From Deltaproteobacteria bacterium (GTDB lineage Bacteria > Desulfobacterota > Binatia > DP-6), in contig VBKF01000092.1 in the NCBI GenBank assembly GCA_005888095.1, positions 613 to 64,612 on the forward strand: a stretch of DNA of 64,000 bases. The letters run 5' to 3'. Positions 1 to 64,000 of this stretch are shown piece after piece. The position numbers and the translations under genes are program-made. A model generated the notes under the pieces. The model made no database searches. It saw only the letters and a list, made by a program, of their open reading frames with translations, and was not told where the DNA came from. Every line of letters begins with the position of its first letter. The stretch's first letter is position 1.

Positions 1-41
1 CGCACGGAAGCACGTCCCGTACCTGAGGCGACACGCTAAGC

Positions 42-128
42 TCAGCGGTGCTGCTTGCCGGTCGCGGCGTATGCCACCCCGGCGACCACGGTCCCGATCA
101 CCGACCCGGTGACCAGATTCCAGAACAT
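42..128 (-). CDS. 28-residue membrane mini-protein
   Basis: Reading the minus strand from the ATG at 128 gives a 28-residue protein, MFWNLVTGSVIGTVVAGVAY plus a short polar tail ending KQHR. It is a single hydrophobic helix with a basic C-terminus, which suits a small inner-membrane protein. Its ATG follows the TGA of the 94-residue membrane gene directly (TGAATG), so translation is probably coupled by re-initiation. No function can be assigned. The clean helix and the coupling argue for a real gene; the short length keeps confidence moderate. Confidence 0.45.
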   Translation of the reverse strand: MFWNLVTGSVIGTVVAGVAYAATGKQHR

Positions 129-413
129 TCAGGTGCCGCCGCAGCCGGGGGTGGCCAGCACGATCACGGTCGGCGGGAAGAGCATGAGGAAGCCGCATAG
201 CGGCCCGCGCAGGAACCAGCGCTCGGGCCAGCTGGTGATCCCCACTAGAAAACCAACTAGGCAACGCGCACTGTAGAAGGCCCAGACCGCGATGTCGCCG
301 CGGATGCCGAGAACGTTGAACTTGTATGGGATCGGCCCGTGAAGGAACCTCGGAATCCAACCGAGGCCGAAGCCGAGGAGCGTACAGAAGAGCGTGTAGG
401 AAATCGCCACCAA
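129..413 (-). CDS. small hydrophobic membrane protein of unknown function
   Basis: The 94-residue product has about three hydrophobic stretches (residues 2-19, 38-60 and 70-88) separated by short charged loops, and ends in PGCGGT. I do not recognise the family. It lies 6 bases downstream of the cNMP-binding gene on the same strand, so the two, together with the 28-residue mini-protein, probably form one transcript. The pairing suggests a membrane partner of the cyclic-nucleotide sensor, but this is inference from position only. No signal peptide, metal motif or catalytic residue is evident. Confidence 0.6.
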   Translation of the reverse strand: MVAISYTLFCTLLGFGLGWIPRFLHGPIPYKFNVLGIRGDIAVWAFYSARCLVGFLVGITSWPERWFLRGPLCGFLMLFPPTVIVLATPGCGGT

Positions 414-419
414 GCCTTC

Positions 420-929
420 TCAGGCTAATTCGCGATTCGACCTCAGGTACTCCTCGACGCGGACCAGCAGGCCAGCGATGACGTTGTTGGCGCTCCGCAG
501 CCGCCGGCTGATCTCACGGCAGATGTTCATGATGACGAGTGTGTAGGCCTCGGGATCGTACGTGTACAGCGTGTAGAAGTCCTTGTTGGAGAGGACATAG
601 AGCTCGGTATCCTGGCTGGCGGTGACCGTGGCGGAGCGTCGTTGGATGTCGATCAGGCTCATCTCGCCGAAGCAGTCGCCGCCACCGAGACGCGCCAGGC
701 AAGTCGGGGCTCCTTCCCGCTGCCCCTGCTTGGTCACCTCGACCTGCCCCGACCGGACGATGAACATCTGACGGCCCGGTTCGCCTTCGGTGCAGACGAC
801 CTCGCCCGGGTGGTGGCGACGCACCTCGATGAGCTCGAGGAGCTTGTCCGCCGCGCGGTCCGGGAGGGCTCCGAACACCGCGATGGACAGGAGGAACCGC
901 TTCGCCTCCGGATGCAACGCTGCGTCCAT
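420..929 (-). CDS. cyclic nucleotide-binding (Crp-type sensor) domain protein
   Basis: The 169-residue protein is one cNMP-binding domain (about residues 18-140). Family landmarks are the beta-barrel G-x-V segments (PGEVVCTEGEPG, VRSGQVEVTKQG) and the phosphate-binding cassette GDCFGEMSLIDIQRRSATV, which holds the Glu and Arg that contact the cyclic phosphate and ribose in CRP. After it comes a helical tail with no winged-helix DNA-binding domain, so it is a stand-alone sensor and not a CRP regulator. The ATG at 929 is preceded by GGAGGG. The open frame continues upstream only antisense to the sigma-54 gene. It is divergent from that regulator. Confidence 0.85.
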   Translation of the reverse strand: MDAALHPEAKRFLLSIAVFGALPDRAADKLLELIEVRRHHPGEVVCTEGEPGRQMFIVRSGQVEVTKQGQREGAPTCLARLGGGDCFGEMSLIDIQRRSATVTASQDTELYVLSNKDFYTLYTYDPEAYTLVIMNICREISRRLRSANNVIAGLLVRVEEYLRSNRELA

Positions 930-964
930 GGCTGACCCTCCGTCGAGACCTACACCACGGACGG

Positions 965-977
965 TGGCACCCTGCCA
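965..977. promoter_or_regulatory. candidate operator, TGGCA-N3-TGCCA palindrome
   Basis: A perfect 5-bp inverted repeat with a 3-bp centre, TGGCACCCTGCCA, sits between the divergent starts of the cNMP sensor gene (929) and the sigma-54 activator (1059). That is where a shared operator would be expected. It is short enough to occur by chance in GC-rich DNA, and no cognate regulator can be named. Confidence 0.25.
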
Positions 978-1058
978 AGGGGGCGCCGTCCGCCATTGAC
1001 ATCGTCTCGCGAACTGGGGGAAACCTCTCCAGACGAACCAGACCAGCGGAAACGTTCC

Positions 1059-2660
1059 ATGACGGTACCCGGGGGCGAAGCGCGGCTTCGCCTTCTCTAC
1101 GAGCTCGGCTGCGCCTTCGCGGCGCGCCTCGAGCTCGACGACCTCCTCCCCCTGGTCGTGGCCAAGTGCCGCGAGGCCCTCGTCGCCGAAGGCACCGCCG
1201 TTCTGCTGCTCGACCCGGAGCGCAACGAGCTGTACTTCCCGTACGTCGCGGAGGAGGATCCCGAGGTCGCGGAGCGGCTCGTCGCCCTCCGCTTCCCGGC
1301 CGACCGGGGACTCGCCGGAGCGGTCGCTCACAGCGGCCAATCCGTGCGGGTGGACGACGTGGCCGCCGATCCGCGGTTCTACGGGGAGATCGACCGCAGC
1401 TCCGGACTGGTCACGCGCAGCGTCATCGCCGCTCCGCTCGTCGCCCGTGAGGGCATCATCGGCGTGATCGAGGTGGTGAATCCACGCTCGGGCGCAGCCT
1501 TCACGGACGAGGACGTGCAATTTCTCGAGACCCTGGCCGCGAGCATCGCAGTGGCGATCGAGAACGCGCGTCTGTACGCGCGCATCAAGGCATCGGAGGA
1601 GAAGCTTCGGGTCCAGGTCGGGGTGCTCCGGCGCGACCTCGCGCGTCGCGATCGCTTCACCGAGATGACCGGCTCGGGACCCGGGATGGCGGATGTGTTC
1701 CGATTGATGGAAAGCGCCTCGGCTTCTCCCATCACGGTGCTGATCGAGGGGGAGACGGGTACGGGCAAGGAGCTGGTCGCCCGCGGCATCCACCGGGCTG
1801 GCGCGCGTGCAGATGGACCCTTCATCGCCCTCAACTGCGCGGCGCTGCCCGAAACGCTCCTCGAGAGCGAGCTCTTCGGCCACCGCCGGGGATCGTTCAC
1901 GGGCGCCACCCAGGATCGGCGGGGGCTTTTCGAGGCGGCCGACGCCGGAACCGTCTTCCTGGACGAGGTCGGGGACATGCCCGCGCCGATGCAGGCGAAG
2001 CTGCTGCGCGTCCTGCAGGAAGGCGAGGTGACGCCGGTCGGTGAGACACGCCCCCGCAAGGTCGACGTGCGGGTGATCTGCGCGACGAATCGCGACCTCG
2101 CTGCCGAGGTCGCCCGCCGCAGCTTCCGCGAGGATCTCTATTACCGCGTGGGAGCTTTTCCCATCCTAATCCCACCGCTCCGCGAGCGACGCGAGGACAT
2201 TCCGCTCCTCGCCCACCGCTTTCTCGCCGGCGCTGTCGAGCGCCATCGCAAGCAGGTTCCCGGCATCGACCCGGCGGCGCTCGCGCTCCTCGCGCGGTTC
2301 GATTGGCCGGGAAACATCCGGGAGCTCGAGAATGAGATCGAGCGGGCCGTGGCGCTTGCCCATGACGGCGAGCCCATCGGGCCGGCGCACCTCTCGCCGA
2401 AGCTCGGCGCAGCCGGGACGGCGCCATGCGCATCATCGCAGGAGGCGACTGACACGTCCGCTCGGCCTGGTGAGGCGGTGTCGGAAGGCAGCCCGAGCCG
2501 CGCGGAGAGCCCGCTGCGCAGCGCGAGAGCGGCTTTCGAGGCGCGCTACATCACCGAGGTCCTCCGCCAGCAAGGCGGAAACGTCTCGCGCGCGGCGCGG
2601 GCGCTCGGCCTCTCCCGCGTTATGCTCCAGAAGAAGATGAAGGATTTCGGCCTGCGCTGA
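1059..2660 (+). CDS. sigma-54 dependent transcriptional activator, GAF-AAA+-Fis
   Basis: The 533-residue protein is a sigma-54 enhancer-binding activator. An N-terminal GAF sensor (about residues 9-170) is followed by an AAA+ domain with Walker A GETGTGKE (231-238), the sigma-54 contact loop GSFTGA (278-283, a common variant of GAFTGA) and Walker B FLDE (300-303). The C-terminus has a Fis-type helix-turn-helix (GGNVSRAARALGLSRVML). A TTG at 996 would add 21 residues, but the ATG at 1059 is the more usual codon and leaves the GAF domain intact. It stands just ahead of the cNMP-patatin gene and the cytochrome cluster, so it may activate them. I found no convincing -24/-12 promoter by eye. Confidence 0.9.
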   Translation: MTVPGGEARLRLLYELGCAFAARLELDDLLPLVVAKCREALVAEGTAVLLLDPERNELYFPYVAEEDPEVAERLVALRFPADRGLAGAVAHSGQSVRVDDVAADPRFYGEIDRSSGLVTRSVIAAPLVAREGIIGVIEVVNPRSGAAFTDEDVQFLETLAASIAVAIENARLYARIKASEEKLRVQVGVLRRDLARRDRFTEMTGSGPGMADVFRLMESASASPITVLIEGETGTGKELVARGIHRAGARADGPFIALNCAALPETLLESELFGHRRGSFTGATQDRRGLFEAADAGTVFLDEVGDMPAPMQAKLLRVLQEGEVTPVGETRPRKVDVRVICATNRDLAAEVARRSFREDLYYRVGAFPILIPPLRERREDIPLLAHRFLAGAVERHRKQVPGIDPAALALLARFDWPGNIRELENEIERAVALAHDGEPIGPAHLSPKLGAAGTAPCASSQEATDTSARPGEAVSEGSPSRAESPLRSARAAFEARYITEVLRQQGGNVSRAARALGLSRVMLQKKMKDFGLR

Positions 2661-2672
2661 GGGTCGAAGGAC

Positions 2673-4481
2673 GTGCCCGGCACCGGCGAGCCCGAGCTGC
2701 TCGCAGCCCTGCGACGGCTGCCGCACTTCGCCGAGCTCACTCCCGAGCTGCTCTCGCTGGTCGCCGCCCGGGCCCGGCTGCGGACCGCCAGCCGAGGCGA
2801 CGTCCTCTGTCGCGCCGGGGAGCCGGGCGAGGAATTCTTCCTGGTAATCGGCGGCGCGGTGTGCATCGCGGTGCCGAGCGCCCGCGGCGAGGAAGTGGTT
2901 GCCGAGCTCGGCGCGGGCGAGTGGTTCGGCGAGATGGCGCTCATCACCGGCGAGCCGCGATCCGCCAGCGCGATCGCCGGCACGGATGCGAAGCTCGCGG
3001 TGTTGGCGCGCACGGATTTCCTGGAACTAGTCGCCCAGGTGCCCGCGCTCGGCCTGGCGGTCAGCCACGTCCTCAGCCGCCGCCTCCGCGCCCGCTTGCA
3101 AGGCCGGCCGCCGCGGGCGGCACCGAGCGTCGTGCTCGCCGTCACGACGGCTCCGAACGCTCGCAACACGACGCTGGTGGCAAACCTCGCCGCGGCGCTG
3201 GCCGGCGAGAGCGATTGTCCGCTCGCCTTCCTCGACCACGCGGGCGGGTCGTCCATGGCGCCCGCTCCGGGCGTGAAGGTGCTTGGCAATCTGCCAACCG
3301 ACCTGACGGCGCTCCGCGCGGCCCATCGCCTCGCGCTCGTGCGCGTGTCGATGACCGACGCGCGCGCTCCGCTGTTCGTGAAGGACGCCGATGCCGTGTG
3401 GGCGCTCGACGTCGACGACGCGTCAGGCGCGGTGTCAGCTTGGGTCCGATCCCTCGCGCCGGCGGCACCGGTCACCGGAATTTCGTGCGAGCCGCTGGCG
3501 TCGCCCGAGCAAGTGAACGTGACGCTGGACGCCAGCGTCCTCGAGGCCGCGCCGCTCGTCCAGTCCGCGCCACGCAGCTCGGCCGCCAGGGGCTTGCGCG
3601 GGCTGGCTCGTCGCCTGCTCGGGCGCCGAGCCGGCCTGGCTCTCAGCGCAGGCGGCGCGAAGGGGCTGGCGCACATCGGCGTGCTTCGCTGCTTCGAGCG
3701 TGCCGGCCTCGAGTTCGACCTGATCGCCGGCACGAGCATGGGCGGGATCATCGGGGCCTTCACAGCGATGGGGCGAGAGAGCCGCGCCCTCCTCCGCGCC
3801 TTCGGACCCTTCGTCGGCGACATCCGGCGGACGCTGCTCGACTTCGGACTTCCCGAGGTCTCCCTGCTGCGCGGCGAGAAGAAGCGTGCGGCGATCCGGG
3901 AGCAGGTCGGGGAGCGCGACATTCGCGACCTGGCGCTGCCGTTCTGGACCGTGGCCGCGGACCTCGTGTCGGGCCGTGAGGTGGTGCTGGGCAGCGGTCC
4001 GTTGTGGCAGGCGCTGGACGCGACCAGCGCCATCCCCGGCATTTTTCCGCCGGTCGCCGCCGGCGAGCGCCTGCTGATCGACGGCTGGGTGGTGAACCCG
4101 ATCCCGGTGGACGTGCTCCGCCGCCAGGGCGCGGACGTGGTCGTCGCGGTCGACGTGGCCGCGGGGGTCGATCCGACACTGAAGGTGGACGTTGCGTCTC
4201 CGCCGGTCGCTGCCGCAGGAGGCTTCCAGCGCCTGCGCCAGCGCTTGGCGAACCCGGCGATCGTGCGACTCGTCATGCGGGCGATGGAGGTGGCGGCCCG
4301 TGAACGGACGCTGGCTAACCTCGCGCTCGCGGATGCCTGCGTGCAGCCCGACCTCGTCGCGTACTCCGTTGCGGACTTCTCGCGTCTGCCGGAGATCGTG
4401 GAGCGCGGAGAAGCCGCCGCCGAGCAGGCCCTGCCGGCCATCCGGAGGGCGCTGCGGAGGCCGGTGGAGACTTCGAGCTGA
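2673..4481 (+). CDS. cNMP-binding / patatin-like phospholipase (NTE-type)
   Basis: The 602-residue protein joins a cNMP-binding domain (about residues 15-135, cassette GEWFGEMALITGEPRSASA) to a C-terminal patatin lipase domain (about 318-500). Lipase features are the oxyanion loop GGAKG (327-331), nucleophile elbow GTSMGG with Ser355, and catalytic Asp470 in the sequence DGW. This is the neuropathy-target-esterase architecture, expected to hydrolyse phospho- or lysophospholipid esters. A linker at 150-310 holds a degenerate P-loop-like alpha/beta stretch. The start is GTG, 13 bases after the sigma-54 gene stop, so the two are probably cotranscribed. It is the second cNMP domain in the locus. 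Confidence 0.88.
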   Translation: MPGTGEPELLAALRRLPHFAELTPELLSLVAARARLRTASRGDVLCRAGEPGEEFFLVIGGAVCIAVPSARGEEVVAELGAGEWFGEMALITGEPRSASAIAGTDAKLAVLARTDFLELVAQVPALGLAVSHVLSRRLRARLQGRPPRAAPSVVLAVTTAPNARNTTLVANLAAALAGESDCPLAFLDHAGGSSMAPAPGVKVLGNLPTDLTALRAAHRLALVRVSMTDARAPLFVKDADAVWALDVDDASGAVSAWVRSLAPAAPVTGISCEPLASPEQVNVTLDASVLEAAPLVQSAPRSSAARGLRGLARRLLGRRAGLALSAGGAKGLAHIGVLRCFERAGLEFDLIAGTSMGGIIGAFTAMGRESRALLRAFGPFVGDIRRTLLDFGLPEVSLLRGEKKRAAIREQVGERDIRDLALPFWTVAADLVSGREVVLGSGPLWQALDATSAIPGIFPPVAAGERLLIDGWVVNPIPVDVLRRQGADVVVAVDVAAGVDPTLKVDVASPPVAAAGGFQRLRQRLANPAIVRLVMRAMEVAARERTLANLALADACVQPDLVAYSVADFSRLPEIVERGEAAAEQALPAIRRALRRPVETSS

Positions 4482-4521
4482 CGAGTGCTCATCGGGCTTC
4501 GCCATGCGAGGCCTGGGGCGG

Positions 4522-4550
4522 TTGCAGCGGTGAGCATCGCGGGTTTATAG
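4522..4550 (+). promoter_or_regulatory. possible sigma-70 promoter for the decaheme cytochrome
   Basis: TTGCAG (4522-4527) is followed after 17 bases by TTATAG (4545-4550), about 40 bases before the GTG start of the cytochrome gene. The spacing is ideal, and AT-rich hexamers are uncommon here. The hexamers are imperfect. Confidence 0.35.
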
Positions 4551-4590
4551 AGCGCGCTCCGGCGGAGGACACGGCCAGGCCTCGCCGCTC

Positions 4591-6033
4591 GTGGCTCGCA
4601 TTCGAAAAAGTAAGCTCCGTGCGCAGCGCATCGAGCTCGACTACTTCGCACGCCGGCATCCGATGCGCACCTGGCGGCTCTGGCTCTCTCTTCTCGGCCT
4701 TGCTGTGACGGCAGGGTGGGTGGCGACCGTCCTCACCGGCGGTGACATGACACCGGCGTCGCCGGGACCGATGTCACCCGCCCACGCGATGCTCGAGGCG
4801 CGTTGCGAGGCGTGCCATGCCAGCGCTACGCGCCCGGAAGCGAAGGCCGCCGCGGCGCCGGCGGAAATGCCCGCCGCGCGGGTGGCCGGCCCGTGGCTCG
4901 GCGTGACGGACGTTGCCTGCCGCACCTGCCATGATGTGCCGGATCATGAGTCCAATCAGAGCGACACTCCCGCCTGCGCGAGCTGTCATGTCGAGCACCG
5001 CAGGAAGGCCGCTCTGGCCGCCGTCGCCACGGGGCATTGCACGCGGTGCCACGCGGGCCTCGACGCCCATACGCGCGGCGAGCCACGCCTGGTCGGCGTT
5101 GATGGCCGGCAAATTCGCAGCTTCGACGATGGGCATCCCGAGTTCGCCGTCTGGACCCGCCGCACGGAGAGCCCGCACCGCGAGCGTCTCGATCGGATCC
5201 CGCCTCCCCGCGATACGGCTCAGCTGAAGTTCACGCACGCGAAGCATCTGGAGCCCGACCTTCCGGGACCGGCCGGTATGGCTCGGGTCCAGCTCGTCTG
5301 TGCCGACTGCCACCAAGGGCCCATGGCGCTAGCCGCGTGGCGCTTCGGCAAGCAGCCCCCGGGGTGGTCGCCGGCCACCGCGCCCGACCTCGCCCCGGCC
5401 GAGGAGCCCGCCTACATGGCCCCGGTCCGCTATCAGCAGCACTGCGCGACCTGCCACCCCCATACCTTCGGCGACGATCGCTTCCCGGACCTGCCGGCTC
5501 CGCACGACACGCCGCCGGTCATCCGCGCCTTTCTCAACGGCCTGTACGCGAACTACGTCGTGAGCCATCCCGAGGAACTGAGCGGGCCACCGCGCACCCG
5601 TCCGATTGCCGAGGGGGCGACCACGCGCAGCGCCCCGTCGGCCGATGAGTGGGTGAGGGCGCAGGTCTTGGCGGCCGACGCGGTGCTCTTCCGTGAGTCG
5701 AAGCATTGCCAGCTTTGCCACGTACTCGAGGAGGCTCCTGCCTCCGACCTGCCCACGGTCACCCCGACACGGGTGCCCATCCGCTGGCTGCCACAGAGCC
5801 GATTTGACCACGGCGTTCATCGCCTGCTGCGCTGCACCGAGTGCCACGCTGCGCCGCAGAGCACAGAGACCGCGGACATCCTGCTTCCGCGGCGTGAGAC
5901 CTGCCAGACTTGCCACCGACCTCGGGGTGCCCGGAACCACTGCGCGGAGTGCCATACGTACCACGCCGCGAACGCCCCGGTGGACATGAACGGGCCGCTC
6001 ACGATCCGCGCGGTGGCGAGCGGCGCGCGCTGA
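4591..6033 (+). CDS. membrane-anchored decaheme cytochrome c
   Basis: The 480-residue protein contains ten CXXCH haem c motifs: CEACH, CRTCH, CASCH, CTRCH, CADCH, CATCH, CQLCH, CTECH, CQTCH and CAECH. A cytoplasmic stretch containing ELDYFARRHPMRTWR precedes one transmembrane helix (about residues 28-48), so the haem domain should be periplasmic and anchored. The arrangement, including GPMSPAHAMLEARC before the first haem, is typical of a family of membrane multihaem cytochromes. The GTG start keeps the basic ELDYF segment that homologs carry. It probably receives electrons from a membrane quinol or haem b partner and passes them to the soluble cytochromes encoded nearby. Confidence 0.88.
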   Translation: MARIRKSKLRAQRIELDYFARRHPMRTWRLWLSLLGLAVTAGWVATVLTGGDMTPASPGPMSPAHAMLEARCEACHASATRPEAKAAAAPAEMPAARVAGPWLGVTDVACRTCHDVPDHESNQSDTPACASCHVEHRRKAALAAVATGHCTRCHAGLDAHTRGEPRLVGVDGRQIRSFDDGHPEFAVWTRRTESPHRERLDRIPPPRDTAQLKFTHAKHLEPDLPGPAGMARVQLVCADCHQGPMALAAWRFGKQPPGWSPATAPDLAPAEEPAYMAPVRYQQHCATCHPHTFGDDRFPDLPAPHDTPPVIRAFLNGLYANYVVSHPEELSGPPRTRPIAEGATTRSAPSADEWVRAQVLAADAVLFRESKHCQLCHVLEEAPASDLPTVTPTRVPIRWLPQSRFDHGVHRLLRCTECHAAPQSTETADILLPRRETCQTCHRPRGARNHCAECHTYHAANAPVDMNGPLTIRAVASGAR

Positions 6034-6051
6034 CACGACTGGGCCACGCGA

Positions 6052-7842
6052 TCAGCGCGTGGTGCCGCGGCGCGGAAACTTCAGGAACGGGAGCCGCACA
6101 TCGCGCACCATCACCCGGTCGGTGCGCAGCTCAGGCGGCGCCTCGAAGCCCACGCTGCCTGCCGCGGAGACGATGTCGTCCTGGTCCACGCCATCGCCGC
6201 TGATGCCTATGGCCCCGACCAGGCGTCTGCCCCGGAAGAGAGGAACGCCCCCGGGGAAAATCTGCAAGCCGTTGGCGAGACCGGGTACGCGCGTGCAACC
6301 GTCGTGCGGCACTCTCTGCTTGACGAAGGTCTCAAGGAGCACTTCCCTCACGAGCTCCAGCTGCAGCCCGTCGTTGAAGATGCTGAAGCCGGGGATCGAC
6401 CGCGAGTACGGACCGTTCTGCGTTCCGTCTATGCCGTCGGGGAAGAAGGGACGGCTGAGGAAGCCGATTGCCCGGTCGCTGAAGGCGATCGCACCGTCCA
6501 GCCTGATGCCGTCGCGCGCTCCGGCCTCGACGAATGGCGTGAGCTTGTCGTCGACGAGGCCGCCCAGACCTATCGTGCGAAAACGCATCGCCCGCGCCTG
6601 CCCCTCGGCGAGGAGCTTCTCCCGGGCGGTTGGCGAGCTGAAGAGCGCGACGCTCCGGGCCTTCTGGACGGACACGTCGATACCAAAGATCGGTGCGTCC
6701 TCCGTACGGAAGAGCCCGAGGACGTTGCCCGCGCCATCGACAACCGCGATGTTCACCCGCGCGCGATCGCCGAGCGGACGCCGGATGGCGGCACGCGTGC
6801 GATCCGCCTGCCGCGCCGCCTGAGCAAGAATACGGCGCACGTCCGCCGCCACGAGCCCGCCATCGACCGGCGCCGGAGCTGTACCATCTACCGGTGGGAA
6901 GAAGCGGTCCTGCCTGCTCACGTCCGTCAACACCGCCCCCTGCACACCGCCGAGGTGCTCGGATCGGAGGATGGAGGGTGGGCTGTCCCGGGGCATGATC
7001 TCTCTGACCCCACTCAGAGAGTCAAATGACCGCAGCTTGCGGCGCGGCGGCCGGCCGGAGTTCCGGAACGGCAGCCTGAGCCCGCCGACAAAGATACGAT
7101 CGCCCTGTACTTCGCGGGGAGGAGCAAACGCGCGCGTGGCGGCGACGGCGATGCGTTCCTCGCGCGTCACGTCCTTGTCGCTGGGGTCGAAGTCCAGCGT
7201 GTACGCTCCGTTACCCTCCACGCCGACGCCGCCCACTGCCTCTCGCTCCTTGTACAGCGGCAAGCCGCCCGGGTCGGCTGAAAGGCCCAGCGGCAGGCCG
7301 CGGTCGATGCCGGTGATGTCGCTGCAGAGGAGCTGCGAGAACTGTACGCCGAAGAGCGGCCCGCTCGCGGTATTGGAGACGCCAGGCGGGAAGTGCTGCT
7401 GGATGATGAACCCGGCGGTACGGGTGGAGAAAGCGTTTCCCCGCGTGCTGAAAAAGGCAGCCGTGCCCGCCTTCGAGATCGCCGCGAGCATCGCGCCCGA
7501 AAAGGGCCCTAGACTCTGAATGCCCCCCAGCTCCGAGTTCCTGTCGATCGCGGGCACGGTCACGTCTTCGAGACTTCCGTCCTTGCGACCGTGGCCGCGG
7601 ATTTCTGGCCCATCGCACGCCTGCGGACCCGGACAGACCCCCTGCATCCGGAAGCCGCCCAGACGGTTGCCTTCGCGGTCCACCACCGCGATGGCAACGG
7701 GAAGGCGGACGTGCTCTGCCTCGACCACCGCTTGCGTGATGATGCGCTCGACGTCGGCGGTGGTGAGCCCGGTCGCGTTCGCATGCCGGGCAGCAGCAAG
7801 CGCAGCCACGAACGCCGCGCTCCGAGCAACGGCTCGGGACAT
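6052..7842 (-). CDS. exported tandem GlcG/HbpS-family protein
   Basis: The 596-residue product has an N-terminal signal-like segment (VARSAAFVAALAAARHANA) and two copies of the GlcG/HbpS (DUF336) fold. Copy one starts near residue 24 (GLTTADVERIITQAVVEAEH) and copy two near residue 325 (GLVAADVRRILAQAARQADR). Each copy carries the family's AVVDREGN or AVVDGAGN strand. HbpS members bind haem or respond to redox stress, and GlcG is linked to glycolate use. Beside multihaem cytochromes a haem-related periplasmic role is reasonable but unproven. It is convergent with the decaheme gene (18-base gap) and divergent from the barrel gene. Confidence 0.75.
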   Translation of the reverse strand: MSRAVARSAAFVAALAAARHANATGLTTADVERIITQAVVEAEHVRLPVAIAVVDREGNRLGGFRMQGVCPGPQACDGPEIRGHGRKDGSLEDVTVPAIDRNSELGGIQSLGPFSGAMLAAISKAGTAAFFSTRGNAFSTRTAGFIIQQHFPPGVSNTASGPLFGVQFSQLLCSDITGIDRGLPLGLSADPGGLPLYKEREAVGGVGVEGNGAYTLDFDPSDKDVTREERIAVAATRAFAPPREVQGDRIFVGGLRLPFRNSGRPPRRKLRSFDSLSGVREIMPRDSPPSILRSEHLGGVQGAVLTDVSRQDRFFPPVDGTAPAPVDGGLVAADVRRILAQAARQADRTRAAIRRPLGDRARVNIAVVDGAGNVLGLFRTEDAPIFGIDVSVQKARSVALFSSPTAREKLLAEGQARAMRFRTIGLGGLVDDKLTPFVEAGARDGIRLDGAIAFSDRAIGFLSRPFFPDGIDGTQNGPYSRSIPGFSIFNDGLQLELVREVLLETFVKQRVPHDGCTRVPGLANGLQIFPGGVPLFRGRRLVGAIGISGDGVDQDDIVSAAGSVGFEAPPELRTDRVMVRDVRLPFLKFPRRGTTR

Positions 7843-7935
7843 GGCTGGGAGGCTCTGTAGCGGAACCTATACAGTGCCCGCAACCTTGTGCTATCCGACG
7901 CCGAGTTGGGCCTCCCCGCAATCTTGTTGGGAAGC

Positions 7936-9753
7936 ATGGCGCGGCGGCGTGCCGCGCCCGGCTGGCGGCGGGTCGCCCTCACGGTTCTGCTCGCAGCCGT
8001 GATCGCCCCCGCCCTCGCGTCCGCGGACGAGGAGGCGACCCCGCGCCGTCGGCCGCCCCCGGCGCCGGCCGCGACCCCGCCCCCGGCGGCACCGCAGCCG
8101 CCGATCCCGGCGACGGAAGAGTCGACCGGGTTTGCGCGCTTTCTCGGTGGTCCCGAAGCGTTCGCACCTGAGCCCTGGGTGCCCCTCCCGGACCGCTGGC
8201 GGATCGGCTGGCCGCGCTACGAGCGCTATCCCGGCGCGGTCCACGAGGGCCCCTACGTGAGGGGGCGCTGGTGGGACCCGTACAACCTGAGCTTGCTCAA
8301 GGGCGATTACCCGATCCTCGGGCAGCACACCTTCTTCGTTTTCACCCTGCGCAGCGACACGCTGCTCGAAGGACGCCGGCTGCCCGTGGCGAGCGACGTG
8401 AGCTCGGCGCGGCCGGGCAGCGCCGGCGTCTTCGGGCGCGGCGAGCAGTTCCTGTTCGAGCAGAACTTCCTCGTCTCGCTCGAGCTGTTCCACGGGAGCG
8501 CGGGATTCAAACCGCGCGACTGGGAGCTCCGCGCGACGCCGGTCTTCAACGTGAACTACCTCGGGGCGGAGGAGCAGGGGGTAGTCGACATCGATCCGCG
8601 CCGGGGCACCGATCGTTTGGACGGGCACATCGCCTTCCAGGAGCTGTTCGGCGATCTCAAGCTTGCGGACGTGAGCCCCTACTACGACACCGTCAACTTG
8701 CGCAGCGGGATCCAGGACTTCACGAGCGACTTCCGCGGGTTCCTCTTCTCGGACTTCTCGCCGGGCGTGAAGCTCTCCGGGAACTACGCAGCGAACCGCA
8801 CGCAGTGGAACCTCGCGTACTTCCGGCAGCTCGACAAGGACACGAACAGCGGGCTCAACACGATCTTCCGCGACCGCAAGCAAGACGTCGCCATCGCGAA
8901 CCTCACCCGCCAGGACTTCATCTGGCCCGGTTACGCCGCGCAGCTGAGCCTGCATTACAGCGGGGATTTCGGGAGCCGGCACTTGGACGAGAACGGGTTC
9001 CTCGTTCGTCCCGCCCAGGTCGGAGACTCTGCGCCGCACCGAATTCGGGTGGGATACCTCGGGTGGACCGGCGACGGGCACATCGAGCGGTTCGGGATAA
9101 GCCACGCCTTCTTCGAGGCGATCGGTCGCGACAGTCACAACCCGATCGCACAACGCTCGCAGGACATCAATGCACAGATGGCTGCGATCGAGCTGTCCTA
9201 CGATCGCGACTGGCTCCGCTTCAAGACGTCCTTCTTCTGGGCGTCGGGTGACCCCCATCCCGAGGACGGCACTGCCCGCGGCTTCGACTCGATCTTCGAC
9301 AACCCGCTCTTCGTGGGGGGACCTTTCAGCTTCTGGCAGCGGCAGGGCATCAAGCTTCCGGGCACGAACGTGAACCTCGTGAACCGCTTCAGCCTGCTCC
9401 CGGATCTCCGGAGCAGCAAGGACGAGGGGCAGCAAAACTTCGTCAATCCGGGGATATTCATCTTCAACGTCGGCGTGTTCGGGCGTCTCACGCCGAAGCT
9501 GTCCTTCGACGCCAACGTGAACTACCTTCGCTTTCACGAGGTCGCCGTGCCGCAGCTCGTGCTGCTCCAGCGCCGGATCGGACACGACCTCGGCATCGAC
9601 TACAGCATCGGTCTCAGGTATCGCCCCCTTCTCATCGACAATATCATCATGGTGCTCGGCCTCGCCGGCTTCACGCCGCTCGACGGCTTTAGAGACATCT
9701 ATGGAAGCAAGACCCTGTTCCAGGCGTTCTGGGCGCTGACGCTGACGTACTAG
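7936..9753 (+). CDS. outer-membrane beta-barrel protein linked to multihaem cytochrome
   Basis: The protein is about 605 residues from the ATG at 7936. A signal peptide ([20 protein letters not shown], cleavage near ASA-DE) is followed by a proline-rich linker. A long beta-rich region then shows alternating aromatic and polar strands and ends in ALTLTY, whose terminal aromatic suits Bam-dependent outer-membrane insertion. I cannot place it in a named porin family. The next gene, a giant cytochrome, starts 2 bases later, so the pair is translationally linked. That suggests a porin-cytochrome-like conduit or an outer-membrane anchor. A GTG at 7888 is an alternative start, but ATG places the signal peptide correctly. 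Confidence 0.75.
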
Positions 9754-9755
9754 CC

Positions 9756-12700
9756 ATGCAGAGCCTACGACTCGCTGTGCTCGCCCCTCTCTTCACGCTT
9801 CTGGCATTGGCGAGTGGACGGGCGAACGAGTTCCTGCAGCAACAGAGCGAGGAGGAAGTCGCTCAGAAGAGCAGGGGCTGTCTCACGTGCCACACGCAGA
9901 CCGACTCGCCGACGATGCACGAATCACAGACGGTGCGGCTCGGATGCGTGGACTGCCACGGTGGGTCCGCGAAGGAGGCGCGCCCCGCCGGCGCGGCGCC
10001 AGCTGATGAGGTCTACGAGGCAACGAAGCGGCGGGTCCACGTCCTGCCGGCTCACCCCGTGCGCTGGCCCACGTCGGCAAACCCGGCGCGCTCGTACACG
10101 GCGCTGAATGACGAGCGCCCGGAGTTCGTCCGGTTCCTCAACCCGGGTGACCTCCGGGTCGCGGATGCCACGTGCGGCGCGGCGGGCTGTCACCCGTCGG
10201 AGGTCGCGCGCGTGCGATCGAGCATGATGACCCACGGCGCGATGCTGTGGGGTGCCGCTCTCTACAACAACGGGGCCTTCCCGTTGAAGAATGCACGCTT
10301 CGGGGAGAGCTACACCCCCGACGGCACGCCTCAGCGCCTGCAGACCATCCCGCCGCCCACCCCCGAGGAGACACGCCGCCTCGGCATCCTCCCCTTCCTC
10401 GATCCTCTGCCGCACTTCGAGATCACGCAGCCGGGCAACGTGCTGCGCGTCTTCGAGCGGGGCGACAACCGGCTGAGCATTCGTGGGCTTGGCACCGTCA
10501 ACCGCACCGATCCCGTCTTTCAGGGTCTCCAGCGAACGCGCTTGCTCGACCCGATGCTGTCGCTCCTTGGCACGAACGACAATCCCGGCGACTACCGCTC
10601 GAGCGGCTGCACGGCATGCCACGTCATCTACGCGAACGACCGCGACCCGTTCCACTCCGGGCCCTATGCCGAGCACGGTAACCGCGGCACCACGGCGACG
10701 GCCGATCCGACGATCCCGCACGGAGAGCCAGGCCATCCGATCCGACACGTCTTCACGCGGTCGATCCCGTCGAGCCAATGCATCGTGTGCCACGTGCACC
10801 CGGGCACCGCCTACGCGAACCAGTACCTCGGGTACATGTGGTGGGACAACGAGACGCACGGCGCCTTCATGTACCCTCGCGAGGAGGTCCATCCGACACC
10901 GGCGCAGGAACTTGCGAGCCTGGAGCGGAACCCCGAGGCGTCGGCGATGCGAGGGCTGTGGTCGGATCTCTATCCCGAGGCCATTAGCCATGCGGGAGAG
11001 GTCGCCGGACCCGACTTCCTCGCTCGTGCCGCCGACTCGAACCCCCGCATGCACCTCACGAAGTTCGCCGACTTCCACGGGCACGGGTGGGTGTTCCGCG
11101 CGGTCTTCAAGCACGACCGCAAGGGCCGCCTGCTCGACGCCCGCAGCGACGTCGTCCCTGACGTCACGCCGGAGAACACTCAGGTGGCCCTCGAGACGGC
11201 CGTCGAAGGCCGCCCGAACGGCGGCGCCGGCATCCCCGTGCACCTGAAGGACATCCACCTCGAGAAGGGCATGCATTGCGTCGACTGTCACTTCGAGCAG
11301 GACGTGCACGGCGACGGGAGGCTCCAGGGCGAGACGCGAAACGCCATCGAGATCGAGTGCGTCGACTGCCACGGGACCGTGCGCGGGCCGGCGACGCTCG
11401 GCACCTCCGGGCCGGCGGCACCGCCGGGGGGCACGGATCTCACCCTCGAGCGCACACCTTTCGGTACACCCGTCTTCGAGCGCCGGAGCGGCCGTATCAT
11501 CCAGCACTCACTGATCGATCCGGATCGGTCGTGGGAGGTCGTACAGGTGATCGACACCATCACGCCCGGCAACCGCCACTACAGCGAGCTCTCTGCGCTC
11601 GCCAAGACGATCCGTCGCGACGGGGAGACCTGGCGCGAGGTGCCGTCGAGCGCGCCGGACGTCCGCGCCGGCGCGCCCGACGCGCCGGTCTGGGGAACCA
11701 GGGCGCCCGAGCCGACCGGCTTGCCGGGCGAGACCCTCGCGCATCGCGACGATGACATGGCCTGCTACGCCTGCCACACCTCGTGGATGACGAGCTGCTT
11801 CGGCTGCCACCTGCCGATGCGGGCGAACCAGCGGCGGCCGCTGCTGCACTACGGGGGCGACTTCACGCGCAACTGGACCCAGTACAACTACCAAGTACTG
11901 CGCGACGACGTGTTCATGCTGGGTCGCGACGGATCCGTGAAGCGCAACAGGATCGCGCCCGTGCGCTCGTCGAGCGCGGTGCTCGTCGGCTCGCAGAACC
12001 TGAATCGGGAATGGTCCTACTCGCAGCAGCAGACCGTCTCGAGCGAGGGGTACAGTGGCCAGGCCTTCAATCCCCACTTCCCGCACGCAGTGCGGGCAAA
12101 GGAGACGAAGACCTGCGTCGACTGCCACGTGTCGGAGGCGGGCGACAACAATGCGTGGATGGCCCAGCTCCTCCTGCAAGGCACGAACTTCGTCAACTTC
12201 CTCGGTCGCTACGTCTACGTTGGCGAGGAGGATCACGGGCTCGAGGCGGTCGTCGTGACGGAGGCCGAGGAGCCCCAGGCGGTGATCGGCAGCCGGCTCC
12301 ACGCCCTGGCGTACCCTGATCGCTACCGCGCGCACCTCGGGCGCGGCCGCCGACTCGACGGCTCGTTGATGTACGAGCACCCGGGCCATGACATCTTCAT
12401 GCTCCCGTGGAGGCGCGAGAAGGTGCGGAACCTTCAGCTCCGCGGCGAATACCTGTACAGCGCCAACGGTCCTGGCGGGCTCCGCGTCTATGACGTCGCC
12501 GACATCGACAACAAGGCGACCGCAGAGCGCATCACCACGTCGATCCTCTCACCCCTCGGCCAGCGACTCTACGTGCGCACCCTGGACGCCGCAGCCGTGG
12601 TTTCGCCCTCCACCCTTGCCGTCGACCCGTCACGCCCCCACCTGCCACAGAACGAGGAGCAGGCGGTGCATCCCCTGTACGGCTACCTCTACGTGATCGA

Positions 12701-13616
12701 CGGGCAAGAGGGGCTGATCCTCACCGACGCCGGGACGCTCCTCGACGGCGACCCGGACAACAACTTTCTCGAGCGGACGCGCCTGGCCGACGGGACGACG
12801 GCGTTCAACCCCGAGGGGGCGCTCACCGGCGGCGTCAATGGCGCCATCGCCGGACATTACCTTTACGTCTGCACCGAGCGAGGCCTGGTCGTGGTGGACC
12901 TCGACGACCCTCTCCGGCCGCGCGTCGTGGCCCGGATCGGCGCGCCGGAACTGGTGGAGCCACGGGCGGTCGCCATCCAGTTTCGCTACGCCTTCGTCGT
13001 CGATGCCGAAGGGTTGAAGGTCATCGACGTGACCGATCCTGCACTGAGCCACCTCGTGCCCGGGGCGGCCGTCCCACTCGCCGACGCGCGGGACGTTTAC
13101 GTGGCGCGGACCTACTCCTACGTGGCGGCGAAAGCCCAGGGGCTCGTGATCATCGACGTCGAGCGGCCCGAGCACCCCTTCATCGATCAGGTCTACACGG
13201 CCGGTGGTCAGCTCAATGACGCCCGTGCCGTGAAAGTCGGCATGACCGACGCAAGCCTCTTCGCCTACGTGGCCGACGGGGTAAATGGCCTGCGGGTCGT
13301 CCAGCTCATGTCGCCGGAGACGCCGGGCTACACGGGCTTCAGCCCGCGGCCGCGGCCGGATCTGCCGGACCACGGCCTGATCGCAACTTACCGGACGCGC
13401 GGGCCGGCGGTGGCGCTCTCCAAGGGGCTCGACCGTGACCGCGCGGTCGACGAGAGCGGCCGCCAGGTCGCCGTCTTCGGACGGCGAGGTGCCCGGCCGT
13501 TCAACCTCGAGGAGCAGCGGCGGCTCTACCTGCGGGACGGCGCGGTCTACACGGTGCCCGAGCTGCGAACTGATCTGGACGTGCGCAGGCACTTCGGCGC
13601 GCCCCGGAGGCGGTGA
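9756..13616 (+). CDS. giant multihaem cytochrome c with LVIVD beta-propeller
   Basis: The 1286-residue exported protein has a signal peptide at residues 1-23. It has nine CXXCH motifs (CLTCH, CVDCH four times, CTACH, CIVCH, CYACH, CFGCH) plus one CX4CH (CGAAGCH), so up to ten haems. From about residue 888 to the end it has at least five LVIVD-type blades, such as [32 protein letters not shown] and [11 protein letters not shown], which fold as a propeller usually found in surface proteins. It begins 2 bases after the barrel gene. The likely role is long-range or extracellular electron transfer, or a large periplasmic oxidoreductase. Substrate and direction cannot be read from sequence. Confidence 0.85.
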
Positions 13617-13768
13617 GTGGTCTTCCTCGGAAGGATGCGATCGAGCCGGGCCACGCATTCCCGGCGCCACAGCCCCCGGCTGGATGGCACGGGATGTTCA
13701 GCCCTCCCACCACGTGACTCCCTCCCGCGACGCCGAGGAGCGGGGACCACGCCGGGTCGCGAGACAGG

Positions 13769-14233
13769 CTACCCCCTCACGTAGGCGTTCAGCCAGGAGA
13801 GATCCGACGAGGTCTGCCGCAGCCGCATCGCCATCACGGCGCACGCGTTCCGGTAGAACACGAGGGCGAGAGCGGGCCGCTCAACCAGCAGGTCCCGGAG
13901 TCCGACATAGGGTAGCCGCGCGACCTCGCTCGCCTCGCGCGCCCGTGCCGAGGCAGAGCGCTTCGCCTCGTCGAAGAAGGCGAGCTCCCCGAACGCGTCA
14001 CCGGGTCCGATGGTGGCGATCGCCGTCTCATCCCGTGCCTTCAGTATCTCGATCGTACCCCGTTCGAGGAGATACATCGCCTCCGGCTTGTCGTCTTCGC
14101 TGAAGACGAATTCTTGCGCCGCATAGCGCCGGCGGTCGACGAGTGCGTCGACCGCGGCGAGATCCTCGGGCGCGGCACCTCTCAGGAGATAGAAGGTCCC
14201 GAGCAGCTCGTGTCGGTCCATGCCGGGATGCAT
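13769..14233 (-). CDS. stand-alone cyclic nucleotide-binding domain protein
   Basis: The 154-residue protein is a single cNMP-binding domain. The barrel strands (FVFSEDDKPEAMYLLERGTI) lead to the cassette GDAFGELAFFDEAKRSASARA, which keeps the FGE motif and an RSA motif. A C-terminal helix follows with no DNA-binding domain. It starts at ATG 14233 (GGAAG upstream) or four codons later. It is divergent from the diaphorase operon whose second protein carries two more cNMP domains, so it may be a regulatory subunit of the same system. Ligand identity (cAMP, cGMP or another effector) cannot be read from sequence. Confidence 0.8.
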   Translation of the reverse strand: MHPGMDRHELLGTFYLLRGAAPEDLAAVDALVDRRRYAAQEFVFSEDDKPEAMYLLERGTIEILKARDETAIATIGPGDAFGELAFFDEAKRSASARAREASEVARLPYVGLRDLLVERPALALVFYRNACAVMAMRLRQTSSDLSWLNAYVRG

Positions 14234-14282
14234 ATCGTTCGCTTCCGGCGGCGGTCAAGATCGGCGCTGGTATGGACGGCGC

Positions 14283-14312
14283 TTGCGGCCGACCTCTGCG
14301 GGCGTCTATAAG
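14283..14312 (+). promoter_or_regulatory. possible promoter of the diaphorase operon
   Basis: TTGCGG (14283-14288) and TATAAG (14307-14312) are spaced by 18 bases and end 17 bases before the ATG at 14330. The -10 hexamer is a clear AT island in GC-rich DNA; the -35 is a partial match. Confidence 0.3.
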
Positions 14313-14329
14313 TCCGCGGCACGCCACCG

Positions 14330-16048
14330 ATGGAGCAGGGCGCCCGCCGCCGCATCGTGCAGGCTCTCGAGGAGGCGCAGCGCCATCACCAGGGCTACCT
14401 GCCACCATCCGTCCTGCGTACGCTCGCCGCTGAGCTCGGTGTCCCGAGCTACCACCTGTACGGCCTCGCGACATTCTTCCCGCACTTCCGACTCGAGCCG
14501 CCCCCGGTACTCGATGTCCGGGTGTGCGCGGACATGTCGTGCCGGCTGCGTGGGGGCACTGCGCTTCTCCGCGAGCTCGAAACCGCGGCAGCGACCCGGC
14601 CGTCGAACGAGGTCACTGTGACGACGGTCTCGTGCCTCGGGCGGTGCGACGGTGCGCCGGCGGCTGCCGTAAACGATCAGCCGTACTGGGGGCTCGCCGA
14701 CGGTCTCCGCACGGCCCTCGTTTGCGCCGTGCGGGAGAGCGCGCCCCTGCCGCGGCCGCCCTCTCTTACGCCGCTCAGCGGTCTGCGCGTGGATCCCTAC
14801 CAGCCGGGCGACGCGCGCTTTGCGGCGCTGCGGCGTCTCGTCGAGTCCGGCGAGGCGGCCACGGTCCTCGCCACGCTCAGGGCTGCCCAACTCCGTGGCA
14901 TGGGAGGCGCAGGTTTCAGCGCGGCGATCAAGTGGGAGGCTGTGCGCAACGCACCCGGGGACGAAAAGTACGTGGTCTGCAACGCGGACGAGAGCGAACC
15001 AGGGACCATCAAGGATCGAGGTATCCTCACCTCCGTGCCGCACCTCGTCGTCGAGGGCATGGCCGTGGCCGGTGTGCTCACCGGGGCAAGCCGCGGCATC
15101 ATCTACATCCGCCACGAGTACGGGCCGGAAGCGGAGATCCTGGCCCAGACTCTCGAGATGGCGCGTCGCGAAGGGGTTCTCGGCGAGCACGTGCTCGGCT
15201 CGTCCCACGCCTTCGACACCGAGATCTTCACGAGCCCGGGCGGCTACATCTGCGGGGAAGAGACTGCGCTCCTCGAGGTGATCGAGGGGCGGCGGGCGCA
15301 GCCGCGGCTGAAGCCGCCGTTCCCCGTCACGAGCGGGCTCTACGGCAAGCCCACCGTGATCAACAACGTCGAGACACTCGCGCATGTCCCCGCCATCCTC
15401 CTCAAGGGCGCCGAGTGGTATCTGGCGCAGGGAAGAGCCGGAGCACCGGGTATGAAGTTCGTCGGTGTGAGCGGACACGTCCGTCACCCGGGTGTCTACG
15501 AGATCGCACTCGGGACGACCCTGCGGGAGGTCATCGACCGGCACGCGGGCGGCATGCTGGACGGGCACGCGCTCAAGGCGGTGGCCCCCTCCGGTCCCTC
15601 GTCCGGGTTCCTCCCCGCGACGCTGGCCGACACGCCGGTGGAATGGGCGGCGCTTCAGAAGGCGGGATCGATGCTCGGGTCGAGCGCCGTCGTTGCGATT
15701 GGTGAGGGCACATGCATGGTCGACATGGCCCTCAACGTGGCGCGCTTCTTCGCCCGGGAGTCGTGCGGGAAGTGCTGGCCATGCCGGGTGGGCTCCGAGA
15801 AGATCGTGCAGATGCTCGAGGCGGTGACGGAAGGGACGGCGGCGGAGGGCGGCTTGGCCGCCATTGACGACTTGGCGTCGACGCTGCGCCTCACGTCCAT
15901 CTGTGGTCTCGGGCAGGTGGTGCCGAGCCCGATCGTCTCCGTGCTGCGTCATTTCCCCGACGAGGTGGATGCGCACTTGCTCGACCGCCGCTGCCCCGCG
16001 GGTACATGTCCGATGCGTCCCGGCTCGCAAATTGAAGGGATGAGATGA
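14330..16048 (+). CDS. fused NuoE-NuoF diaphorase (NAD(P)H dehydrogenase, HoxF-like)
   Basis: The 572-residue protein combines a NuoE thioredoxin-like [2Fe-2S] domain (cluster Cys66, Cys71, Cys102, Cys106) with a NuoF flavoprotein domain. The FMN/NADH loops are RGMGGAGFSAAIKW (189-202) and GGYICGEETALLE (304-316). The C-terminal [4Fe-4S] ligands are Cys479, Cys482, Cys485 and Cys525. This is the HoxF/diaphorase arrangement that oxidises NAD(P)H, or reduces NAD(P)+, and hands electrons to a ferredoxin-like subunit. That subunit is encoded next, with an ATGA stop/start overlap. No hydrogenase, formate dehydrogenase or other complex I genes are present, so the partner is probably the Fe-S/cNMP protein. 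Confidence 0.9.
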   Translation: MEQGARRRIVQALEEAQRHHQGYLPPSVLRTLAAELGVPSYHLYGLATFFPHFRLEPPPVLDVRVCADMSCRLRGGTALLRELETAAATRPSNEVTVTTVSCLGRCDGAPAAAVNDQPYWGLADGLRTALVCAVRESAPLPRPPSLTPLSGLRVDPYQPGDARFAALRRLVESGEAATVLATLRAAQLRGMGGAGFSAAIKWEAVRNAPGDEKYVVCNADESEPGTIKDRGILTSVPHLVVEGMAVAGVLTGASRGIIYIRHEYGPEAEILAQTLEMARREGVLGEHVLGSSHAFDTEIFTSPGGYICGEETALLEVIEGRRAQPRLKPPFPVTSGLYGKPTVINNVETLAHVPAILLKGAEWYLAQGRAGAPGMKFVGVSGHVRHPGVYEIALGTTLREVIDRHAGGMLDGHALKAVAPSGPSSGFLPATLADTPVEWAALQKAGSMLGSSAVVAIGEGTCMVDMALNVARFFARESCGKCWPCRVGSEKIVQMLEAVTEGTAAEGGLAAIDDLASTLRLTSICGLGQVVPSPIVSVLRHFPDEVDAHLLDRRCPAGTCPMRPGSQIEGMR

Positions 16049-18177
16049 GCGACCTCGTCGAGGCCACCATCGACGGGCAGACCGTCCGGATATCCCCCGG
16101 CACGACGATCTTCGATGCCGCTCGCCGGCTGGGCATCACGATTCCAACCGTCTGCCACCTGCCGCCACAGGAACCCGTCGGCGTGTGTCGCCTCTGCGTC
16201 GTGGACGTGGGGGAACGCGTCCTTGCCGCGAGCTGCGCCCGCGTGGTGACGTCGGGCATGAAGGTCGTGACCGAGAGCGAAACGATCACGACCGTCCGAC
16301 GCACGCTCGTCGAGCTCCTGCTGGCCGACCATGGTGCCCCGTGTGCCCGCCAGAAGGAGAGCGGCGACTGCGAGCTCGAGCTGCGCGCGCACGAGCTGGG
16401 TGCGCTACTGGGCCGCTACCGGCCCGGCCCGCCGCGGCGGCCCATCGCCGGCTGGGCCCCGCACGATGACTCGCACCCGAACATCGCCGTCGACCATACC
16501 GGCTGCATCGTCTGCGACCGGTGCGTTCGCGCCTGCACCGACATCGCGCACAACGACGTGATTGGCCGCGCCGGGAAGGGAAACGGGACGGTCATCACCT
16601 TCGACACCGGCCGACTCATGGGCGAGTCCAGCTGCGTGTCGTGCGGGGAGTGCATGGTGTCCTGCCCCACCGGCGCGCTCATGAACAAGGGGTTCGGCGA
16701 GGCGCGCATCCCGGGTCAGCCGGTCGCCCCCGAGGCGCTGATCGCGATCCGGGGACCGGACGGCGAGCGGTCGCTCTTCGACGGCATCTCGCCCGGGTTC
16801 CTCGCGAAGACGCTCGGACCTTGCCGCAATGACGGCGCCGTCGTCGAGCGGCGCTTCCGGGCCGGCGCGATCATCTGCCGGGAGGGCGACTTCGGCTCCA
16901 CGGCGTTCTACATCCGTACGGGCAGGGTGGGGGTTTCGATCACGACGCCGCTGTCACGGGTGCGAAACCCCGGCCCCCTCAGGCGGTTCGGCCTCAAGAT
17001 GAAGAGCCTGCTCGTGAGCGAACCGGAGAAGGACCACCGCGCCCGCCCCGGCTCGATGATCCCGATCGATGCGCCGGTCGACCTCCCGCGCGCGCACCCG
17101 GTGGCGGAGCTCGGGCCGGGCGATCTCTTCGGCGAGATGACCTGCCTCAACTTCTACCCGCGCTCGGCCACCGTGCGGGCGCTGGAGGACACGGTGGTGC
17201 TCGAGATGCTCCGCCCGGTCCTGCAGATCCTGCTCCGCTCGAAGAGCTTCCGGGCCCAGATGGATGCGGCATACCGGGCGCGTGCGCTCGAAACCCACCT
17301 CCGTAGCGTCCCGGTTCTCGCCGATCTCAGCCCGGACTTCATCGAACATCTCCGTGGGCGGGTGGAGCTGATGCCGCTCGCACCCGGGGAGGTGGTCTGT
17401 CGGCAGGGAGAGCCGGCCGACAGCTTCTATCTGGTGCGCCTCGGGTTCGTGAAGGTGAGCCAGCACTTCAAGGGAGGCAACCTGGTGCTCGCGTACCACG
17501 GCCGTGGCGACTTCTTCGGTGAGACGGCCTTGCTCAGCGGCGAGCCGCGCAACGCCACCTGCACGGCGGTCGATCACGTCGAGCTGGTCCGGATCGGCGC
17601 GGATGACTTCCACCTGATGCTCGAGCGCTACCCGTCGATCGCTCGCCAGTTCGCCGAGGAGGCCGCCCGCCGAAGTCAGCAGAGCCGCGAGCAGCAGGCG
17701 CTCTCGTCCAACATCGATGTCGAAGAGTTCCTCGAGCAGGGGCTGATGCAGGCACAAAGCCTCCTCCTCCTCGATCTCGACCGCTGCACCCGCTGCGATC
17801 TGTGTGTGAAGGCCTGTGCTGATGCCCACGACGGCGTCACCCGTCTCGTGCGCGAAGGCCTGCGCTACGACAAGTACCTGGTGGCGACCTCCTGCCGTCA
17901 GTGCCGGGACCCGCTGTGCATGATCGGATGTCCGGTGGGGTCCATCCGGAGGCGCGAAACCCTCGAGATCCAGATCGAGGACTGGTGTATTGGCTGCGGA
18001 GCCTGTGCCGAGAACTGCCCGTACGGGAATATCAACATGCACCTCTGCAAGAACCTCAGCCCGGATCAAGAGCCGAGCTGCGTGGTCGCCTGCCCGCATG
18101 GGGCGGCGATCCGGGTCGCCAACCCGCGCGAGTTCTTCGCTCACCGTCTCGCCGCTGAGCGCCCGGCGGATCCCTGA
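16045..18177 (+). CDS. Fe-S protein with two internal cNMP-binding domains (HoxU-cNMP-cNMP-DmsB-like fusion)
   Basis: The 710-residue protein has three parts. Residues 1-215 resemble HoxU or the NuoG N-terminus: [2Fe-2S] ligands Cys37/48/51/64, a degenerate His-Cys3 site (His96, Cys100, Cys109, with Gln103 where a Cys is usual) and two [4Fe-4S] sites (Cys154/157/160/164 and 197/200/203/207). Residues 252-545 hold two cNMP domains with cassettes GDLFGEMTCLNFYPRSAT and GDFFGETALLSGEPRNAT. The first has a ~50-residue insertion. Residues 575-690 carry 16 cysteines in DmsB/NrfC-type spacing, enough for four [4Fe-4S] clusters. It lies between the diaphorase and the haem b gene. It may be an electron wire controlled by cyclic nucleotide. 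Confidence 0.9.
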   Translation: MSDLVEATIDGQTVRISPGTTIFDAARRLGITIPTVCHLPPQEPVGVCRLCVVDVGERVLAASCARVVTSGMKVVTESETITTVRRTLVELLLADHGAPCARQKESGDCELELRAHELGALLGRYRPGPPRRPIAGWAPHDDSHPNIAVDHTGCIVCDRCVRACTDIAHNDVIGRAGKGNGTVITFDTGRLMGESSCVSCGECMVSCPTGALMNKGFGEARIPGQPVAPEALIAIRGPDGERSLFDGISPGFLAKTLGPCRNDGAVVERRFRAGAIICREGDFGSTAFYIRTGRVGVSITTPLSRVRNPGPLRRFGLKMKSLLVSEPEKDHRARPGSMIPIDAPVDLPRAHPVAELGPGDLFGEMTCLNFYPRSATVRALEDTVVLEMLRPVLQILLRSKSFRAQMDAAYRARALETHLRSVPVLADLSPDFIEHLRGRVELMPLAPGEVVCRQGEPADSFYLVRLGFVKVSQHFKGGNLVLAYHGRGDFFGETALLSGEPRNATCTAVDHVELVRIGADDFHLMLERYPSIARQFAEEAARRSQQSREQQALSSNIDVEEFLEQGLMQAQSLLLLDLDRCTRCDLCVKACADAHDGVTRLVREGLRYDKYLVATSCRQCRDPLCMIGCPVGSIRRRETLEIQIEDWCIGCGACAENCPYGNINMHLCKNLSPDQEPSCVVACPHGAAIRVANPREFFAHRLAAERPADP

Positions 18178-18186
18178 GGTCGTCCC

Positions 18187-19107
18187 ATGCTCATCGACGC
18201 GCGGCATCGGCGCTGGATGGCCGGCTCGGTTCTGCTCGGCGCGGTGGCCACCGCGGGCTACGTGCCTTACCGGCGAGAGGCTGTGGACGGCCTCACGGGC
18301 TCGACCGGCCCCGGCCTCGCCTTCGGGGTGGCGGCCGCGGGACTCATCCTCTTCGAGACGGCGCTCAACCTTCGCAAGCGGGTGCCCACGTGGCGCGTCG
18401 GCGCGGCGGAGATCTGGCTCCGGGGCCACATCTGGCTCGGTCTCCTCACGGTGCCGCTCGTCCTCTTCCACAGCGGCTTCCGCTTTCACGGCACGCTCGC
18501 AGCGCTGCTGACGGTCGTCTTCTTTGTCGTGGTTGCGAGCGGGCTCTTCGGGCTGGCCCTGCAGCAGTTCCTGCCTCGACTGATGACCCGATGGGCGCCC
18601 GGCGAGACCGTCTACGAGCAGATCCCGCACGTGGTGAAGCTGCTCCGGGTCGAGGCTTATGAGATCGCGGCCGGCGTCTGTGGCCCGATCCCCGAGGCGG
18701 CGGAAGAGAGCACGGAGAGCGAGCGGATCCGGACCAACCCGCGCCGCGCGCGCGAGGTTCTCGGCTGGAGGGAGGCAGCGGATCCCGCCGAGGGCTCGGG
18801 GCCGCTTCGCCGCTTCTACCTGGAGATGGTTCGCCCGTTCTTGCAAGGCAACGGGCAAACCGGCCCTCTTGCCGACCCGGGCGAGGCCGAGCGCACCGTG
18901 GAGGGCTTCTGCCGCTTGCTGCCGCCAGCGCTGCACGAGGCGGCGCGTGACCTCGCGGAGGTCGCGGCGGAGCGTCGGGACGTTGCCATCCAGCGCCGGT
19001 TGCACCACTGGCTGCACGGCTGGCTGTTCGTGCACGTGCCGCTCACGACTGCTCTGCTCGTACTACTGGTCGCCCACGCGTTGTTGGCCCTGCGGTATAG
19101 CTTCTGA
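18187..19107 (+). CDS. b-type cytochrome-like integral membrane protein
   Basis: The 306-residue protein has about five hydrophobic helices (9-27, 43-60, 79-97, 103-128, 278-301) with histidines placed as haem b ligands: His81, His95, His101, His273, His274, His277, His283 and His297. A soluble, charged loop of about 140 residues separates the fourth and last helices. I recognise no named family, but the His pattern (LRGHIWLG, LFHSGFRFHG, LHHWLHGWLFVH) resembles small di-haem b proteins. It starts 9 bases after the Fe-S/cNMP gene and should connect that cytoplasmic protein to the membrane or periplasm. Confidence 0.7.
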   Translation: MLIDARHRRWMAGSVLLGAVATAGYVPYRREAVDGLTGSTGPGLAFGVAAAGLILFETALNLRKRVPTWRVGAAEIWLRGHIWLGLLTVPLVLFHSGFRFHGTLAALLTVVFFVVVASGLFGLALQQFLPRLMTRWAPGETVYEQIPHVVKLLRVEAYEIAAGVCGPIPEAAEESTESERIRTNPRRAREVLGWREAADPAEGSGPLRRFYLEMVRPFLQGNGQTGPLADPGEAERTVEGFCRLLPPALHEAARDLAEVAAERRDVAIQRRLHHWLHGWLFVHVPLTTALLVLLVAHALLALRYSF

Positions 19108-19117
19108 GGCCCCGCGG

Positions 19118-20470
19118 TCAGGGCACGTAGCGGCGCAGCGTGCCGACGTCGCGGGCAAATCGCGCGGGGTCGTAGGCGGCCGGGTCGCGGAGGTCTTCGA
19201 ACAGCTGCCCGATGGCTCGGCGCAGCGGGTCCCCCTCCTTCCCGGGCTGGCCGCCCTGCCCGACTTCGACGCGCGCGACCGCCAAGGCGTCGAGCGCCCA
19301 GGCCGCCTGCTGCGCCGTGCGGAAGCCGTCGTACGCGAGTGGCTCGGCCGCGTCGACGATATCCCGCAGCAGGCGCCGCATCTGCCCGTCGTCGAGGGGT
19401 GCGGCAGCCGTCCGCTCGAGAACACGGCCGGCGGCCGCGACGACTCCCCCGGCGACCGCATCCACGTCCCGCGGCGGACGGGCGTCGCTTGCAAGACGCC
19501 CGATCTGCTGCATGCCGGCGCTCAGTGCGGCCGCCTCTGGGGACCCGACCGCGCGCGCGAGGAACAGGAGAAGCGTATGCCGGGAGGGGTCGAGGGACGG
19601 CGCACCCGGCGTCCGTCCCGCGTAACCCCGCTGCTGGCGCCAGCTCGGCTTGCGGAGATCGTGGTGGCAGGAGGAGCACTCATACACCGAGAAATCCGGC
19701 CACCCGTGCTCGCTGGCGGGCTGAACGAGATGCCTTACCGCCTCGCGCAGTGCGACGGCCTGCCCGGCCGTCCAGGCACCGCCCCTGAACCAGCGGCGGT
19801 TGGCGTCGTGCTCCTTCCAGTGCGGCGGCATGTTCGCCGCAAAGGTGTCGAGCTCGAAGGCAACCGGCGGGTGACCCGCTGCCAGCATCTCGTGGTCCAC
19901 CCGCTTGGTCGCGGTCCCGAGGTGGCAGGTGAGGCAGGTCTCCGCTGCCCTTCCCGGGTCCGTGGTATCGAGCATACCCAGCCCGAGAGACTGGGCCGGG
20001 TCCCAGCCCCGCTCGGTATGCTTCGTGAGCCAGGCGTTCGCGGGGCCGTGACACGCCTCGCAGCTCACCCCGTCCTCGAGATTGAACTTCGAGGCCCGGA
20101 GCCCGGCCGGCACGTTGAGCGTGTGGCAGTCGAGGCACCGCTCGGCGCGGGGGGTCTGCTTGAGCCAGGTTGCCGCTGCCGCCGACGCATCCACCATGCC
20201 GAGCAGCCGCGCGATGCGAAGCGCACGCTCGCCGACGAGGGCCTCGTACGCCTTCGCGTGCCGGTCGCTCTTGTACCAGGTCACGTACTCGTTCTGCATG
20301 CTCCTCTTGCTGTCGAGCCGCGGCGTCACGCTGCCGTGGCAATTGTTCGAAGAGCACGCAGCTGCGCCGACGTACCGGCGTGGGGGACCCTCCTCGGTCG
20401 CAACGCGCCCGGCGGCATGACCGAGGACCCCCCGGGTTAGCAGGGCGAGCGCGGCAACGATGGCGCGCAC
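19118..20470 (-). CDS. pentaheme cytochrome c, exported
   Basis: The protein is about 450 residues from GTG 20470. It has a hydrophobic signal (VRAIVAALALLTRGVLGHAA), a CX4CH motif (CSSNNCH) and four CXXCH motifs (CLDCH, CEACH, CLTCH, CSSCH). It resembles the cytochrome c-554-like multihaem family, in which VGAAACSSNNCHGS opens the haem domain. The C-terminal 150 residues are helical and haem-free. It faces the haem b gene tail to tail (10-base gap). A longer open frame starts at 20608 but adds only an Arg/Gly-rich leader ahead of the signal peptide, so 20470 is preferred. It is probably a periplasmic electron carrier of the same system. Confidence 0.82.
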   Translation of the reverse strand: MRAIVAALALLTRGVLGHAAGRVATEEGPPRRYVGAAACSSNNCHGSVTPRLDSKRSMQNEYVTWYKSDRHAKAYEALVGERALRIARLLGMVDASAAAATWLKQTPRAERCLDCHTLNVPAGLRASKFNLEDGVSCEACHGPANAWLTKHTERGWDPAQSLGLGMLDTTDPGRAAETCLTCHLGTATKRVDHEMLAAGHPPVAFELDTFAANMPPHWKEHDANRRWFRGGAWTAGQAVALREAVRHLVQPASEHGWPDFSVYECSSCHHDLRKPSWRQQRGYAGRTPGAPSLDPSRHTLLLFLARAVGSPEAAALSAGMQQIGRLASDARPPRDVDAVAGGVVAAAGRVLERTAAAPLDDGQMRRLLRDIVDAAEPLAYDGFRTAQQAAWALDALAVARVEVGQGGQPGKEGDPLRRAIGQLFEDLRDPAAYDPARFARDVGTLRRYVP

Positions 20471-20628
20471 CCGGCCCGCCGGGGGGTCGCAGGCAGGATG
20501 CGCTGCCAAGGCTAGGATCCGCCCCCGCCCTTCGCCCGGGCGCGCCGAACGACGGCGACGTCTAGGCAAGTCCGCTTCGCGTGGCCCTCGCGGCGCGGCG
20601 GCGTCCAAGCCATCGACCTGACATCAGC

Positions 20629-21999
20629 CTAGTCCAGGGGGCGGGGGGCCTTCGACAGCTGGCCCTCCGATCCCATGTCGTCCGCTGCGAGAGCCCGCCG
20701 GGCGATCGCCGCTTGGCGCACGTCGAACTGCGGGTTCACGGTGAGCGCGCGGTTCAAATAGTCTCGGGCAGCGCCCACGCTGCCGGCGGCCCGTGAAATC
20801 ATTCCGGCATGGTAAAGCAGCCGGGCATCCCGCGTGCCCAACCGCAACGCCTCGCCGATCGCTGTCTGCGCCTCACCGACCCGACCTGCCTTCAACGCCG
20901 TCCAGGCGACGGAATCCGCCCCGTAGACGTCGCGCCGTACCGCATATTCATCCGTAGCTAGCCGGTGGGCCTCCTCGAGCTTCAAGTCGTGATCCGCATA
21001 AAATAATGCGAGCTGCCGGTTGTACAGCGTTCCGCTTGCCGCGTTCAGCTGCCCGATGCGTTCACAGAGCTCGTACTGTGCCGCCGCCTCCTTGGCTCGG
21101 CCCGCGAGCTGGTACAAGTCCCCGAGTTCGGAGACAAGCACGGGCTCAGGAATCATCCGCACGACCCGCTCGTATTGGTCGATCGCGCCCGAAACGTCTC
21201 CCTGGGCGGCGCGGACCCGAGCAAGCGAGGCGAGCGCCCGGAAGTAGTCGGGAAAGCTGGTCAGCGCGCTGCGATACTCCCGCTCCGCGCTATCGTAGTC
21301 TCCGGCGGCAAACGTGCTCTCGCCGAGCTGCCAGTGACACCACGCGACGGTTTCGCGAGATGGCGGTACAAGCTCCGCTGCAAGGGCCAGCGCCTCGCGG
21401 TAGCGTCGCTGCGCCAACTCGAGCTCCCCGTGGAGCACGGCCAAGCGGGCCAGTCGCGCTTCGCTGTTGACGCTCCTCCCCGCTCGCCTCGTCATTTCCC
21501 GAAATGCGCTCGCCGCCTCATCATAAGCGCCCAACTCGACGAGCGCGTCGCCCAGCAGCTGGTAGGGATAGCCCTCATCCGGAACGAGCTCCAGCAGTCG
21601 CATCGCGTCATCGCGCGCCCGCGCAAAGTCGTGCGACTCGTGCTCTACCCGCACCAGCGCGGCCAGCGCACCAACATTCAGCTCCGCCGGAAACACCGAG
21701 AGCGACGTCCGCGCCGCGCGGGACGCGAGTTGCAGGTAAGCGAGATAGCCCGTCTCACGCATGCGTTGGAGATAGTACCCGGCGAGCCTGTTGAGGGCGA
21801 CAAAATCTTTCGGATCCTTCTTCACGCGGTCCTCGAGAAAGCGAATGGCGAGCTCGGCGGTTTCAGCCTCCGAGCGCAAGGATGACGGCGCGGACGGCCG
21901 GAACCCCTGACGGCCGCTCCCCAGCCGCCAGCGGCCCCCGGCTGCCAGCGCTAGCCCCACGACTCCGAGCGCCAGGAACGCGGCACCTGGCCGATGCAT
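20629..21999 (-). CDS. TPR-repeat protein, membrane-anchored or exported
   Basis: The 456-residue protein starts with a hydrophobic signal or anchor (AAFLALGVVGLALAAGG). About eight tetratricopeptide repeats follow, recognisable by segments such as YPYQLLGDALVELGAYDEA, CHWQLGESTFAAGDYDSA and LVSELGDLYQLAGRAKEA. TPRs are protein-interaction scaffolds; no catalytic domain is seen. It begins 5 bases after the DUF4331 gene stop on the same strand, so the two form an operon. From the paired position I infer that it helps assembly or activity of the DUF4331 protein or the neighbouring cytochromes. Confidence 0.82.
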   Translation of the reverse strand: MHRPGAAFLALGVVGLALAAGGRWRLGSGRQGFRPSAPSSLRSEAETAELAIRFLEDRVKKDPKDFVALNRLAGYYLQRMRETGYLAYLQLASRAARTSLSVFPAELNVGALAALVRVEHESHDFARARDDAMRLLELVPDEGYPYQLLGDALVELGAYDEAASAFREMTRRAGRSVNSEARLARLAVLHGELELAQRRYREALALAAELVPPSRETVAWCHWQLGESTFAAGDYDSAEREYRSALTSFPDYFRALASLARVRAAQGDVSGAIDQYERVVRMIPEPVLVSELGDLYQLAGRAKEAAAQYELCERIGQLNAASGTLYNRQLALFYADHDLKLEEAHRLATDEYAVRRDVYGADSVAWTALKAGRVGEAQTAIGEALRLGTRDARLLYHAGMISRAAGSVGAARDYLNRALTVNPQFDVRQAAIARRALAADDMGSEGQLSKAPRPLD

Positions 22000-22004
22000 T
22001 CTCC

Positions 22005-23225
22005 CTAGTTCCGCGTCCGGTCGTCGATCGTACCGGCCGGGAACGGCTCGTGAGGGAGCGCGAAGAACGGGAACGTGTCGCGCAGCGGCACATCGTTGCC
22101 GTCCACGTTGTCGCCGAGGGGTGCTTGGTTGTTAATGAAGAAAAGAAGTATATCGATTGTGTCATCACCGAGACGTCGCCCGTTCGGGAACGCCGCCGCG
22201 GTGTTGTTACCGCCTCCGGGGCCGGTGTTCGGCTTGGTCAGATCCAGGCGGAGGAAGTCGCCGTGGGTCACCGCCGTTTGCGCCAGGATGTCCATGTTGG
22301 CGGCGTTGGTTCGGAAAATGCCGAGCGTCCCGAGGATATCTCTGGCGAACTTGCCTGCCGCGTCGTCGCGTGGTGAGGCCAGGTTGTACTCGTTCTTACG
22401 CCCGAACGGAATCAACGCGACGTTGACGGCGGGCACGCCCATCCGGTCGACGTTGAACTTTTTCGTATTCTTCTTGATCTTCCGGACTTTTGCTGACTTC
22501 GACCTCGGCGGGCGCCAGGTGCGGCCAAGGAGGCCAACGACGTTGTTCCCCGCTGTCAGACGCAGCTGGTTCACGGGAATGCTGAGCGCGATCGCAAGGG
22601 TGTCGTAGCCAGCAAAGCTATCGCGCCCGCGTTGAAACTGCGTCGGATCAGGCTGCCCAGCCATGGCCGACTTGCGGAACTCGACAAAAGCCGGGATGTC
22701 GAAGAAGAACGGGTCATCGACGATGCCGGCAAAGAAGGCGATGCCAGTTCTGGGATCGGTCGTGACCTGTGGGGGGTTCGCGACGGGCTCGGCGGCCGGC
22801 GTCGTAGGCCCTGTGAAGGAAGCGAAGAAGGTCGAGGCGATCGTGGCCGTCTGGGGATTGCCCGTACTTCCAGTCTTTTCGGAGAAGCTGACTTCGATGA
22901 ACTCATCGGGTTCGGCGTCGCCGGTCGTTTCCAATTCGAACCGATAGCGAAGCCGGTGGTCGAAGAGCGCGAAGTTCAGTGCCTCCTGAGGAACGATGAA
23001 CCCCTGAACAGTCATCTCCATCACGACCTTGGTGTTGTCGTTGGGATCAAGGAAGAAGAAGCAGTCCCCAATGTCGGCGGCCCGATCGTTCGCGATCGCC
23101 GGGGCGTCTCCGTGGTCCGCCGCGGCGGCCCACTGCGCCGGTACGAGCAAGGTCGCGAAGGCCAACGCGACCGCGAGTAGTACGGAAGGGAGAGTCGTCA
23201 CCTGACCCGTCAGTGGAAACCGCAT
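22005..23225 (-). CDS. DUF4331 family exported protein
   Basis: The 406-residue protein has a signal peptide (VLLAVALAFATLLVPAQWAAA, cleavage near AAA-DHGDAP). It continues with the DUF4331 hallmark start DHGDAPAIANDRAADIGDCF and mainly beta structure. The biochemical function of the family is unknown; members are often large exported proteins encoded beside TPR proteins. The ATG at 23225 has a GGAG Shine-Dalgarno, and in-frame sequence further upstream has no coding character. A Lys-rich stretch (RSKSAKVRKIKKNTKK) in the middle is unusual for this protein and may be a surface loop or binding patch. Confidence 0.82.
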   Translation of the reverse strand: MRFPLTGQVTTLPSVLLAVALAFATLLVPAQWAAAADHGDAPAIANDRAADIGDCFFFLDPNDNTKVVMEMTVQGFIVPQEALNFALFDHRLRYRFELETTGDAEPDEFIEVSFSEKTGSTGNPQTATIASTFFASFTGPTTPAAEPVANPPQVTTDPRTGIAFFAGIVDDPFFFDIPAFVEFRKSAMAGQPDPTQFQRGRDSFAGYDTLAIALSIPVNQLRLTAGNNVVGLLGRTWRPPRSKSAKVRKIKKNTKKFNVDRMGVPAVNVALIPFGRKNEYNLASPRDDAAGKFARDILGTLGIFRTNAANMDILAQTAVTHGDFLRLDLTKPNTGPGGGNNTAAAFPNGRRLGDDTIDILLFFINNQAPLGDNVDGNDVPLRDTFPFFALPHEPFPAGTIDDRTRN

Positions 23226-23570
23226 GGCGCTCCAGTCCTCGCGTGAAATCCGATGGCTCGACGGAGGGCCACCCACGCTACTCACATTCGAGCGAGGCGG
23301 CGCAAGGGCGTCTGTACTGTCGCAGCCCAACCCCGCCAGCGTGAAGGAGCGTCGATCTCCCTGACTCCCCAGCGCACCGTGGAGCGGTTGGGATGGCATC
23401 CCGTCGTCGGCGGACCCTACGGCCGTGCGATCTCCGTTGTCAATGGCAGCAGTCACGGCCCCGGACTGCCCGTAGGCGAGGCACGGCCAGCGGGTTGATC
23501 GGCACAGGGGGCTGCGATGGGCTTGGCCGACCCTCCGGGGGATGGGCATCTCCGGGATGTCCGCGACGCT
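23226..23570. other. intergenic region upstream of DUF4331
   Basis: No gene was found in these 345 bases. The only promoter-like element is a minus-strand TTGACA (23438-23443) with TAGGGT 18 bases downstream, about 190 bases before the DUF4331 start. The -10 match is poor, so this is a weak suggestion. Confidence 0.3.
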
Positions 23571-23960
23571 TCAGTCCTCGCCGCGTCCGGCATCGAGCGC
23601 CCACACGCCCGGGCCGCGTGCCGCTATGAACAAGAAGACGAAGCAGTACAGCGCGGCGAGCTCTCCCTGGTTCTGGATCGGCAGCAGCGCGCGCATGCCG
23701 TGCGCCATCCAATACGCGAAGGCCATCTCCCCGCTCGCGATGAACGCCGCCCAGCGGGTGACGAGCCCGATCATGACGAGCACGCCGCAAACCAACTCGA
23801 GGCCGCCCCCGACGTAGATCACGAACGGAGGTGCGCCCGGGGGAGGTGCCCCGGGGAAGCCGAACAGCTTCTCCATGCCGTGCCAGAGGAAGAGGAAGCC
23901 GGCCACGATGCGGAGCAAGGCGTAGGTCTGGGTCTCGTATGAGTGCATGAACGTCGGCAT
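23571..23960 (-). CDS. DoxX family membrane protein
   Basis: The 129-residue protein has four predicted transmembrane helices and the DoxX signature opening RIVAGFLFLWHGMEKLFGFP, with FVIYVGGGLELVCG and a C-terminal FVFLFIAARGPG. DoxX-type proteins are small membrane subunits linked to thiosulfate:quinone oxidoreductase, superoxide-detoxification complexes or unknown roles. The ATG at 23960 has GGGAGA 4 bases upstream, better than extending the open frame to 24164, where the added residues are basic and uninformative. Upstream is a divergent NCS2 permease. Confidence 0.85.
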   Translation of the reverse strand: MPTFMHSYETQTYALLRIVAGFLFLWHGMEKLFGFPGAPPPGAPPFVIYVGGGLELVCGVLVMIGLVTRWAAFIASGEMAFAYWMAHGMRALLPIQNQGELAALYCFVFLFIAARGPGVWALDAGRGED

Positions 23961-24081
23961 GGGATCTCCCTTCGCCCGGGGACATGCCGCGGACGTGGGC
24001 GTTCGTGCAAGAGGTACGGGCTCCCGGCGGGACGGGCCCCGCTTGACCGGCGCCCGGGCCGGCTCGTAGGAAGCCGCCGGG

Positions 24082-25317
24082 GTGCTCGACCGCTTCTTCC
24101 ACCTGCGCGCCCGCCGGACGAGTCTCCGCACCGAGATCCTGGGCGGTGTCACGACCTTCGTCACACTCTCCTACGTCGTGTTCGTGCAGCCCGCCGTCCT
24201 GGCGACGACCGGCATGGAGCCGGGCGCCGTCCTCGTCGCCACCTGTCTCGCCTCCGCGTTCGCGACGCTCCTGATGGGACTCTGGGCGCGCTACCCGATC
24301 GCGGTGGCGCCGGCCATGGGCCACAACTTCTACTTCGCCTTCACGGTGGCCGGCCCGGTGGCGGCCGGCGGCCTCGGCTACGGCTGGCAGGTCGCGCTCG
24401 GCGCCAACTGCCTGGCAGGCGTCGCCTTCCTCGTCCTCTCGCTCGTGGGCCTGCGCGAGCGGCTGATCGACGCCATCCCGGACTCGCTGAAGCACGCGAT
24501 CGCCGCCGGGATCGGCCTGCTGATCGCACTCGTCGGCTTCGAGTGGGCCGGGATCGTCCGCCCCGTCCCCGGGACGATCATCGGCCTCGGTCGCCTCGCC
24601 GCACCCCCGACCCTCGTCGCGATCGGCGGGACGCTCCTCACCGCGGCGCTGCTCGCGCGCCGTGCCCCCGGCGCGATCGTGATCGGCACCCTCGCGACCG
24701 GGCTCGCGGCGGGCCTTGCGGGCTTCGTCCGCTTCCACGGCATCCTCGCCCCGCCGCCGTCGCTCGCGCCCACCTTCGCGCGCCTCGACCTCGGCGCGGC
24801 ACTGTGGCCCGACCTCGTGCACGTCGTCTTCGTCCTCTTCTTCCTCGGCCTCTTCGACACCGTCGGGACGCTCGTCGGCGTCGCCGAGCAGGCGGGCTTC
24901 CTCGTCGAGAGCGCCGCAGGAGTGCAGGCGGGGGCCCGCACCGGGCTCGCGAGCGTGGTGACGGCGGGGCTCTTCCTCGTCGCCCTCTTCTGCGCACCGC
25001 TCGCGCGCATGGCCGGCCAAGGCGTCCCCGTGGGCGACGCCACGCTCCATCCGATCGTCGCCCCGGCCCTCATCATGGTGGGGAGCTTCATGATGCGCAG
25101 CGTGGCGCGGATCGACCTCGCCGACCCGCCGGCCGCCGTCGCGTCGTTCCTGACGCTCGTGACGATGCCGTTCGCGTTCTCGATCACGGAGGGCATCGCC
25201 TTCGGCTTCATCGCCTACGCCGCGCTCATGCTCGCAGCCGGCCGCGGGCGGGAAGTGCACCCCCTGCTCTACCTGTTCGCGGCGCTCTTCGCGATCCGCT
25301 ACGCCTATCTCACATGA
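24082..25317 (+). CDS. NCS2 family purine/xanthine permease (AzgA-like)
   Basis: The 411-residue transporter has 10-12 hydrophobic helices. Its N-terminus (TEILGGVTTFVTLSYVVFVQ) and the substrate-site segment APAMGHNFYFAF match the adenine/guanine/hypoxanthine branch of NCS2, normally APGMGLNAFFA; His-Asn replaces Leu-Asn here. The second signature, FFLGLFDTVGTLVGVAEQAG, is intact. It probably imports a nucleobase with protons. The GTG start follows GTAGGAAG. A TTGACC lies 18 bases before TAGGAA, so the same bases could act as a weak -10. The ICMT gene overlaps its stop by ATGA. Confidence 0.88.
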   Translation: MLDRFFHLRARRTSLRTEILGGVTTFVTLSYVVFVQPAVLATTGMEPGAVLVATCLASAFATLLMGLWARYPIAVAPAMGHNFYFAFTVAGPVAAGGLGYGWQVALGANCLAGVAFLVLSLVGLRERLIDAIPDSLKHAIAAGIGLLIALVGFEWAGIVRPVPGTIIGLGRLAAPPTLVAIGGTLLTAALLARRAPGAIVIGTLATGLAAGLAGFVRFHGILAPPPSLAPTFARLDLGAALWPDLVHVVFVLFFLGLFDTVGTLVGVAEQAGFLVESAAGVQAGARTGLASVVTAGLFLVALFCAPLARMAGQGVPVGDATLHPIVAPALIMVGSFMMRSVARIDLADPPAAVASFLTLVTMPFAFSITEGIAFGFIAYAALMLAAGRGREVHPLLYLFAALFAIRYAYLT

Positions 25318-25922
25318 TCACGAGGACCTTCTTCGGCCTGCTCCTCGTCGGCTTCCCGGTCGTGCTGGCGATCAAGATCGCTGCCCAGCGCCGCGCCCTC
25401 GGCCGGAGCCCGGTGGTGCTGGGCCGTGCCGGGCGGGGCACGCTCGAACGCTGGTTCGAGCGGCTCGCGCCCTTCGGCCTCCTCTTCTGGCCGGCGGTGT
25501 GGCTCTGGATCGCGCTCGGACTGGCACCGCTCCGCTCGGTACCGCTGCGCCATGTCGGCCTCGCGCTCCTCGCCGCCGGCGCCGCGCTGAGCGCCGGCTC
25601 GGTCTTTCTCATGGGACGGGCATGGCGCATCGGCATCGACCCGGAGCAGCGGACGGAACTCGCCGACCGGGGCCCGTATCGCTGGATCCGCCACCCGATC
25701 TACAGCGGCTGGCTCGTGATGCTGGTCGGACACGTGCTCGTCGTGCCGCATCCGGTGATCGACGTCGCGGCGATCGTGACCACGGCAGGGGTCGTCTTCG
25801 AGGCGCTGCGCGAGGAGCGGCACCTCTCCCGCACCTTCGGCGAGCGCTGGGCGCGCTACGCCTCGCGGACCGGCCGCTTCGCGCCGCGGCTCCGGCCTCA
25901 GCGCCCCGCGAACAGCGCCTGA
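25314..25922 (+). CDS. isoprenylcysteine carboxyl methyltransferase-type membrane protein
   Basis: The 202-residue protein has about five hydrophobic helices and the ICMT/PEMT C-terminal SAM-binding motif RGPYRWIRHPIYSGWLVM followed by FEALREERHLSRTFGERWARY. In this family the RHPxY and E-E-R-x-L residues bind S-adenosylmethionine and a lipid-like acceptor. The bacterial substrate is unknown. It is translationally coupled to the NCS2 permease (ATGA) and runs into the broken enoyl-CoA hydratase on the other strand with a 25-base overlap. The last ten residues are basic and probably cytoplasmic. Confidence 0.85.
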   Translation: MITRTFFGLLLVGFPVVLAIKIAAQRRALGRSPVVLGRAGRGTLERWFERLAPFGLLFWPAVWLWIALGLAPLRSVPLRHVGLALLAAGAALSAGSVFLMGRAWRIGIDPEQRTELADRGPYRWIRHPIYSGWLVMLVGHVLVVPHPVIDVAAIVTTAGVVFEALREERHLSRTFGERWARYASRTGRFAPRLRPQRPANSA

Positions 25923-26434
25923 CGGAAGAGCCGGAGCTCCGCTTCCCAGGCGCGGGCGGCAGCGCCGCCGCGTGCGGTCTCGATGATGATCCGCTTGGTC
26001 GCCTCGAGGACGGCCCGGCCGTGCCTGGCCATCTCGAGGGAGCGCCAGCTCGGGATGACCCAGGCGCGCGGCCGACGACGCCAGCCGGGTGTCGCACGAC
26101 GCGGCCAGCGCCGAGCCGCCGCCCAGCGCCGGGCCGTTGATCGCCGCGATCGCCGGGATCGACAGCTCGCCGAGCGACCGAAGAGCTCCTTCGAGCTCTC
26201 GAAGAGGTCGCGCCGGTGGTCGGCGTCGCCCCCGAACTCGCTCCGGTCCATGCCCGCGCAGAAGGCCGTGCCGGCTCCGGTGAGGACCATCGCGCAGACG
26301 TCCCGATCCGAAGCCAGCGCGCGGAAGCACGCCACCAGCTCCCGGCGGAGCGCCACGGAGAGGGCGTTGCGTTTCTGGGGGCGGTCGAGGGTGACGGCGG
26401 TGACGGGGCCGTGGCGATCGAGGCGGACGAGCAC
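25898..26434 (-). pseudogene. enoyl-CoA hydratase/isomerase, frameshifted and internally deleted
   Basis: The start (MLVRLDRHGPVTAVTLDRPQ) and AFCAGMD oxyanion-hole segment are clear crotonase features. After KELFG the reading frame changes: LGELSIPAIAAINGPALGGG continues in another frame. It returns to the first frame near EMARHGRAVLEATKRII. The two single-base shifts cancel, a loss near 26180 and a gain near 26040. The product would be about 178 residues against the usual 255-270. The segment between GHPELAL and the ATKR helix, which normally carries the PGAGGT region, is missing. I read it as a decaying gene; sequence error could explain the shifts but not the deletion. Confidence 0.75.
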
Positions 26435-26504
26435 GTGGGCAGGCTACCGCAATCGCGGGTCGGGAGGGAAGCCCCGCGCCACCGGGCGCTAGAAAGCATG
26501 GGGC

Positions 26505-26540
26505 TTGACACAGCGACGATTTTCGCCTATTATTCGCCTT
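26505..26540 (+). promoter_or_regulatory. near-consensus sigma-70 promoter, likely leaderless transcript
   Basis: TTGACA (26505-26510) is a perfect -35. After exactly 17 bases comes TATTAT (26528-26533), one mismatch from the -10 consensus. The first in-frame start codon after it is GTG at 26541, seven bases beyond the -10, where transcription should begin. So the mRNA would begin at or within a base or two of GTG, with no room for a Shine-Dalgarno. The alternative TTG start at 26505 would lie inside the promoter itself. Confidence 0.75.
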
Positions 26541-27899
26541 GTGCACGGCGACATCGTCCCAGCCGAGGTGCTCGTGCCGCCCGAGACTCACGGGCGCGGC
26601 TTCCGCCACGACGACGCCGCGCTCGTGATCGACGGCTACCTCCGCCGCCTTACCGCCCAGGACGCACACTGCCGAGCCGTGCTCGGCCGCCTGGCGCGCG
26701 CCTTCCTTCGACGCCGTGGCCAGCACGTTCTCGGCTTCGCGAGGCTCGGGGATTACGCCCGGGAGAGACTCGGGCGGTCAGCGCGTGAGCTACAGAGTCT
26801 CGCCGCGGTCACCGAGCGCCTGGAGGCACTGTCCGCGATTCGCGACGCCTTCGAGGGTGGAGAGATTTCATGGACGCAGGTCCGGCTGTTGGTCGCGGTG
26901 GCCACCCCGGAGACGGAGCGCGCGTGGCTGGAGCTCGCGCGCGGGCGGACGGTCCGCGCCCTGGCCGCGGTGATCCGGGCGGCGGGGCGGAGCGATGCCC
27001 ACGAAGATGAGGAGGATGGTGACGCCGAGCCGCGGGTCCGCTTCCGCCTCCGCTGTCCGCGCCGGGTTGCGCGGCTGTGGCAGGAGACGGTCGAGCTTGC
27101 CCGCCGGATGGCAGGTGCCGAGCTGACGCAGGGCCAGGCGGCGGAGGCGATCGCCGCCGAGGGCCTGTCGGCGCAGCCGCCGAGCGCGGAGACCTGGCCG
27201 GAGCCGCCCCCGCGTCCGGACGCTCCCCCGGGTCCGGAAGAGACCGTAGCTTCGTTCGCCCCGGACCTCGACTGGGACGCCGTCCGGGAGGCCATCCCTG
27301 CGGAGGTGGAGTCGCTGGCGATCGGCTGCGAAGGCCTCGATCCCTTCGCGCTCGACGCCCGCATGCGAGCCGTCGTGCACGCGCGGCAACGCATCGACTG
27401 GCAGACGGGCCGGCTGCTCCGCGTCTTCCTCGACCGCCGGCTCTACCGGCTGATGGGATTCTCGTCCGCCGGCCGTTACTTGGCCGAGCGCCTCGGCAGC
27501 TCGACGCGGAAGGCGCGGGCGCTTGTCGCCCTCGAGCGGAAGTCCTGGCAGGCACCGGCGTTCGGCGAGGCTTACCGCGCCGGAGATCTCTCCTGGGTGC
27601 GCGCGCTCACCGTGTCACCCATCGTCACCGAAGACACTGCCGCCGCCTGGGTGAGCCGGGCGCAGGAGGTGACGGTCCGCCGCCTCAGTGACGAGGTCGA
27701 GTGGGCGCTCTGCGGCCGTGACGGCCTGGCACCGGTTGCGCCCCCACCAGTCGGGGCGACGCTCGACCAGTGGCAAACGTGTGCGCGCCCCGACTGGGAG
27801 CTGACCGACTCAGAGATCACCTTCACAGCGCCCGCCTCGGTCGTGACGCTCTTCCGGACGGCGATCCTCGCTTTCACGGACCGAACGGAGTGGTACTGA
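26541..27899 (+). CDS. DUF222-type HNH endonuclease family protein, 5' part before an in-frame TGA
   Basis: This 452-residue segment matches the long helical N-terminal region of bacterial HNH-signature (DUF222-type) proteins. There are two related blocks, GFARLGDYARERLGRSARELQ and GFSSAGRYLAERLGSSTRKAR, each followed by an ISWTQVRLL or LSWVRALTV element. The frame ends in TGA at 27897-27899, but the same frame continues at once with the HNH nuclease domain, so the full gene ends at 28244. GTG 26541 is preferred as start because of the promoter. Such genes are commonly multicopy and of uncertain function. As it stands, the product lacks its nuclease domain. Confidence 0.7.
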   Translation: MHGDIVPAEVLVPPETHGRGFRHDDAALVIDGYLRRLTAQDAHCRAVLGRLARAFLRRRGQHVLGFARLGDYARERLGRSARELQSLAAVTERLEALSAIRDAFEGGEISWTQVRLLVAVATPETERAWLELARGRTVRALAAVIRAAGRSDAHEDEEDGDAEPRVRFRLRCPRRVARLWQETVELARRMAGAELTQGQAAEAIAAEGLSAQPPSAETWPEPPPRPDAPPGPEETVASFAPDLDWDAVREAIPAEVESLAIGCEGLDPFALDARMRAVVHARQRIDWQTGRLLRVFLDRRLYRLMGFSSAGRYLAERLGSSTRKARALVALERKSWQAPAFGEAYRAGDLSWVRALTVSPIVTEDTAAAWVSRAQEVTVRRLSDEVEWALCGRDGLAPVAPPPVGATLDQWQTCARPDWELTDSEITFTAPASVVTLFRTAILAFTDRTEWY

Positions 27900-27917
27900 A
27901 CTGGGTTCGAGCGCCTC

Positions 27918-28244
27918 TTGCGCCATGTCCGGGCCGAGTGGACGGCACAGCCCCGCCATCGCGACCCCGTCTTCGAACGCGACGGGTGGCGGTGTGCAGT
28001 CCCCGCGTGCAGCAGCCGGCGGAACCTGCACGACCATCACATCCTCTTCCGCTCCCGCGGCGGTGACAACACGCGGAACAACCGCGTCACGATCTGCGCC
28101 GGCCACCACCTGCACGGCATTCATACGGGTCACGTCCGCGCGTGGGGCACGGCGCCCGACGGGATCACCTGGGAGCTCGGGGTGCGCGCTGGACGCGAGC
28201 CGCTGCTTCGCTTGGCGGGCGACCGATACGTGGGTACCGGCTGA
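27918..28244 (+). CDS. HNH endonuclease domain, 3' part cut off by in-frame TGA
   Basis: The frame downstream of the TGA reads TGFERLLRHVRAEW and then a complete HNH domain. It shows FERDGWRCAVPACSSRRNL, the metal-binding HDHH, GGDNTRNNRVTICAGHHLHG and a C-terminal YVGTG. The Cys pairs and the His/Asn/His residues that bind the catalytic metal all look intact. The only possible start is a TTG at 27918 with no clear Shine-Dalgarno, so it is probably not translated alone. A single change, TGG to TGA after EWY, would explain the split. Homologs would show Trp or another residue there. Confidence 0.65.
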   Translation: MRHVRAEWTAQPRHRDPVFERDGWRCAVPACSSRRNLHDHHILFRSRGGDNTRNNRVTICAGHHLHGIHTGHVRAWGTAPDGITWELGVRAGREPLLRLAGDRYVGTG

Positions 28245-28254
28245 TGCCCGCCTT

Positions 28255-28605
28255 CTATCGGCCCTCGCCCACCCGCTGGAGGCAGAGCATCGCGGCCTCG
28301 GCGCCGCGCGCCAGCCGGTCGGCGTCGAAGCGCGACACGCCCCCCCGCGCCTCGAGGACGCGGGCCCGGTCGCGGAACTCGCCCAGCTTCGTGACGCGCT
28401 CCGACATCCGCGCTCCGGGGGCCGCGGCGTCGGCGAGCGTTCGCAGCAGCACCGATTGGTCGCGGCCGCCGAGTCCGCGCCCGGCAACGTGGGCCTCGAA
28501 CTGCGCCACGACGCGCTCGCAGTCGGGCACGCTGGTGGCGCCGGCGGGGGCGCCCACGAGAAGGCACCCGGCGATCAGCATGCGGCGGGCGGTCACGGCC
28601 GCCAT
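28255..28605 (-). CDS. small exported protein of unknown function
   Basis: The 116-residue product has a basic N-terminus and hydrophobic signal peptide (RRMLIAGCLLVGAPAGATS), then a helical mature part with two cysteines (PDCERVV and AMLCLQ) that could form one disulfide. No family is recognised. The start at 28605 fits the signal peptide; codons further upstream add low-complexity basic sequence. It is convergent with the HNH gene (10-base gap) and lies downstream of a CoA-transferase on the same strand. Confidence 0.6.
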   Translation of the reverse strand: MAAVTARRMLIAGCLLVGAPAGATSVPDCERVVAQFEAHVAGRGLGGRDQSVLLRTLADAAAPGARMSERVTKLGEFRDRARVLEARGGVSRFDADRLARGAEAAMLCLQRVGEGR

Positions 28606-28642
28606 TCTGCGCCCGCCGTGGCACCCGAGGCAATTGCCGTTT

Positions 28643-29929
28643 TCACCTATTCCGCAGCCCCTCGCGGAAGTCCGGATGCGCGACCTCGACGAGAGCCCGA
28701 GCCCGGTCGACGTCCCCCAGCGCCGACAGGTCGACCGCGCCGTGCTCCGTGACAACCCACTGGACGTGGTGGCGCGGCGTCGTCACGAGCGTGCCCGCCG
28801 GCAGGGCCGGGACGATGGTCGAGATGCGCTCGCCCCGGACCGTCGCCGTCGACTTGAGGCACACGATGGTCCTGCCGCCCGGCGCCTCGCCGGCGCCCAT
28901 GACGAACGCCTCGTGTCCCCCCACGCCGGAGTACTGCCGGCCCCCGACGTGATCCGCGGCCACCTGTCCGGAGAGGTCGATCGCGAGCGCCCCGTTGACG
29001 CTGACGAACCGCCGGAGCTTCCGCATGAGCGCGGGGTCGTTCACCGCCCCGACCGGCAGCATGCGCACGACGGGGTTCTCGTGGAGCCACGCGTAGAGCG
29101 CCTGGCTGCCGAGGGCGAAGGTGCCGACCGAGACGCCGTCGTAGAGGCCCTTCTGGTTCGTCACCTTGCCGGCCGCGTGCAGGTGCATCACGCCGTCGGA
29201 GATCATCTCGGTATGGATGCCGAGGTCGCCGCGCGGGCCGGTGGCGAGCAGGCGCGCCACCTCGTCGGGGATGGCACCGATGCCGAACTGGAGCGTCGAG
29301 CCATCGTCGACCAGCGCGGCGACGTGGCGGGCGATCGCCAGATCCTCCGGCGACGGCTGCTCCGCGGGCAGCGCGACGAGCTCCTCGGCGTGCTCCACCC
29401 ACCCGTCGACCTCCGAGAGGTGCACGCGGTTGCGCCCGAACTCGGGCAGGCCGTCGACGCGCGGCATGCGCGCATTCACCTCGGCCAGCGCCAGGCGCTC
29501 CGGGTCGCGGGCCGCCTCGAGGAACGGCCGGTACGACGCGGCCGCCGAGAGTCCGAAGCTCAGCCAGCCGTCGCGGTCGGGCGGCGAGGTGACGGCCAGC
29601 ACGACGCGCGGCTTCGCGCGCAGCCCGAGCCGCTCGAGCCCGTGGAAGTCCAGCGGCAGGTACTGCACGCGCGCCCCGCCTTGTCGCGCCGCGCGCTCGA
29701 CCGGCCCGAAGAACCCGCTCACGAGCCGAACGGCCGGGTTCCCGAGAAAGGCATACGGCCGGACGAGAAGCCCGCTGACGATCGTCAGGTCCTCGAGGTC
29801 CGGCCTGGCGCCGATCGCCTCCAGGAGCCCGACGGGCTGTCCGTCGGCGAACCCGCACGCCAGGGTGTCGTGAGGACGGACGAGCGCGGCCGCCTCGGCG
29901 AGCTCGAGACGGCGCCCCTTGCCGGTCAC
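28643..29929 (-). CDS. acetyl-CoA hydrolase / 4-hydroxybutyrate-type CoA-transferase
   Basis: The 428-residue enzyme belongs to the acetyl-CoA hydrolase/transferase family (Cat1, AbfT-like). Both halves are present. Landmarks are QFGIGAIPDEVARLL, the DLGIHTEMISDG segment that carries the family's catalytic Glu, and the C-terminal GVGGHEAFVMGA glycine loop with HVQWVVTEHGAVDL. It would move CoA between short-chain acids such as acetate, propionate or hydroxybutyrate. The start is GTG with GGAAAAG upstream. A second family member (32673-33998) lies 2.7 kb away, and a phasin-like gene lies between, so a polyhydroxyalkanoate or short-acyl-CoA role is plausible. Confidence 0.88.
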   Translation of the reverse strand: MTGKGRRLELAEAAALVRPHDTLACGFADGQPVGLLEAIGARPDLEDLTIVSGLLVRPYAFLGNPAVRLVSGFFGPVERAARQGGARVQYLPLDFHGLERLGLRAKPRVVLAVTSPPDRDGWLSFGLSAAASYRPFLEAARDPERLALAEVNARMPRVDGLPEFGRNRVHLSEVDGWVEHAEELVALPAEQPSPEDLAIARHVAALVDDGSTLQFGIGAIPDEVARLLATGPRGDLGIHTEMISDGVMHLHAAGKVTNQKGLYDGVSVGTFALGSQALYAWLHENPVVRMLPVGAVNDPALMRKLRRFVSVNGALAIDLSGQVAADHVGGRQYSGVGGHEAFVMGAGEAPGGRTIVCLKSTATVRGERISTIVPALPAGTLVTTPRHHVQWVVTEHGAVDLSALGDVDRARALVEVAHPDFREGLRNR

Positions 29930-29950
29930 TCGCTTTTCCGCGAGAGCGGC

Positions 29951-30376
29951 TCAGGACGCGGCCGCGCCCGGCGGCGACTTCCCCCCGGACTGGCCACCCG
30001 TGAGCTTCGCCTCGAGCTCGGCGAGCCGCGCCTCGAGCCGGCGCTCCAGGCCTTCCACGTCGGAGCGCGTGGCGACGCTCAGGCGGTCGACCGCCCGGGC
30101 GGCGCGTCGCTCCACCTCGGCCAGGACCCGCTCGGCGCGCGCCTCGAAGTCCTGCCGGGTGCGCCGGATGCGCCGTTCGACGTCGGCCCGCAGACGCTGC
30201 GCGCGCTTCATGAACAGGACGAGCGCTCGCTGCTGGCGGCTCGCGAGGACCTTGCCGGCATCCTTGCGCACGCGGGCGAGCAACCTCGTCCCGTCCTTCT
30301 CCAGCCGCGCGAGCACCTGTCGCAGAGGCCGGAGCGGTCCCGGTGGCGCTGTCCGTCGGGTGCGACGTGCCGCCAT
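29951..30376 (-). CDS. phasin-like coiled-coil protein
   Basis: The 141-residue protein is highly charged and helical with long heptad patterns (ADVERRIRRTRQDFEARAER, VEGLERRLEARLAELEAKL), a basic N-terminus and a flexible Gly/Ser/Pro tail. This resembles PhaF/PhaI-type polyhydroxyalkanoate granule-associated proteins, although no unique motif proves it; a nucleoid-associated or generic coiled-coil protein is possible. It has a strong Shine-Dalgarno (GAGGAGG) and lies 21 bases upstream of the CoA-transferase on the same strand, which supports an operon for acyl-CoA or PHA metabolism. Confidence 0.6.
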   Translation of the reverse strand: MAARRTRRTAPPGPLRPLRQVLARLEKDGTRLLARVRKDAGKVLASRQQRALVLFMKRAQRLRADVERRIRRTRQDFEARAERVLAEVERRAARAVDRLSVATRSDVEGLERRLEARLAELEAKLTGGQSGGKSPPGAAAS

Positions 30377-30442
30377 GCGATGCCCTCCTCGTGGGTCTAT
30401 AGCGCGTCGGGGGCGCGCGTGCCCAGGCCCTCTCGGCGCGGC

Positions 30443-30763
30443 CTACCTGTTGCCCGAGAGGACGTCGTTCGCCCAGCTGAGGGCCGCCATCATCGACGGG
30501 AAGCCGACCGTCGTGAGCCCCAGGCGGATCGCGTGGCGGATCTCGTCCGCCGTCGCCCCGGCCTCGCGCGCCCGGCGGACGTGGGAATGCACCGCCCCTT
30601 CGAGGCCGGCACCGAGCGCGATGCCGAGCTTCACCAGCTCCGCCTGCTTGCGGTCGAGCGGTCCCTCGGTGAGGCATGCGTCGCCCAGCTGCTCGTAGGC
30701 CTGGATGATGCGGGGATGCTCGGCTGCGAACGTCCGGTAGGCCGACGGAAGCTTCTTCTCCAT
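30443..30763 (-). CDS. carboxymuconolactone decarboxylase (CMD/AhpD) fold protein
   Basis: The 106-residue protein has the all-helical CMD fold: KQAELVKLGIALGAGLEGAV, HSHVRRAREAGATADEIRHA and a C-terminal FPSMMAALSWANDVL. The AhpD redox motif CxxCxxxH is absent. The positions usually filled by Cys read LEGAVHSH, keeping only the His, so it is probably not a peroxidase and may be a decarboxylase-like or structural member. GGAGG lies 7 bases before the ATG. It is divergent from the haem-binding protein gene. Confidence 0.8.
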   Translation of the reverse strand: MEKKLPSAYRTFAAEHPRIIQAYEQLGDACLTEGPLDRKQAELVKLGIALGAGLEGAVHSHVRRAREAGATADEIRHAIRLGLTTVGFPSMMAALSWANDVLSGNR

Positions 30764-30823
30764 GTCGAGTCCTCCCTCTCGGGGCACGTTTACAATGCCG
30801 ACCACTGATGCAAAAGGCGGACG

Positions 30824-31267
30824 ATGGCTCGCCGGCTGCGCATCGCCGTCGGGGCGCTCGCGGGCGCCCTGCTCGCGGTGCAGGCGTTCCGCATCGACCG
30901 CACGAACCCGCCCGTCGAGCAGGACGTGGCGGCGCCCGCGGGCGTCGAGGCGCTCCTGCGGCGTGCCTGCTACAACTGCCATTCGCACGAGACCGTGTGG
31001 CCCTGGTACAGCCACGTGGCACCCGTCTCGTGGCTGCTCGCCCACGACGTCTCGGAGGGGCGCCGCGAGCTCAACTTCTCCACCTGGGCGGCGTACCCGG
31101 GCGCAAAGAAGGTCCGGAAGCTCAGGAAGTCCGCCGACGAGGTGGCCAAGCGAAAGATGCCGCCCTGGTACTACGCGCTCGTCCATCCCGAGGCACGGCT
31201 CGCCGACGGCGAGCGCGAGATGCTGCGCGCCTGGACGGCCGAGGAGATCGCCAGGCTCGCACCCTGA
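30824..31267 (+). CDS. haem-binding domain protein (single haem c)
   Basis: The 147-residue protein begins with a signal-anchor (RIAVGALAGALLAVQAFRI) and has one haem c motif, RRACYNCHSHETVWPWYS. Conserved aromatic segments PVSWLLAHDVSEGRRELNFS and KRKMPPWYYALVHPEARL follow. This matches the short haem-binding domain family found alone or attached to cytochrome peroxidases. It is probably a periplasmic membrane-tethered monohaem protein. No redox partner is encoded next to it; the multihaem cluster lies about 11 kb upstream. Confidence 0.85.
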   Translation: MARRLRIAVGALAGALLAVQAFRIDRTNPPVEQDVAAPAGVEALLRRACYNCHSHETVWPWYSHVAPVSWLLAHDVSEGRRELNFSTWAAYPGAKKVRKLRKSADEVAKRKMPPWYYALVHPEARLADGEREMLRAWTAEEIARLAP

Positions 31268-31277
31268 CTCACGTAGC

Positions 31278-32183
31278 TCATGCCGCCGCCGCACCCATGA
31301 GCGCCGAACGCGCGATGTCCTCGTACCGGACCTTGCCCGCGTCGAAGCCCTTGAGATTCTCGGCGAGCTTCCCGAACGTGACCTCGAAGGACGGCAGGGT
31401 CTTGCGGGCGCGCGCCAGCGGCGTCGTGCGGGCCAGGACGAAGTTCTTCACGTAAGGGTGCTTGATGCCCCGGCGCTTGAGCTTGGCGACGACGTCGGAC
31501 AGCACCTCATCGACCTCGCGGACCATGCCGGCACGCTCCTGGCGCTCCTCGAACGCTTTCGGGAGCGTGCCCTTGATGAAGTGGTCGACCCGCCGCAGGA
31601 TCGGCGCGAACGCGCCGCCGGCGAAGCGCGCGTTCGTCTCGTAGAGGAGCCCGAGCGTGATGAACGGCGGCGACTCGAACTGGAAGGCGTAGTCCTCCTC
31701 GGACGCCTTCGGCTGTTCCCGAAGGAGGCCGCGGTACATCCGGATCACCTCGAGCGACTTCTCCTTCAGGTTGTGGGTCTTCTCGGTGTTGAGCGCCAGG
31801 ATCTGGAACGCGACGTCACGCTCCGGGACGAGGATGGCCGGGACGTAGCTCGCCTTGAGCTTGCCGAGAACCGCGCGCCGGTGGTTGCCGTTCGGCGTCC
31901 AGTAGAGCCCGGGCGACGGGGACATCGCGACGATTGGGTCGACGAAGCGGCCGGTCTTCTTGACCGCCTCGGCGAGACGCTTGACGTGAGCCGGCGAGAG
32001 ATCGCGCTGGTACGGCGTCGCGTCCACCTTGTCCAGCGGGAGCAGGCAGAAGAGCTGCCAGCGCTCGCCCACCGGATCCTGGTAGATCGCGAGAACCTGG
32101 CCGCCGTCGCGCTGCACCTGCTCGGCGAGGGCGGTCGCCTGCTTCGATGGCTCCTCGTGTGGATACACGACCCACGTCCCCAT
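31278..32183 (-). CDS. ParB N-terminal-like nuclease fold protein
   Basis: The 301-residue protein contains a ParB/sulfiredoxin-type domain (about residues 48-120): VDATPYQRDLSPAHVKRLAE followed by FVDPIVAMS and the phosphate-binding GNHRRAVLGKL, the equivalent of the GxxR box. The remaining two thirds are helical and lack the HTH needed for parS binding, so it is not the chromosome-partition ParB. Stand-alone ParB-fold proteins can bind nucleotide or have nuclease activity; the role here is unknown. It is convergent with the haem-binding protein gene (10-base gap). Confidence 0.78.
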   Translation of the reverse strand: MGTWVVYPHEEPSKQATALAEQVQRDGGQVLAIYQDPVGERWQLFCLLPLDKVDATPYQRDLSPAHVKRLAEAVKKTGRFVDPIVAMSPSPGLYWTPNGNHRRAVLGKLKASYVPAILVPERDVAFQILALNTEKTHNLKEKSLEVIRMYRGLLREQPKASEEDYAFQFESPPFITLGLLYETNARFAGGAFAPILRRVDHFIKGTLPKAFEERQERAGMVREVDEVLSDVVAKLKRRGIKHPYVKNFVLARTTPLARARKTLPSFEVTFGKLAENLKGFDAGKVRYEDIARSALMGAAAA

Positions 32184-32301
32184 GTGCCGGTCCTAACCTA
32201 GCACTGACCTGCTTGCGGGGGCACCGAGCCGTAGGCGCTATTCCGAAGCCAGGCAGGATTCCCGATTGCCGCCGCGCCCGAGTGAGGGCAATAAAGGATC
32301 G

Positions 32302-32661
32302 ATGGGTCTTACCAGCCTCCTGGTCCGCCTGAGCAATCCCCGCGACCAGCGGCGCGCGGTCGAGAAAGACCTGCTCGTCGACTCAGGAGCCATCTATGCC
32401 GTCGTCCCTGCCCCGGTGCTGCGGCGGATCGGCGTGCGACCGAGCGGCAAGGAGACGTTCACGCTCGCCGACGGCACGCACCTCACGCGCCGGGTCGGGA
32501 CCGCCTTCTTCGAGATCGACGGCCGCCAGGGCGCATCGAAGGTCATCTTCGGACGTCCGGGGGACGCCGCTCTCATCGGCGCCGTCACGCTGGAAGAGCT
32601 GGGCCTGATGCTCGATCCGCTCAAGCGCGAGCTTCGACCCATGCGGCTGCTGCTCGCCTGA
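32302..32661 (+). CDS. retropepsin-like aspartic protease family protein
   Basis: The 119-residue protein has the clan AA signature KDLLVDSGAIYAVVP, with the catalytic DSG triplet, followed by LRRIGV and ADGTHLTRRVGTAFFEI. Near the C-terminus are the hydrophobic-hydrophobic-Gly element ALIGAVTLEELGL and a tail ending LRPMRLLLA. Such small proteins dimerise to form an active site in retropepsins. The bacterial substrates are unknown. ATG 32302 has AAAGGA 4 bases upstream and is preferred to an earlier start that adds a disordered leader. It is convergent with the second CoA-transferase gene. Confidence 0.82.
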   Translation: MGLTSLLVRLSNPRDQRRAVEKDLLVDSGAIYAVVPAPVLRRIGVRPSGKETFTLADGTHLTRRVGTAFFEIDGRQGASKVIFGRPGDAALIGAVTLEELGLMLDPLKRELRPMRLLLA

Positions 32662-32672
32662 GAAACCGTCCC

Positions 32673-33998
32673 TCACGGCCAGAAGAGCCGGTGCGCCTCG
32701 CGACGCAGCGCCTCGCGGAAGCGCGGGTGTGCCAGGTCGATCAGGGCGAGCGCCCGCTGTCGCTGCGTGCGGCCCTGCAGGTTCGCGACCCCGTACTCGG
32801 TCACCACGAAATCGACGAACGTGCGCGGCACCGTGACCACCGTGCCGAGCGCGAGCTGCGCGACGATGCGCGAGACCGTCCCCGCCCGAGCCGTCGAGGG
32901 AAGCACGTGGATCGCCCGTCCGCCGCGGGCGAAGAGCGCGCCCATCGTCCAGACGAGCTGGCCGCCCGGCCCGGTGTACATGGTCGCGCCGATCGACTCG
33001 GAGGCGACCTGTCCCGTGAGATCGATCGCCACCGCCTGGTTGATCGCCACGAGGTTGGCGATGCCGGCGATGCGCGTGAGGTCGTTCACCCACTCGATGT
33101 CGAAGAGCGCCACACGGGGATTCTCGTGGCAGAAGGCCATGTCCGCACCGGGCACGACGAAGGACCCCGTCGCGACCCCCGGGTGGTAGGTCTTGTAGCG
33201 TCCCGTCGCCGCGCGGCACTTGACCAGCTCGATCACCGACGGGACGAGGATCTCGGAGTCGACGCCGAGGTCGAGCTTGTGGGCGAGGTAGCTTCCCATC
33301 AGCGCCGACAGCGTGCCCGTGCCGATCTGGATCGTGTCGCGATCGTTGACCAGCGAGGCGACCGCGGCGCCCACGGCGTCGGTGACCTCGCGGCGCTCCG
33401 GCCCCGGCTCCGGGTAGGCCGCCGGAAGGTTGAGCGGCTCCTCGCGCGACTCGACCACCAGGTCGAAGTCGGCGAGCGGCACGCTGGCGTCGCCGCGCGC
33501 CCGGAAGACGCCGTGTCCCACCTCGGCGATGCTGAGCTTCGCCGCGGCGAGGAGCGCCTTCGCGTGCCAGGGGCCGTAGCCGAAGCCCACCCCGCCCTCC
33601 GCGTCCGGCTGCGAGACCTCCGCCATGAAGACGTCCGCCGCCCAGCCGCCGTGCCGTCCCGCTGCCTCGGCACGCGACCCGATCGCGTAGTCCGTGACGG
33701 CGAAGTCGCCGCGGCGCGCGTCGAGACAGGGCCGCACGAGCGGCGTGATGTAGTCGGTCACGTACGCGATGTGCTCGTCCCAGCCCGGCGTGTCGGTCGC
33801 CCAGGCGAGCGGGTACGCGGTGGCGCCCTGCAGCACACGCACGTCCCGGAGCTCGTCGCGTCGCCCGGCGAGCGCGGCCGCCAGTGTGCGGGGGACGCGG
33901 CCGAGCGGGAAGCGAACCAGGTCGCCCGAGCGCACGCGGGCAACCGCTTCCTCGGCACCCACCAGCTTGCCGGCGAGCGCGGCGCGCCAGTCGTCCAT
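32673..33998 (-). CDS. acetyl-CoA hydrolase/CoA-transferase family protein (second copy)
   Basis: The 441-residue enzyme is a paralog of the protein at 28643. It has an N-terminal domain (GDLVRFPLGRVPRTLAAALA), the central IQIGTGTLSALMGSYLAHKL and LGVDSEILVPSVIELV segments, where the catalytic Glu of the HTE region is expected, and a C-terminal MYTGPGGQLVWTMGAL with FVVTEYGVANLQG. The two are clearly distant, so this is not a recent duplication. It probably transfers or hydrolyses CoA of a short acyl group. It starts 2 bases after the alpha/beta hydrolase stop, so the two are cotranscribed and may act in one degradation step. Confidence 0.88.
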   Translation of the reverse strand: MDDWRAALAGKLVGAEEAVARVRSGDLVRFPLGRVPRTLAAALAGRRDELRDVRVLQGATAYPLAWATDTPGWDEHIAYVTDYITPLVRPCLDARRGDFAVTDYAIGSRAEAAGRHGGWAADVFMAEVSQPDAEGGVGFGYGPWHAKALLAAAKLSIAEVGHGVFRARGDASVPLADFDLVVESREEPLNLPAAYPEPGPERREVTDAVGAAVASLVNDRDTIQIGTGTLSALMGSYLAHKLDLGVDSEILVPSVIELVKCRAATGRYKTYHPGVATGSFVVPGADMAFCHENPRVALFDIEWVNDLTRIAGIANLVAINQAVAIDLTGQVASESIGATMYTGPGGQLVWTMGALFARGGRAIHVLPSTARAGTVSRIVAQLALGTVVTVPRTFVDFVVTEYGVANLQGRTQRQRALALIDLAHPRFREALRREAHRLFWP

Positions 33999-34000
33999 GA

Positions 34001-34768
34001 TCAGGCGAGGCGCGACCGGCGGAACCGGTCCACCATGTCGAGCAGCAGATCCGCCGCCTCGACGTGCAGCCAGTGGCCGCGCCCGGGGATCACCTCGAGC
34101 TCCGCACCCGGGATGTGGCGCTGGATGATCACCGATGCCCCGACACCCATCGGGTCGCTCTCCCCTACCACGACGAGCACCGGACAGCCGATGGCCGGGA
34201 GTCTGGGAGTCAGGGGATCGTGCGTCAGGCTCTTCAGACACCGCGTGACGTGCGCGATGCCCTGGGGGTCGCCCTCGACCCGCCGGTCCGCGCCGGCGCC
34301 GTAGATGGCGCGCGCGAGGCCCGCGAGCCCGTCGATCTCCGCCGCGCACGCGATCCGCTCGTACCAGGCAGCGACCCGCGGGCTCGCCTCGCTCGCCGTC
34401 CCGAGCAGCACGAGTCCCGCCACGCGTTCGGGGCAGGCCAGCGCCGTCGTCAGCGCCACGACGCCGCCCATCGAATGTCCGACCAGCACCGCGCGGTCGA
34501 TGGCGAGACGGTCGAGCAGCGCGCGGATGTCGGTGGCGAGATCTTCCCGGCGATACGGTCCCGGGGGGGCGTCCGATCCGCCGTGCGCGCGCTGATCGAC
34601 GAGCACCACCTGGCCCCGCGCGGCGAGCGCGGGCGCCAGCCGGCTCCAGACGGACAGCGTGTCCGCGAGCCCGTGCAGGCAGACGAAGTACGGCGGCCCG
34701 GCGCCCCGCGTCTCGATGCGGAGCGCGTGGCCGCCGACGTCGACGTGCCGGGTGGCCGAGCTCACCAT
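34001..34768 (-). CDS. alpha/beta hydrolase
   Basis: The protein is about 255 residues with the alpha/beta hydrolase fold. The oxyanion His-Gly is in FVCLHGLADT, the nucleophile elbow is GHSMGG, the acid is probably the Asp of VVGESDPMGV, and the catalytic His is in GRGHWLHVE. Substrate specificity (esterase, lactonase, C-C hydrolase or thioesterase) is not evident. The ATG at 34768 is used; a GTG two codons earlier is equally possible. It is first in an operon with the CoA-transferase, and twin GGGGAATTCCCC palindromes lie about 70-105 bases upstream. Confidence 0.85.
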   Translation of the reverse strand: MVSSATRHVDVGGHALRIETRGAGPPYFVCLHGLADTLSVWSRLAPALAARGQVVLVDQRAHGGSDAPPGPYRREDLATDIRALLDRLAIDRAVLVGHSMGGVVALTTALACPERVAGLVLLGTASEASPRVAAWYERIACAAEIDGLAGLARAIYGAGADRRVEGDPQGIAHVTRCLKSLTHDPLTPRLPAIGCPVLVVVGESDPMGVGASVIIQRHIPGAELEVIPGRGHWLHVEAADLLLDMVDRFRRSRLA

Positions 34769-34837
34769 TCTCACCGCTGTGCTTGCGGCCGGCGGTGCAA
34801 TCTACTGGTTCCTCAAAGCCTGAGGTTGTCAACTCCG

Positions 34838-34872
34838 GGGGAATTCCCCATAGAACGAGGGGGAATTCCCCC
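34838..34872. promoter_or_regulatory. twin palindromic operator candidate, two GGGGAATTCCCC boxes
   Basis: GGGGAATTCCCC occupies 34838-34849 and a 14-base version GGGGGAATTCCCCC occupies 34859-34872. Both are perfect palindromes, and their centres are 22 bases apart, about two helical turns, so bound dimers would face the same side. They lie between the convergent 3' end of otsA and the alpha/beta hydrolase start. A minus-strand TTGACA at 34824-34829 lies between them and that start, so the boxes are upstream of a possible -35. This fits an operator for the hydrolase/CoA-transferase operon. Confidence 0.55.
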
Positions 34873-34924
34873 TCTGTGAGCAGCGGGATCGCCCGGTCCG
34901 CACCGGGCAACGGCTGCTCCAGCG

Positions 34925-36349
<1,425 letters not shown>

Positions 36350-36362
36350 GTCGGAGGGGATT

Positions 36363-38267
36363 CTACATGCATCCCGCGCGCGCGAGCAGTACCACGGCGA
36401 TGCCGATCCAGTGCAGCAGGATCGGCGAGACGATGCTCTCGGAACGCTCGCGCGCCATGCCCGCGGCGACGCCGAACACGAGCGCGCCGAGGGCCGGCGC
36501 CGGGCCGCCGAGCATGGTCTGGGTCAGGGCGATGGGGAGCCGCGGCAGGACGACGCCCCAGAGGGCGTAGAGCACGGCAGAAAGGACGGCAGGTCGCGAC
36601 AGGAACCAGGAGCCGCCGCACTTCTGAATCGGGAAGCTCGTGAGCAGGCTTCCCTGGACGAGACCCCTGAATATCAGCTCGGCGGCGACCGGGAGCGTGA
36701 GGAGAGCGAGGAACTCGGGCCACCCGAACGTGGACAGCGGGACGGCCGGCGTCCACACGCCGCCGGCGAGGGCGCCGAACATGGCGAAGGGAAGGACGAG
36801 GCACCAGTCGAGGCCCGCGAAGCGCCGGAGCCCGTAGATCCCCGGCGCCCGACGCCCCCTCAGGAAGAAGAACGCGCCGCCGAAGCCGAGCAGCAGCATT
36901 GGGAACTGGCTTGCGAGACTGGGAGCGATCCCGCTCTCGAGCCCGATGCGATCGTCCAGCAGGCGCAGGATGCACGCGAGGGCGAGCGCGGCGATCATGA
37001 CGCTCGTGCTTCTCAGCGCCGCGCTCGCGATCCGGCCGAGCCGCCGGAGGAAGGTCGGCGCGGAGAAGGCCTGCTCGCACGCGCGCGCGATCTGCTCGGG
37101 GGCGACCCGCGTCCCGCTGCCCCGAGGCGATCCGCCGATATCGGCGGAGCCGGCCCAGCGGTTGCCGGAGCGATGACCCCCCGCCGCGGGGTCGATCAGG
37201 TTCAGGTGCGCGTAGACCTTCTCGAGGCTCGCCGGCAGGTACGGGTCGACCTGGCGCAGGCTGTAGGTGGCGGCGTCCCGCTGCAGGGCGATCACCCCGA
37301 GCCGCCGGCCGTGCAGCCGCCTGAGCTGTCGCTCCACCTCATAGATGCCCGCGGTCGAGCGGCAGACGATCGCCACCGAGCCGCCGGCGATCTCCGCCCG
37401 CACGAGCTCGTCGATCTCGGCGACGTCGTCGAAGTGCTTCGCCGGATACACCAGGCGGTCGATCGCGCGCAGCCGGTCGGCCGTGTGCCGCAGCAGATCG
37501 GAAGACTGCCACCGTCCCCGTCTCTTGAGGGCGAGCTCGCGGGCGCGCAGGTCGTCGATCCACGCCTGCGTCTCCGCGAGGAGCTTGGGCGGGAGCCCGC
37601 AGAGATCGCTCAGCTCGAGCCCCTGGGCATCGATCGCGCCCTGCAGGCGGAGGAGCGGCATGATGCGCGCCCGCGTCTGTCCATCGATCTCGTTCAGGCG
37701 GATGTGGTTCAGCAGCACCCAGATGGCGAGCACCGTGTCCAGGTCGGCGTCGTTGGCGTACACGGTCCAGTCCCGCCTGCGCAGGTCGAGACCCTTGCGG
37801 ACCAACACCACCGCCTGCTCGCACGTGGCGAGCGTGAACGAGCGGACGCAGCCTTCGTGGTGGTCGAGGTTGTAGAGCTGACGCTTGGGGTCGATGAACG
37901 GCTCTCCCTGCGCCGCGCCATCGAGGAAGATCGAGCCCGGCGGGAAGCTCCGCGCCGCGCTCGCGGTCACGCAGAAACCCTGCTTGATCCGCACCGTGAC
38001 GGTGGGCGCCTCGATGCAGGTCAGCACTTCCCCATCCCGCTGCCGCTTGATCCGGTAGCGGTCCGGGGCGGCGTCGCGCACGGGGGGCCGCGAGGCCGGA
38101 GCCTGGGCCGGATCGTGCGCTCGGTCGAGGGCTTGGTTCCCAATCATGACAGCAGAGGGGGCGGGCGCGCTCGTCGTCCGCAAGCCGTGAGATGGAGCAA
38201 GTGCCGGGCCAACGGCGAGGTCTGTCGGCCGCGCGTCGCCGCCGGGGTCGCCGGGTGTCGGATTCAT
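36363..38267 (-). CDS. DHH-like phosphoesterase domain fused to CPBP-type membrane domain
   Basis: The protein is about 634 residues in two parts. The N-terminal half has DHH-type features: YNLDHHEGC, then YANDADLDTVLAIWVLLNH, and a glycine-rich GGHRSGNRWAGSADIGG near residue 380 that resembles the end of a DHHA1 domain. The C-terminal 220 residues form about seven helices with CPBP/CAAX-protease traces: AELIFRGLVQG (one of the two motif-1 Glu residues missing) and SPILLHWIGI (motif 3 His present). The motif-2 His is absent, so protease activity is doubtful. The start could be 38321, 38267 or 38147; 38267 is used. The role is unknown, perhaps nucleotide or phosphate-linked signalling at the membrane. 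Confidence 0.65.
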   Translation of the reverse strand: MNPTPGDPGGDARPTDLAVGPALAPSHGLRTTSAPAPSAVMIGNQALDRAHDPAQAPASRPPVRDAAPDRYRIKRQRDGEVLTCIEAPTVTVRIKQGFCVTASAARSFPPGSIFLDGAAQGEPFIDPKRQLYNLDHHEGCVRSFTLATCEQAVVLVRKGLDLRRRDWTVYANDADLDTVLAIWVLLNHIRLNEIDGQTRARIMPLLRLQGAIDAQGLELSDLCGLPPKLLAETQAWIDDLRARELALKRRGRWQSSDLLRHTADRLRAIDRLVYPAKHFDDVAEIDELVRAEIAGGSVAIVCRSTAGIYEVERQLRRLHGRRLGVIALQRDAATYSLRQVDPYLPASLEKVYAHLNLIDPAAGGHRSGNRWAGSADIGGSPRGSGTRVAPEQIARACEQAFSAPTFLRRLGRIASAALRSTSVMIAALALACILRLLDDRIGLESGIAPSLASQFPMLLLGFGGAFFFLRGRRAPGIYGLRRFAGLDWCLVLPFAMFGALAGGVWTPAVPLSTFGWPEFLALLTLPVAAELIFRGLVQGSLLTSFPIQKCGGSWFLSRPAVLSAVLYALWGVVLPRLPIALTQTMLGGPAPALGALVFGVAAGMARERSESIVSPILLHWIGIAVVLLARAGCM

Positions 38268-38362
38268 GCCGCTGACGTACGCTCTCGAACGCGCGGCCCC
38301 GCCCTGCGCGGGAGATTGCACCGGGAGCGGCGGGCGCAGTATGGCGAGGCCCGGGAGGCGTC

Positions 38363-38851
38363 ATGTCGGTCAATCTCGTGGTGGTCCCGATCGAGAAGCC
38401 CGAGGCCGTCAACCTGATTCTGGGCCAGGCGCACTTCATCAAGACGGTGGAGGACCTGCACGAGGCGCTGGTCACGGCCGTGCCCGGGGCCGCCTTCGGG
38501 CTGGCTTTCTGCGAATCCTCGGGTCCGTGCCTGGTGCGCTGGAGCGGTACGGACGAGGAGCTGATCGAGCTGGCGCGACGGAACGCGCTCGCCATCGGCG
38601 CGGGACACAGCTTCCTCGTGCTCCTGAGAAACTGCTACCCGATCAACGTGCTGCCCGCGATCCGTGCGCTCGCGGAGGTCTGCGGCGTCTACTGCGCGAC
38701 CGCCAACCCGGTGGAGGTGATCGTCGCGGAGACGGCAGCCGGGCGCGGCATCCTCGGCGTCGTCGACGGCGCCCGCCCGAAGGGCATCGAAGGCGAGCGC
38801 GAGATCAGCGACCGAAAAGCGCTTCTGCGCAAGCTCGGCTACAAGCTCTGA
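38363..38851 (+). CDS. adenosine-specific kinase (DUF355)
   Basis: The 162-residue protein covers the whole adenosine-specific kinase family: LVVVPIEKPEAVNLILGQAH, FIKTVEDLHEALV, AFGLAFCESSGPCLVRWSG, the highly conserved AIGAGHSFLVLLRNCYPINV, VYCATANPVEVIVAET and GRGILGVVDGARPKGIE. The family was defined by a Pyrobaculum structure with adenosine-binding character and is found in archaea and bacteria; the physiological role is unclear. It is divergent from the DHH/CPBP gene and convergent with the SIMPL gene, which ends 4 bases after its stop. Confidence 0.9.
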   Translation: MSVNLVVVPIEKPEAVNLILGQAHFIKTVEDLHEALVTAVPGAAFGLAFCESSGPCLVRWSGTDEELIELARRNALAIGAGHSFLVLLRNCYPINVLPAIRALAEVCGVYCATANPVEVIVAETAAGRGILGVVDGARPKGIEGEREISDRKALLRKLGYKL

Positions 38852-38854
38852 GCG

Positions 38855-39571
38855 TCACTCGATCTCGTACGTCACCTGCAGCGTGGCGGAGACCGTGGCC
38901 TCGCCCGGCTCGATGGGCGTGGGCACCGCGCGCGCCTCGGCGGCCATCGCCGCCTCGAAGCGTCGCGGTGCGACGATCGGTGCGCCCGACGTGGTGGCCG
39001 AGACGACGCCCTTCAGCCGGACGCCGAGGCCCTTCGCGGCGCTCTCGGCCTGGGCCCGGGCGTCCGCGCCGGCCTTCTCGAGCGCGCTGCGCAGCAGCTC
39101 GGCGCGCTTCGAGAGCGAGAACTGGAGGCTGCCCACGCGGTTGGCGCCGGCGCCGATCGCGGCGTCGATGAGGGCGCCGACCTTGTCGATCCGCCGGCTC
39201 TCGATCTGGACCTCGTTGCGCGCCACGTAGCCGGTGATGCGCGGCTCGTGCGCTTCGCCGGGACGCACCGACTCGTAGCGCGGCTCGACCGTGTAGCGGG
39301 TGGTGCCGACGGTGTCCTCCGGCGCGAGGAGCGCCTTCAGCGCCGCCGCGACGGCGGCGCTGCGCTTCGCGTTCTCGGCCGCCGCCTCCGTGGCGCGCGG
39401 CCCCGTGGTCTCGACGGCGAAGGATGCGACGACCAGGTCGGGCGCCGCCTTCACCTCGCCCTGTCCGGTCACCGCGATGGTGTGCCGCGGCTCGGCGGTC
39501 TTCTCCTGCGACCACGCCGCGTGACCGCCGGCGATCAGCAGCAAGGCTCCGAGCACCCAGCGACGACGCAT
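38855..39571 (-). CDS. SIMPL (DUF541) domain periplasmic protein
   Basis: The 238-residue protein has a signal peptide (RRWVLGALLLIAGGHAAWSQ) and a full SIMPL domain: HTIAVTGQGEVKAAPDLVVA, TEAAAENAKRSAAVAAALKA, ITGYVARNEVQIESRRIDKV, the Ser-Lys helix LQFSLSKRAELL and a C-terminal TVSATLQVTYEIE. SIMPL proteins (such as E. coli YggE) are periplasmic or outer-membrane proteins linked to oxidative-stress protection and channel-like oligomers. It is followed upstream on the same strand by two methyltransferase genes with a 5-base gap, so it may be the third gene of that operon. Confidence 0.88.
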   Translation of the reverse strand: MRRRWVLGALLLIAGGHAAWSQEKTAEPRHTIAVTGQGEVKAAPDLVVASFAVETTGPRATEAAAENAKRSAAVAAALKALLAPEDTVGTTRYTVEPRYESVRPGEAHEPRITGYVARNEVQIESRRIDKVGALIDAAIGAGANRVGSLQFSLSKRAELLRSALEKAGADARAQAESAAKGLGVRLKGVVSATTSGAPIVAPRRFEAAMAAEARAVPTPIEPGEATVSATLQVTYEIE

Positions 39572-39576
39572 GTCCG

Positions 39577-40053
39577 CTATACCCAGCGGCGCACCGCCGC
39601 GCGGTACCGGAGATACTCGTCGCCGAACTTCTGTTCCATGTATCGCTCCTCCCTGGCGATCACGCCGTAGGACATGAGGACGAGCGTCGGAATGAGCATC
39701 CCCACGACCCACGCGCTGTTTGCCCACATCCCGATCCCTAGCTGCAACAGGGTGAACGACAGATAAATGGGGTTGCGCGAGAACCGATACGGTCCGGTCG
39801 CGATGACCGCCGTCACCGGCTTCCTGGTACGAATCGGCGTCCGCGCCTTCCGAAACTCGCGAACCGAGAGCACGAACAGCACGACGGCGAGAAGAGTCAG
39901 CAATGAGCCCAGTGGTTCCACGGCGTACGGGAACAGCTGTACGGGCCACACGAGGTTGATTCCCACGCCGACCAGTATCGAAACCAGATACACGATTGGC
40001 GGCCGCGCGACGACGACCACGCCCCCGTCGTGCGCGTCTGGTCCATTGCTCAC
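39577..40053 (-). CDS. isoprenylcysteine carboxyl methyltransferase family protein
   Basis: The 158-residue integral membrane protein has about four helices and the ICMT/PEMT motif VIATGPYRFSRNPIYLSFTL followed by REERYMEQKFGDEYLRYRAAV. These are the SAM-binding and lipid-acceptor elements of the family. It is a different protein from the one at 25314, which has an RHPIY motif; here RNPIY replaces it, a common bacterial variant. The acceptor is unknown. It overlaps the SAM-methyltransferase stop by four bases (ATGA) and is translationally coupled to it. Confidence 0.85.
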   Translation of the reverse strand: MSNGPDAHDGGVVVVARPPIVYLVSILVGVGINLVWPVQLFPYAVEPLGSLLTLLAVVLFVLSVREFRKARTPIRTRKPVTAVIATGPYRFSRNPIYLSFTLLQLGIGMWANSAWVVGMLIPTLVLMSYGVIAREERYMEQKFGDEYLRYRAAVRRWV

Positions 40054-40970
40054 GGCTGAGCCGCCCCCCGCAACGGAACTCGCGTTGCCCCGGACGGACC
40101 GGGTACTTCTGCGACGGCGGCTCGGTAGAACTCATAGCCTCTCATCGCCTGGCCGAGGTAGCGCGTGCGGTAGTCGGCGGCCCCCATGTCCGCCGCCAGC
40201 GCGAGACCCCGTGCCGCGAGGAAGGCCTGGAGGCGCGCAGGATCGATGCCGAAGGTCCATGGTTCGCCGGCGCGATGCAACGTCGCGACGAGCTCCCGCG
40301 TTCCTTCGAAGACCGCCGAGCCGTCGAGGAGTCCACGATGGACGTACGTGAAGAGGAGCCGGCTTCCGGGTGCGGTCGTGGCAAAGTACCGGAGGGTCGC
40401 ATCGACCGCCTCCTCGGTGAGGTAGTTGGTCACGCCTTCCCAGACGCAGAAGGTGCGGGTCGCGGTCTCGAAGCCGGCTGCGTCCATCGCTCGGTCGAGC
40501 GTTTGCCGCGCGAAGTCGAACGGCACGAATACCACGTGCGCCGGCAGGGCGCCGAGCAGGCGACGGAGTCGCGCCGTCTTCACCGCCTGCGTGGCGGGGT
40601 GGTCGACCTCGAAGACGCGGCAGCGCTCGAGGCCCGCGATCCGGTAGGCGCGGCAGTCGAACCCGGCCCCGAGGATCACCACCTGCTCGATCTCCTCCCG
40701 CAGCGCCTCCCGCACGACATCGTCGATGAGGCGGGTCCGGGCGATGCCCGAGGAGCGCGCCCCGGGCCACCGGCGATCGATGTACCAGGGCACGACCCTC
40801 CCCACCAGCGGGAGGCGCGACAGGCCTACGGCCGCACGCAGCGACGGCCGCAGGAAGCCACGTGCGAAGCGATCGTCGAACAGCCGTGCGGAAGCCGGAC
40901 GACGCACGGACTCGAGCGCCCGGAAGAGCGCCATGAACTCCGCCGTCCGGCTCGAGTGCCGGGGTCTCAT
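40050..40970 (-). CDS. class I SAM-dependent methyltransferase (LCM/PPM type)
   Basis: The protein is about 306 residues and belongs to the leucine carboxyl methyltransferase-like superfamily. Features are ESVRRPASARLFDDRFARGF, the SAM motif VVILGAGFDCRAYRI, VFEVDHPATQAVKTARL, VPFDFARQTL and TFCVWEGVTNYLTEEAV. Bacterial members methylate small molecules or carboxylates of unknown identity. The ATG at 40970 is preferred; a GTG ten codons earlier only adds a basic extension. It is coupled to the ICMT-type gene and perhaps the SIMPL gene. Confidence 0.87.
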   Translation of the reverse strand: MRPRHSSRTAEFMALFRALESVRRPASARLFDDRFARGFLRPSLRAAVGLSRLPLVGRVVPWYIDRRWPGARSSGIARTRLIDDVVREALREEIEQVVILGAGFDCRAYRIAGLERCRVFEVDHPATQAVKTARLRRLLGALPAHVVFVPFDFARQTLDRAMDAAGFETATRTFCVWEGVTNYLTEEAVDATLRYFATTAPGSRLLFTYVHRGLLDGSAVFEGTRELVATLHRAGEPWTFGIDPARLQAFLAARGLALAADMGAADYRTRYLGQAMRGYEFYRAAVAEVPGPSGATRVPLRGAAQP

Positions 40971-41114
40971 GCGGCCGCGATCCCGCGCCCCTGCCGCCAC
41001 TGCCAGAGGAGGCGGCAGCCGCGATGACGAAGGCTCATACCACGCCGGCCGTCACCTACCCAGGGGTTGCAGCGGACCGCAGCAGCCGATTGGAATGGAC
41101 GTCGGAGGAGACTC

Positions 41115-41552
41115 ATGCTGAACGAGTTCAAGGAATTCGCCCTCAAGGGCAACGCCGTGGACCTCGCGATCGGCGTCATCATCGGCGCGGCGTTCGGGAC
41201 GGTCGTCAACTCGATGGTCAACGACATCCTCATGCCGCCCATCGGGAAGGTCCTCGGCGGGGTCGACTTCTCGAACTTCTTCCTCGTCCTCGGCGCCGCC
41301 AAGTATCCGAGCCTCAAGGCCGCCAAGGACGCCGGCGCGGCGACGATCAACTACGGCGTGTTCGTGAACAACGTCATCAACCTGCTGATCGTCGCCGGCG
41401 TCCTGTTCCTGGTGGTGAAGGGCATGAACGCGCTCCGGCGCGAGCAGCACGCCCCCGCTCCCGCGCCGCGGAGCACCAGGGACTGTCCGATGTGCGCGAC
41501 GAGCATCCCCATCGCGGCGAAGCGATGCCCGAACTGTACGAGCGATCTGTGA
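41115..41552 (+). CDS. mscL: large-conductance mechanosensitive channel with C-terminal zinc ribbon
   Basis: The 145-residue protein has the MscL N-terminal helix and pore-lining TM1 ([20 protein letters not shown]), the [14 protein letters not shown] turn and TM2 ([20 protein letters not shown]). It opens under membrane tension to release solutes. The usual short cytoplasmic bundle is replaced by a proline linker (HAPAPAPRS) and a zinc-ribbon motif with Cys124, Cys127, Cys138 and Cys141 ([18 protein letters not shown]). GGAGGAG sits before ATG 41115. The added ribbon may tune gating or oligomer stability with metal or redox state. Confidence 0.93.
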
Positions 41553-41573
41553 GGCGCGGCCGCCCGCCCTCGT

Positions 41574-42590
41574 CTACGACCGGCAGGCCGCGATCACCCG
41601 ACGCCACATGGCGTCGTCCGCCCCCGGGCGCAACGGGCTGTAGAACGACAGCCGGTCGATGACGCCGCCGTACTTCTTCTTCAGCAGGCCGGGGACCTCG
41701 TCGAACGTCCCCTGGACGGCGTAGACCTCGAGCATCTCGTCGGTGATGAGCGACGCCATCCCCGACCAGTCGCCCTGCGCCGCCTTCTCGTTCAGGCGGT
41801 AGCACGTCTCGCCCCAGCCGTGGGCCTCGAGGACGCCGATGTAGGTGCGGGTCGAGGCGTAGAAGGCGATCTGCTGCCGGACGCCGCCCTTGACGCGCTC
41901 GATCTCGTCCCGGTCCTTGCCCGTGATGACGAAGGCGGAGGTGGCGAGCGTCACGTCGCCTCGCTTCCGGGCCCCCTTCGCGAGCCCCTGTTCGACGTTC
42001 GGCAGCACGGTCTCGCGGATGTACTTCATCGAATGGAACGGGTGGACCTGGAAGCCGTCGCACAGCTCACCCGCGAGGCGGCAGACATAGGGGTTCACGC
42101 CGGCGATGTAGAGCGGGATGTGCGGCCACTCGAGCGGCGCCGGGCTGAAGAAGGGCGTCATCAGGCTGAACTGGTAGTACTTCCCCTGGAAGCCGGGCTT
42201 CGTGCCGTGCTGCCACACGTCCCAGATGTGGCGGATGAGCTGCACCATCTCGCGGAGCCGCGGCCCCGGCGCCGTCCAGGGGGTCGAGTACCGCCGCTCG
42301 TTGTGGCCCTTCACCTGCGTCCCGAGGCCGAGAACGAACCGGCCCCGTGAGGCCGCCTGCAGGTCCCAGGCGATCTGCGCATGGACGAGGGGGCTCCGTG
42401 GAAACGCCACCGCGATGTTCGTGCCGAGCGTGATGCGCTCGGTGGCGGTGGCCGCCAAGGCGACGGGCAGATAGGGATCGTGGCCCGCCTCGGCGGTCCA
42501 CAGGCCGTCGTAGCCGAGCTCCTCGGCGTAGCGGGCGAGCCGCGCCACGTCGCGCAGGTCGGCGATGAAGATACCACTGTCGATCTTCAT
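41574..42590 (-). CDS. LLM class flavin/F420-dependent oxidoreductase
   Basis: The 338-residue protein is a luciferase-like TIM barrel. It shows the opening IFIADLRDVARLARYAEELG, the LWTAEAGHDPYLPVALAATA and ITLGTNIAVAFPRSPLVHAQ segments, and GRFVLGLGTQVKGHNERRY. It resembles the F420-dependent subfamily described as TIGR03617. Such enzymes reduce or oxidise small organic substrates with F420H2 or FMNH2; the substrate here is unknown. A second family member is encoded at 53602. It is convergent with mscL (21-base gap). Confidence 0.88.
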   Translation of the reverse strand: MKIDSGIFIADLRDVARLARYAEELGYDGLWTAEAGHDPYLPVALAATATERITLGTNIAVAFPRSPLVHAQIAWDLQAASRGRFVLGLGTQVKGHNERRYSTPWTAPGPRLREMVQLIRHIWDVWQHGTKPGFQGKYYQFSLMTPFFSPAPLEWPHIPLYIAGVNPYVCRLAGELCDGFQVHPFHSMKYIRETVLPNVEQGLAKGARKRGDVTLATSAFVITGKDRDEIERVKGGVRQQIAFYASTRTYIGVLEAHGWGETCYRLNEKAAQGDWSGMASLITDEMLEVYAVQGTFDEVPGLLKKKYGGVIDRLSFYSPLRPGADDAMWRRVIAACRS

Positions 42591-42686
42591 GCCGGGTGCC
42601 TACTCGACGAGGGCGCGCGCGGTCAAGGCAGGTCGACGGCTTGACTCGGCGCCGCCAGCTGGCGCAGCTTCGACCCGGACACGCCG

Positions 42687-43481
42687 ATGCCGCCCGCCGT
42701 CGCCTGCTTCACCTTCGACAACATGGCCGAGGCCGCCGAGGTCGGGGCGGGCACGCGCCGCGGGCCCCGACCGGACGTGGCCGATCCGTCGCTCACCCGC
42801 GGCTATCCGAACCTCTACCGGTTGCTCGCGGCCCACGACGTCCGGGCCACCTTCTTCGTCGAGGGCTGGAACGGCATCCATCATGCCGACGCCGTCGCCG
42901 AGGTCGTGCGCCGCGGGCACGAGCTCGGCATGCACGGCTGGGCACACGAGCCGTGGCACGAGCTCGACCCGGCCGCGGAGGAGGCGCTCGCCGGGCGCGC
43001 GACGGCGGCCCTGGCCCGCGCCGCCGGCGTACGGCCCGTCGGGTTCCGCGCCCCCGGCGGCAGCCGGACGCCGCACACCGAGGCCGTGCTCCGGCGGCTC
43101 GGCTACCGCTACGACGCCAGCCTCGGCGACGGGATGCGGCCGCAGGTGCTCGCTTCCGGGCTGGCCCAGGTGCCCTTCACGTGGACCGGCGTCGACGGCT
43201 TCCATTACCTGCGTCCCGAGCCGGCCCGCCCCGCGGAGGTGCGGGACGCCTGGCTCGGGGTGCTCGCGCGCGTCGCCGAGCGCGGCGGTCTCTTCGTGCT
43301 CGTGTGCCACGCGTTCGTGACCGGCGTCGACGACGAGCGACTCGCCGCGCTCGACGCCGTCATCGCCGCCGCGCGCGTCGATCCGCGAATCCAGATCCGG
43401 AGCGCGGGCGAGATCGCCCAACAGCTGCTCGACGACCGACGGGAGGAGCCATGTCCGAGCCCCGCATCGCCATCCGCCTGA
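42687..43481 (+). CDS. polysaccharide deacetylase (NodB) family protein
   Basis: The 264-residue protein has the NodB-homology fold. Motif 1 is CFTFDNMAEAAE, where the second catalytic/metal Asp of the usual TFDDG is replaced by Asn. Motif 2 is HELGMHGWAHEPWHEL with the expected metal His pair, motif 3 is GFRAPGGSRTPH, and a C-terminal LFVLVCHAFVTGV carries the late His. The acetylated target is unknown, and activity with Asn in motif 1 is uncertain. The next gene starts 31 bases before its stop, so the two are translationally linked. Confidence 0.82.
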   Translation: MPPAVACFTFDNMAEAAEVGAGTRRGPRPDVADPSLTRGYPNLYRLLAAHDVRATFFVEGWNGIHHADAVAEVVRRGHELGMHGWAHEPWHELDPAAEEALAGRATAALARAAGVRPVGFRAPGGSRTPHTEAVLRRLGYRYDASLGDGMRPQVLASGLAQVPFTWTGVDGFHYLRPEPARPAEVRDAWLGVLARVAERGGLFVLVCHAFVTGVDDERLAALDAVIAAARVDPRIQIRSAGEIAQQLLDDRREEPCPSPASPSA

Positions 43482-43960
43482 ACCACGTCGCCTACCCGAC
43501 CTTCGACACGCCCGCGACCGTTCGGTTCTACACCGAGGTCATGGGCTTCCGGCTCGTCGCCGCGCTCGAGGCCGAGAGCGAGCCCGAGGACGGCTCCCGG
43601 CGCCGCTTCCTCCATACGTTCTTTGCCATGGAGAGCGGGGAGATCATCGCGTTCTTCGAGGTCGACGGCCTGGAGCCGCCGGCGCCGGACCGCCTGCCGC
43701 GCTGGATCCGTCACCTGGCGCTCAGCGTCGACTCGAAGGAAACGCTGGCGGCGTGGCAGCAGCGCCTGCAGCGCCACGGCGTGCGCGTGACCGGGCCCGT
43801 CAACCACGACGACACCTGGCTCTCGATCTACTTCGGGGACCCGAACGGCGTGACCCTCGAGCTGACCTACCAGTCGCGCCCCCTCGACGACGACGACGCC
43901 CGGCGCGCCGCCGCGGTCGTCGCCGGGTGGTCGGCGGCGCACCGGGTCACGCCAACTTGA
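43451..43960 (+). CDS. VOC/glyoxalase superfamily protein
   Basis: The 169-residue protein has the paired beta-alpha-beta-beta-beta modules of the vicinal oxygen chelate fold. Segments are LNHVAYPTFDTPATVRFYTE, FFEVDGLEPPAPDRL, IRHLALSVDSKETLAAWQQ and the C-terminal SIYFGDPNGVTLELTYQS. His and Glu at the usual metal positions (NHVAY, RHLAL, TLELT) suggest an active metal site, perhaps a dioxygenase, isomerase or lyase. GGAGGAG lies just ahead of the ATG. It overlaps the deacetylase gene and ends 14 bases inside the convergent phosphate transporter gene. Confidence 0.85.
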   Translation: MSEPRIAIRLNHVAYPTFDTPATVRFYTEVMGFRLVAALEAESEPEDGSRRRFLHTFFAMESGEIIAFFEVDGLEPPAPDRLPRWIRHLALSVDSKETLAAWQQRLQRHGVRVTGPVNHDDTWLSIYFGDPNGVTLELTYQSRPLDDDDARRAAAVVAGWSAAHRVTPT

Positions 43961-44930
43961 ACGGCAGGTAGATCAGCGCCGCGATCGCCGCGCTGCATGG
44001 GATGGTGAGCACCCACGCCCAGACGACGTTCCGCGCCACGCCCCAGCGCACCGCCGACAGCCGCCGCATGCTGCCCACGCCGACGATCGCACCGGTGATC
44101 GTGTGCGTGGTGCTGACCGGGATGCCGAAGGTCGCGGACCCGAACAGCGCGATCGCCCCTGCGGTCTCGGCGCAGAAGCCGCCGACCGGCTGGAGGGCCG
44201 TGAGCCGCATCCCCATCGTGTGCACGATCCGCCAGCCGCCGAGGAGGGTGCCGAGGCCGATCGCCGCGTGGCAGATGAGGATGACCCAGAAGGGCACGTA
44301 GAAGGTGCTGCCGAGGTGGCCCGAGGTGAAGAGCAGGACGGCGATGATGCCCATCGTCTTCTGCGCGTCGTTGGTGCCGTGGCCGAGGCTGTAGCCGGCC
44401 GCGGAGAGCAGCTGCAGGCGGCGGAAGACGCGGTCGACGAAGGCCGGGTGCGCGCTCTTCAGCAGATGCATCATCACGAACATGAAGGCCGCTCCCAGCA
44501 GCAGCCCGGCGACCGGCGACACGACGATGAAGATCAGGATCCGGGTGATCCCCGACCAGACCAGCACGCCGGGGCCGGCCTTGGTGAGGGCCGCACCAGC
44601 GAAGGCGCCGATCAGGGCGTGCGAGGAGCTCGTGGGCAGGCCCCAGCGCCACGTGATCCAGTCCCACGTGAAGGCCGCCGCGAGACCGGCGAAGATGAGC
44701 GGCCGGTCCATCACCTCGGGGTTCACGATGCCCTTCCCGATGGTCGTCGCCACCGCGACGCCGAAGCCGAAGGCGGCGACGAAGTTGAAGAAGGCCGCCC
44801 AGGCGACGGCCGCGCGCGGCGTCAGCACGCGCGTCGACACGACCGTGGCGATCGAGTTCGCCGCGTCGTGGAAGCCGTTCATGAAGTCGAAGGCGAGGGC
44901 GACGAGGATCAGGAGGGCGAGGATGAGCAT
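43947..44930 (-). CDS. pit: PiT-type inorganic phosphate transporter
   Basis: The 327-residue permease has about ten helices and the two PiT signatures: FDFMNGFHDAANSIATVVST near the N-terminus, and YSLGHGTNDAQKTMGIIAVL in the second half. GLPTSSSHALIGAF and GIPVSTTHTITGAIVG are the repeated Ser/Thr-rich substrate loops. It takes up phosphate or metal-phosphate with protons. The upstream partner on the same strand, 18 bases away, is a DUF47/PhoU-like protein, the standard low-affinity uptake pair. The C-terminus overlaps the VOC gene end on the opposite strand. Confidence 0.92.
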   Translation of the reverse strand: MLILALLILVALAFDFMNGFHDAANSIATVVSTRVLTPRAAVAWAAFFNFVAAFGFGVAVATTIGKGIVNPEVMDRPLIFAGLAAAFTWDWITWRWGLPTSSSHALIGAFAGAALTKAGPGVLVWSGITRILIFIVVSPVAGLLLGAAFMFVMMHLLKSAHPAFVDRVFRRLQLLSAAGYSLGHGTNDAQKTMGIIAVLLFTSGHLGSTFYVPFWVILICHAAIGLGTLLGGWRIVHTMGMRLTALQPVGGFCAETAGAIALFGSATFGIPVSTTHTITGAIVGVGSMRRLSAVRWGVARNVVWAWVLTIPCSAAIAALIYLPFKLA

Positions 44931-44948
44931 CCGACCGCGGCAGGGCGC

Positions 44949-45608
44949 TCAGGCGTACTCGAGGGCCACGCCCTCGATCACGTTGGCGACGTCCTCGCAG
45001 CGGTCGATCGCGTTCTCGAGGTTGTCGTAGATCTCCTTCCACTTGATGACGTGGATGGGATCGGTGCTGTCGTGGAAGAGCCGGGCGACGGCCCGGCGCA
45101 GGAGCTGGTCGCCCTCGTTCTCCAGGCGGTTGATCTCCGTGCAGTGGGCGCTGAGCGCCTCCCGGTCGCGCAGGTCGCGCAGGCAGCGCACCGCGTCGCC
45201 GACGGCCTGCACGGACTTGACGAGCACGTCCGCGAACGCGCGGGCCTCCGGCTCGATCGTGCGGAGCTCGTAGAGCCAGATGCGTTCCGAGGAGGCCTCG
45301 ATCAGGTCGAGCACGTCGTCCATGCGCGAGATCAGGCGATGCATGTCGTCGCGGTCGATCGGCGTGATGAAGGTCTGATGCAGGCGCTCGATCACCGCGT
45401 GGGTGATCTCGTCGCCCTGGTGCTCGACGGCCTTCACGCGCTCGGCCTGCTGCGCGGGATCGACCTGCTTCTCCAGCATCTCGGCGAGCAGCGCCGCCGC
45501 CTCCCGCGTGCGGTCCGCGTGCTGCTCGAGGAGGTCGAAGAACTGCTCGCTCCCGCTCGCCGGGAGGAGCCGGGAGAGGAATCCCTGCCGCGGCGCGCCG
45601 GTGGCCAT
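44949..45608 (-). CDS. DUF47 (PhoU-like) phosphate transport regulator
   Basis: The 219-residue protein is all helical, with the PhoU-like repeats HADRTREAAALLAEML and VEHQGDEITHAVIERLHQTF, then DRDDMHRLISRMDDVLDLIE, and a mirrored second half ending IYDNLENAIDRCEDVANVIE. DUF47 proteins pair with PiT transporters and modulate phosphate uptake. It is followed at once by the PiT gene. The E/D-rich helices are expected to bind metal as in PhoU. Confidence 0.9.
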   Translation of the reverse strand: MATGAPRQGFLSRLLPASGSEQFFDLLEQHADRTREAAALLAEMLEKQVDPAQQAERVKAVEHQGDEITHAVIERLHQTFITPIDRDDMHRLISRMDDVLDLIEASSERIWLYELRTIEPEARAFADVLVKSVQAVGDAVRCLRDLRDREALSAHCTEINRLENEGDQLLRRAVARLFHDSTDPIHVIKWKEIYDNLENAIDRCEDVANVIEGVALEYA

Positions 45609-45732
45609 CTGTCGGCCGCCTTATCACAGCCGCCGGCCCACCTCTAGCGAATCGGCCCCGGCGCGCGATCGGGCCGGGCCGGCCGTCACTGCGCGCCTTG
45701 ACTGGCGGCGCCGCCTCGGCAAAGAGGGGGCC

Positions 45733-46479
45733 ATGGTACGCCGGGGCGGGGAGGACTCCTCGGGCGAGGGGACGTCCTGGCTGGTGCTGCGCCACACCCC
45801 GGCCGAGGGGCTCGGGCTGCTCGCCAACCCCCTGCGCGACTTCGGCGTTCACCACCGCTACCTCGATCTGCCGCGCGGCGAGCCGCTGCCGCGCGACCTG
45901 CGCACCGTGGGCGGCCTCATCGTGCTCGGCGGCGCGATGGCGGCGTACGAGGCGGATCGGCATCCGTTCCTCGCCACCGAGAGCACGCTGATCGAGCGGA
46001 CCCTCACGGCCGGGCGGCCGGTGCTCGGCATCTGCCTCGGCGCCCAGCTGATCGCGCAGGTGCTCGGCGCGCGCGTCTATCCGGGCGAGAAGCGGGAGGT
46101 GGGCTGGGCGCCCGTGACGCTCACGGAGGACGGTGTCGACGATCCGCTGTTCGCCGGGTGCGAGCCGACGCTGACCGTCTTCCACATGCACGGCGACACC
46201 TACGAGCTGCCGCCCGACGCCCACAACCTGGCGCGCTCGAAGCTCTACGAGCAGCAGGCGTTCCGCTGGGGGGACCTCGTCTACGGTGTCCAGTTCCACC
46301 TCGAGTTCACGGACACGATGATCGCACGTCTGGTGAGCGAGGCCGAGTCGCGGGCGTACATCGCCGGCGCCGGCGTCGATCCCGACCGGTTGCTGGCGGA
46401 GACGCCCCCTCATCTGCGCCAGCTCGGCGACGTCGCGCAACGCGTCTTCTCGAGCTTCTTCGCGCAGTGCGGGCTCTAG
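45733..46479 (+). CDS. type 1 (class I) glutamine amidotransferase-like protein
   Basis: The 248-residue protein has the class I glutaminase fold. The first strand and loop are GLIVLGGAMAAYEADRHPFL, the nucleophile elbow GICLGAQLIAQVLGARV contains the catalytic Cys, and YGVQFHLEFTDTM contains the catalytic His-x-Glu pair. This resembles GMP synthase-like amidotransferases that act on unknown small substrates, with no fused synthetase domain. AGAGGGGG precedes the ATG at 45733. The last bases of the gene, including the stop TAG, form the left end of the inverted-repeat element at 46476. Confidence 0.9.
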   Translation: MVRRGGEDSSGEGTSWLVLRHTPAEGLGLLANPLRDFGVHHRYLDLPRGEPLPRDLRTVGGLIVLGGAMAAYEADRHPFLATESTLIERTLTAGRPVLGICLGAQLIAQVLGARVYPGEKREVGWAPVTLTEDGVDDPLFAGCEPTLTVFHMHGDTYELPPDAHNLARSKLYEQQAFRWGDLVYGVQFHLEFTDTMIARLVSEAESRAYIAGAGVDPDRLLAETPPHLRQLGDVAQRVFSSFFAQCGL

Positions 46480-46656
46480 GAGGCTGTCCGAGTAACGCTC
46501 CGGCTGCGGCGAACGATCCGGGGGTGCGAGCGTCGTGCTCGCGCCTCCCTCGTGCGGCGTAGCTCTGCTACGCCTCCTCGGTCGGCGCTGCGCTCGCCGC
46601 TCTCGCTCCCCGGCTCGCTCGCCTCGCTTTCGTCGGTTACTCGGACAGACTCCTAG
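46476..46656. repeat. fold-back inverted-repeat element A (MITE-like), CTAGGAG ends
   Basis: This 181-base intergenic element has terminal inverted repeats. The left end is CTAGGAGGCTGTCCGAGTAA (46476 on) and the right end (46635-46656) is its reverse complement, with one mismatch over 21 bases. Internal hairpins include GCGAGC...GCTCGC at 46526-46542 and GGCGTAGC-TCT-GCTACGCC at 46556-46574. It sits exactly between two convergent genes and supplies the stop codon of the amidotransferase, so it may double as a bidirectional terminator. No transposase is encoded. Non-autonomous mobile element or REP-like repeat are both possible. Confidence 0.7.
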
Positions 46657-46659
46657 GCG

Positions 46660-48006
46660 TCAGCGCAGCACCGCCGCGATCGGGCGTCCGCTCTCCTCGG
46701 CCGGTACGGGGCTCCCGTCCATCCGGCGGGTGGGCCGGAGGCCCAGGAGTCTCGCGACCGTCGGCGCGACGTCCACCAGGCTCGGCGCCGGCGTCCCGGC
46801 CGGCGCACGCGTGAGCCGCTCGTCGCCGCCCGTCACGACGAGGGGAACCGTGGCCTCGCCCGGCCCACCGTGGTTGCCGAGCATGCCGGCCAGCACCGGA
46901 TCGAACGGGTCGACGAACTGGTGCCCCGGCGCGGCAACCAGCAGGACGTCTCCGCTGCGCGGGTGGGCGAGGTGCCAATCGGCGTGCACGCTCGCGAGCA
47001 TGGGGACGTCGGGCACCGGCAGCCGCGCGAGCACCTCGGCGACGCCAGGCGCCCCGCGCGCGACCTCGGCGACGCGCGCGAGGCGCCCCTGCGCGTCACC
47101 CGCATCGGTGGCGTCGGCGGAGACGCCGTCGGCGTAGACGTGCTCGATGCCACCGTCCGCAACGAGGTGCACGCCCGTGACGCCCGCACGCAGCAGGTCG
47201 CGGCCGAAGGTGATCACGGGATACGGCCGCTCGCGGGAGGGGACGAGGCCGGTGAACCCATGGTCCGCGGTGACGATCAGCACCGAGCGGTCCCACCGCT
47301 CGAGCGCGCGCAGCTGGTCGACGAGGCGGCCGATCGCGGCGTCGGCACCGGCGATCGCCCGGCTGCACTCCTCGCTGTCGGGGCCGCGGGTGTGGGCCGT
47401 GCGGTCGACGTCCGCCAGGTTGACGACCGCCAGGTCGGGTTCCCGGTCGGCCGCCATCGCGAGCAGCGCCCCGATCGTCGCGGTGTCGAAGCTGTAGCCG
47501 GTCGCGGCGTCGCGCCCGGCGGGCGAGGTCTGCTCCGGAGACCAGAGCACGTCGGGCGCGCGCTGGTGACCCGGGACGCCGGCGAACAGCTGGGCCAGCT
47601 TCGGCTTGGCGAACACGCCGGCGGTCTCGAGCTCGGGCGACGTCTCCTCGGCCACCGTGAAGAGCGTCTCGACCTCGATGAACGCCGCCTGGTCGAGCTT
47701 CTCGGCCGGCGCCTCGGGCACGCGCCGCCAGTACGAGTTGCCGGTGATGCCGTGCGCGGACGGGTAGACGCCGGTCAGCAGCGAGACGTGGTTCGGGTTG
47801 GTCTGCGTCGGCATGACCGCGTGCGCCGCCGCGAAGACCGACGTCCGCTCCGCGTCGCGGACCGCGAGATCGAAGAGCCGCGGCATCCGCTCGGGAGTGG
47901 CGAGCCGCGCGTCGAGCCCGTCGACGACCACGAGGTACACGTGCGGATGCTCGGCGGCGGCGCGTCCGACCACGAGGATCGCCGCGAGGCCGAGCAGCAA
48001 TCGCAT
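46660..48006 (-). CDS. exported alkaline phosphatase-superfamily phosphodiesterase
   Basis: The 448-residue protein has a signal peptide (LLLGLAAILVVGRAAAEHPH) and type I phosphodiesterase/nucleotide pyrophosphatase features. The metal-binding strand YLVVVDGLDARL has the first Asp. The nucleophile loop is MPTQTNPNHVSLLTGVYPS, with Thr as likely nucleophile. The metal site ADHGFTG follows, and the C-terminal GNHGGPGE supplies the last His. It probably cleaves phosphate diesters or nucleotide pyrophosphates in the periplasm. The ATG at 48006 fits the signal peptide. It is convergent with the amidotransferase gene, with element A between them. Confidence 0.87.
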   Translation of the reverse strand: MRLLLGLAAILVVGRAAAEHPHVYLVVVDGLDARLATPERMPRLFDLAVRDAERTSVFAAAHAVMPTQTNPNHVSLLTGVYPSAHGITGNSYWRRVPEAPAEKLDQAAFIEVETLFTVAEETSPELETAGVFAKPKLAQLFAGVPGHQRAPDVLWSPEQTSPAGRDAATGYSFDTATIGALLAMAADREPDLAVVNLADVDRTAHTRGPDSEECSRAIAGADAAIGRLVDQLRALERWDRSVLIVTADHGFTGLVPSRERPYPVITFGRDLLRAGVTGVHLVADGGIEHVYADGVSADATDAGDAQGRLARVAEVARGAPGVAEVLARLPVPDVPMLASVHADWHLAHPRSGDVLLVAAPGHQFVDPFDPVLAGMLGNHGGPGEATVPLVVTGGDERLTRAPAGTPAPSLVDVAPTVARLLGLRPTRRMDGSPVPAEESGRPIAAVLR

Positions 48007-48051
48007 CCGCCGCGTGTAGACCGTCGCGCCCACAAAAGCTAGAAGCCGCCC

Positions 48052-49572
48052 GTGCCACCTGCACCGCCGCTCATGCTGATCGCCGGTGCGACGCCCCTCG
48101 TGCTCGTCGCGCCGCACGGCGGCCGGCGGGACACGGCACGCCGCCCGTGGGGCGCGGCGCCGCTCAAGGTGAACGACCTCCACACGGCCGCGCTCACCGC
48201 CGAGCTGGCCCGCGTGACGGGGGCGAGCGCGATCATCAACACGGCGGCGGATCGGAACGACGTGGACCTGAACCGCGTGAGTGCGGCGCACGACCGCGCG
48301 CCGTGGTTCCTCGAGCGGCTGGCCGACGTGCTCGCGGCCACGCTCGGCCGCCACGGGCACGCCACCCTCCTCACGGTGCACGGCTGGAACGTCGTCCAGC
48401 CCGCCATCGACTTGGGCCTCGGGTGCGCGCCGGGCACCGACCCGTTCTCGGTCGGGCCCGACGCGGCCGTGTCGCCCGCGTTCGCAGCGGTGGCGGTGCG
48501 TGCGCTCGTCGGCGCCTGCGCCGGACATCGGATCGCGGCAACGGTCGGCGCACGCTACCCGGCGCGCGCCCGCGAGAACCTGCTCCAGCTCTTCACGCGG
48601 CGGTATGCGGGCGACTGCCGCTCGCGCGTCGCCGCGCTCGCCTCGATGGCATCGGCGGTGGACGCCGTGCAGCTCGAGCTCGGCATCCCGCTGCGCTGGC
48701 CGGGACCCTGGCGGACGCGGTTCGTGGAGGCGTGTCGTCGGGCGCTGCCGTCGCTCACCGCAGGCGACGGAGACGTGGCCGTCGGGGAGCCGGCGACCGG
48801 CCGGCCGGCGAATGCGCTCGTCCCCTGCCGGCTCCAGTTCGCTGGTGTGCCGTTCAGCGGGCTCGCCGCCCTGGGCGCGGACGGCGGCGCGCGGCTGCTG
48901 CTCTTGCCGCACGACGGCGGGCTCCTCCTCTTCACGGGCGAGCGCGCCGGCGGACTCGCGGTCGCGACGACGGGGCCCGGAGCCGTCTCGCTCTGCTACG
49001 CCGGCCCCCTGCTCCGCTTTCCCGACACCAGGCCGTTCCTCGACCTCGAGCGCGGTCTCGCGGCCGGGCGGATCGTCGACGCCGAGGTGCGGATGACCTT
49101 CACACCCGCGCACGCCGGCAGCGAGGCCGGCGAGTTCGGGTCGGTGGCCGGAACGGTGGCGCTCGACGGCCGGCACGTGGAGCTCTCCGCCACCGCGTTC
49201 GCTGAGGACGACGAGCGGCCCGGCCCGTGGCCGCGCCTGCGTGCGGCGCTCCAGCTCGACCGCACGACGGCGCTCAGCCTGACGCTCGGGCTGGCCGGGC
49301 AGGAGGTGACGGGCTTCCTCTGCCGTGCCGGGCGTCATGTCGGGGTGACCGCCGCTCGGGCCAGCCTCGGGCCGCCGGCGGCTCCGCTCGAGCGCGTCAC
49401 GCTGGAGGTAGAGGTGGCGGGCGGCGAGCGCATCTGCGTGGAGGTCTCCGCCGTCCACGAGCTTCCGGTCGTCCGCAGCCGGGGGCCCGCGGCCGTGCGG
49501 GTCGTGTTCGCAGCCTGCGCCGTCGACGGGAGCCGGACGCCCGTCGGGTGGTGCGAGGCGGGCGGCATCTGA
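48052..49572 (+). CDS. N-formylglutamate amidohydrolase-like protein with a large C-terminal extension
   Basis: The 506-residue protein resembles N-formylglutamate amidohydrolases in its first half: PLVLVAPHGGRRDTARRPWG with metal His, NDLHTAALTAELARVTGASA, LLTVHGWNVVQPAIDLGLG and VQLELGIPLRWPG. A zinc-dependent amidohydrolase fold is therefore likely. The second half (from about residue 250) is beta-rich and has no family I know; it may be a carbohydrate- or ligand-binding module. Start GTG 48052 or ATG 48073. It is divergent from the phosphodiesterase gene (45-base gap). Confidence 0.62.
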   Translation: MPPAPPLMLIAGATPLVLVAPHGGRRDTARRPWGAAPLKVNDLHTAALTAELARVTGASAIINTAADRNDVDLNRVSAAHDRAPWFLERLADVLAATLGRHGHATLLTVHGWNVVQPAIDLGLGCAPGTDPFSVGPDAAVSPAFAAVAVRALVGACAGHRIAATVGARYPARARENLLQLFTRRYAGDCRSRVAALASMASAVDAVQLELGIPLRWPGPWRTRFVEACRRALPSLTAGDGDVAVGEPATGRPANALVPCRLQFAGVPFSGLAALGADGGARLLLLPHDGGLLLFTGERAGGLAVATTGPGAVSLCYAGPLLRFPDTRPFLDLERGLAAGRIVDAEVRMTFTPAHAGSEAGEFGSVAGTVALDGRHVELSATAFAEDDERPGPWPRLRAALQLDRTTALSLTLGLAGQEVTGFLCRAGRHVGVTAARASLGPPAAPLERVTLEVEVAGGERICVEVSAVHELPVVRSRGPAAVRVVFAACAVDGSRTPVGWCEAGGI

Positions 49573-49779
49573 GCCGCCCGCGTACGGCTGCGCCAGGACG
49601 CGGGATCGTCTGGCCGGCCGGTCGGCCTGACGCGCGACGCCTCGTGCACGAGTGCATGACTCGTGCGTCGGCGCGACTCCGGCCGCCCCCGCGCGCGGCA
49701 CTCGGGCCCGGGTCTCGTGGCACCCCTGTTGCTCCCCGGGGGGGCGGCCGCCGGCTCGGTACCGCGGTCTCGACAAAAA

Positions 49780-52700
49780 ATGCCCTCGCCGCAGCCGCCA
49801 CGACCCCGGGGCTCGTGTCGCCTCGCGCTGGCGCTCGTCGCGCTTCTCGCGGCCGGGCCCTCGCTCGCGCCGGCGGCCTCGAAGCTGAAGATCGCCGCGA
49901 CGGGCGATCCGGCACCGGGTGGCGGCGTATTCGCGGGGCCGGGCTTCTCGGGCTGGCCGACCGCCGCCGGCAACGGATGGATCGCGTTCCGCGGCAAGAT
50001 CACCGGCGGCAACACGAGCGAGGCGATCATCGCGGCGCGACAGGGGGCTCCGCGCACGACCGTGCAGGTGGCGAGCAAGGGGCAGAGCGCCCCGGGGGGC
50101 GGAACGTTCCGGCAGTTCTTCGGCCGTCCCGCGGTGAACGCCCGGGGTGACGTCGCCTTCTTCGCGCTCGTCAACGACTCGAACCTCCCCGACGACCCCA
50201 CGTTGCCCGCGCCCGCGGGCGTGTTCTTCTACGATGCGACGGGGACGCACAACATCATCGCCATCGCCCGCTCGCGCCAGGCGACGGACGCGGGCGTTCT
50301 CGACCTCGCCAAGTCGCTCGACCCCGACGCCGACCCCGACGCGATCGACCTCCCCCAGCGGGCACCGGCGCTCAACGACCGCGGCGACGTGGTGTTCCTC
50401 TCGGCGCTGGTGCCGACGCTCGATGCGCCGCCGGGCGCGATCTTCCTGCGGCCCTCCGGCGGCGAACTCGGCCCCGTCCTCCGCATCGGGGACCCGTTCG
50501 ACGGTGGGCTGTTCCTCCGCCTCGGCCCGCCCGCCCTGAACGGCACGGGCCTGCTGGCGTTCCACGGCGTGATCACCACCCCGGACGACCCGAGCGGCGC
50601 GGGCAAGGACGGCATCTTCACCATGGGCACCGCCGACGTCTCCCCGACTGCCATCGTGATGGAAGGGCAGCCGGTGCCCACGCCGCTGCACGCGAAGGAG
50701 CGGCTCACGAGTTTCGCCGATCCGGTTGCGGTGAACGAGCGGGGCGATGTGGCGTTCCTCACCGGCCTGCAGTCCGCCGGAGACGGCACGACCGGCGTGA
50801 TGCTCTTCAGCGCAGGCATGTTCTTCCCGCTCGGTTACCCCGGCCGGGTGTTCGACCGCTCGTGCGATCCCCGCCAGCAGCCCCCCGCGGCCAGCGTCAC
50901 CGACGGCATCCTCGGCACGGCCGGCGGCTCGGTGCCCGCGGCGCCGGCGCTCGCTCCGGACAGCAGCACCGTCACGTTCTTCGTGTCGCTCGACGACACC
51001 AGCGAAGCGATCGTCCGCTCGGACGGCACCAGCGCGTGCGTGCTCGCGAAGCTCGGCGGCACCGGCGCCGATCCGGCGCCGACCGGCGGCGTCTACGCCG
51101 CCGCGGCCTCGGCGCCGGCGGTCGACGCCGTCGGGGGCCTTGCCTTCCTCGCCCGCATCTCGGGCGGCTCGACGAGCGAGGTGATCGTCTACCGGCCGGC
51201 CGCCGGCGCCGACAGCGCCCTCGTCGTCGGCCAGGCAGCGCCAGACAGCGGCTTCCTGGCGGGACCTCCCTTTTCGGAGCCCGCGATCAACGAGGCCGGC
51301 GACGTCGTGTTCCATGCCTTCGTCGCCGGCGGCCCGAGCAGCGTCGGCATCTTCCGGGCGCACGACGGCCGCATCGACCCGGTCGTCCGCGCCGGCGACC
51401 CGTCGCCGTGCAACGGCCTACCTTTCTTCGATCTGGTGGGGGGCCCGAGCATGAATGCGGCGGGCACGGTGGCCTTCGCCGCCGTGGTGGCGGGTCGCGG
51501 GCCGGGGATCTTCGTCGTGGGCCCCGGAGGGTCACGCAGCATTCTGCCCTGCGACCCGGGGCCGCAGGGCGGCACGACGTTCGTGGCCGTCGGCCTGAAC
51601 CCCACCCTGAACGAGGCCGGCATGGTGGCATTCCGCGCGATCGCCGAGCTGCCGGCGGGAGGCAGGCAGGACGGCATCTTCCTCGCCGGCCCTTCGGGCA
51701 TCCGCTTACTCGCCGCCGCGGGGGAGCCCTCGCCCGCGGGTCCCAACTTCCTCAAGATGCGCGACCCGGTCGTGACCGACGTGCCGAGCGTCTTCTTCAG
51801 CGCGCCGCTCGGGACCGACGCTCCGATCGGCAACGGCCTCTTCTTCACCCGGCTGCGCGACGGCGGGGCGACGATCGATGCGGCCTCGGTCGCGATCGAG
51901 GGGAGGACGCGGCTCGCCGACGGCAACCTCGTCACCAACATCACCAGCGCGCCCGCCGTCGACGCGGTGGGAGACGTCGCCTTCGGGGTGCGCCGCGCGG
52001 CCCCCGCCAGCACCGGGAGCCTGCCGCGCGATTTGGGCCCCGCGATCCTTCGCCGCACGCAGTCCGGCCTCGGGCTGGTCGTCGCCCGCGGCATGCCGGG
52101 ACCCATGGGAGGCACGTTCAAGGGCTTCGGCCAGCCCGTGATGGGCGATGGAGGGCACGTCACGTTCTTCGGCTCGTTCAACCCGCGGAACCCCGCCACG
52201 CCCGGCTTCTTCCTCGCCGGCGAGGCCGGGATCGAGCCCTACGTCCTGGTCGGGGAGAAGACACCCGTCGGCGGCCGCTTCCAGTCCTTCGGCACACGGC
52301 CCGTGGCCAACGGCCACGACGAGCTCGCGTTCATCGGGAACGTCGCGGGCGGCGAGGCGCGGCAGGGACTCTTCCTGGCGTCCCCGACACGGCTCGCCGC
52401 CGACCTGGTCGTCAAGCTGAGCGGCGGCCGGGCCCGCGACCGCGTCGGGCTGCGCGGTTCCCTGCGGCTCGGGCGGATCACCAACGGGGTGGCTCCGGCG
52501 CGCGACGGCGTCACCATCACGCTCGGCGATGCGAGCGGCCGGGTCCTCTGGTCGAGCAACGTCCCGGCGAGCGCGCTCGCCCGCCACGGAAACCGCTTCG
52601 AGCCGGCGCTCGACCGCCAGACGCTGCGCCGCCAGCTGCGCACGCTTCGGCTCCGGGTGGGAAGGGGGAGTGTCCGAGTCGCCGCGCAGTCCCCGGCGCT

Positions 52701-52830
52701 CGACCTGACCGAGCACGGCACGCGGCCGCCCGTTGCGCCGCTCTCGCTCACGGTGCAGATCGGCGATGACAGCGGCACGGCCATCATCCCCTGCCGGCTC
52801 GGCAGGCGCGGCGGCCGCTGCGGTCGCTGA
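49780..52830 (+). CDS. exported NxxGxxAF tandem-repeat protein
   Basis: The 1016-residue protein has a signal peptide (RLALALVALLAAGPSLAPAAS) and many repeats of about 60-70 residues. Their core is Asn/Asp-x-x-Gly-x-x-Ala/Val-Phe, e.g. NARGDVAF, NDRGDVVF, NERGDVAF, DAVGGLAF, NEAGDVVF, NAAGTVAF and NEAGMVAF, often followed by a GIF or GVF element. This is the choice-of-anchor NxxGxxAF family, predicted to form beta-propellers. The C-terminal 130 residues (DLVVKLSGGRARDR onward) are a different beta domain. It is probably surface-exposed. ATG 49780 matches the signal peptide although no Shine-Dalgarno is visible. No sorting signal was found. Confidence 0.8.
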   Translation: MPSPQPPRPRGSCRLALALVALLAAGPSLAPAASKLKIAATGDPAPGGGVFAGPGFSGWPTAAGNGWIAFRGKITGGNTSEAIIAARQGAPRTTVQVASKGQSAPGGGTFRQFFGRPAVNARGDVAFFALVNDSNLPDDPTLPAPAGVFFYDATGTHNIIAIARSRQATDAGVLDLAKSLDPDADPDAIDLPQRAPALNDRGDVVFLSALVPTLDAPPGAIFLRPSGGELGPVLRIGDPFDGGLFLRLGPPALNGTGLLAFHGVITTPDDPSGAGKDGIFTMGTADVSPTAIVMEGQPVPTPLHAKERLTSFADPVAVNERGDVAFLTGLQSAGDGTTGVMLFSAGMFFPLGYPGRVFDRSCDPRQQPPAASVTDGILGTAGGSVPAAPALAPDSSTVTFFVSLDDTSEAIVRSDGTSACVLAKLGGTGADPAPTGGVYAAAASAPAVDAVGGLAFLARISGGSTSEVIVYRPAAGADSALVVGQAAPDSGFLAGPPFSEPAINEAGDVVFHAFVAGGPSSVGIFRAHDGRIDPVVRAGDPSPCNGLPFFDLVGGPSMNAAGTVAFAAVVAGRGPGIFVVGPGGSRSILPCDPGPQGGTTFVAVGLNPTLNEAGMVAFRAIAELPAGGRQDGIFLAGPSGIRLLAAAGEPSPAGPNFLKMRDPVVTDVPSVFFSAPLGTDAPIGNGLFFTRLRDGGATIDAASVAIEGRTRLADGNLVTNITSAPAVDAVGDVAFGVRRAAPASTGSLPRDLGPAILRRTQSGLGLVVARGMPGPMGGTFKGFGQPVMGDGGHVTFFGSFNPRNPATPGFFLAGEAGIEPYVLVGEKTPVGGRFQSFGTRPVANGHDELAFIGNVAGGEARQGLFLASPTRLAADLVVKLSGGRARDRVGLRGSLRLGRITNGVAPARDGVTITLGDASGRVLWSSNVPASALARHGNRFEPALDRQTLRRQLRTLRLRVGRGSVRVAAQSPALDLTEHGTRPPVAPLSLTVQIGDDSGTAIIPCRLGRRGGRCGR

Positions 52831-52851
52831 GATCTGCTACACGTCCCTCGC

Positions 52852-53550
52852 GTGAGGGGCGGGGCAACGATCTCGGTCATCGTGCCCGTGCTCGACGAGG
52901 AGGCGCGCATCGGGAGCCGCCTCGCCGAGCTCGAGGCCACGCCCGGCGTCGACGAGGTGATCGTCGTCGACGGCGGCAGCGCCGACCGCACGGCGGCGGT
53001 CGCGAACGCCTTTCCTGCCGTTCGGGTCCTGTCGGCGCCGCGCGGCCGCGGGCCGCAGATGAACGCCGGGGCCGCGGCGGCCGCGGGCACCGTCCTGCTC
53101 TTCCTGCACGCCGACGTGTCGCTGCCGCGCGACGCGGCGGCCTGGATCGCCGGCGCGCTGGCCGACCCGACCGTGGTCGCGGGCGCGTTCCGCACCTGGA
53201 CGGTCCCCGACGCCGGCCGCTCCTGGCTCGCGCCGCTGCTGCACCTGGCCGACGTCCGCTCGAGGATCACGCGCTTCCCCTACGGCGACCAGGCGATCTT
53301 CGTCCGGCGGGAGGCGTTCGCACGCGCCGGCGGCTTCCCCGATCAGCCGCTGATGGAGGACCTCGAGCTCTCGCGCCGCCTCCGCCGTCTGGGACGCGTC
53401 GTGACCGTGGCGGCGGCCGTGCGCGTCTCCGGGCGACGCCTCCTCGCCCGGCCGATCCACTCGACGCTCGTCATGCGGCTGTTCCCGACTCTCTATCGGC
53501 TCGGCGTCCCGGCGCGCCTGCTGGCGCGGCTCTACGGGGACCCGCGCTGA
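52852..53550 (+). CDS. TIGR04283-type family 2 glycosyltransferase
   Basis: The 232-residue protein is a small GT2: SVIVPVLDEEARIGSRLAEL, VIVVDGGSADRTAAVAN, the GRGPQMNAGA element, LFLHADVSLP (the HAD variant of the DXD metal site) and the C-terminal FPYGDQAIFVRREAFARAGG with LMEDLELSRRL. This is the pattern of the TIGR04283 subgroup, typical of carotenoid-glycoside or glycolipid clusters in several phyla. It starts at a GTG 21 bases after the repeat protein stop, so it may be in the same transcript. Confidence 0.88.
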   Translation: MRGGATISVIVPVLDEEARIGSRLAELEATPGVDEVIVVDGGSADRTAAVANAFPAVRVLSAPRGRGPQMNAGAAAAAGTVLLFLHADVSLPRDAAAWIAGALADPTVVAGAFRTWTVPDAGRSWLAPLLHLADVRSRITRFPYGDQAIFVRREAFARAGGFPDQPLMEDLELSRRLRRLGRVVTVAAAVRVSGRRLLARPIHSTLVMRLFPTLYRLGVPARLLARLYGDPR

Positions 53551-53601
53551 GGCCCGTGGCCCTTGCCCTGGGAAAGCGCTCGCGGCTACAACCGCGAGGT
53601 C

Positions 53602-54819
53602 ATGAACGCGCGCCTCTCCGTCGGCATCGAGACCAACTGCACCGCGCCCCTCAGGCTCGAGCGGGTGAGCATGCGGCTCTTCAAGCTGATGGGCGTCGAC
53701 TCGCTGTTGCTGCCCGACCACTACCTGAGCTTCGTACCGCGCTCGGTCTGGAACCCGGAGTCGACCCCGGCCGCCAGGCTCGTGCCGTCGCCCGACGCCT
53801 TCTTCGACCCCTTCGTGATGATGGGGATGATGGCGGCGCGCTACCCGCGGGTCCGCATCGGCACCGGCGTGACCGAGTCGTTCCGCCGCCATCCCGCGAC
53901 GCTCGCCCAGGCCTTCGTCACGCTCGATCACCTGACCGGCGGGCGCGCGATCCTCGGCATCGGCAACGGCGAGCGGGAGAACACGGCTCCCTACGGGATC
54001 CCCTTCACCAAGCGGGTCGCGCGGCTCGAGGAGGCGCTGACGATCATCCGGCGGCTGTGGGAGAGCCGGGGCGAGCCCGTCGACTTCGACGGGTCGTTCT
54101 GGCGGCTGCGGCGGGCACTGTTCACCACGCCGCTCCACGACCGCAAGCCGCCCGCCCTCTGGGTGGCGGCGCACGCGCCGCGCATGCTCGGGCTCGCGGG
54201 CCGCTTCGCCGACGGCTGGTACCCGACGATCAAGATGAGCCCGGCCGACTACCGCGAGCGGCTCGAGCGCATCCACACGACGGCGGCCGCGGCCGGCCGC
54301 AGCCTGGCGAGCTTCGAGCCCGCCACCCAGATCCAGATCGTGATCGGGGCGAGCCGCAAGCGCGCGCTCGATCAGATGCTCAAGGTCCCGGCCGCGGCCG
54401 CCCTGTCGATGCTGCTGCCGGGCGCGCTCTGGAGCCGCCACGGCCTCGCACACCCGCTCGGTGAGGACTTCGAAGGCTTCCCGGATTTCGTCCCCGACGA
54501 CGTGACGGAGGCCCAGATCGAGGCCGCGCAGCGGCGGGCGACGCCGGAGCTGCTCGCCGACGCGCTCTTCGCGGGAAGCGTCGACGAGATCGTGACCGAG
54601 GTGCGGGCGCTCGTCGGCGCCGGTCTCCGCCACGTCGTCATCTGGAACATCGGGCCCATCGTCAGCGGCGCCACCGCCGGCGACCTCGTGCGTCTCGCGC
54701 TCCTCGTCCGGCGGCTGAAGCGGATCACGATCCCCGTCGTGCGGCCGGCGGCGCCGACCAGGGTGGAGCAGCCATTCCGGGCGCCGGCATACGGCACGGG
54801 CGCGGCGCGCGCGGGCTGA
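53602..54819 (+). CDS. LLM class flavin-dependent oxidoreductase (F420-type)
   Basis: The 405-residue TIM-barrel protein has the LLM segments MGVDSLLLPDHYLSFVPRSV, RIGTGVTESFRRHPATLAQ, GGRAILGIGNGERENTAPYG and ARLEEALTIIRRLWESRG. It resembles F420-dependent methylene-H4MPT reductase-like or phthiodiolone-type enzymes. The ATG at 53602 is preferred to earlier codons because GAGGT precedes it and the added residues are not conserved-looking. It follows a glycosyltransferase gene and is a distant relative of the LLM protein at 41574. The substrate is unknown. Confidence 0.87.
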   Translation: MNARLSVGIETNCTAPLRLERVSMRLFKLMGVDSLLLPDHYLSFVPRSVWNPESTPAARLVPSPDAFFDPFVMMGMMAARYPRVRIGTGVTESFRRHPATLAQAFVTLDHLTGGRAILGIGNGERENTAPYGIPFTKRVARLEEALTIIRRLWESRGEPVDFDGSFWRLRRALFTTPLHDRKPPALWVAAHAPRMLGLAGRFADGWYPTIKMSPADYRERLERIHTTAAAAGRSLASFEPATQIQIVIGASRKRALDQMLKVPAAAALSMLLPGALWSRHGLAHPLGEDFEGFPDFVPDDVTEAQIEAAQRRATPELLADALFAGSVDEIVTEVRALVGAGLRHVVIWNIGPIVSGATAGDLVRLALLVRRLKRITIPVVRPAAPTRVEQPFRAPAYGTGAARAG

Positions 54820-54854
54820 CCTGCGGGCGGTGCTCCCCGGGAGCCAGGCGGCCG

Positions 54855-57800
54855 TCACCCGCCCAGGCAGCGGAGCGTGAGTCGGTCGCCGTCGCGCGTG
54901 CCGCCCGTCGTCTGCGCCCGGCCCGCGATGATCGCCTTCCCGGGCGCCGTTCCGCGGGTCGGCACGCGCAGAGCCGCGAGCGGAGTGCACGCCGTGCCGG
55001 CGATCGCGGGAGAGAACGTCACGACGTTGTGCCGGACCCCGCCCTGCGTGCCGCCCATGGCGACGAGCGCGTCGAGAAGCGCCTGCGCGTTCGCCCGGCG
55101 CAACGCCGACTTGGCGAGCGGCGTCAGGCTCCCGAGCGCGTAGGAGCCGACCGCACCCGCGGCGCAGGCCGGCAGGGCGGGATCGTGCTCGTTGACGCAG
55201 ATTCCGACCCGGAACGTGCAGCCGCCGTCGACCGCGCCGTCACCGTCGCACGACGGATCGCCGTCATGACAGCTCTGAACGCCATTCACCCGGCCGCGCT
55301 TGTCGCGGAACGGCGTGTTGGTGGGGTTCACCACCAGCCATTCGGCCAGACAGTCGGTCCGCGCCGCCCCGCCGCCCTCGACGAGCGCGGCAAAGCTCGT
55401 CGCGGGCAGCAGGGCGAAGGTGGAGAAGTCGGTGATCCCCGCCGCGTGCGCCGTATGCCCCGCGGTGTCGATCATCGTGTCGACGAAGGGCGTGTAGCTC
55501 GTCCCGGAGCACGGACCGTTCACGCCGCAGTCGCCGTTCTCGGAACACGGCGCTCCGCCCATGGTACAAGTACCCGGGTTGAAGGAGCCGATGATGAGCG
55601 CGCCCTCGGCGCTCGAGCCGGGCGTGATGCCCGCCGCCGTGAGCTCGGCCTCCGTGTAGGCGATCGTCAGCTCGGCGCTGAAGAGCCCCGCGAGCGCGCG
55701 TTGCAGCGTCACGAAGAACGGCAGCACGCCCGGGGTCCCGACCGTGATCGCCGGGCCGGGCGGCACGTCCGCGTCGGCCGCGAGAAGCGACGTGCCGAGG
55801 ATCGAGCGGCCGGCCGTGACACGCGTCGCGACCGCGTTCATGGCGAAATCCACGACGACGTCGGGCGTCGGCTCGGAGGCCGCGAGCGCGCCGCCCTGGT
55901 CGACGGTGCGCGCAAAGAAGTGGGCGGTCGAGGCCCCCGCCGGGACCTCGACGTTCTGCACCGGGTTGAAGTTCTCCGGGGCGGTGAAGGTGAAGGTGCC
56001 CGGAGGTCCGCTCGCGACGACGTCGCCGAACCAGGCGAGGACGGCGTCGAGGATGCCCGCGTTCGGGACGCGGATGCCGCGCTCGAGCGCCGGGAAGGCG
56101 TTGCCGGTCAGCGCGAATTCCTCCACGTGCGCGAACTCCGGCGCGAAGGTGAGGGTACCGGGCCCCGTGCCGATGCTCGCCGCGTGGGTGGCGGGACCGT
56201 TCTGGAGCAGCGCCGCGGTGGCGGTGCCGGCAGCCGCGTTCGCGTGGAGCGTGCCGGGGGTGGCGAAGTTCGCGATCGGGAGGACGAGCGGGTTCTGGTG
56301 CAGGTTCTGCACGAAGGGGTCGAAGATCGGCAGGCTCGCGGCGACGGCGAGCGCCTCGTTCGCGGGGTTCGGTACCACCTGGTCGCCGAAGTCCTCCACC
56401 TGGATCACATTGCGCGGCGTGCCGGCCGCCGGGTCGAGGAGCAGCGGTGCCGAGTTCAGACCGTCGGCCGGGTCGACGATCGCCTGCGTGAAGTTCGCGG
56501 CGAACGAGAACTGGTCGAAGACGTTGGCAGGGTCGAGGCCGAGGATCCCCTCGACCTGCCCCATCGCGCCGGCGCCGATCGACGAGTTCAGGAAGAGCTG
56601 CGAGGTGAGCCCCCCGCCGGTGGCGTTCAGCAACGCGGCCTTGAGGTCCGGCTCGATCGGCACGAACCCCGACCCCATGAGCCCGCCGAGCGAGTGGCCC
56701 ATGTAGAAGATGTTCGTGTCGTCGAGCTTGGTGTCGAGCGCCATGTCGATCGTGTGGCCGTGCAGCAGGCGCACGAGCGACAGCAGGTCGGCGTAGGTCT
56801 GCCGGAAGTTGTCGCGCACGCCGAGGAAGTTGTGAAACGCCTGGAAGAAGCCGAGGTTCACGCTCAAGAAGCCCGTGTTCGGGTCGTCGGCGAAGCCGTC
56901 GGGCGACGCCGTGCCGCCGAAGCCGTTCCGGGTGTCTTGCGGGCACGCCGCGGACGGCCCACAGTTCCAGTAGCGGTAGCCGTGCTGGGCGGCGTCGATG
57001 CCGATCGACGCGAACCCTTTGGCGGCGTCCAGGTCGCCGAAGGCCACCACCAGGTCCCGCTGGCCGCCGAGGCCATGCTGCTGGATGACGACCGGCCAGC
57101 CGGCAGGCGGTGGCGTCCCGCTCGGGACGACGACGGTGAACGGGATCTGCGCGGTATCGATCACCACCGGATGGCCGGCGCCGTCGCGGGTGAAGCGCTC
57201 GTCGGTCGTCTCGCACGGGCCCGCCGGCGAGCAGGAGGCGAAGGACGGCGGGAGCGGGAGGTCCCCGAAGGGTCCGTCGCCGTCCGGGTCGTGCGTCTGG
57301 AAGCGCGCGCTTCCATAGAAGCCGGTCGCGACCGTCGCGACGTGCGCGGGCGGCGAGGCACCGTAGAGGTTCGCGAGGCCCGCCGCTCCCTTGAAGACGA
57401 GCCCCGGCTGGCTCGCGAAGTCGGCGGCCGGCACCGGCAAACCGGGCAGGACCGTGGCCTGGATCGACACGAGGTCCGCCGTCGTGGACTGGGTGGTGAA
57501 CACGGTCATGCCGGCGATGTCGCTCGCCGCGACGCCGTGCGCCCCGAGCGCCGCGACCACGGGGTCGAAGATGGCGTCCGCGTCGGCGTTCGGGCTGGCG
57601 CCGTCGCGCACGGCGAGCCAGTCCGCCGACGGCTCGACCGGCTGCCCGCCGCCCGTCACGCTCCGCCGCACCACGCAGGCGTACGTCGTCTTCGGCGCGA
57701 GCGGCTTCCCGGGCACCGGCAGGAGAGCGAGCACGTTCGGAATCCGCGTGTCGATGTCGCGCTTGATCATGACCGGCACCGGCGTGGCGGTCGCCGCATC

Positions 57801-58184
57801 GGCGCAGAACACGCTGTCCGCGAGCGACGGGGTGAGCACCGGAGACGCCGGCAGGCTCCCCGCATCGAGCGGCCCGCTCAGGAAGAAGTAGGCCGCCGTC
57901 GTCGTGCCGAAGCCGTCGAGCAGGTCGAGCGCGTCCTCGATCGAGCCCGTGTTGGCGGTGATCACCTGGGCGCCGAGGCCGATCGACGCGCCGCTCGCGA
58001 GCAGCGTGCCGTCGCCGTCGCCCGGCTGGCCCTGATCGAAGTAGAGGTCGTTCGGCCACGGCAGCGAGCCGAAGACGCCGGGCGTCGTGTTCTCCGCCGG
58101 CAGGGTGAACTGCACCGTCGGACCGGCGGCACGGGCCGCGAGCGGGGCGAGGACGAGGGTGAAGACGGCGGCGGAGCGCAGCAT
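54855..58184 (-). CDS. large exported lipase-like alpha/beta hydrolase
   Basis: The 1109-residue protein has a signal peptide (AAVFTLVLAPLAARAAG). Its N-terminal domain resembles bacterial virulence-factor lipases (NTTPGVFGSLPWPNDLYFDQ). The alpha/beta hydrolase core has the oxyanion segment VVIQQHGLGGQRD and nucleophile elbow GHSLGG with Ser498. The C-terminal half is beta-rich with Cys-rich segments (FNPGTCTMGGAPCSENGDCG) and ends in RLTLRCLGG. A long extracellular esterase or lipase is the likely call; the substrate is not evident. AGGAGG lies 8 bases before ATG 58184. It is convergent with the LLM gene. Confidence 0.78.
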   Translation of the reverse strand: MLRSAAVFTLVLAPLAARAAGPTVQFTLPAENTTPGVFGSLPWPNDLYFDQGQPGDGDGTLLASGASIGLGAQVITANTGSIEDALDLLDGFGTTTAAYFFLSGPLDAGSLPASPVLTPSLADSVFCADAATATPVPVMIKRDIDTRIPNVLALLPVPGKPLAPKTTYACVVRRSVTGGGQPVEPSADWLAVRDGASPNADADAIFDPVVAALGAHGVAASDIAGMTVFTTQSTTADLVSIQATVLPGLPVPAADFASQPGLVFKGAAGLANLYGASPPAHVATVATGFYGSARFQTHDPDGDGPFGDLPLPPSFASCSPAGPCETTDERFTRDGAGHPVVIDTAQIPFTVVVPSGTPPPAGWPVVIQQHGLGGQRDLVVAFGDLDAAKGFASIGIDAAQHGYRYWNCGPSAACPQDTRNGFGGTASPDGFADDPNTGFLSVNLGFFQAFHNFLGVRDNFRQTYADLLSLVRLLHGHTIDMALDTKLDDTNIFYMGHSLGGLMGSGFVPIEPDLKAALLNATGGGLTSQLFLNSSIGAGAMGQVEGILGLDPANVFDQFSFAANFTQAIVDPADGLNSAPLLLDPAAGTPRNVIQVEDFGDQVVPNPANEALAVAASLPIFDPFVQNLHQNPLVLPIANFATPGTLHANAAAGTATAALLQNGPATHAASIGTGPGTLTFAPEFAHVEEFALTGNAFPALERGIRVPNAGILDAVLAWFGDVVASGPPGTFTFTAPENFNPVQNVEVPAGASTAHFFARTVDQGGALAASEPTPDVVVDFAMNAVATRVTAGRSILGTSLLAADADVPPGPAITVGTPGVLPFFVTLQRALAGLFSAELTIAYTEAELTAAGITPGSSAEGALIIGSFNPGTCTMGGAPCSENGDCGVNGPCSGTSYTPFVDTMIDTAGHTAHAAGITDFSTFALLPATSFAALVEGGGAARTDCLAEWLVVNPTNTPFRDKRGRVNGVQSCHDGDPSCDGDGAVDGGCTFRVGICVNEHDPALPACAAGAVGSYALGSLTPLAKSALRRANAQALLDALVAMGGTQGGVRHNVVTFSPAIAGTACTPLAALRVPTRGTAPGKAIIAGRAQTTGGTRDGDRLTLRCLGG

Positions 58185-58260
58185 GTGTCGGTCCTCCTGC
58201 GGGTCCGGGAGTGATGGCACAGGACCGCGCCACGCGGCAAGGCGAAAACGCGAGCCTCCG

Positions 58261-59544
58261 CTACTCGCAGGGCGCGCTGCCGATGCAGATGCCGTCCGCG
58301 AAGCCGGGGTTCACGCACACGTACCCGAAGGGATCGGTGCAGTCGGAGTCCTGCGTGCAGAGCTTTCGGCAGGCGAGTCCCCCGTCGTCGACGCACACCT
58401 CGTCAGGACCGGAGCAGCCGAAACCCGGGCACTGGCAGACGCGCGAACTACAGCCTGCAAACGTGCAATACTGCCGGCAGATGCCCGCGCCGGAGCACTC
58501 CGCATCGGTCGCGCACGGCGGGCCGACGCAGTAGCGCGTGTCGCCGCCGTTGTCGCGACACGTGTAACCGTCGGGGCAGTCGCCGTCGCTCGCGCAGGTG
58601 ACCCCGGATTGGCAGGTCGGCGACGGTGGGTTGCACTCGGAGGGATAGCCCGCGACGAGCGGTACGGCGAGCCGGTCGGCGCAATCGGCCTCGAACTCGG
58701 TGACGCAGCCGAGGCAGGCGACGAGGCCGGCGAGGTCGCCGATCGGGCCGCCGCAGGCCGCCCCGCCCGGCACCTGGACCGCGGGGCAATCGGCGGCGAC
58801 GCCGATCGACGCCGGCGTCAAGTCATCGCCACCCCCGCAGCGGCCGTCGCCGCCGCCACAGGCGGCGCAGATGGCGGCCGACGTGTTCGCCGCTGCCGCG
58901 GCGATCGCCGGGCCCGCCCGGCCGTCGCCGGGATCCGGGCACGGGTTCTGGTGGAGGCCGCGCAGGCGAGCGTCCCAGCACTTCCGCAGGGCCTTCGACT
59001 TGGCGATGAAGAAGCGCGCCGCCTCCTTGCCGATCGCCCGGCGGCAGGCGCCGAGCGGCGGAGCGGCGGGCGCCGGTCCACTCGGACCGAAGGAGAGCGC
59101 GATCAGCCGGTCCACCGCGGCGCTGCCGACGCACGTGAAACAGACCGGGATGTCCGCGTCGCCGCCCATGGCATTCGTGCACGCGCCGTTCTGGAGGTTC
59201 GGGCAGCTCCCGATGTCCCATCCGACGGCGGCGAGCGGGTCGTCGTCAGGCGTCCCGCAGCGTCCGTCCACCCCGCAGCACGCCCGGACCACCCCGGCGC
59301 TCGCCTTCTCCGCGGCGCCCGAGATGCGCAGGGCGGTCGCCGAGTCGTTCCGACATTCGGTGCCGGCCGGCAGGAGGCCGACGATCACTCGGTCCGCGCA
59401 GCGTTCGCGCGCCTTCGTCACCGATTGGACGTAGTGGGCCGCCTGCTTGGCGACCTCGCGCCGACAGCCGAGCGGCTCGCCGCGCGCCGGGTGAGCGACG
59501 AGGGCCAGCGCCAGAAAGCCCGCTGCAATGCCGGGGCGTCGCAT
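58261..59544 (-). CDS. Cys-rich exported protein
   Basis: The 427-residue protein has a signal peptide (GIAAGFLALALVAHPARGE). The first two thirds hold two related helical blocks (CRREVAKQAAHYVQSVTKAR and CRRAIGKEAARFFIAKSKAL), each followed by a Cys-rich segment, suggesting internal duplication. The C-terminal 140 residues have dense Cys with patterns like CASDGDCPDGYTCRDN and CTQDSDCTDPFGYVCVN, as in Dickkopf-type or Cys-knot modules of myxobacterial-like surface proteins. Function is unknown. It lies 76 bases upstream of the lipase-like gene on the same strand. Confidence 0.7.
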   Translation of the reverse strand: MRRPGIAAGFLALALVAHPARGEPLGCRREVAKQAAHYVQSVTKARERCADRVIVGLLPAGTECRNDSATALRISGAAEKASAGVVRACCGVDGRCGTPDDDPLAAVGWDIGSCPNLQNGACTNAMGGDADIPVCFTCVGSAAVDRLIALSFGPSGPAPAAPPLGACRRAIGKEAARFFIAKSKALRKCWDARLRGLHQNPCPDPGDGRAGPAIAAAAANTSAAICAACGGGDGRCGGGDDLTPASIGVAADCPAVQVPGGAACGGPIGDLAGLVACLGCVTEFEADCADRLAVPLVAGYPSECNPPSPTCQSGVTCASDGDCPDGYTCRDNGGDTRYCVGPPCATDAECSGAGICRQYCTFAGCSSRVCQCPGFGCSGPDEVCVDDGGLACRKLCTQDSDCTDPFGYVCVNPGFADGICIGSAPCE

Positions 59545-59554
59545 TCGTCCGCGG

Positions 59555-59584
59555 CATCTAGCGCGCCAAGACGCGCACCGTCAA
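59555..59584 (-). promoter_or_regulatory. possible promoter of the Cys-rich protein gene
   Basis: On the minus strand TTGACG (59584-59579) is followed after 18 bases by TAGATG (59560-59555), ten bases before the ATG at 59544. The -35 is good and the -10 is fair. If real, the leader would be only a few bases, similar to the near-leaderless arrangement at 26505. Confidence 0.3.
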
Positions 59585-59910
59585 AGGCTCACGCGATTCG
59601 TGCGGGGCCGTGGGGTGCTGTCCCCGTCCCGGCGCCGTCTGGTTGGCGTCTACCGCGCACCGTCCTGCGCGCGCTTGACGGCTTCGATCGTTCCATCGCC
59701 CACGGCGCGACGGCTCGGCCTCGCGCTCCTCACGGACGACGGGGCCTTTACGGGGGCGCCGCGCTCCGATGCTCCCTCGCCGTCGGAGCCCCGATGGCCG
59801 CAGAGCACACCGTCACCAGGCGCCTGCCGCCGCCGACCGAGCACTCACCCGTTGCCAGGCCCCGCACGTGGCTGGCGGTGGTGGGTTGGCGGAAGGATGG
59901 GCTCGTCGGG
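59585..59910. other. intergenic region with no identified gene
   Basis: I see no coding sequence that looks real in these 326 bases: open frames are Arg/Pro-rich and have no family features. No clear promoter or terminator is visible. It leads into fold-back element B. Confidence 0.4.
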
Positions 59911-60219
59911 CTAGGAGCGCGACCCAAGACATCTTGGGTCGCGAACCGGACGCGAGGGTGTTCCGTCGCGATCACGCCCGACTGTCCTGCCGCGGCTGGC
60001 GAAGCCAGCGCGGCAGACGAACACGCGCGGTTCCACGGCCACCGCAGACAGGCCCAATCGGCAACCGATAAACACGAGTGCCGCGAGACCTCTGGAACGG
60101 CGCGTGTCGGTTGTGCCGCGCTGGCTTCGCCAGCCGCGGCACGGCGGTCGCGCGTGCCGCGAGCGCCACATGCTCGCGTCCGTGCCCGCGACCCAAGAAG
60201 TCTTGGGTCGCGCTCCTAG
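59911..60219. repeat. fold-back inverted-repeat element B (MITE-like), CTAGGAG ends
   Basis: This 309-base non-coding element is a large inverted repeat. Its ends are CTAGGAGCGCGACCCAAGA and the reverse complement. Each end also folds on itself: 59918-59943 and 60187-60212 are 12-bp stems with 2-base centres. A second, inner pair, TGCCGCGGCTGGCGAAGCCA... at 59988-60015 and its exact reverse complement at 60114-60141 (28 of 28 bases), also forms internal hairpins. It encodes no transposase. The terminal CTAGGAG is shared with element A. Confidence 0.75.
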
Positions 60220-60407
60220 ATGAGCGCCCACGCAGCGCACCGAGGCGGTCACCGAGCGCGATAAGAAGAGGACGCCGGGATCCGGGGATTCACACGGCGC
60301 CGAGCCCTTCGTTTCACGTTTCCGGGTCCTGCGGTGTTATTCAACCGGGGTTCAGGCGACGGCGATGTCCGCCGCTTGCCAGACGGGGCGCACCTGACGA
60401 CGTATTC

Positions 60408-60500
60408 TCGAGCCGAGGTCTGGTGATGTATCGCTTCAGGGGCGGCAAAATCGCCGAGCAGAGATGGGTGGAATGGGAGATCAGCGCCGCTCGACCATGA
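60408..60500 (+). pseudogene. remnant of a SnoaL-like / ester-cyclase family gene
   Basis: The last 25-30 codons read GLVMYRFRGGKIAEQRWVEW and then EISAARP, which matches the C-terminal strand of SnoaL-like or ester-cyclase proteins. Nothing upstream in this frame continues the fold. Its stop overlaps the ATG of the Ada-AlkA gene (ATGA), so an intact gene may once have been translationally coupled upstream. The match is short, so this is tentative. Confidence 0.4.
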
Positions 60501-62011
60501 CCCTCGACCCGGCACACTGCTACCAGGCCGTGCTGAGCCGCGACCGCCGCTTCGACGGCCGCTTCTTCGCCGGCGTGGTCACGACCGGCGTCTACTGCCG
60601 GCCGATCTGTCCGGTGAAGCCGGCGAAGCCGCAGAGCGTCCGGTGGTTCGCGTGCGCCGCCGCGGCCGAAGCCGCCGGCTTCCGCCCCTGCCGCCGCTGC
60701 CGCCCCGAGACGGCGCCCGGCACGCCCGCCTGGACCGGGACCTCGGCCGTCGTCTCGCGTGCGCTCCGCCTGATCGCCGCGGGCGCGCTGGACGACGGCG
60801 CCATGGAGGGCTTCGCGAGTCGGCTCGGCGTCGGGACGCGGCAGCTCCGCCGCCTGTTCGGGACGCACCTGGGCGCATCGCCCATGCAGGTGGCCCGCGC
60901 GCGTCGCGTCCACTTCGCGCGCGCCTTGATCGACGAGACGGACCTGCCCATGGCGGAGGTGGCGTTCGCGGCGGGATTTGGCAGCGTCCGGGACTTCAAT
61001 TATGCCGTGAGGGCCACGTTCGGACGCTCGCCGACGGAGCTCCGGCGCGCGCGTGGTGCGCGCAGCCCGCGCGCGGACGGGGCCGGTCTCGCGGTCCGGC
61101 TGCCGTACCGGCCGCCGCTCGACTGGTCGGGGCTGCTCGCCTTCCTCGCGCCGCGTGCCACACCGGGCGTGGAGGCGGTGGCGGACGGCGTCTACCGGAG
61201 GACGATCGCGGTCGGCGATGCGCGGGGCACGATCGAGGTGCGTGCGGCCCCGCGCGAGCCGCATCTTCTCATGCGCGTCCGGCTCGCGCGTGCCGAGCGC
61301 CTGCTCCAGGTGGTGGAGCACGTGCGGCGTCTCTTCGACCTCGACGCGGATCCGGCGCTGATCGCGAACCACCTCGCCCGCAGCCGCGTGCTGGCGCCGC
61401 TGGTGGCGCGCCGCCGCGGTCTCCGGGTGCCCGGGGCGTGGGACGGCTTCGAGCTCGCGGTGCGCGCGGTGCTCGGCCAGCAGGTGACGGTGCGCGGCGC
61501 GACGACGCTCGCCGGGCGCGTGGTGCGCGCGTTCGGCACGCCGCTCGACCAGGCACAGGACGGACTCACGCATCTCTTTCCGCAGCCCGAGGCGCTCGCC
61601 GACGCCGACCTCGCGGCAATCGGCCTGCCGCGTGCCCGTGCCGCGACCATCCGTGCGCTCGCTGCCGCGGTGGCGCGCGGCGACCTCGTGCTCGAGGCCT
61701 CGCGCGGCCTCGAGGACGCCGTCGCGCGACTCGTCGCCATCCCCGGCATCGGTACCTGGACCGCGCAGTACGTCGCGATGCGCGCCCTGGGAGAGCCCGA
61801 CGCCTTCCCGGCGGGCGACCTCGGGCTCCGGCGGGCGCTCGCCAACGGCGCGGGGCCGCTGCCGCCGGCGCGTGTCGCGGAGCTGGCGGAGGCGTGGCGG
61901 CCCTGGCGCGCCTACGCCGCGCTCCACCTCTGGACCGGCCTGGCGGGCGAACGTGGCTACGCGGAGAACGGGATGTTCCGAGCCCGTCACACGGCGGTCG
62001 CGTCCTCGTAA
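60497..62011 (+). CDS. alkA: Ada-AlkA fusion: methyl-phosphotriester-responsive regulator and 3-methyladenine DNA glycosylase
   Basis: The 504-residue protein joins an Ada zinc domain (DPAHCYQAVLSRDRRFDGRF, then GVYCRPICP and FRPCRRCRPE, giving the four Cys) to an AraC-type helix-turn-helix (VGTRQLRRLFGTHLGASPMQ, MAEVAFAAGFGSVRDFNYAV). An AlkA glycosylase domain follows (ELAVRAVLGQQVTVRGATTL, helix-hairpin-helix LVAIPGIGTWTAQYVAMRAL, catalytic Asp in PAGDLGLRRAL). It senses and repairs alkylated DNA. No O6-methyltransferase (PCHRVI) domain is present. ATG 60497 starts the Ada domain cleanly. Confidence 0.9.
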   Translation: MTLDPAHCYQAVLSRDRRFDGRFFAGVVTTGVYCRPICPVKPAKPQSVRWFACAAAAEAAGFRPCRRCRPETAPGTPAWTGTSAVVSRALRLIAAGALDDGAMEGFASRLGVGTRQLRRLFGTHLGASPMQVARARRVHFARALIDETDLPMAEVAFAAGFGSVRDFNYAVRATFGRSPTELRRARGARSPRADGAGLAVRLPYRPPLDWSGLLAFLAPRATPGVEAVADGVYRRTIAVGDARGTIEVRAAPREPHLLMRVRLARAERLLQVVEHVRRLFDLDADPALIANHLARSRVLAPLVARRRGLRVPGAWDGFELAVRAVLGQQVTVRGATTLAGRVVRAFGTPLDQAQDGLTHLFPQPEALADADLAAIGLPRARAATIRALAAAVARGDLVLEASRGLEDAVARLVAIPGIGTWTAQYVAMRALGEPDAFPAGDLGLRRALANGAGPLPPARVAELAEAWRPWRAYAALHLWTGLAGERGYAENGMFRARHTAVASS

Positions 62012-62109
62012 CACGCGGACCGCGAAGGGGGGCGAGCGTGTGTGGTGGAGCGGGGTTTTCCCTGGACATTGCGACGCCCGCGGTGATACGCCGGCGCCCC
62101 AGAGGCACG

Positions 62110-64000
62110 ATGCTCGGGGTGCGCCACCGGAGCCCGGACCGGTACGGGGAGGAGATGTTGCGTCGCGTCACCGCACGCGCGCCGTTCGGCTTCACGGTCT
62201 TCCTCGGCTGCCTGGCGCTCAGCACTCTGTTCGAGGTGCTCCAATTTCCCGAGCGCCGCGGCTGGATGGCGACGTTTGCCGCCGGTTTCGTATGCCTCGT
62301 CGCACTCTGCTGGACGCTCGTCCGCCAGCGACCGGCGTGGACCCTCCCGATCCTGCTCGGCTTCGTGAACGTCGTGGGGGTCGCACTCAACGGCTACCAC
62401 GTGATCGTGGGGGCCTCGCTCGCCGCGTGCGTGTGGGTGTTGACGGGCCTGGTGGCCTCCGCCGCCGTGATCCTCCCATGGGGGAGCCGCAACCAGGCGC
62501 TTGCCTGCGTGGGGACGCTGCTCTCCTACCCGCTCCACCTCGTCGCCGGGACGGCCAATCCGCTCGCGTGGGACGCAGGCGGCACCTACCTCGCCGTGGT
62601 GATGTCGCTCAGCGTGTTCGGCGCGTCGCTGTTCGCGCGCCACGTGCGCGGCGAGCTCGAGCTGACCGCGGCCCTCGCCGAGCGCGAAGCGCGGCTGCAG
62701 AGCTACTTCGACCTCTCGCTGGTCGGCACGGCGATCCTCTCGCCCGACGGGACCTGCGACGAGGTGAACGACGAGCTCTGCCGGATGCTCGGCTACCCGG
62801 GCAGCGAGCTGCTCGGCAAGTCGTGGCGGGGCCTCGTGCACCACGACGACCGGGCGGCATTCGCCGCCCTGCTGAGGCGGATCCTCTCGGGCAGCGGGGC
62901 GCCGGAACGGCGGGACACGCGCTGCGTGCGGAAGGACGGCGAGACGACGTTCGCGATCGTCTCCCTGCGCGGCCTCCCCGGACGGCACGGAGCGATCGAC
63001 CACGTCATGATGCTGGTGCAGGACATCACGGAGCGCAGGCGAACGGAAGCCGAGCGCGAGCGATACCTGGAGCGCGCGGAGGAAGCGCGCCAGCGCGCGG
63101 AGGAGGCAAGCCGCGCGAAGGACGAGTTCCTCGCCACGGTCTCGCACGAGCTGAGAACGCCGCTCACCCCGATCCTGGCGTGGTCGAACATGCTCCGCAC
63201 GGAGGAGCTCGGTTCCGAGCGGAGGACGGTGGCCCTCGGCGCCATCGAGCAGAGCGCGAGGGCACAGGCGCAGCTGATCGACGATCTCCTCGACGTGTCG
63301 CGGATCGTCTCGGGAGAGTGGCGTTTGACGATGCGCCCGGTGGAGCTGGCGCCGGCGATCGAGGCCGCCGTGCAGCTGATGCAGCCGCCCGCGGACGTCA
63401 AGGGAGTGAGGCTCGAGCTCTCGCTGCCCGGCCTTGCCGTCCCCATCCTGGGAGACCCGGAGCGGCTGCAGCAGATCGTCTCGAACCTGCTCTCGAATGC
63501 GGTGAAGTTCACGCCGCGCGGCGGGCGGGTGCAGATCACCCTCGAGCGCCTGGAGTCTCACGCGCGCATCATCGTCCGCGACACGGGCGAAGGCATCGAC
63601 CCCCGCTTCCTGCCGCACGTCTTCGAACGATTCCGCCAGGCAGACAGCTCCACCACGCGACGGTACGGAGGTCTTGGCCTCGGCCTCGCAATCGTCCGCA
63701 CGCTGGTCGACCTCCACGGCGGCACGGTGCGCGCCGACAGCCCCGGGAAGGGCCTGGGCGCCGTCTTCACCGTCGAGCTCCCCCTGGCCGCGAACGGCGC
63801 GTCGGCAGCCGAGGAGGCCCCGCAGCGGGAGCACGCCGTTCGGCGGGTGACGCTCGGCGGGTTGCACGTCCTGGTGGTCGACGATGACCCGGGCTCGAAC
63901 GCCGTGGTGACCGCGGTGCTCGCGTCCCGCGGCGTGGAGGTCCGGACCGCCGGCTCGACGCCCGAAGCCCTGGAGATCGCCGGACGATGGCCGCCGGACG
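62110..64000 (+). CDS. hybrid PAS sensor histidine kinase with receiver domain, partial (runs off window)
   Basis: The open frame, truncated at the window edge, has an N-terminal membrane region of about six helices (FGFTVFLGCLALSTLFEVLQ onward). A PAS domain follows (SYFDLSLVGTAILSPDGTCD). The HisKA H-box is ATVSHELRTPLTPILAW, and the HATPase motifs are NLLSNAVKF, DTGEGID and GGLGLGLAI. The start of a receiver domain, HVLVVDDDPGSNAVV, follows, with the phospho-Asp expected beyond the edge. Start ATG 62110 has AGAGG upstream; GTG 62038 and ATG 62155 are possible. The signal is unknown. It follows the Ada-AlkA gene. Confidence 0.88.
   Translation, partial: MLGVRHRSPDRYGEEMLRRVTARAPFGFTVFLGCLALSTLFEVLQFPERRGWMATFAAGFVCLVALCWTLVRQRPAWTLPILLGFVNVVGVALNGYHVIVGASLAACVWVLTGLVASAAVILPWGSRNQALACVGTLLSYPLHLVAGTANPLAWDAGGTYLAVVMSLSVFGASLFARHVRGELELTAALAEREARLQSYFDLSLVGTAILSPDGTCDEVNDELCRMLGYPGSELLGKSWRGLVHHDDRAAFAALLRRILSGSGAPERRDTRCVRKDGETTFAIVSLRGLPGRHGAIDHVMMLVQDITERRRTEAERERYLERAEEARQRAEEASRAKDEFLATVSHELRTPLTPILAWSNMLRTEELGSERRTVALGAIEQSARAQAQLIDDLLDVSRIVSGEWRLTMRPVELAPAIEAAVQLMQPPADVKGVRLELSLPGLAVPILGDPERLQQIVSNLLSNAVKFTPRGGRVQITLERLESHARIIVRDTGEGIDPRFLPHVFERFRQADSSTTRRYGGLGLGLAIVRTLVDLHGGTVRADSPGKGLGAVFTVELPLAANGASAAEEAPQREHAVRRVTLGGLHVLVVDDDPGSNAVVTAVLASRGVEVRTAGSTPEALEIAGRWPPD

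Follow-up and report, generated by a model that had tools for sequence, protein, structure and literature searches.

Element B, a 309-bp fold-back unit in the window (the 64-kb stretch of DNA analysed here), is a mobile element and not a conserved RNA, because it has sharp ends, a high copy number, near-identical copies and empty sites that hold a single CTAG-type word. It is probably a MITE moved by a DDE transposase of IS1182 type, and it represents a new family within a kind of element that is already known. CTAGGAG-ended MITEs of this type are widespread across phyla and, as far as the literature was searched, hardly described.

Architecture of element B

Element B spans positions 59911–60219 of the window, begins with CTAGGAGCGCGACCCAAGA, finishes with TCTTGGGTCGCGCTCCTAG and carries CTAGGAG at both ends. 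Its outer arms (59911–59943 and 60187–60219, 33 nt each) are 97% complementary, and each forms a 12+2+12 hairpin of its own (26 nt, H1). The inner arms (59988–60015 and 60114–60141) are complementary at 28 of 28 positions, and the pairing extends to 43 nt at 91%. The first-pass annotation had described nested hairpins with a perfect inner repeat, and this description is accurate: its coordinates are exact to the base, a hairpin lies in each end and the inner repeat is matched throughout. The features are as follows.

59911..60219, no strand: whole element B, CTAG to CTAG; nearly all full-length copies in the source genome and in G001 share both borders, and the flanks outside are unrelated
59911..59914, no strand: left CTAG, the target word, duplicated on insertion wholly or only in its central TA, judged from the single CTAG-type word at the relatives' empty sites
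60216..60219, no strand: right CTAG, on the same basis
59915..59930, plus: left terminal inverted repeat GAGCGCGACCCAAGAC; the outer GAGNNYG.CC is common to element A and IS1182-type ends
60200..60215, minus: right terminal inverted repeat, GAGCGCGACCCAAGAC on the minus strand
59918..59943, no strand: left end hairpin H1, CGCGACCCAAGA-CA-TCTTGGGTCGCG; arms stay perfect across related genomes, where several changes are paired
60187..60212, no strand: right end hairpin H1, as on the left
59951..59970, no strand: weaker hairpin H2, left; a local fold, poorly conserved
60151..60184, no strand: weaker hairpin H2, right; a local fold
59988..60015, plus: left inner hairpin H3, TGCCGCGGCTGGCGAAGCCAGCGCGGCA; across 27 copies, 26 of 28 columns do not vary, and nearly all variants of the inner stem are paired
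60114..60141, minus: right inner hairpin H3, exact reverse complement of the left; 25 of 28 columns invariant over the same-sized range
60016..60113, no strand: central region, the most variable part, without a gene; mean variability 0.12 versus about 0.01 in the end hairpins
46476..46656, no strand: sister element A, 181 bp, with CTAGGAG ends and an inner end, TGTCCGAGTAAC, of the kind usual in IS1182-type elements

Folded as single-stranded DNA, element B has an MFE of −149.2 kcal/mol, whereas shuffled sequences reach −78.2 ± 4.0 kcal/mol (z = −17.7, with 0 of 100 shuffles as good), in agreement with the earlier judgement that the palindrome is far beyond chance. No longer inverted repeat was found in the window when a 12-base seed was used and the arms were limited to within 1.5 kb. 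The 309 bp lack gene-coding capacity, and the open reading frames that overlap them are mechanical readings of a GC-rich palindrome.

Copies, borders and empty sites

The source genome (G000) is a 5.46 Mb draft assembly of 271 contigs, and BLAST returned 75 matches to element B in it, both strands together. These reduce to about 21 copies of the ~309-bp form that are full-length or nearly so (83–100% identical), about six copies of a ~270-bp form, a few fragments and two single hairpins; the family totals about 30 copies in this genome. The window copy is identical to that at C127:34089 and 99.7% identical to that at C90:63557, and the flanks of these copies are unrelated. About ten further copies occur in G001, which belongs to the same genus, G002 holds one copy of the ~309-bp type together with a 340–343-bp subfamily, and G005 contains dozens of copies that are more divergent relatives of element B.

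Alignment of 27 copies from three genomes revealed fixed borders between unrelated flanks. CTAG is present in every intact copy and is conserved at 92–100% per base over 86 ends; conservation begins sharply at this word, with none outside it. Empty sites were sought by joining the flanks of each copy across CTAG and querying six genomes of the family. The sites occupied in G000 at C106:55065, C127:11342 and C137:65463 are empty in G001, where each is uninterrupted and has one CTAG. The C137:65463 site is also empty in G002, where it holds CTAC, and the C70:17183 site is uninterrupted in both G001 and G002, with a diverged junction. For the window copy, no empty site was found in the six family genomes. 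At one locus on contig C90 (L003), a 309-bp copy (1501–1809) has inserted into the CTAG that borders an older 271-bp copy (1806–2076), and the two share one CTAG.

The first-pass annotation had likened the structure to MITEs and had proposed counting genome copies and looking for empty sites in close relatives. Both checks were run: copies are numerous in the source genome and in genomes of the same genus, and three occupied sites are empty in relatives, which bears out the MITE reading. The contrary outcome that it had envisaged, an element absent elsewhere and conserved as a structured RNA, was not encountered, and no Rfam family matched above its gathering score. Element B is short and non-coding, has terminal inverted repeats and occurs as dispersed copies with exact borders and empty sites, as MITEs do.

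Solo end hairpins with CTAG on both sides were observed at L059:702–741 (40 bp) and L326:1478–1520 (43 bp). A deletion that joins the two H1 copies of an element could account for such single-hairpin forms; it is possible that they are minimal mobile units instead.

Terminal sequences and the candidate transposase

Element A, the second fold-back element of the window, shares its CTAGGAG ends with B, but its inner end is TGTCCGAGTAAC and it lacks an end hairpin. It is present at about five places in G000, and about 50 of its ends occur in G004. In a scan of GTDB genomes, the full 20-base A end, CTAGGAGNNTGTCCGAGTAA, was found in at least 119 stretches, and those listed come from Planctomycetota, Acidobacteria, Nitrospira, Chloroflexi, Alicyclobacillus, Methylobacterium and others. 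Among the listed matches, eight loci (L213, L221, L238, L276, L282, L285, L287 and L292) carry A-type ends paired 1.47–1.63 kb apart around an IS1182-like transposase gene; the three of these that were tested with NCBIfam belong to the IS1182 family (NF033551, E 1e-106 to 1e-111). About 40 further end pairs among the listed matches are MITEs, mostly of 56–295 bp.

An IS1182 element of Marinobacter has CTAGGAGTCTGCGCGG ends, so CTAGGAG can be retained when the inner end is a different one. The end of B, CTAGGAGNNCGACCC, shares CTAG, the following GAG and outer positions with IS1182-type ends and differs beyond the outer ten bases, which would fit the pattern of CTAGGAG with a variable inner end. 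From these sequence comparisons we infer that an IS1182-type enzyme moves B itself. A transposase made elsewhere, in all likelihood an IS1182-type DDE enzyme, would bind the terminal inverted repeats (GAGNNYG.CC...) and excise or copy the element, which would then be inserted at a CTAG word and come to have CTAG on both sides.

In Rhizobium members of the IS1182 family, the ends are GAGCCTGTGAA or GAGCTTGTGAA and stand in a different context. At L353 and L354, IS1182-family genes on rhizobial plasmids have candidate GAGCCTGTGAA or GAGCTTGTGAA ends that follow CCTCA or CCTGA and not CTAG; these putative ends suggest other target words within the family.

A gene-bearing element with B's own ends was not found in G000–G006. 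The end pattern has 51 exact matches in G000, none paired at insertion-sequence length. A class-wide scan detected exact B ends in only 4 of 148 genomes and yielded no autonomous partner. Viral contigs gave no exact match to B ends, and plasmids gave weak partial matches only. Among the one-ended A-type loci of G004, whose open reading frames were listed mechanically, there was no convincing gene-bearing element with paired ends. DUF772, the domain of IS1182 and IS5 enzymes, was not detected in G000 (a draft), G002, G004, G005 or G006. The one IS1182-family transposase gene in the genus lies in G001 (L198:199–1508, E 2e-111); no recognisable CTAGGAG ends were found on its short contig, which on one side stops about 200 bp past the gene. 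An IS1182 transposase in the same genome is not strictly required for a MITE, as the partner can be lost.

The first-pass annotation had also named REP doublets mobilised by TnpA-like enzymes, and this comparison did not hold up. In such a doublet, similar to a REPIN, a RAYT/TnpA Y1 transposase that recognises a tetranucleotide together with a hairpin would move the two hairpins as single-stranded DNA. Opposed end hairpins do adjoin a tetranucleotide in element B, single-hairpin forms exist (L059 and L326), G000 has seven Y1_Tnp matches, and insertion beside a tetranucleotide without a longer duplication would suit Y1 chemistry too. However, the tag is CTAG and not the GTAG or CGTC of REPs (PMC3733652), and a search of seven genomes for Y1_Tnp found none in G004 or in the copy-rich G005, while the loci fetched from G000, G001, G002, G003 and G006 were without element hairpins. 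Element A has the ends of B without an end hairpin, so what the two have in common is not a Y1 enzyme that reads hairpins. An origin as a REP doublet is thus improbable, and an IS1182-type DDE transposase suits both the ends and the target word better.

Conservation of the hairpins

Variability between copies is lowest in H1 and H3 and highest in the centre. In related genomes, perfect 10-bp arms were retained in 118 of about 122 H1 hairpins adjoining an element end. Five arm types of H1 were distinguished, and their changes (AAGA/GAGA, C4 to G, C4 to T and A8 to C) are matched on the opposite arm. The inner stem of H3 has three main types (GCTGGC, GCCGGC and GCCAGC), each with a matching partner arm, and the H3 loop is altered together on both sides of the element in G001 and G002. 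In contrast, the long left–right pairing in the spacers decays mostly through one-sided changes with few compensations, and the long palindrome was accordingly rejected as a conserved fold. Because changes are paired in H1 and H3, unlike those in the spacers, the local hairpins are being kept intact. Selection on the fold and hairpin-templated correction would each do this, and both fit the data; the copies are related, so counts of paired changes are not counts of independent events.

The persistence of perfect H1 arms through paired changes makes it seem that structure matters. H1 and H3 may be kept for cruciform recognition in transposition, or as a harmless stem-loop or terminator beside host genes. 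It is conceivable, though doubtful, that the end hairpins are recognition parts, such that an IS1182-like transposase reads an extruded cruciform and paired changes retain the fold even as the sequence itself drifts. If this were true, fold-back MITEs with IS1182-type ends from unrelated phyla, those of the B family and of Planctomycetota, would be independent products of one structure-dependent mechanism, which would match the stem-loop dependence reported for IS1272.

Target word and neighbouring genes

The empty sites hold a single CTAG or CTAC, and both a 4-bp duplication and a duplication of TA only are candidates. In a count that the search pattern biases, the base just inside TA is invariant at 86 of 86 ends and the base just outside is kept at 79 of 86, as a TA duplication would give; under such a duplication, the element would start with GGAG. 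These features could suit a MITE from a different DDE family whose target is CTAG or the TA at its centre, such as IS630/Tc1-mariner (with TA duplication), IS701 or IS5. This origin is nevertheless unlikely: DDE_3 (IS630) has no match in G000, G004, G005 or G006, DUF772 (IS5) has none in G000, and the tested gene-bearing loci with element-A ends match IS1182 transposases. IS630 was rejected as a source on the absence of DDE_3 from G000.

Many copies of element B appear, from the adjoining reading frames, to be located just behind gene ends. In 31 of 36 copies, the TAG of CTAG closes a frame of at least 150 open codons on at least one side, and the TAG frame reaches this length on 56% of sides, versus 19% and 32% for the other frames. 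In a strict longest-frame test, the count for B was 29 of 68 (P 0.12, not significant), and for the cross-phylum set it was 68 of 142 (P 0.0003). Unoccupied CTAGs in the window behave like occupied ones in the stop-codon test. Stop-codon targeting by B, given the P value of 0.12 and the likeness of free CTAGs in the window, is suggestive only and was not adopted. Within GC-rich genes CTAG is uncommon, and it frequently overlaps a TAG stop codon. Insertion at CTAG would re-create the target word and with it the stop codon, which could explain why such copies are tolerated and how a CTAG-targeting element could spread while doing little harm.

Position near gene ends also bears on a conserved structured RNA or regulatory element, for example a bidirectional terminator or attenuator, whose movement would be incidental. 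Such a role would accommodate the TAG-closed frames beside 31 of 36 copies, the high conservation of H1 and H3 and the upkeep of their pairing through paired changes. It is, however, highly improbable for an element with dispersed copies, sharp transposon borders and empty sites, and whose long left–right pairing is being lost through one-sided changes. The reading frames on either side of the window copy both have it upstream: 58261–59544 (minus) and 60464–62011 (plus), the latter an Ada/AlkA-like repair gene. An RNA formed by the whole element was rejected, as Rfam gave only sub-threshold microRNA-like and other chance matches.

Relation to described elements

IS1182-derived MITEs have already been reported in archaea, including the ISMac2 MITEs of Methanosarcina acetivorans; they are gene-less, 150–300 bp long and present in several to tens of copies, share terminal repeats with IS1182-family elements and have short direct repeats, of 4 bp in one of two (PMC3852290). 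Element B resembles them in being gene-less and multi-copy with short direct repeats, but its terminal repeat holds a perfect hairpin, its interior holds a second hairpin pair and an autonomous partner was not found. The IS1182 family acts at palindromes, and its gene-near copies lie immediately downstream of genes; IS1272 depends on a stem-loop and replaces the target stem-loop, leaving no duplication (PMC5678879). IS1272 and B are alike in their use of palindromes, whereas the target of B is the palindromic word CTAG, which is kept on both sides. REP/REPIN elements with RAYT (PMC3733652) share with B opposed hairpins, a tetranucleotide tag, an intergenic position and single and double forms. 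B differs from them in its CTAG tag, in its length (309 bp, not units of 20–40 bp), in having no linked Y1 gene and in having a sister without end hairpins.

A literature search found no description of the B family, of the hairpins maintained inside its terminal repeat or of the cross-phylum spread of CTAGGAG-ended MITEs. With many copies, subfamilies, solo hairpins, empty sites and a sister family with the same ends, element B provides a natural data set in which one can ask whether IS1182-family transposases recognise DNA structure, a question raised by IS1272.

Six loci (L211, L231, L300, L301, L307 and L310) hold fold-back elements, each about 282 bp long, whose CTAGGAG ends are of IS1182 type, and the titles seen were of Planctomycetota. 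Like B, these mainly planctomycetotal elements (L211, L231, L300 and L301) have CTAG ends, a long palindrome and inner hairpins; unlike B, they have a terminal repeat of the TGTCCGAGTAAT type and an inner sequence unrelated to that of B. Those that were folded are long palindromes with inner hairpins, and folds of the L211, L231, L300 and L301 type reach −163 to −193 kcal/mol.
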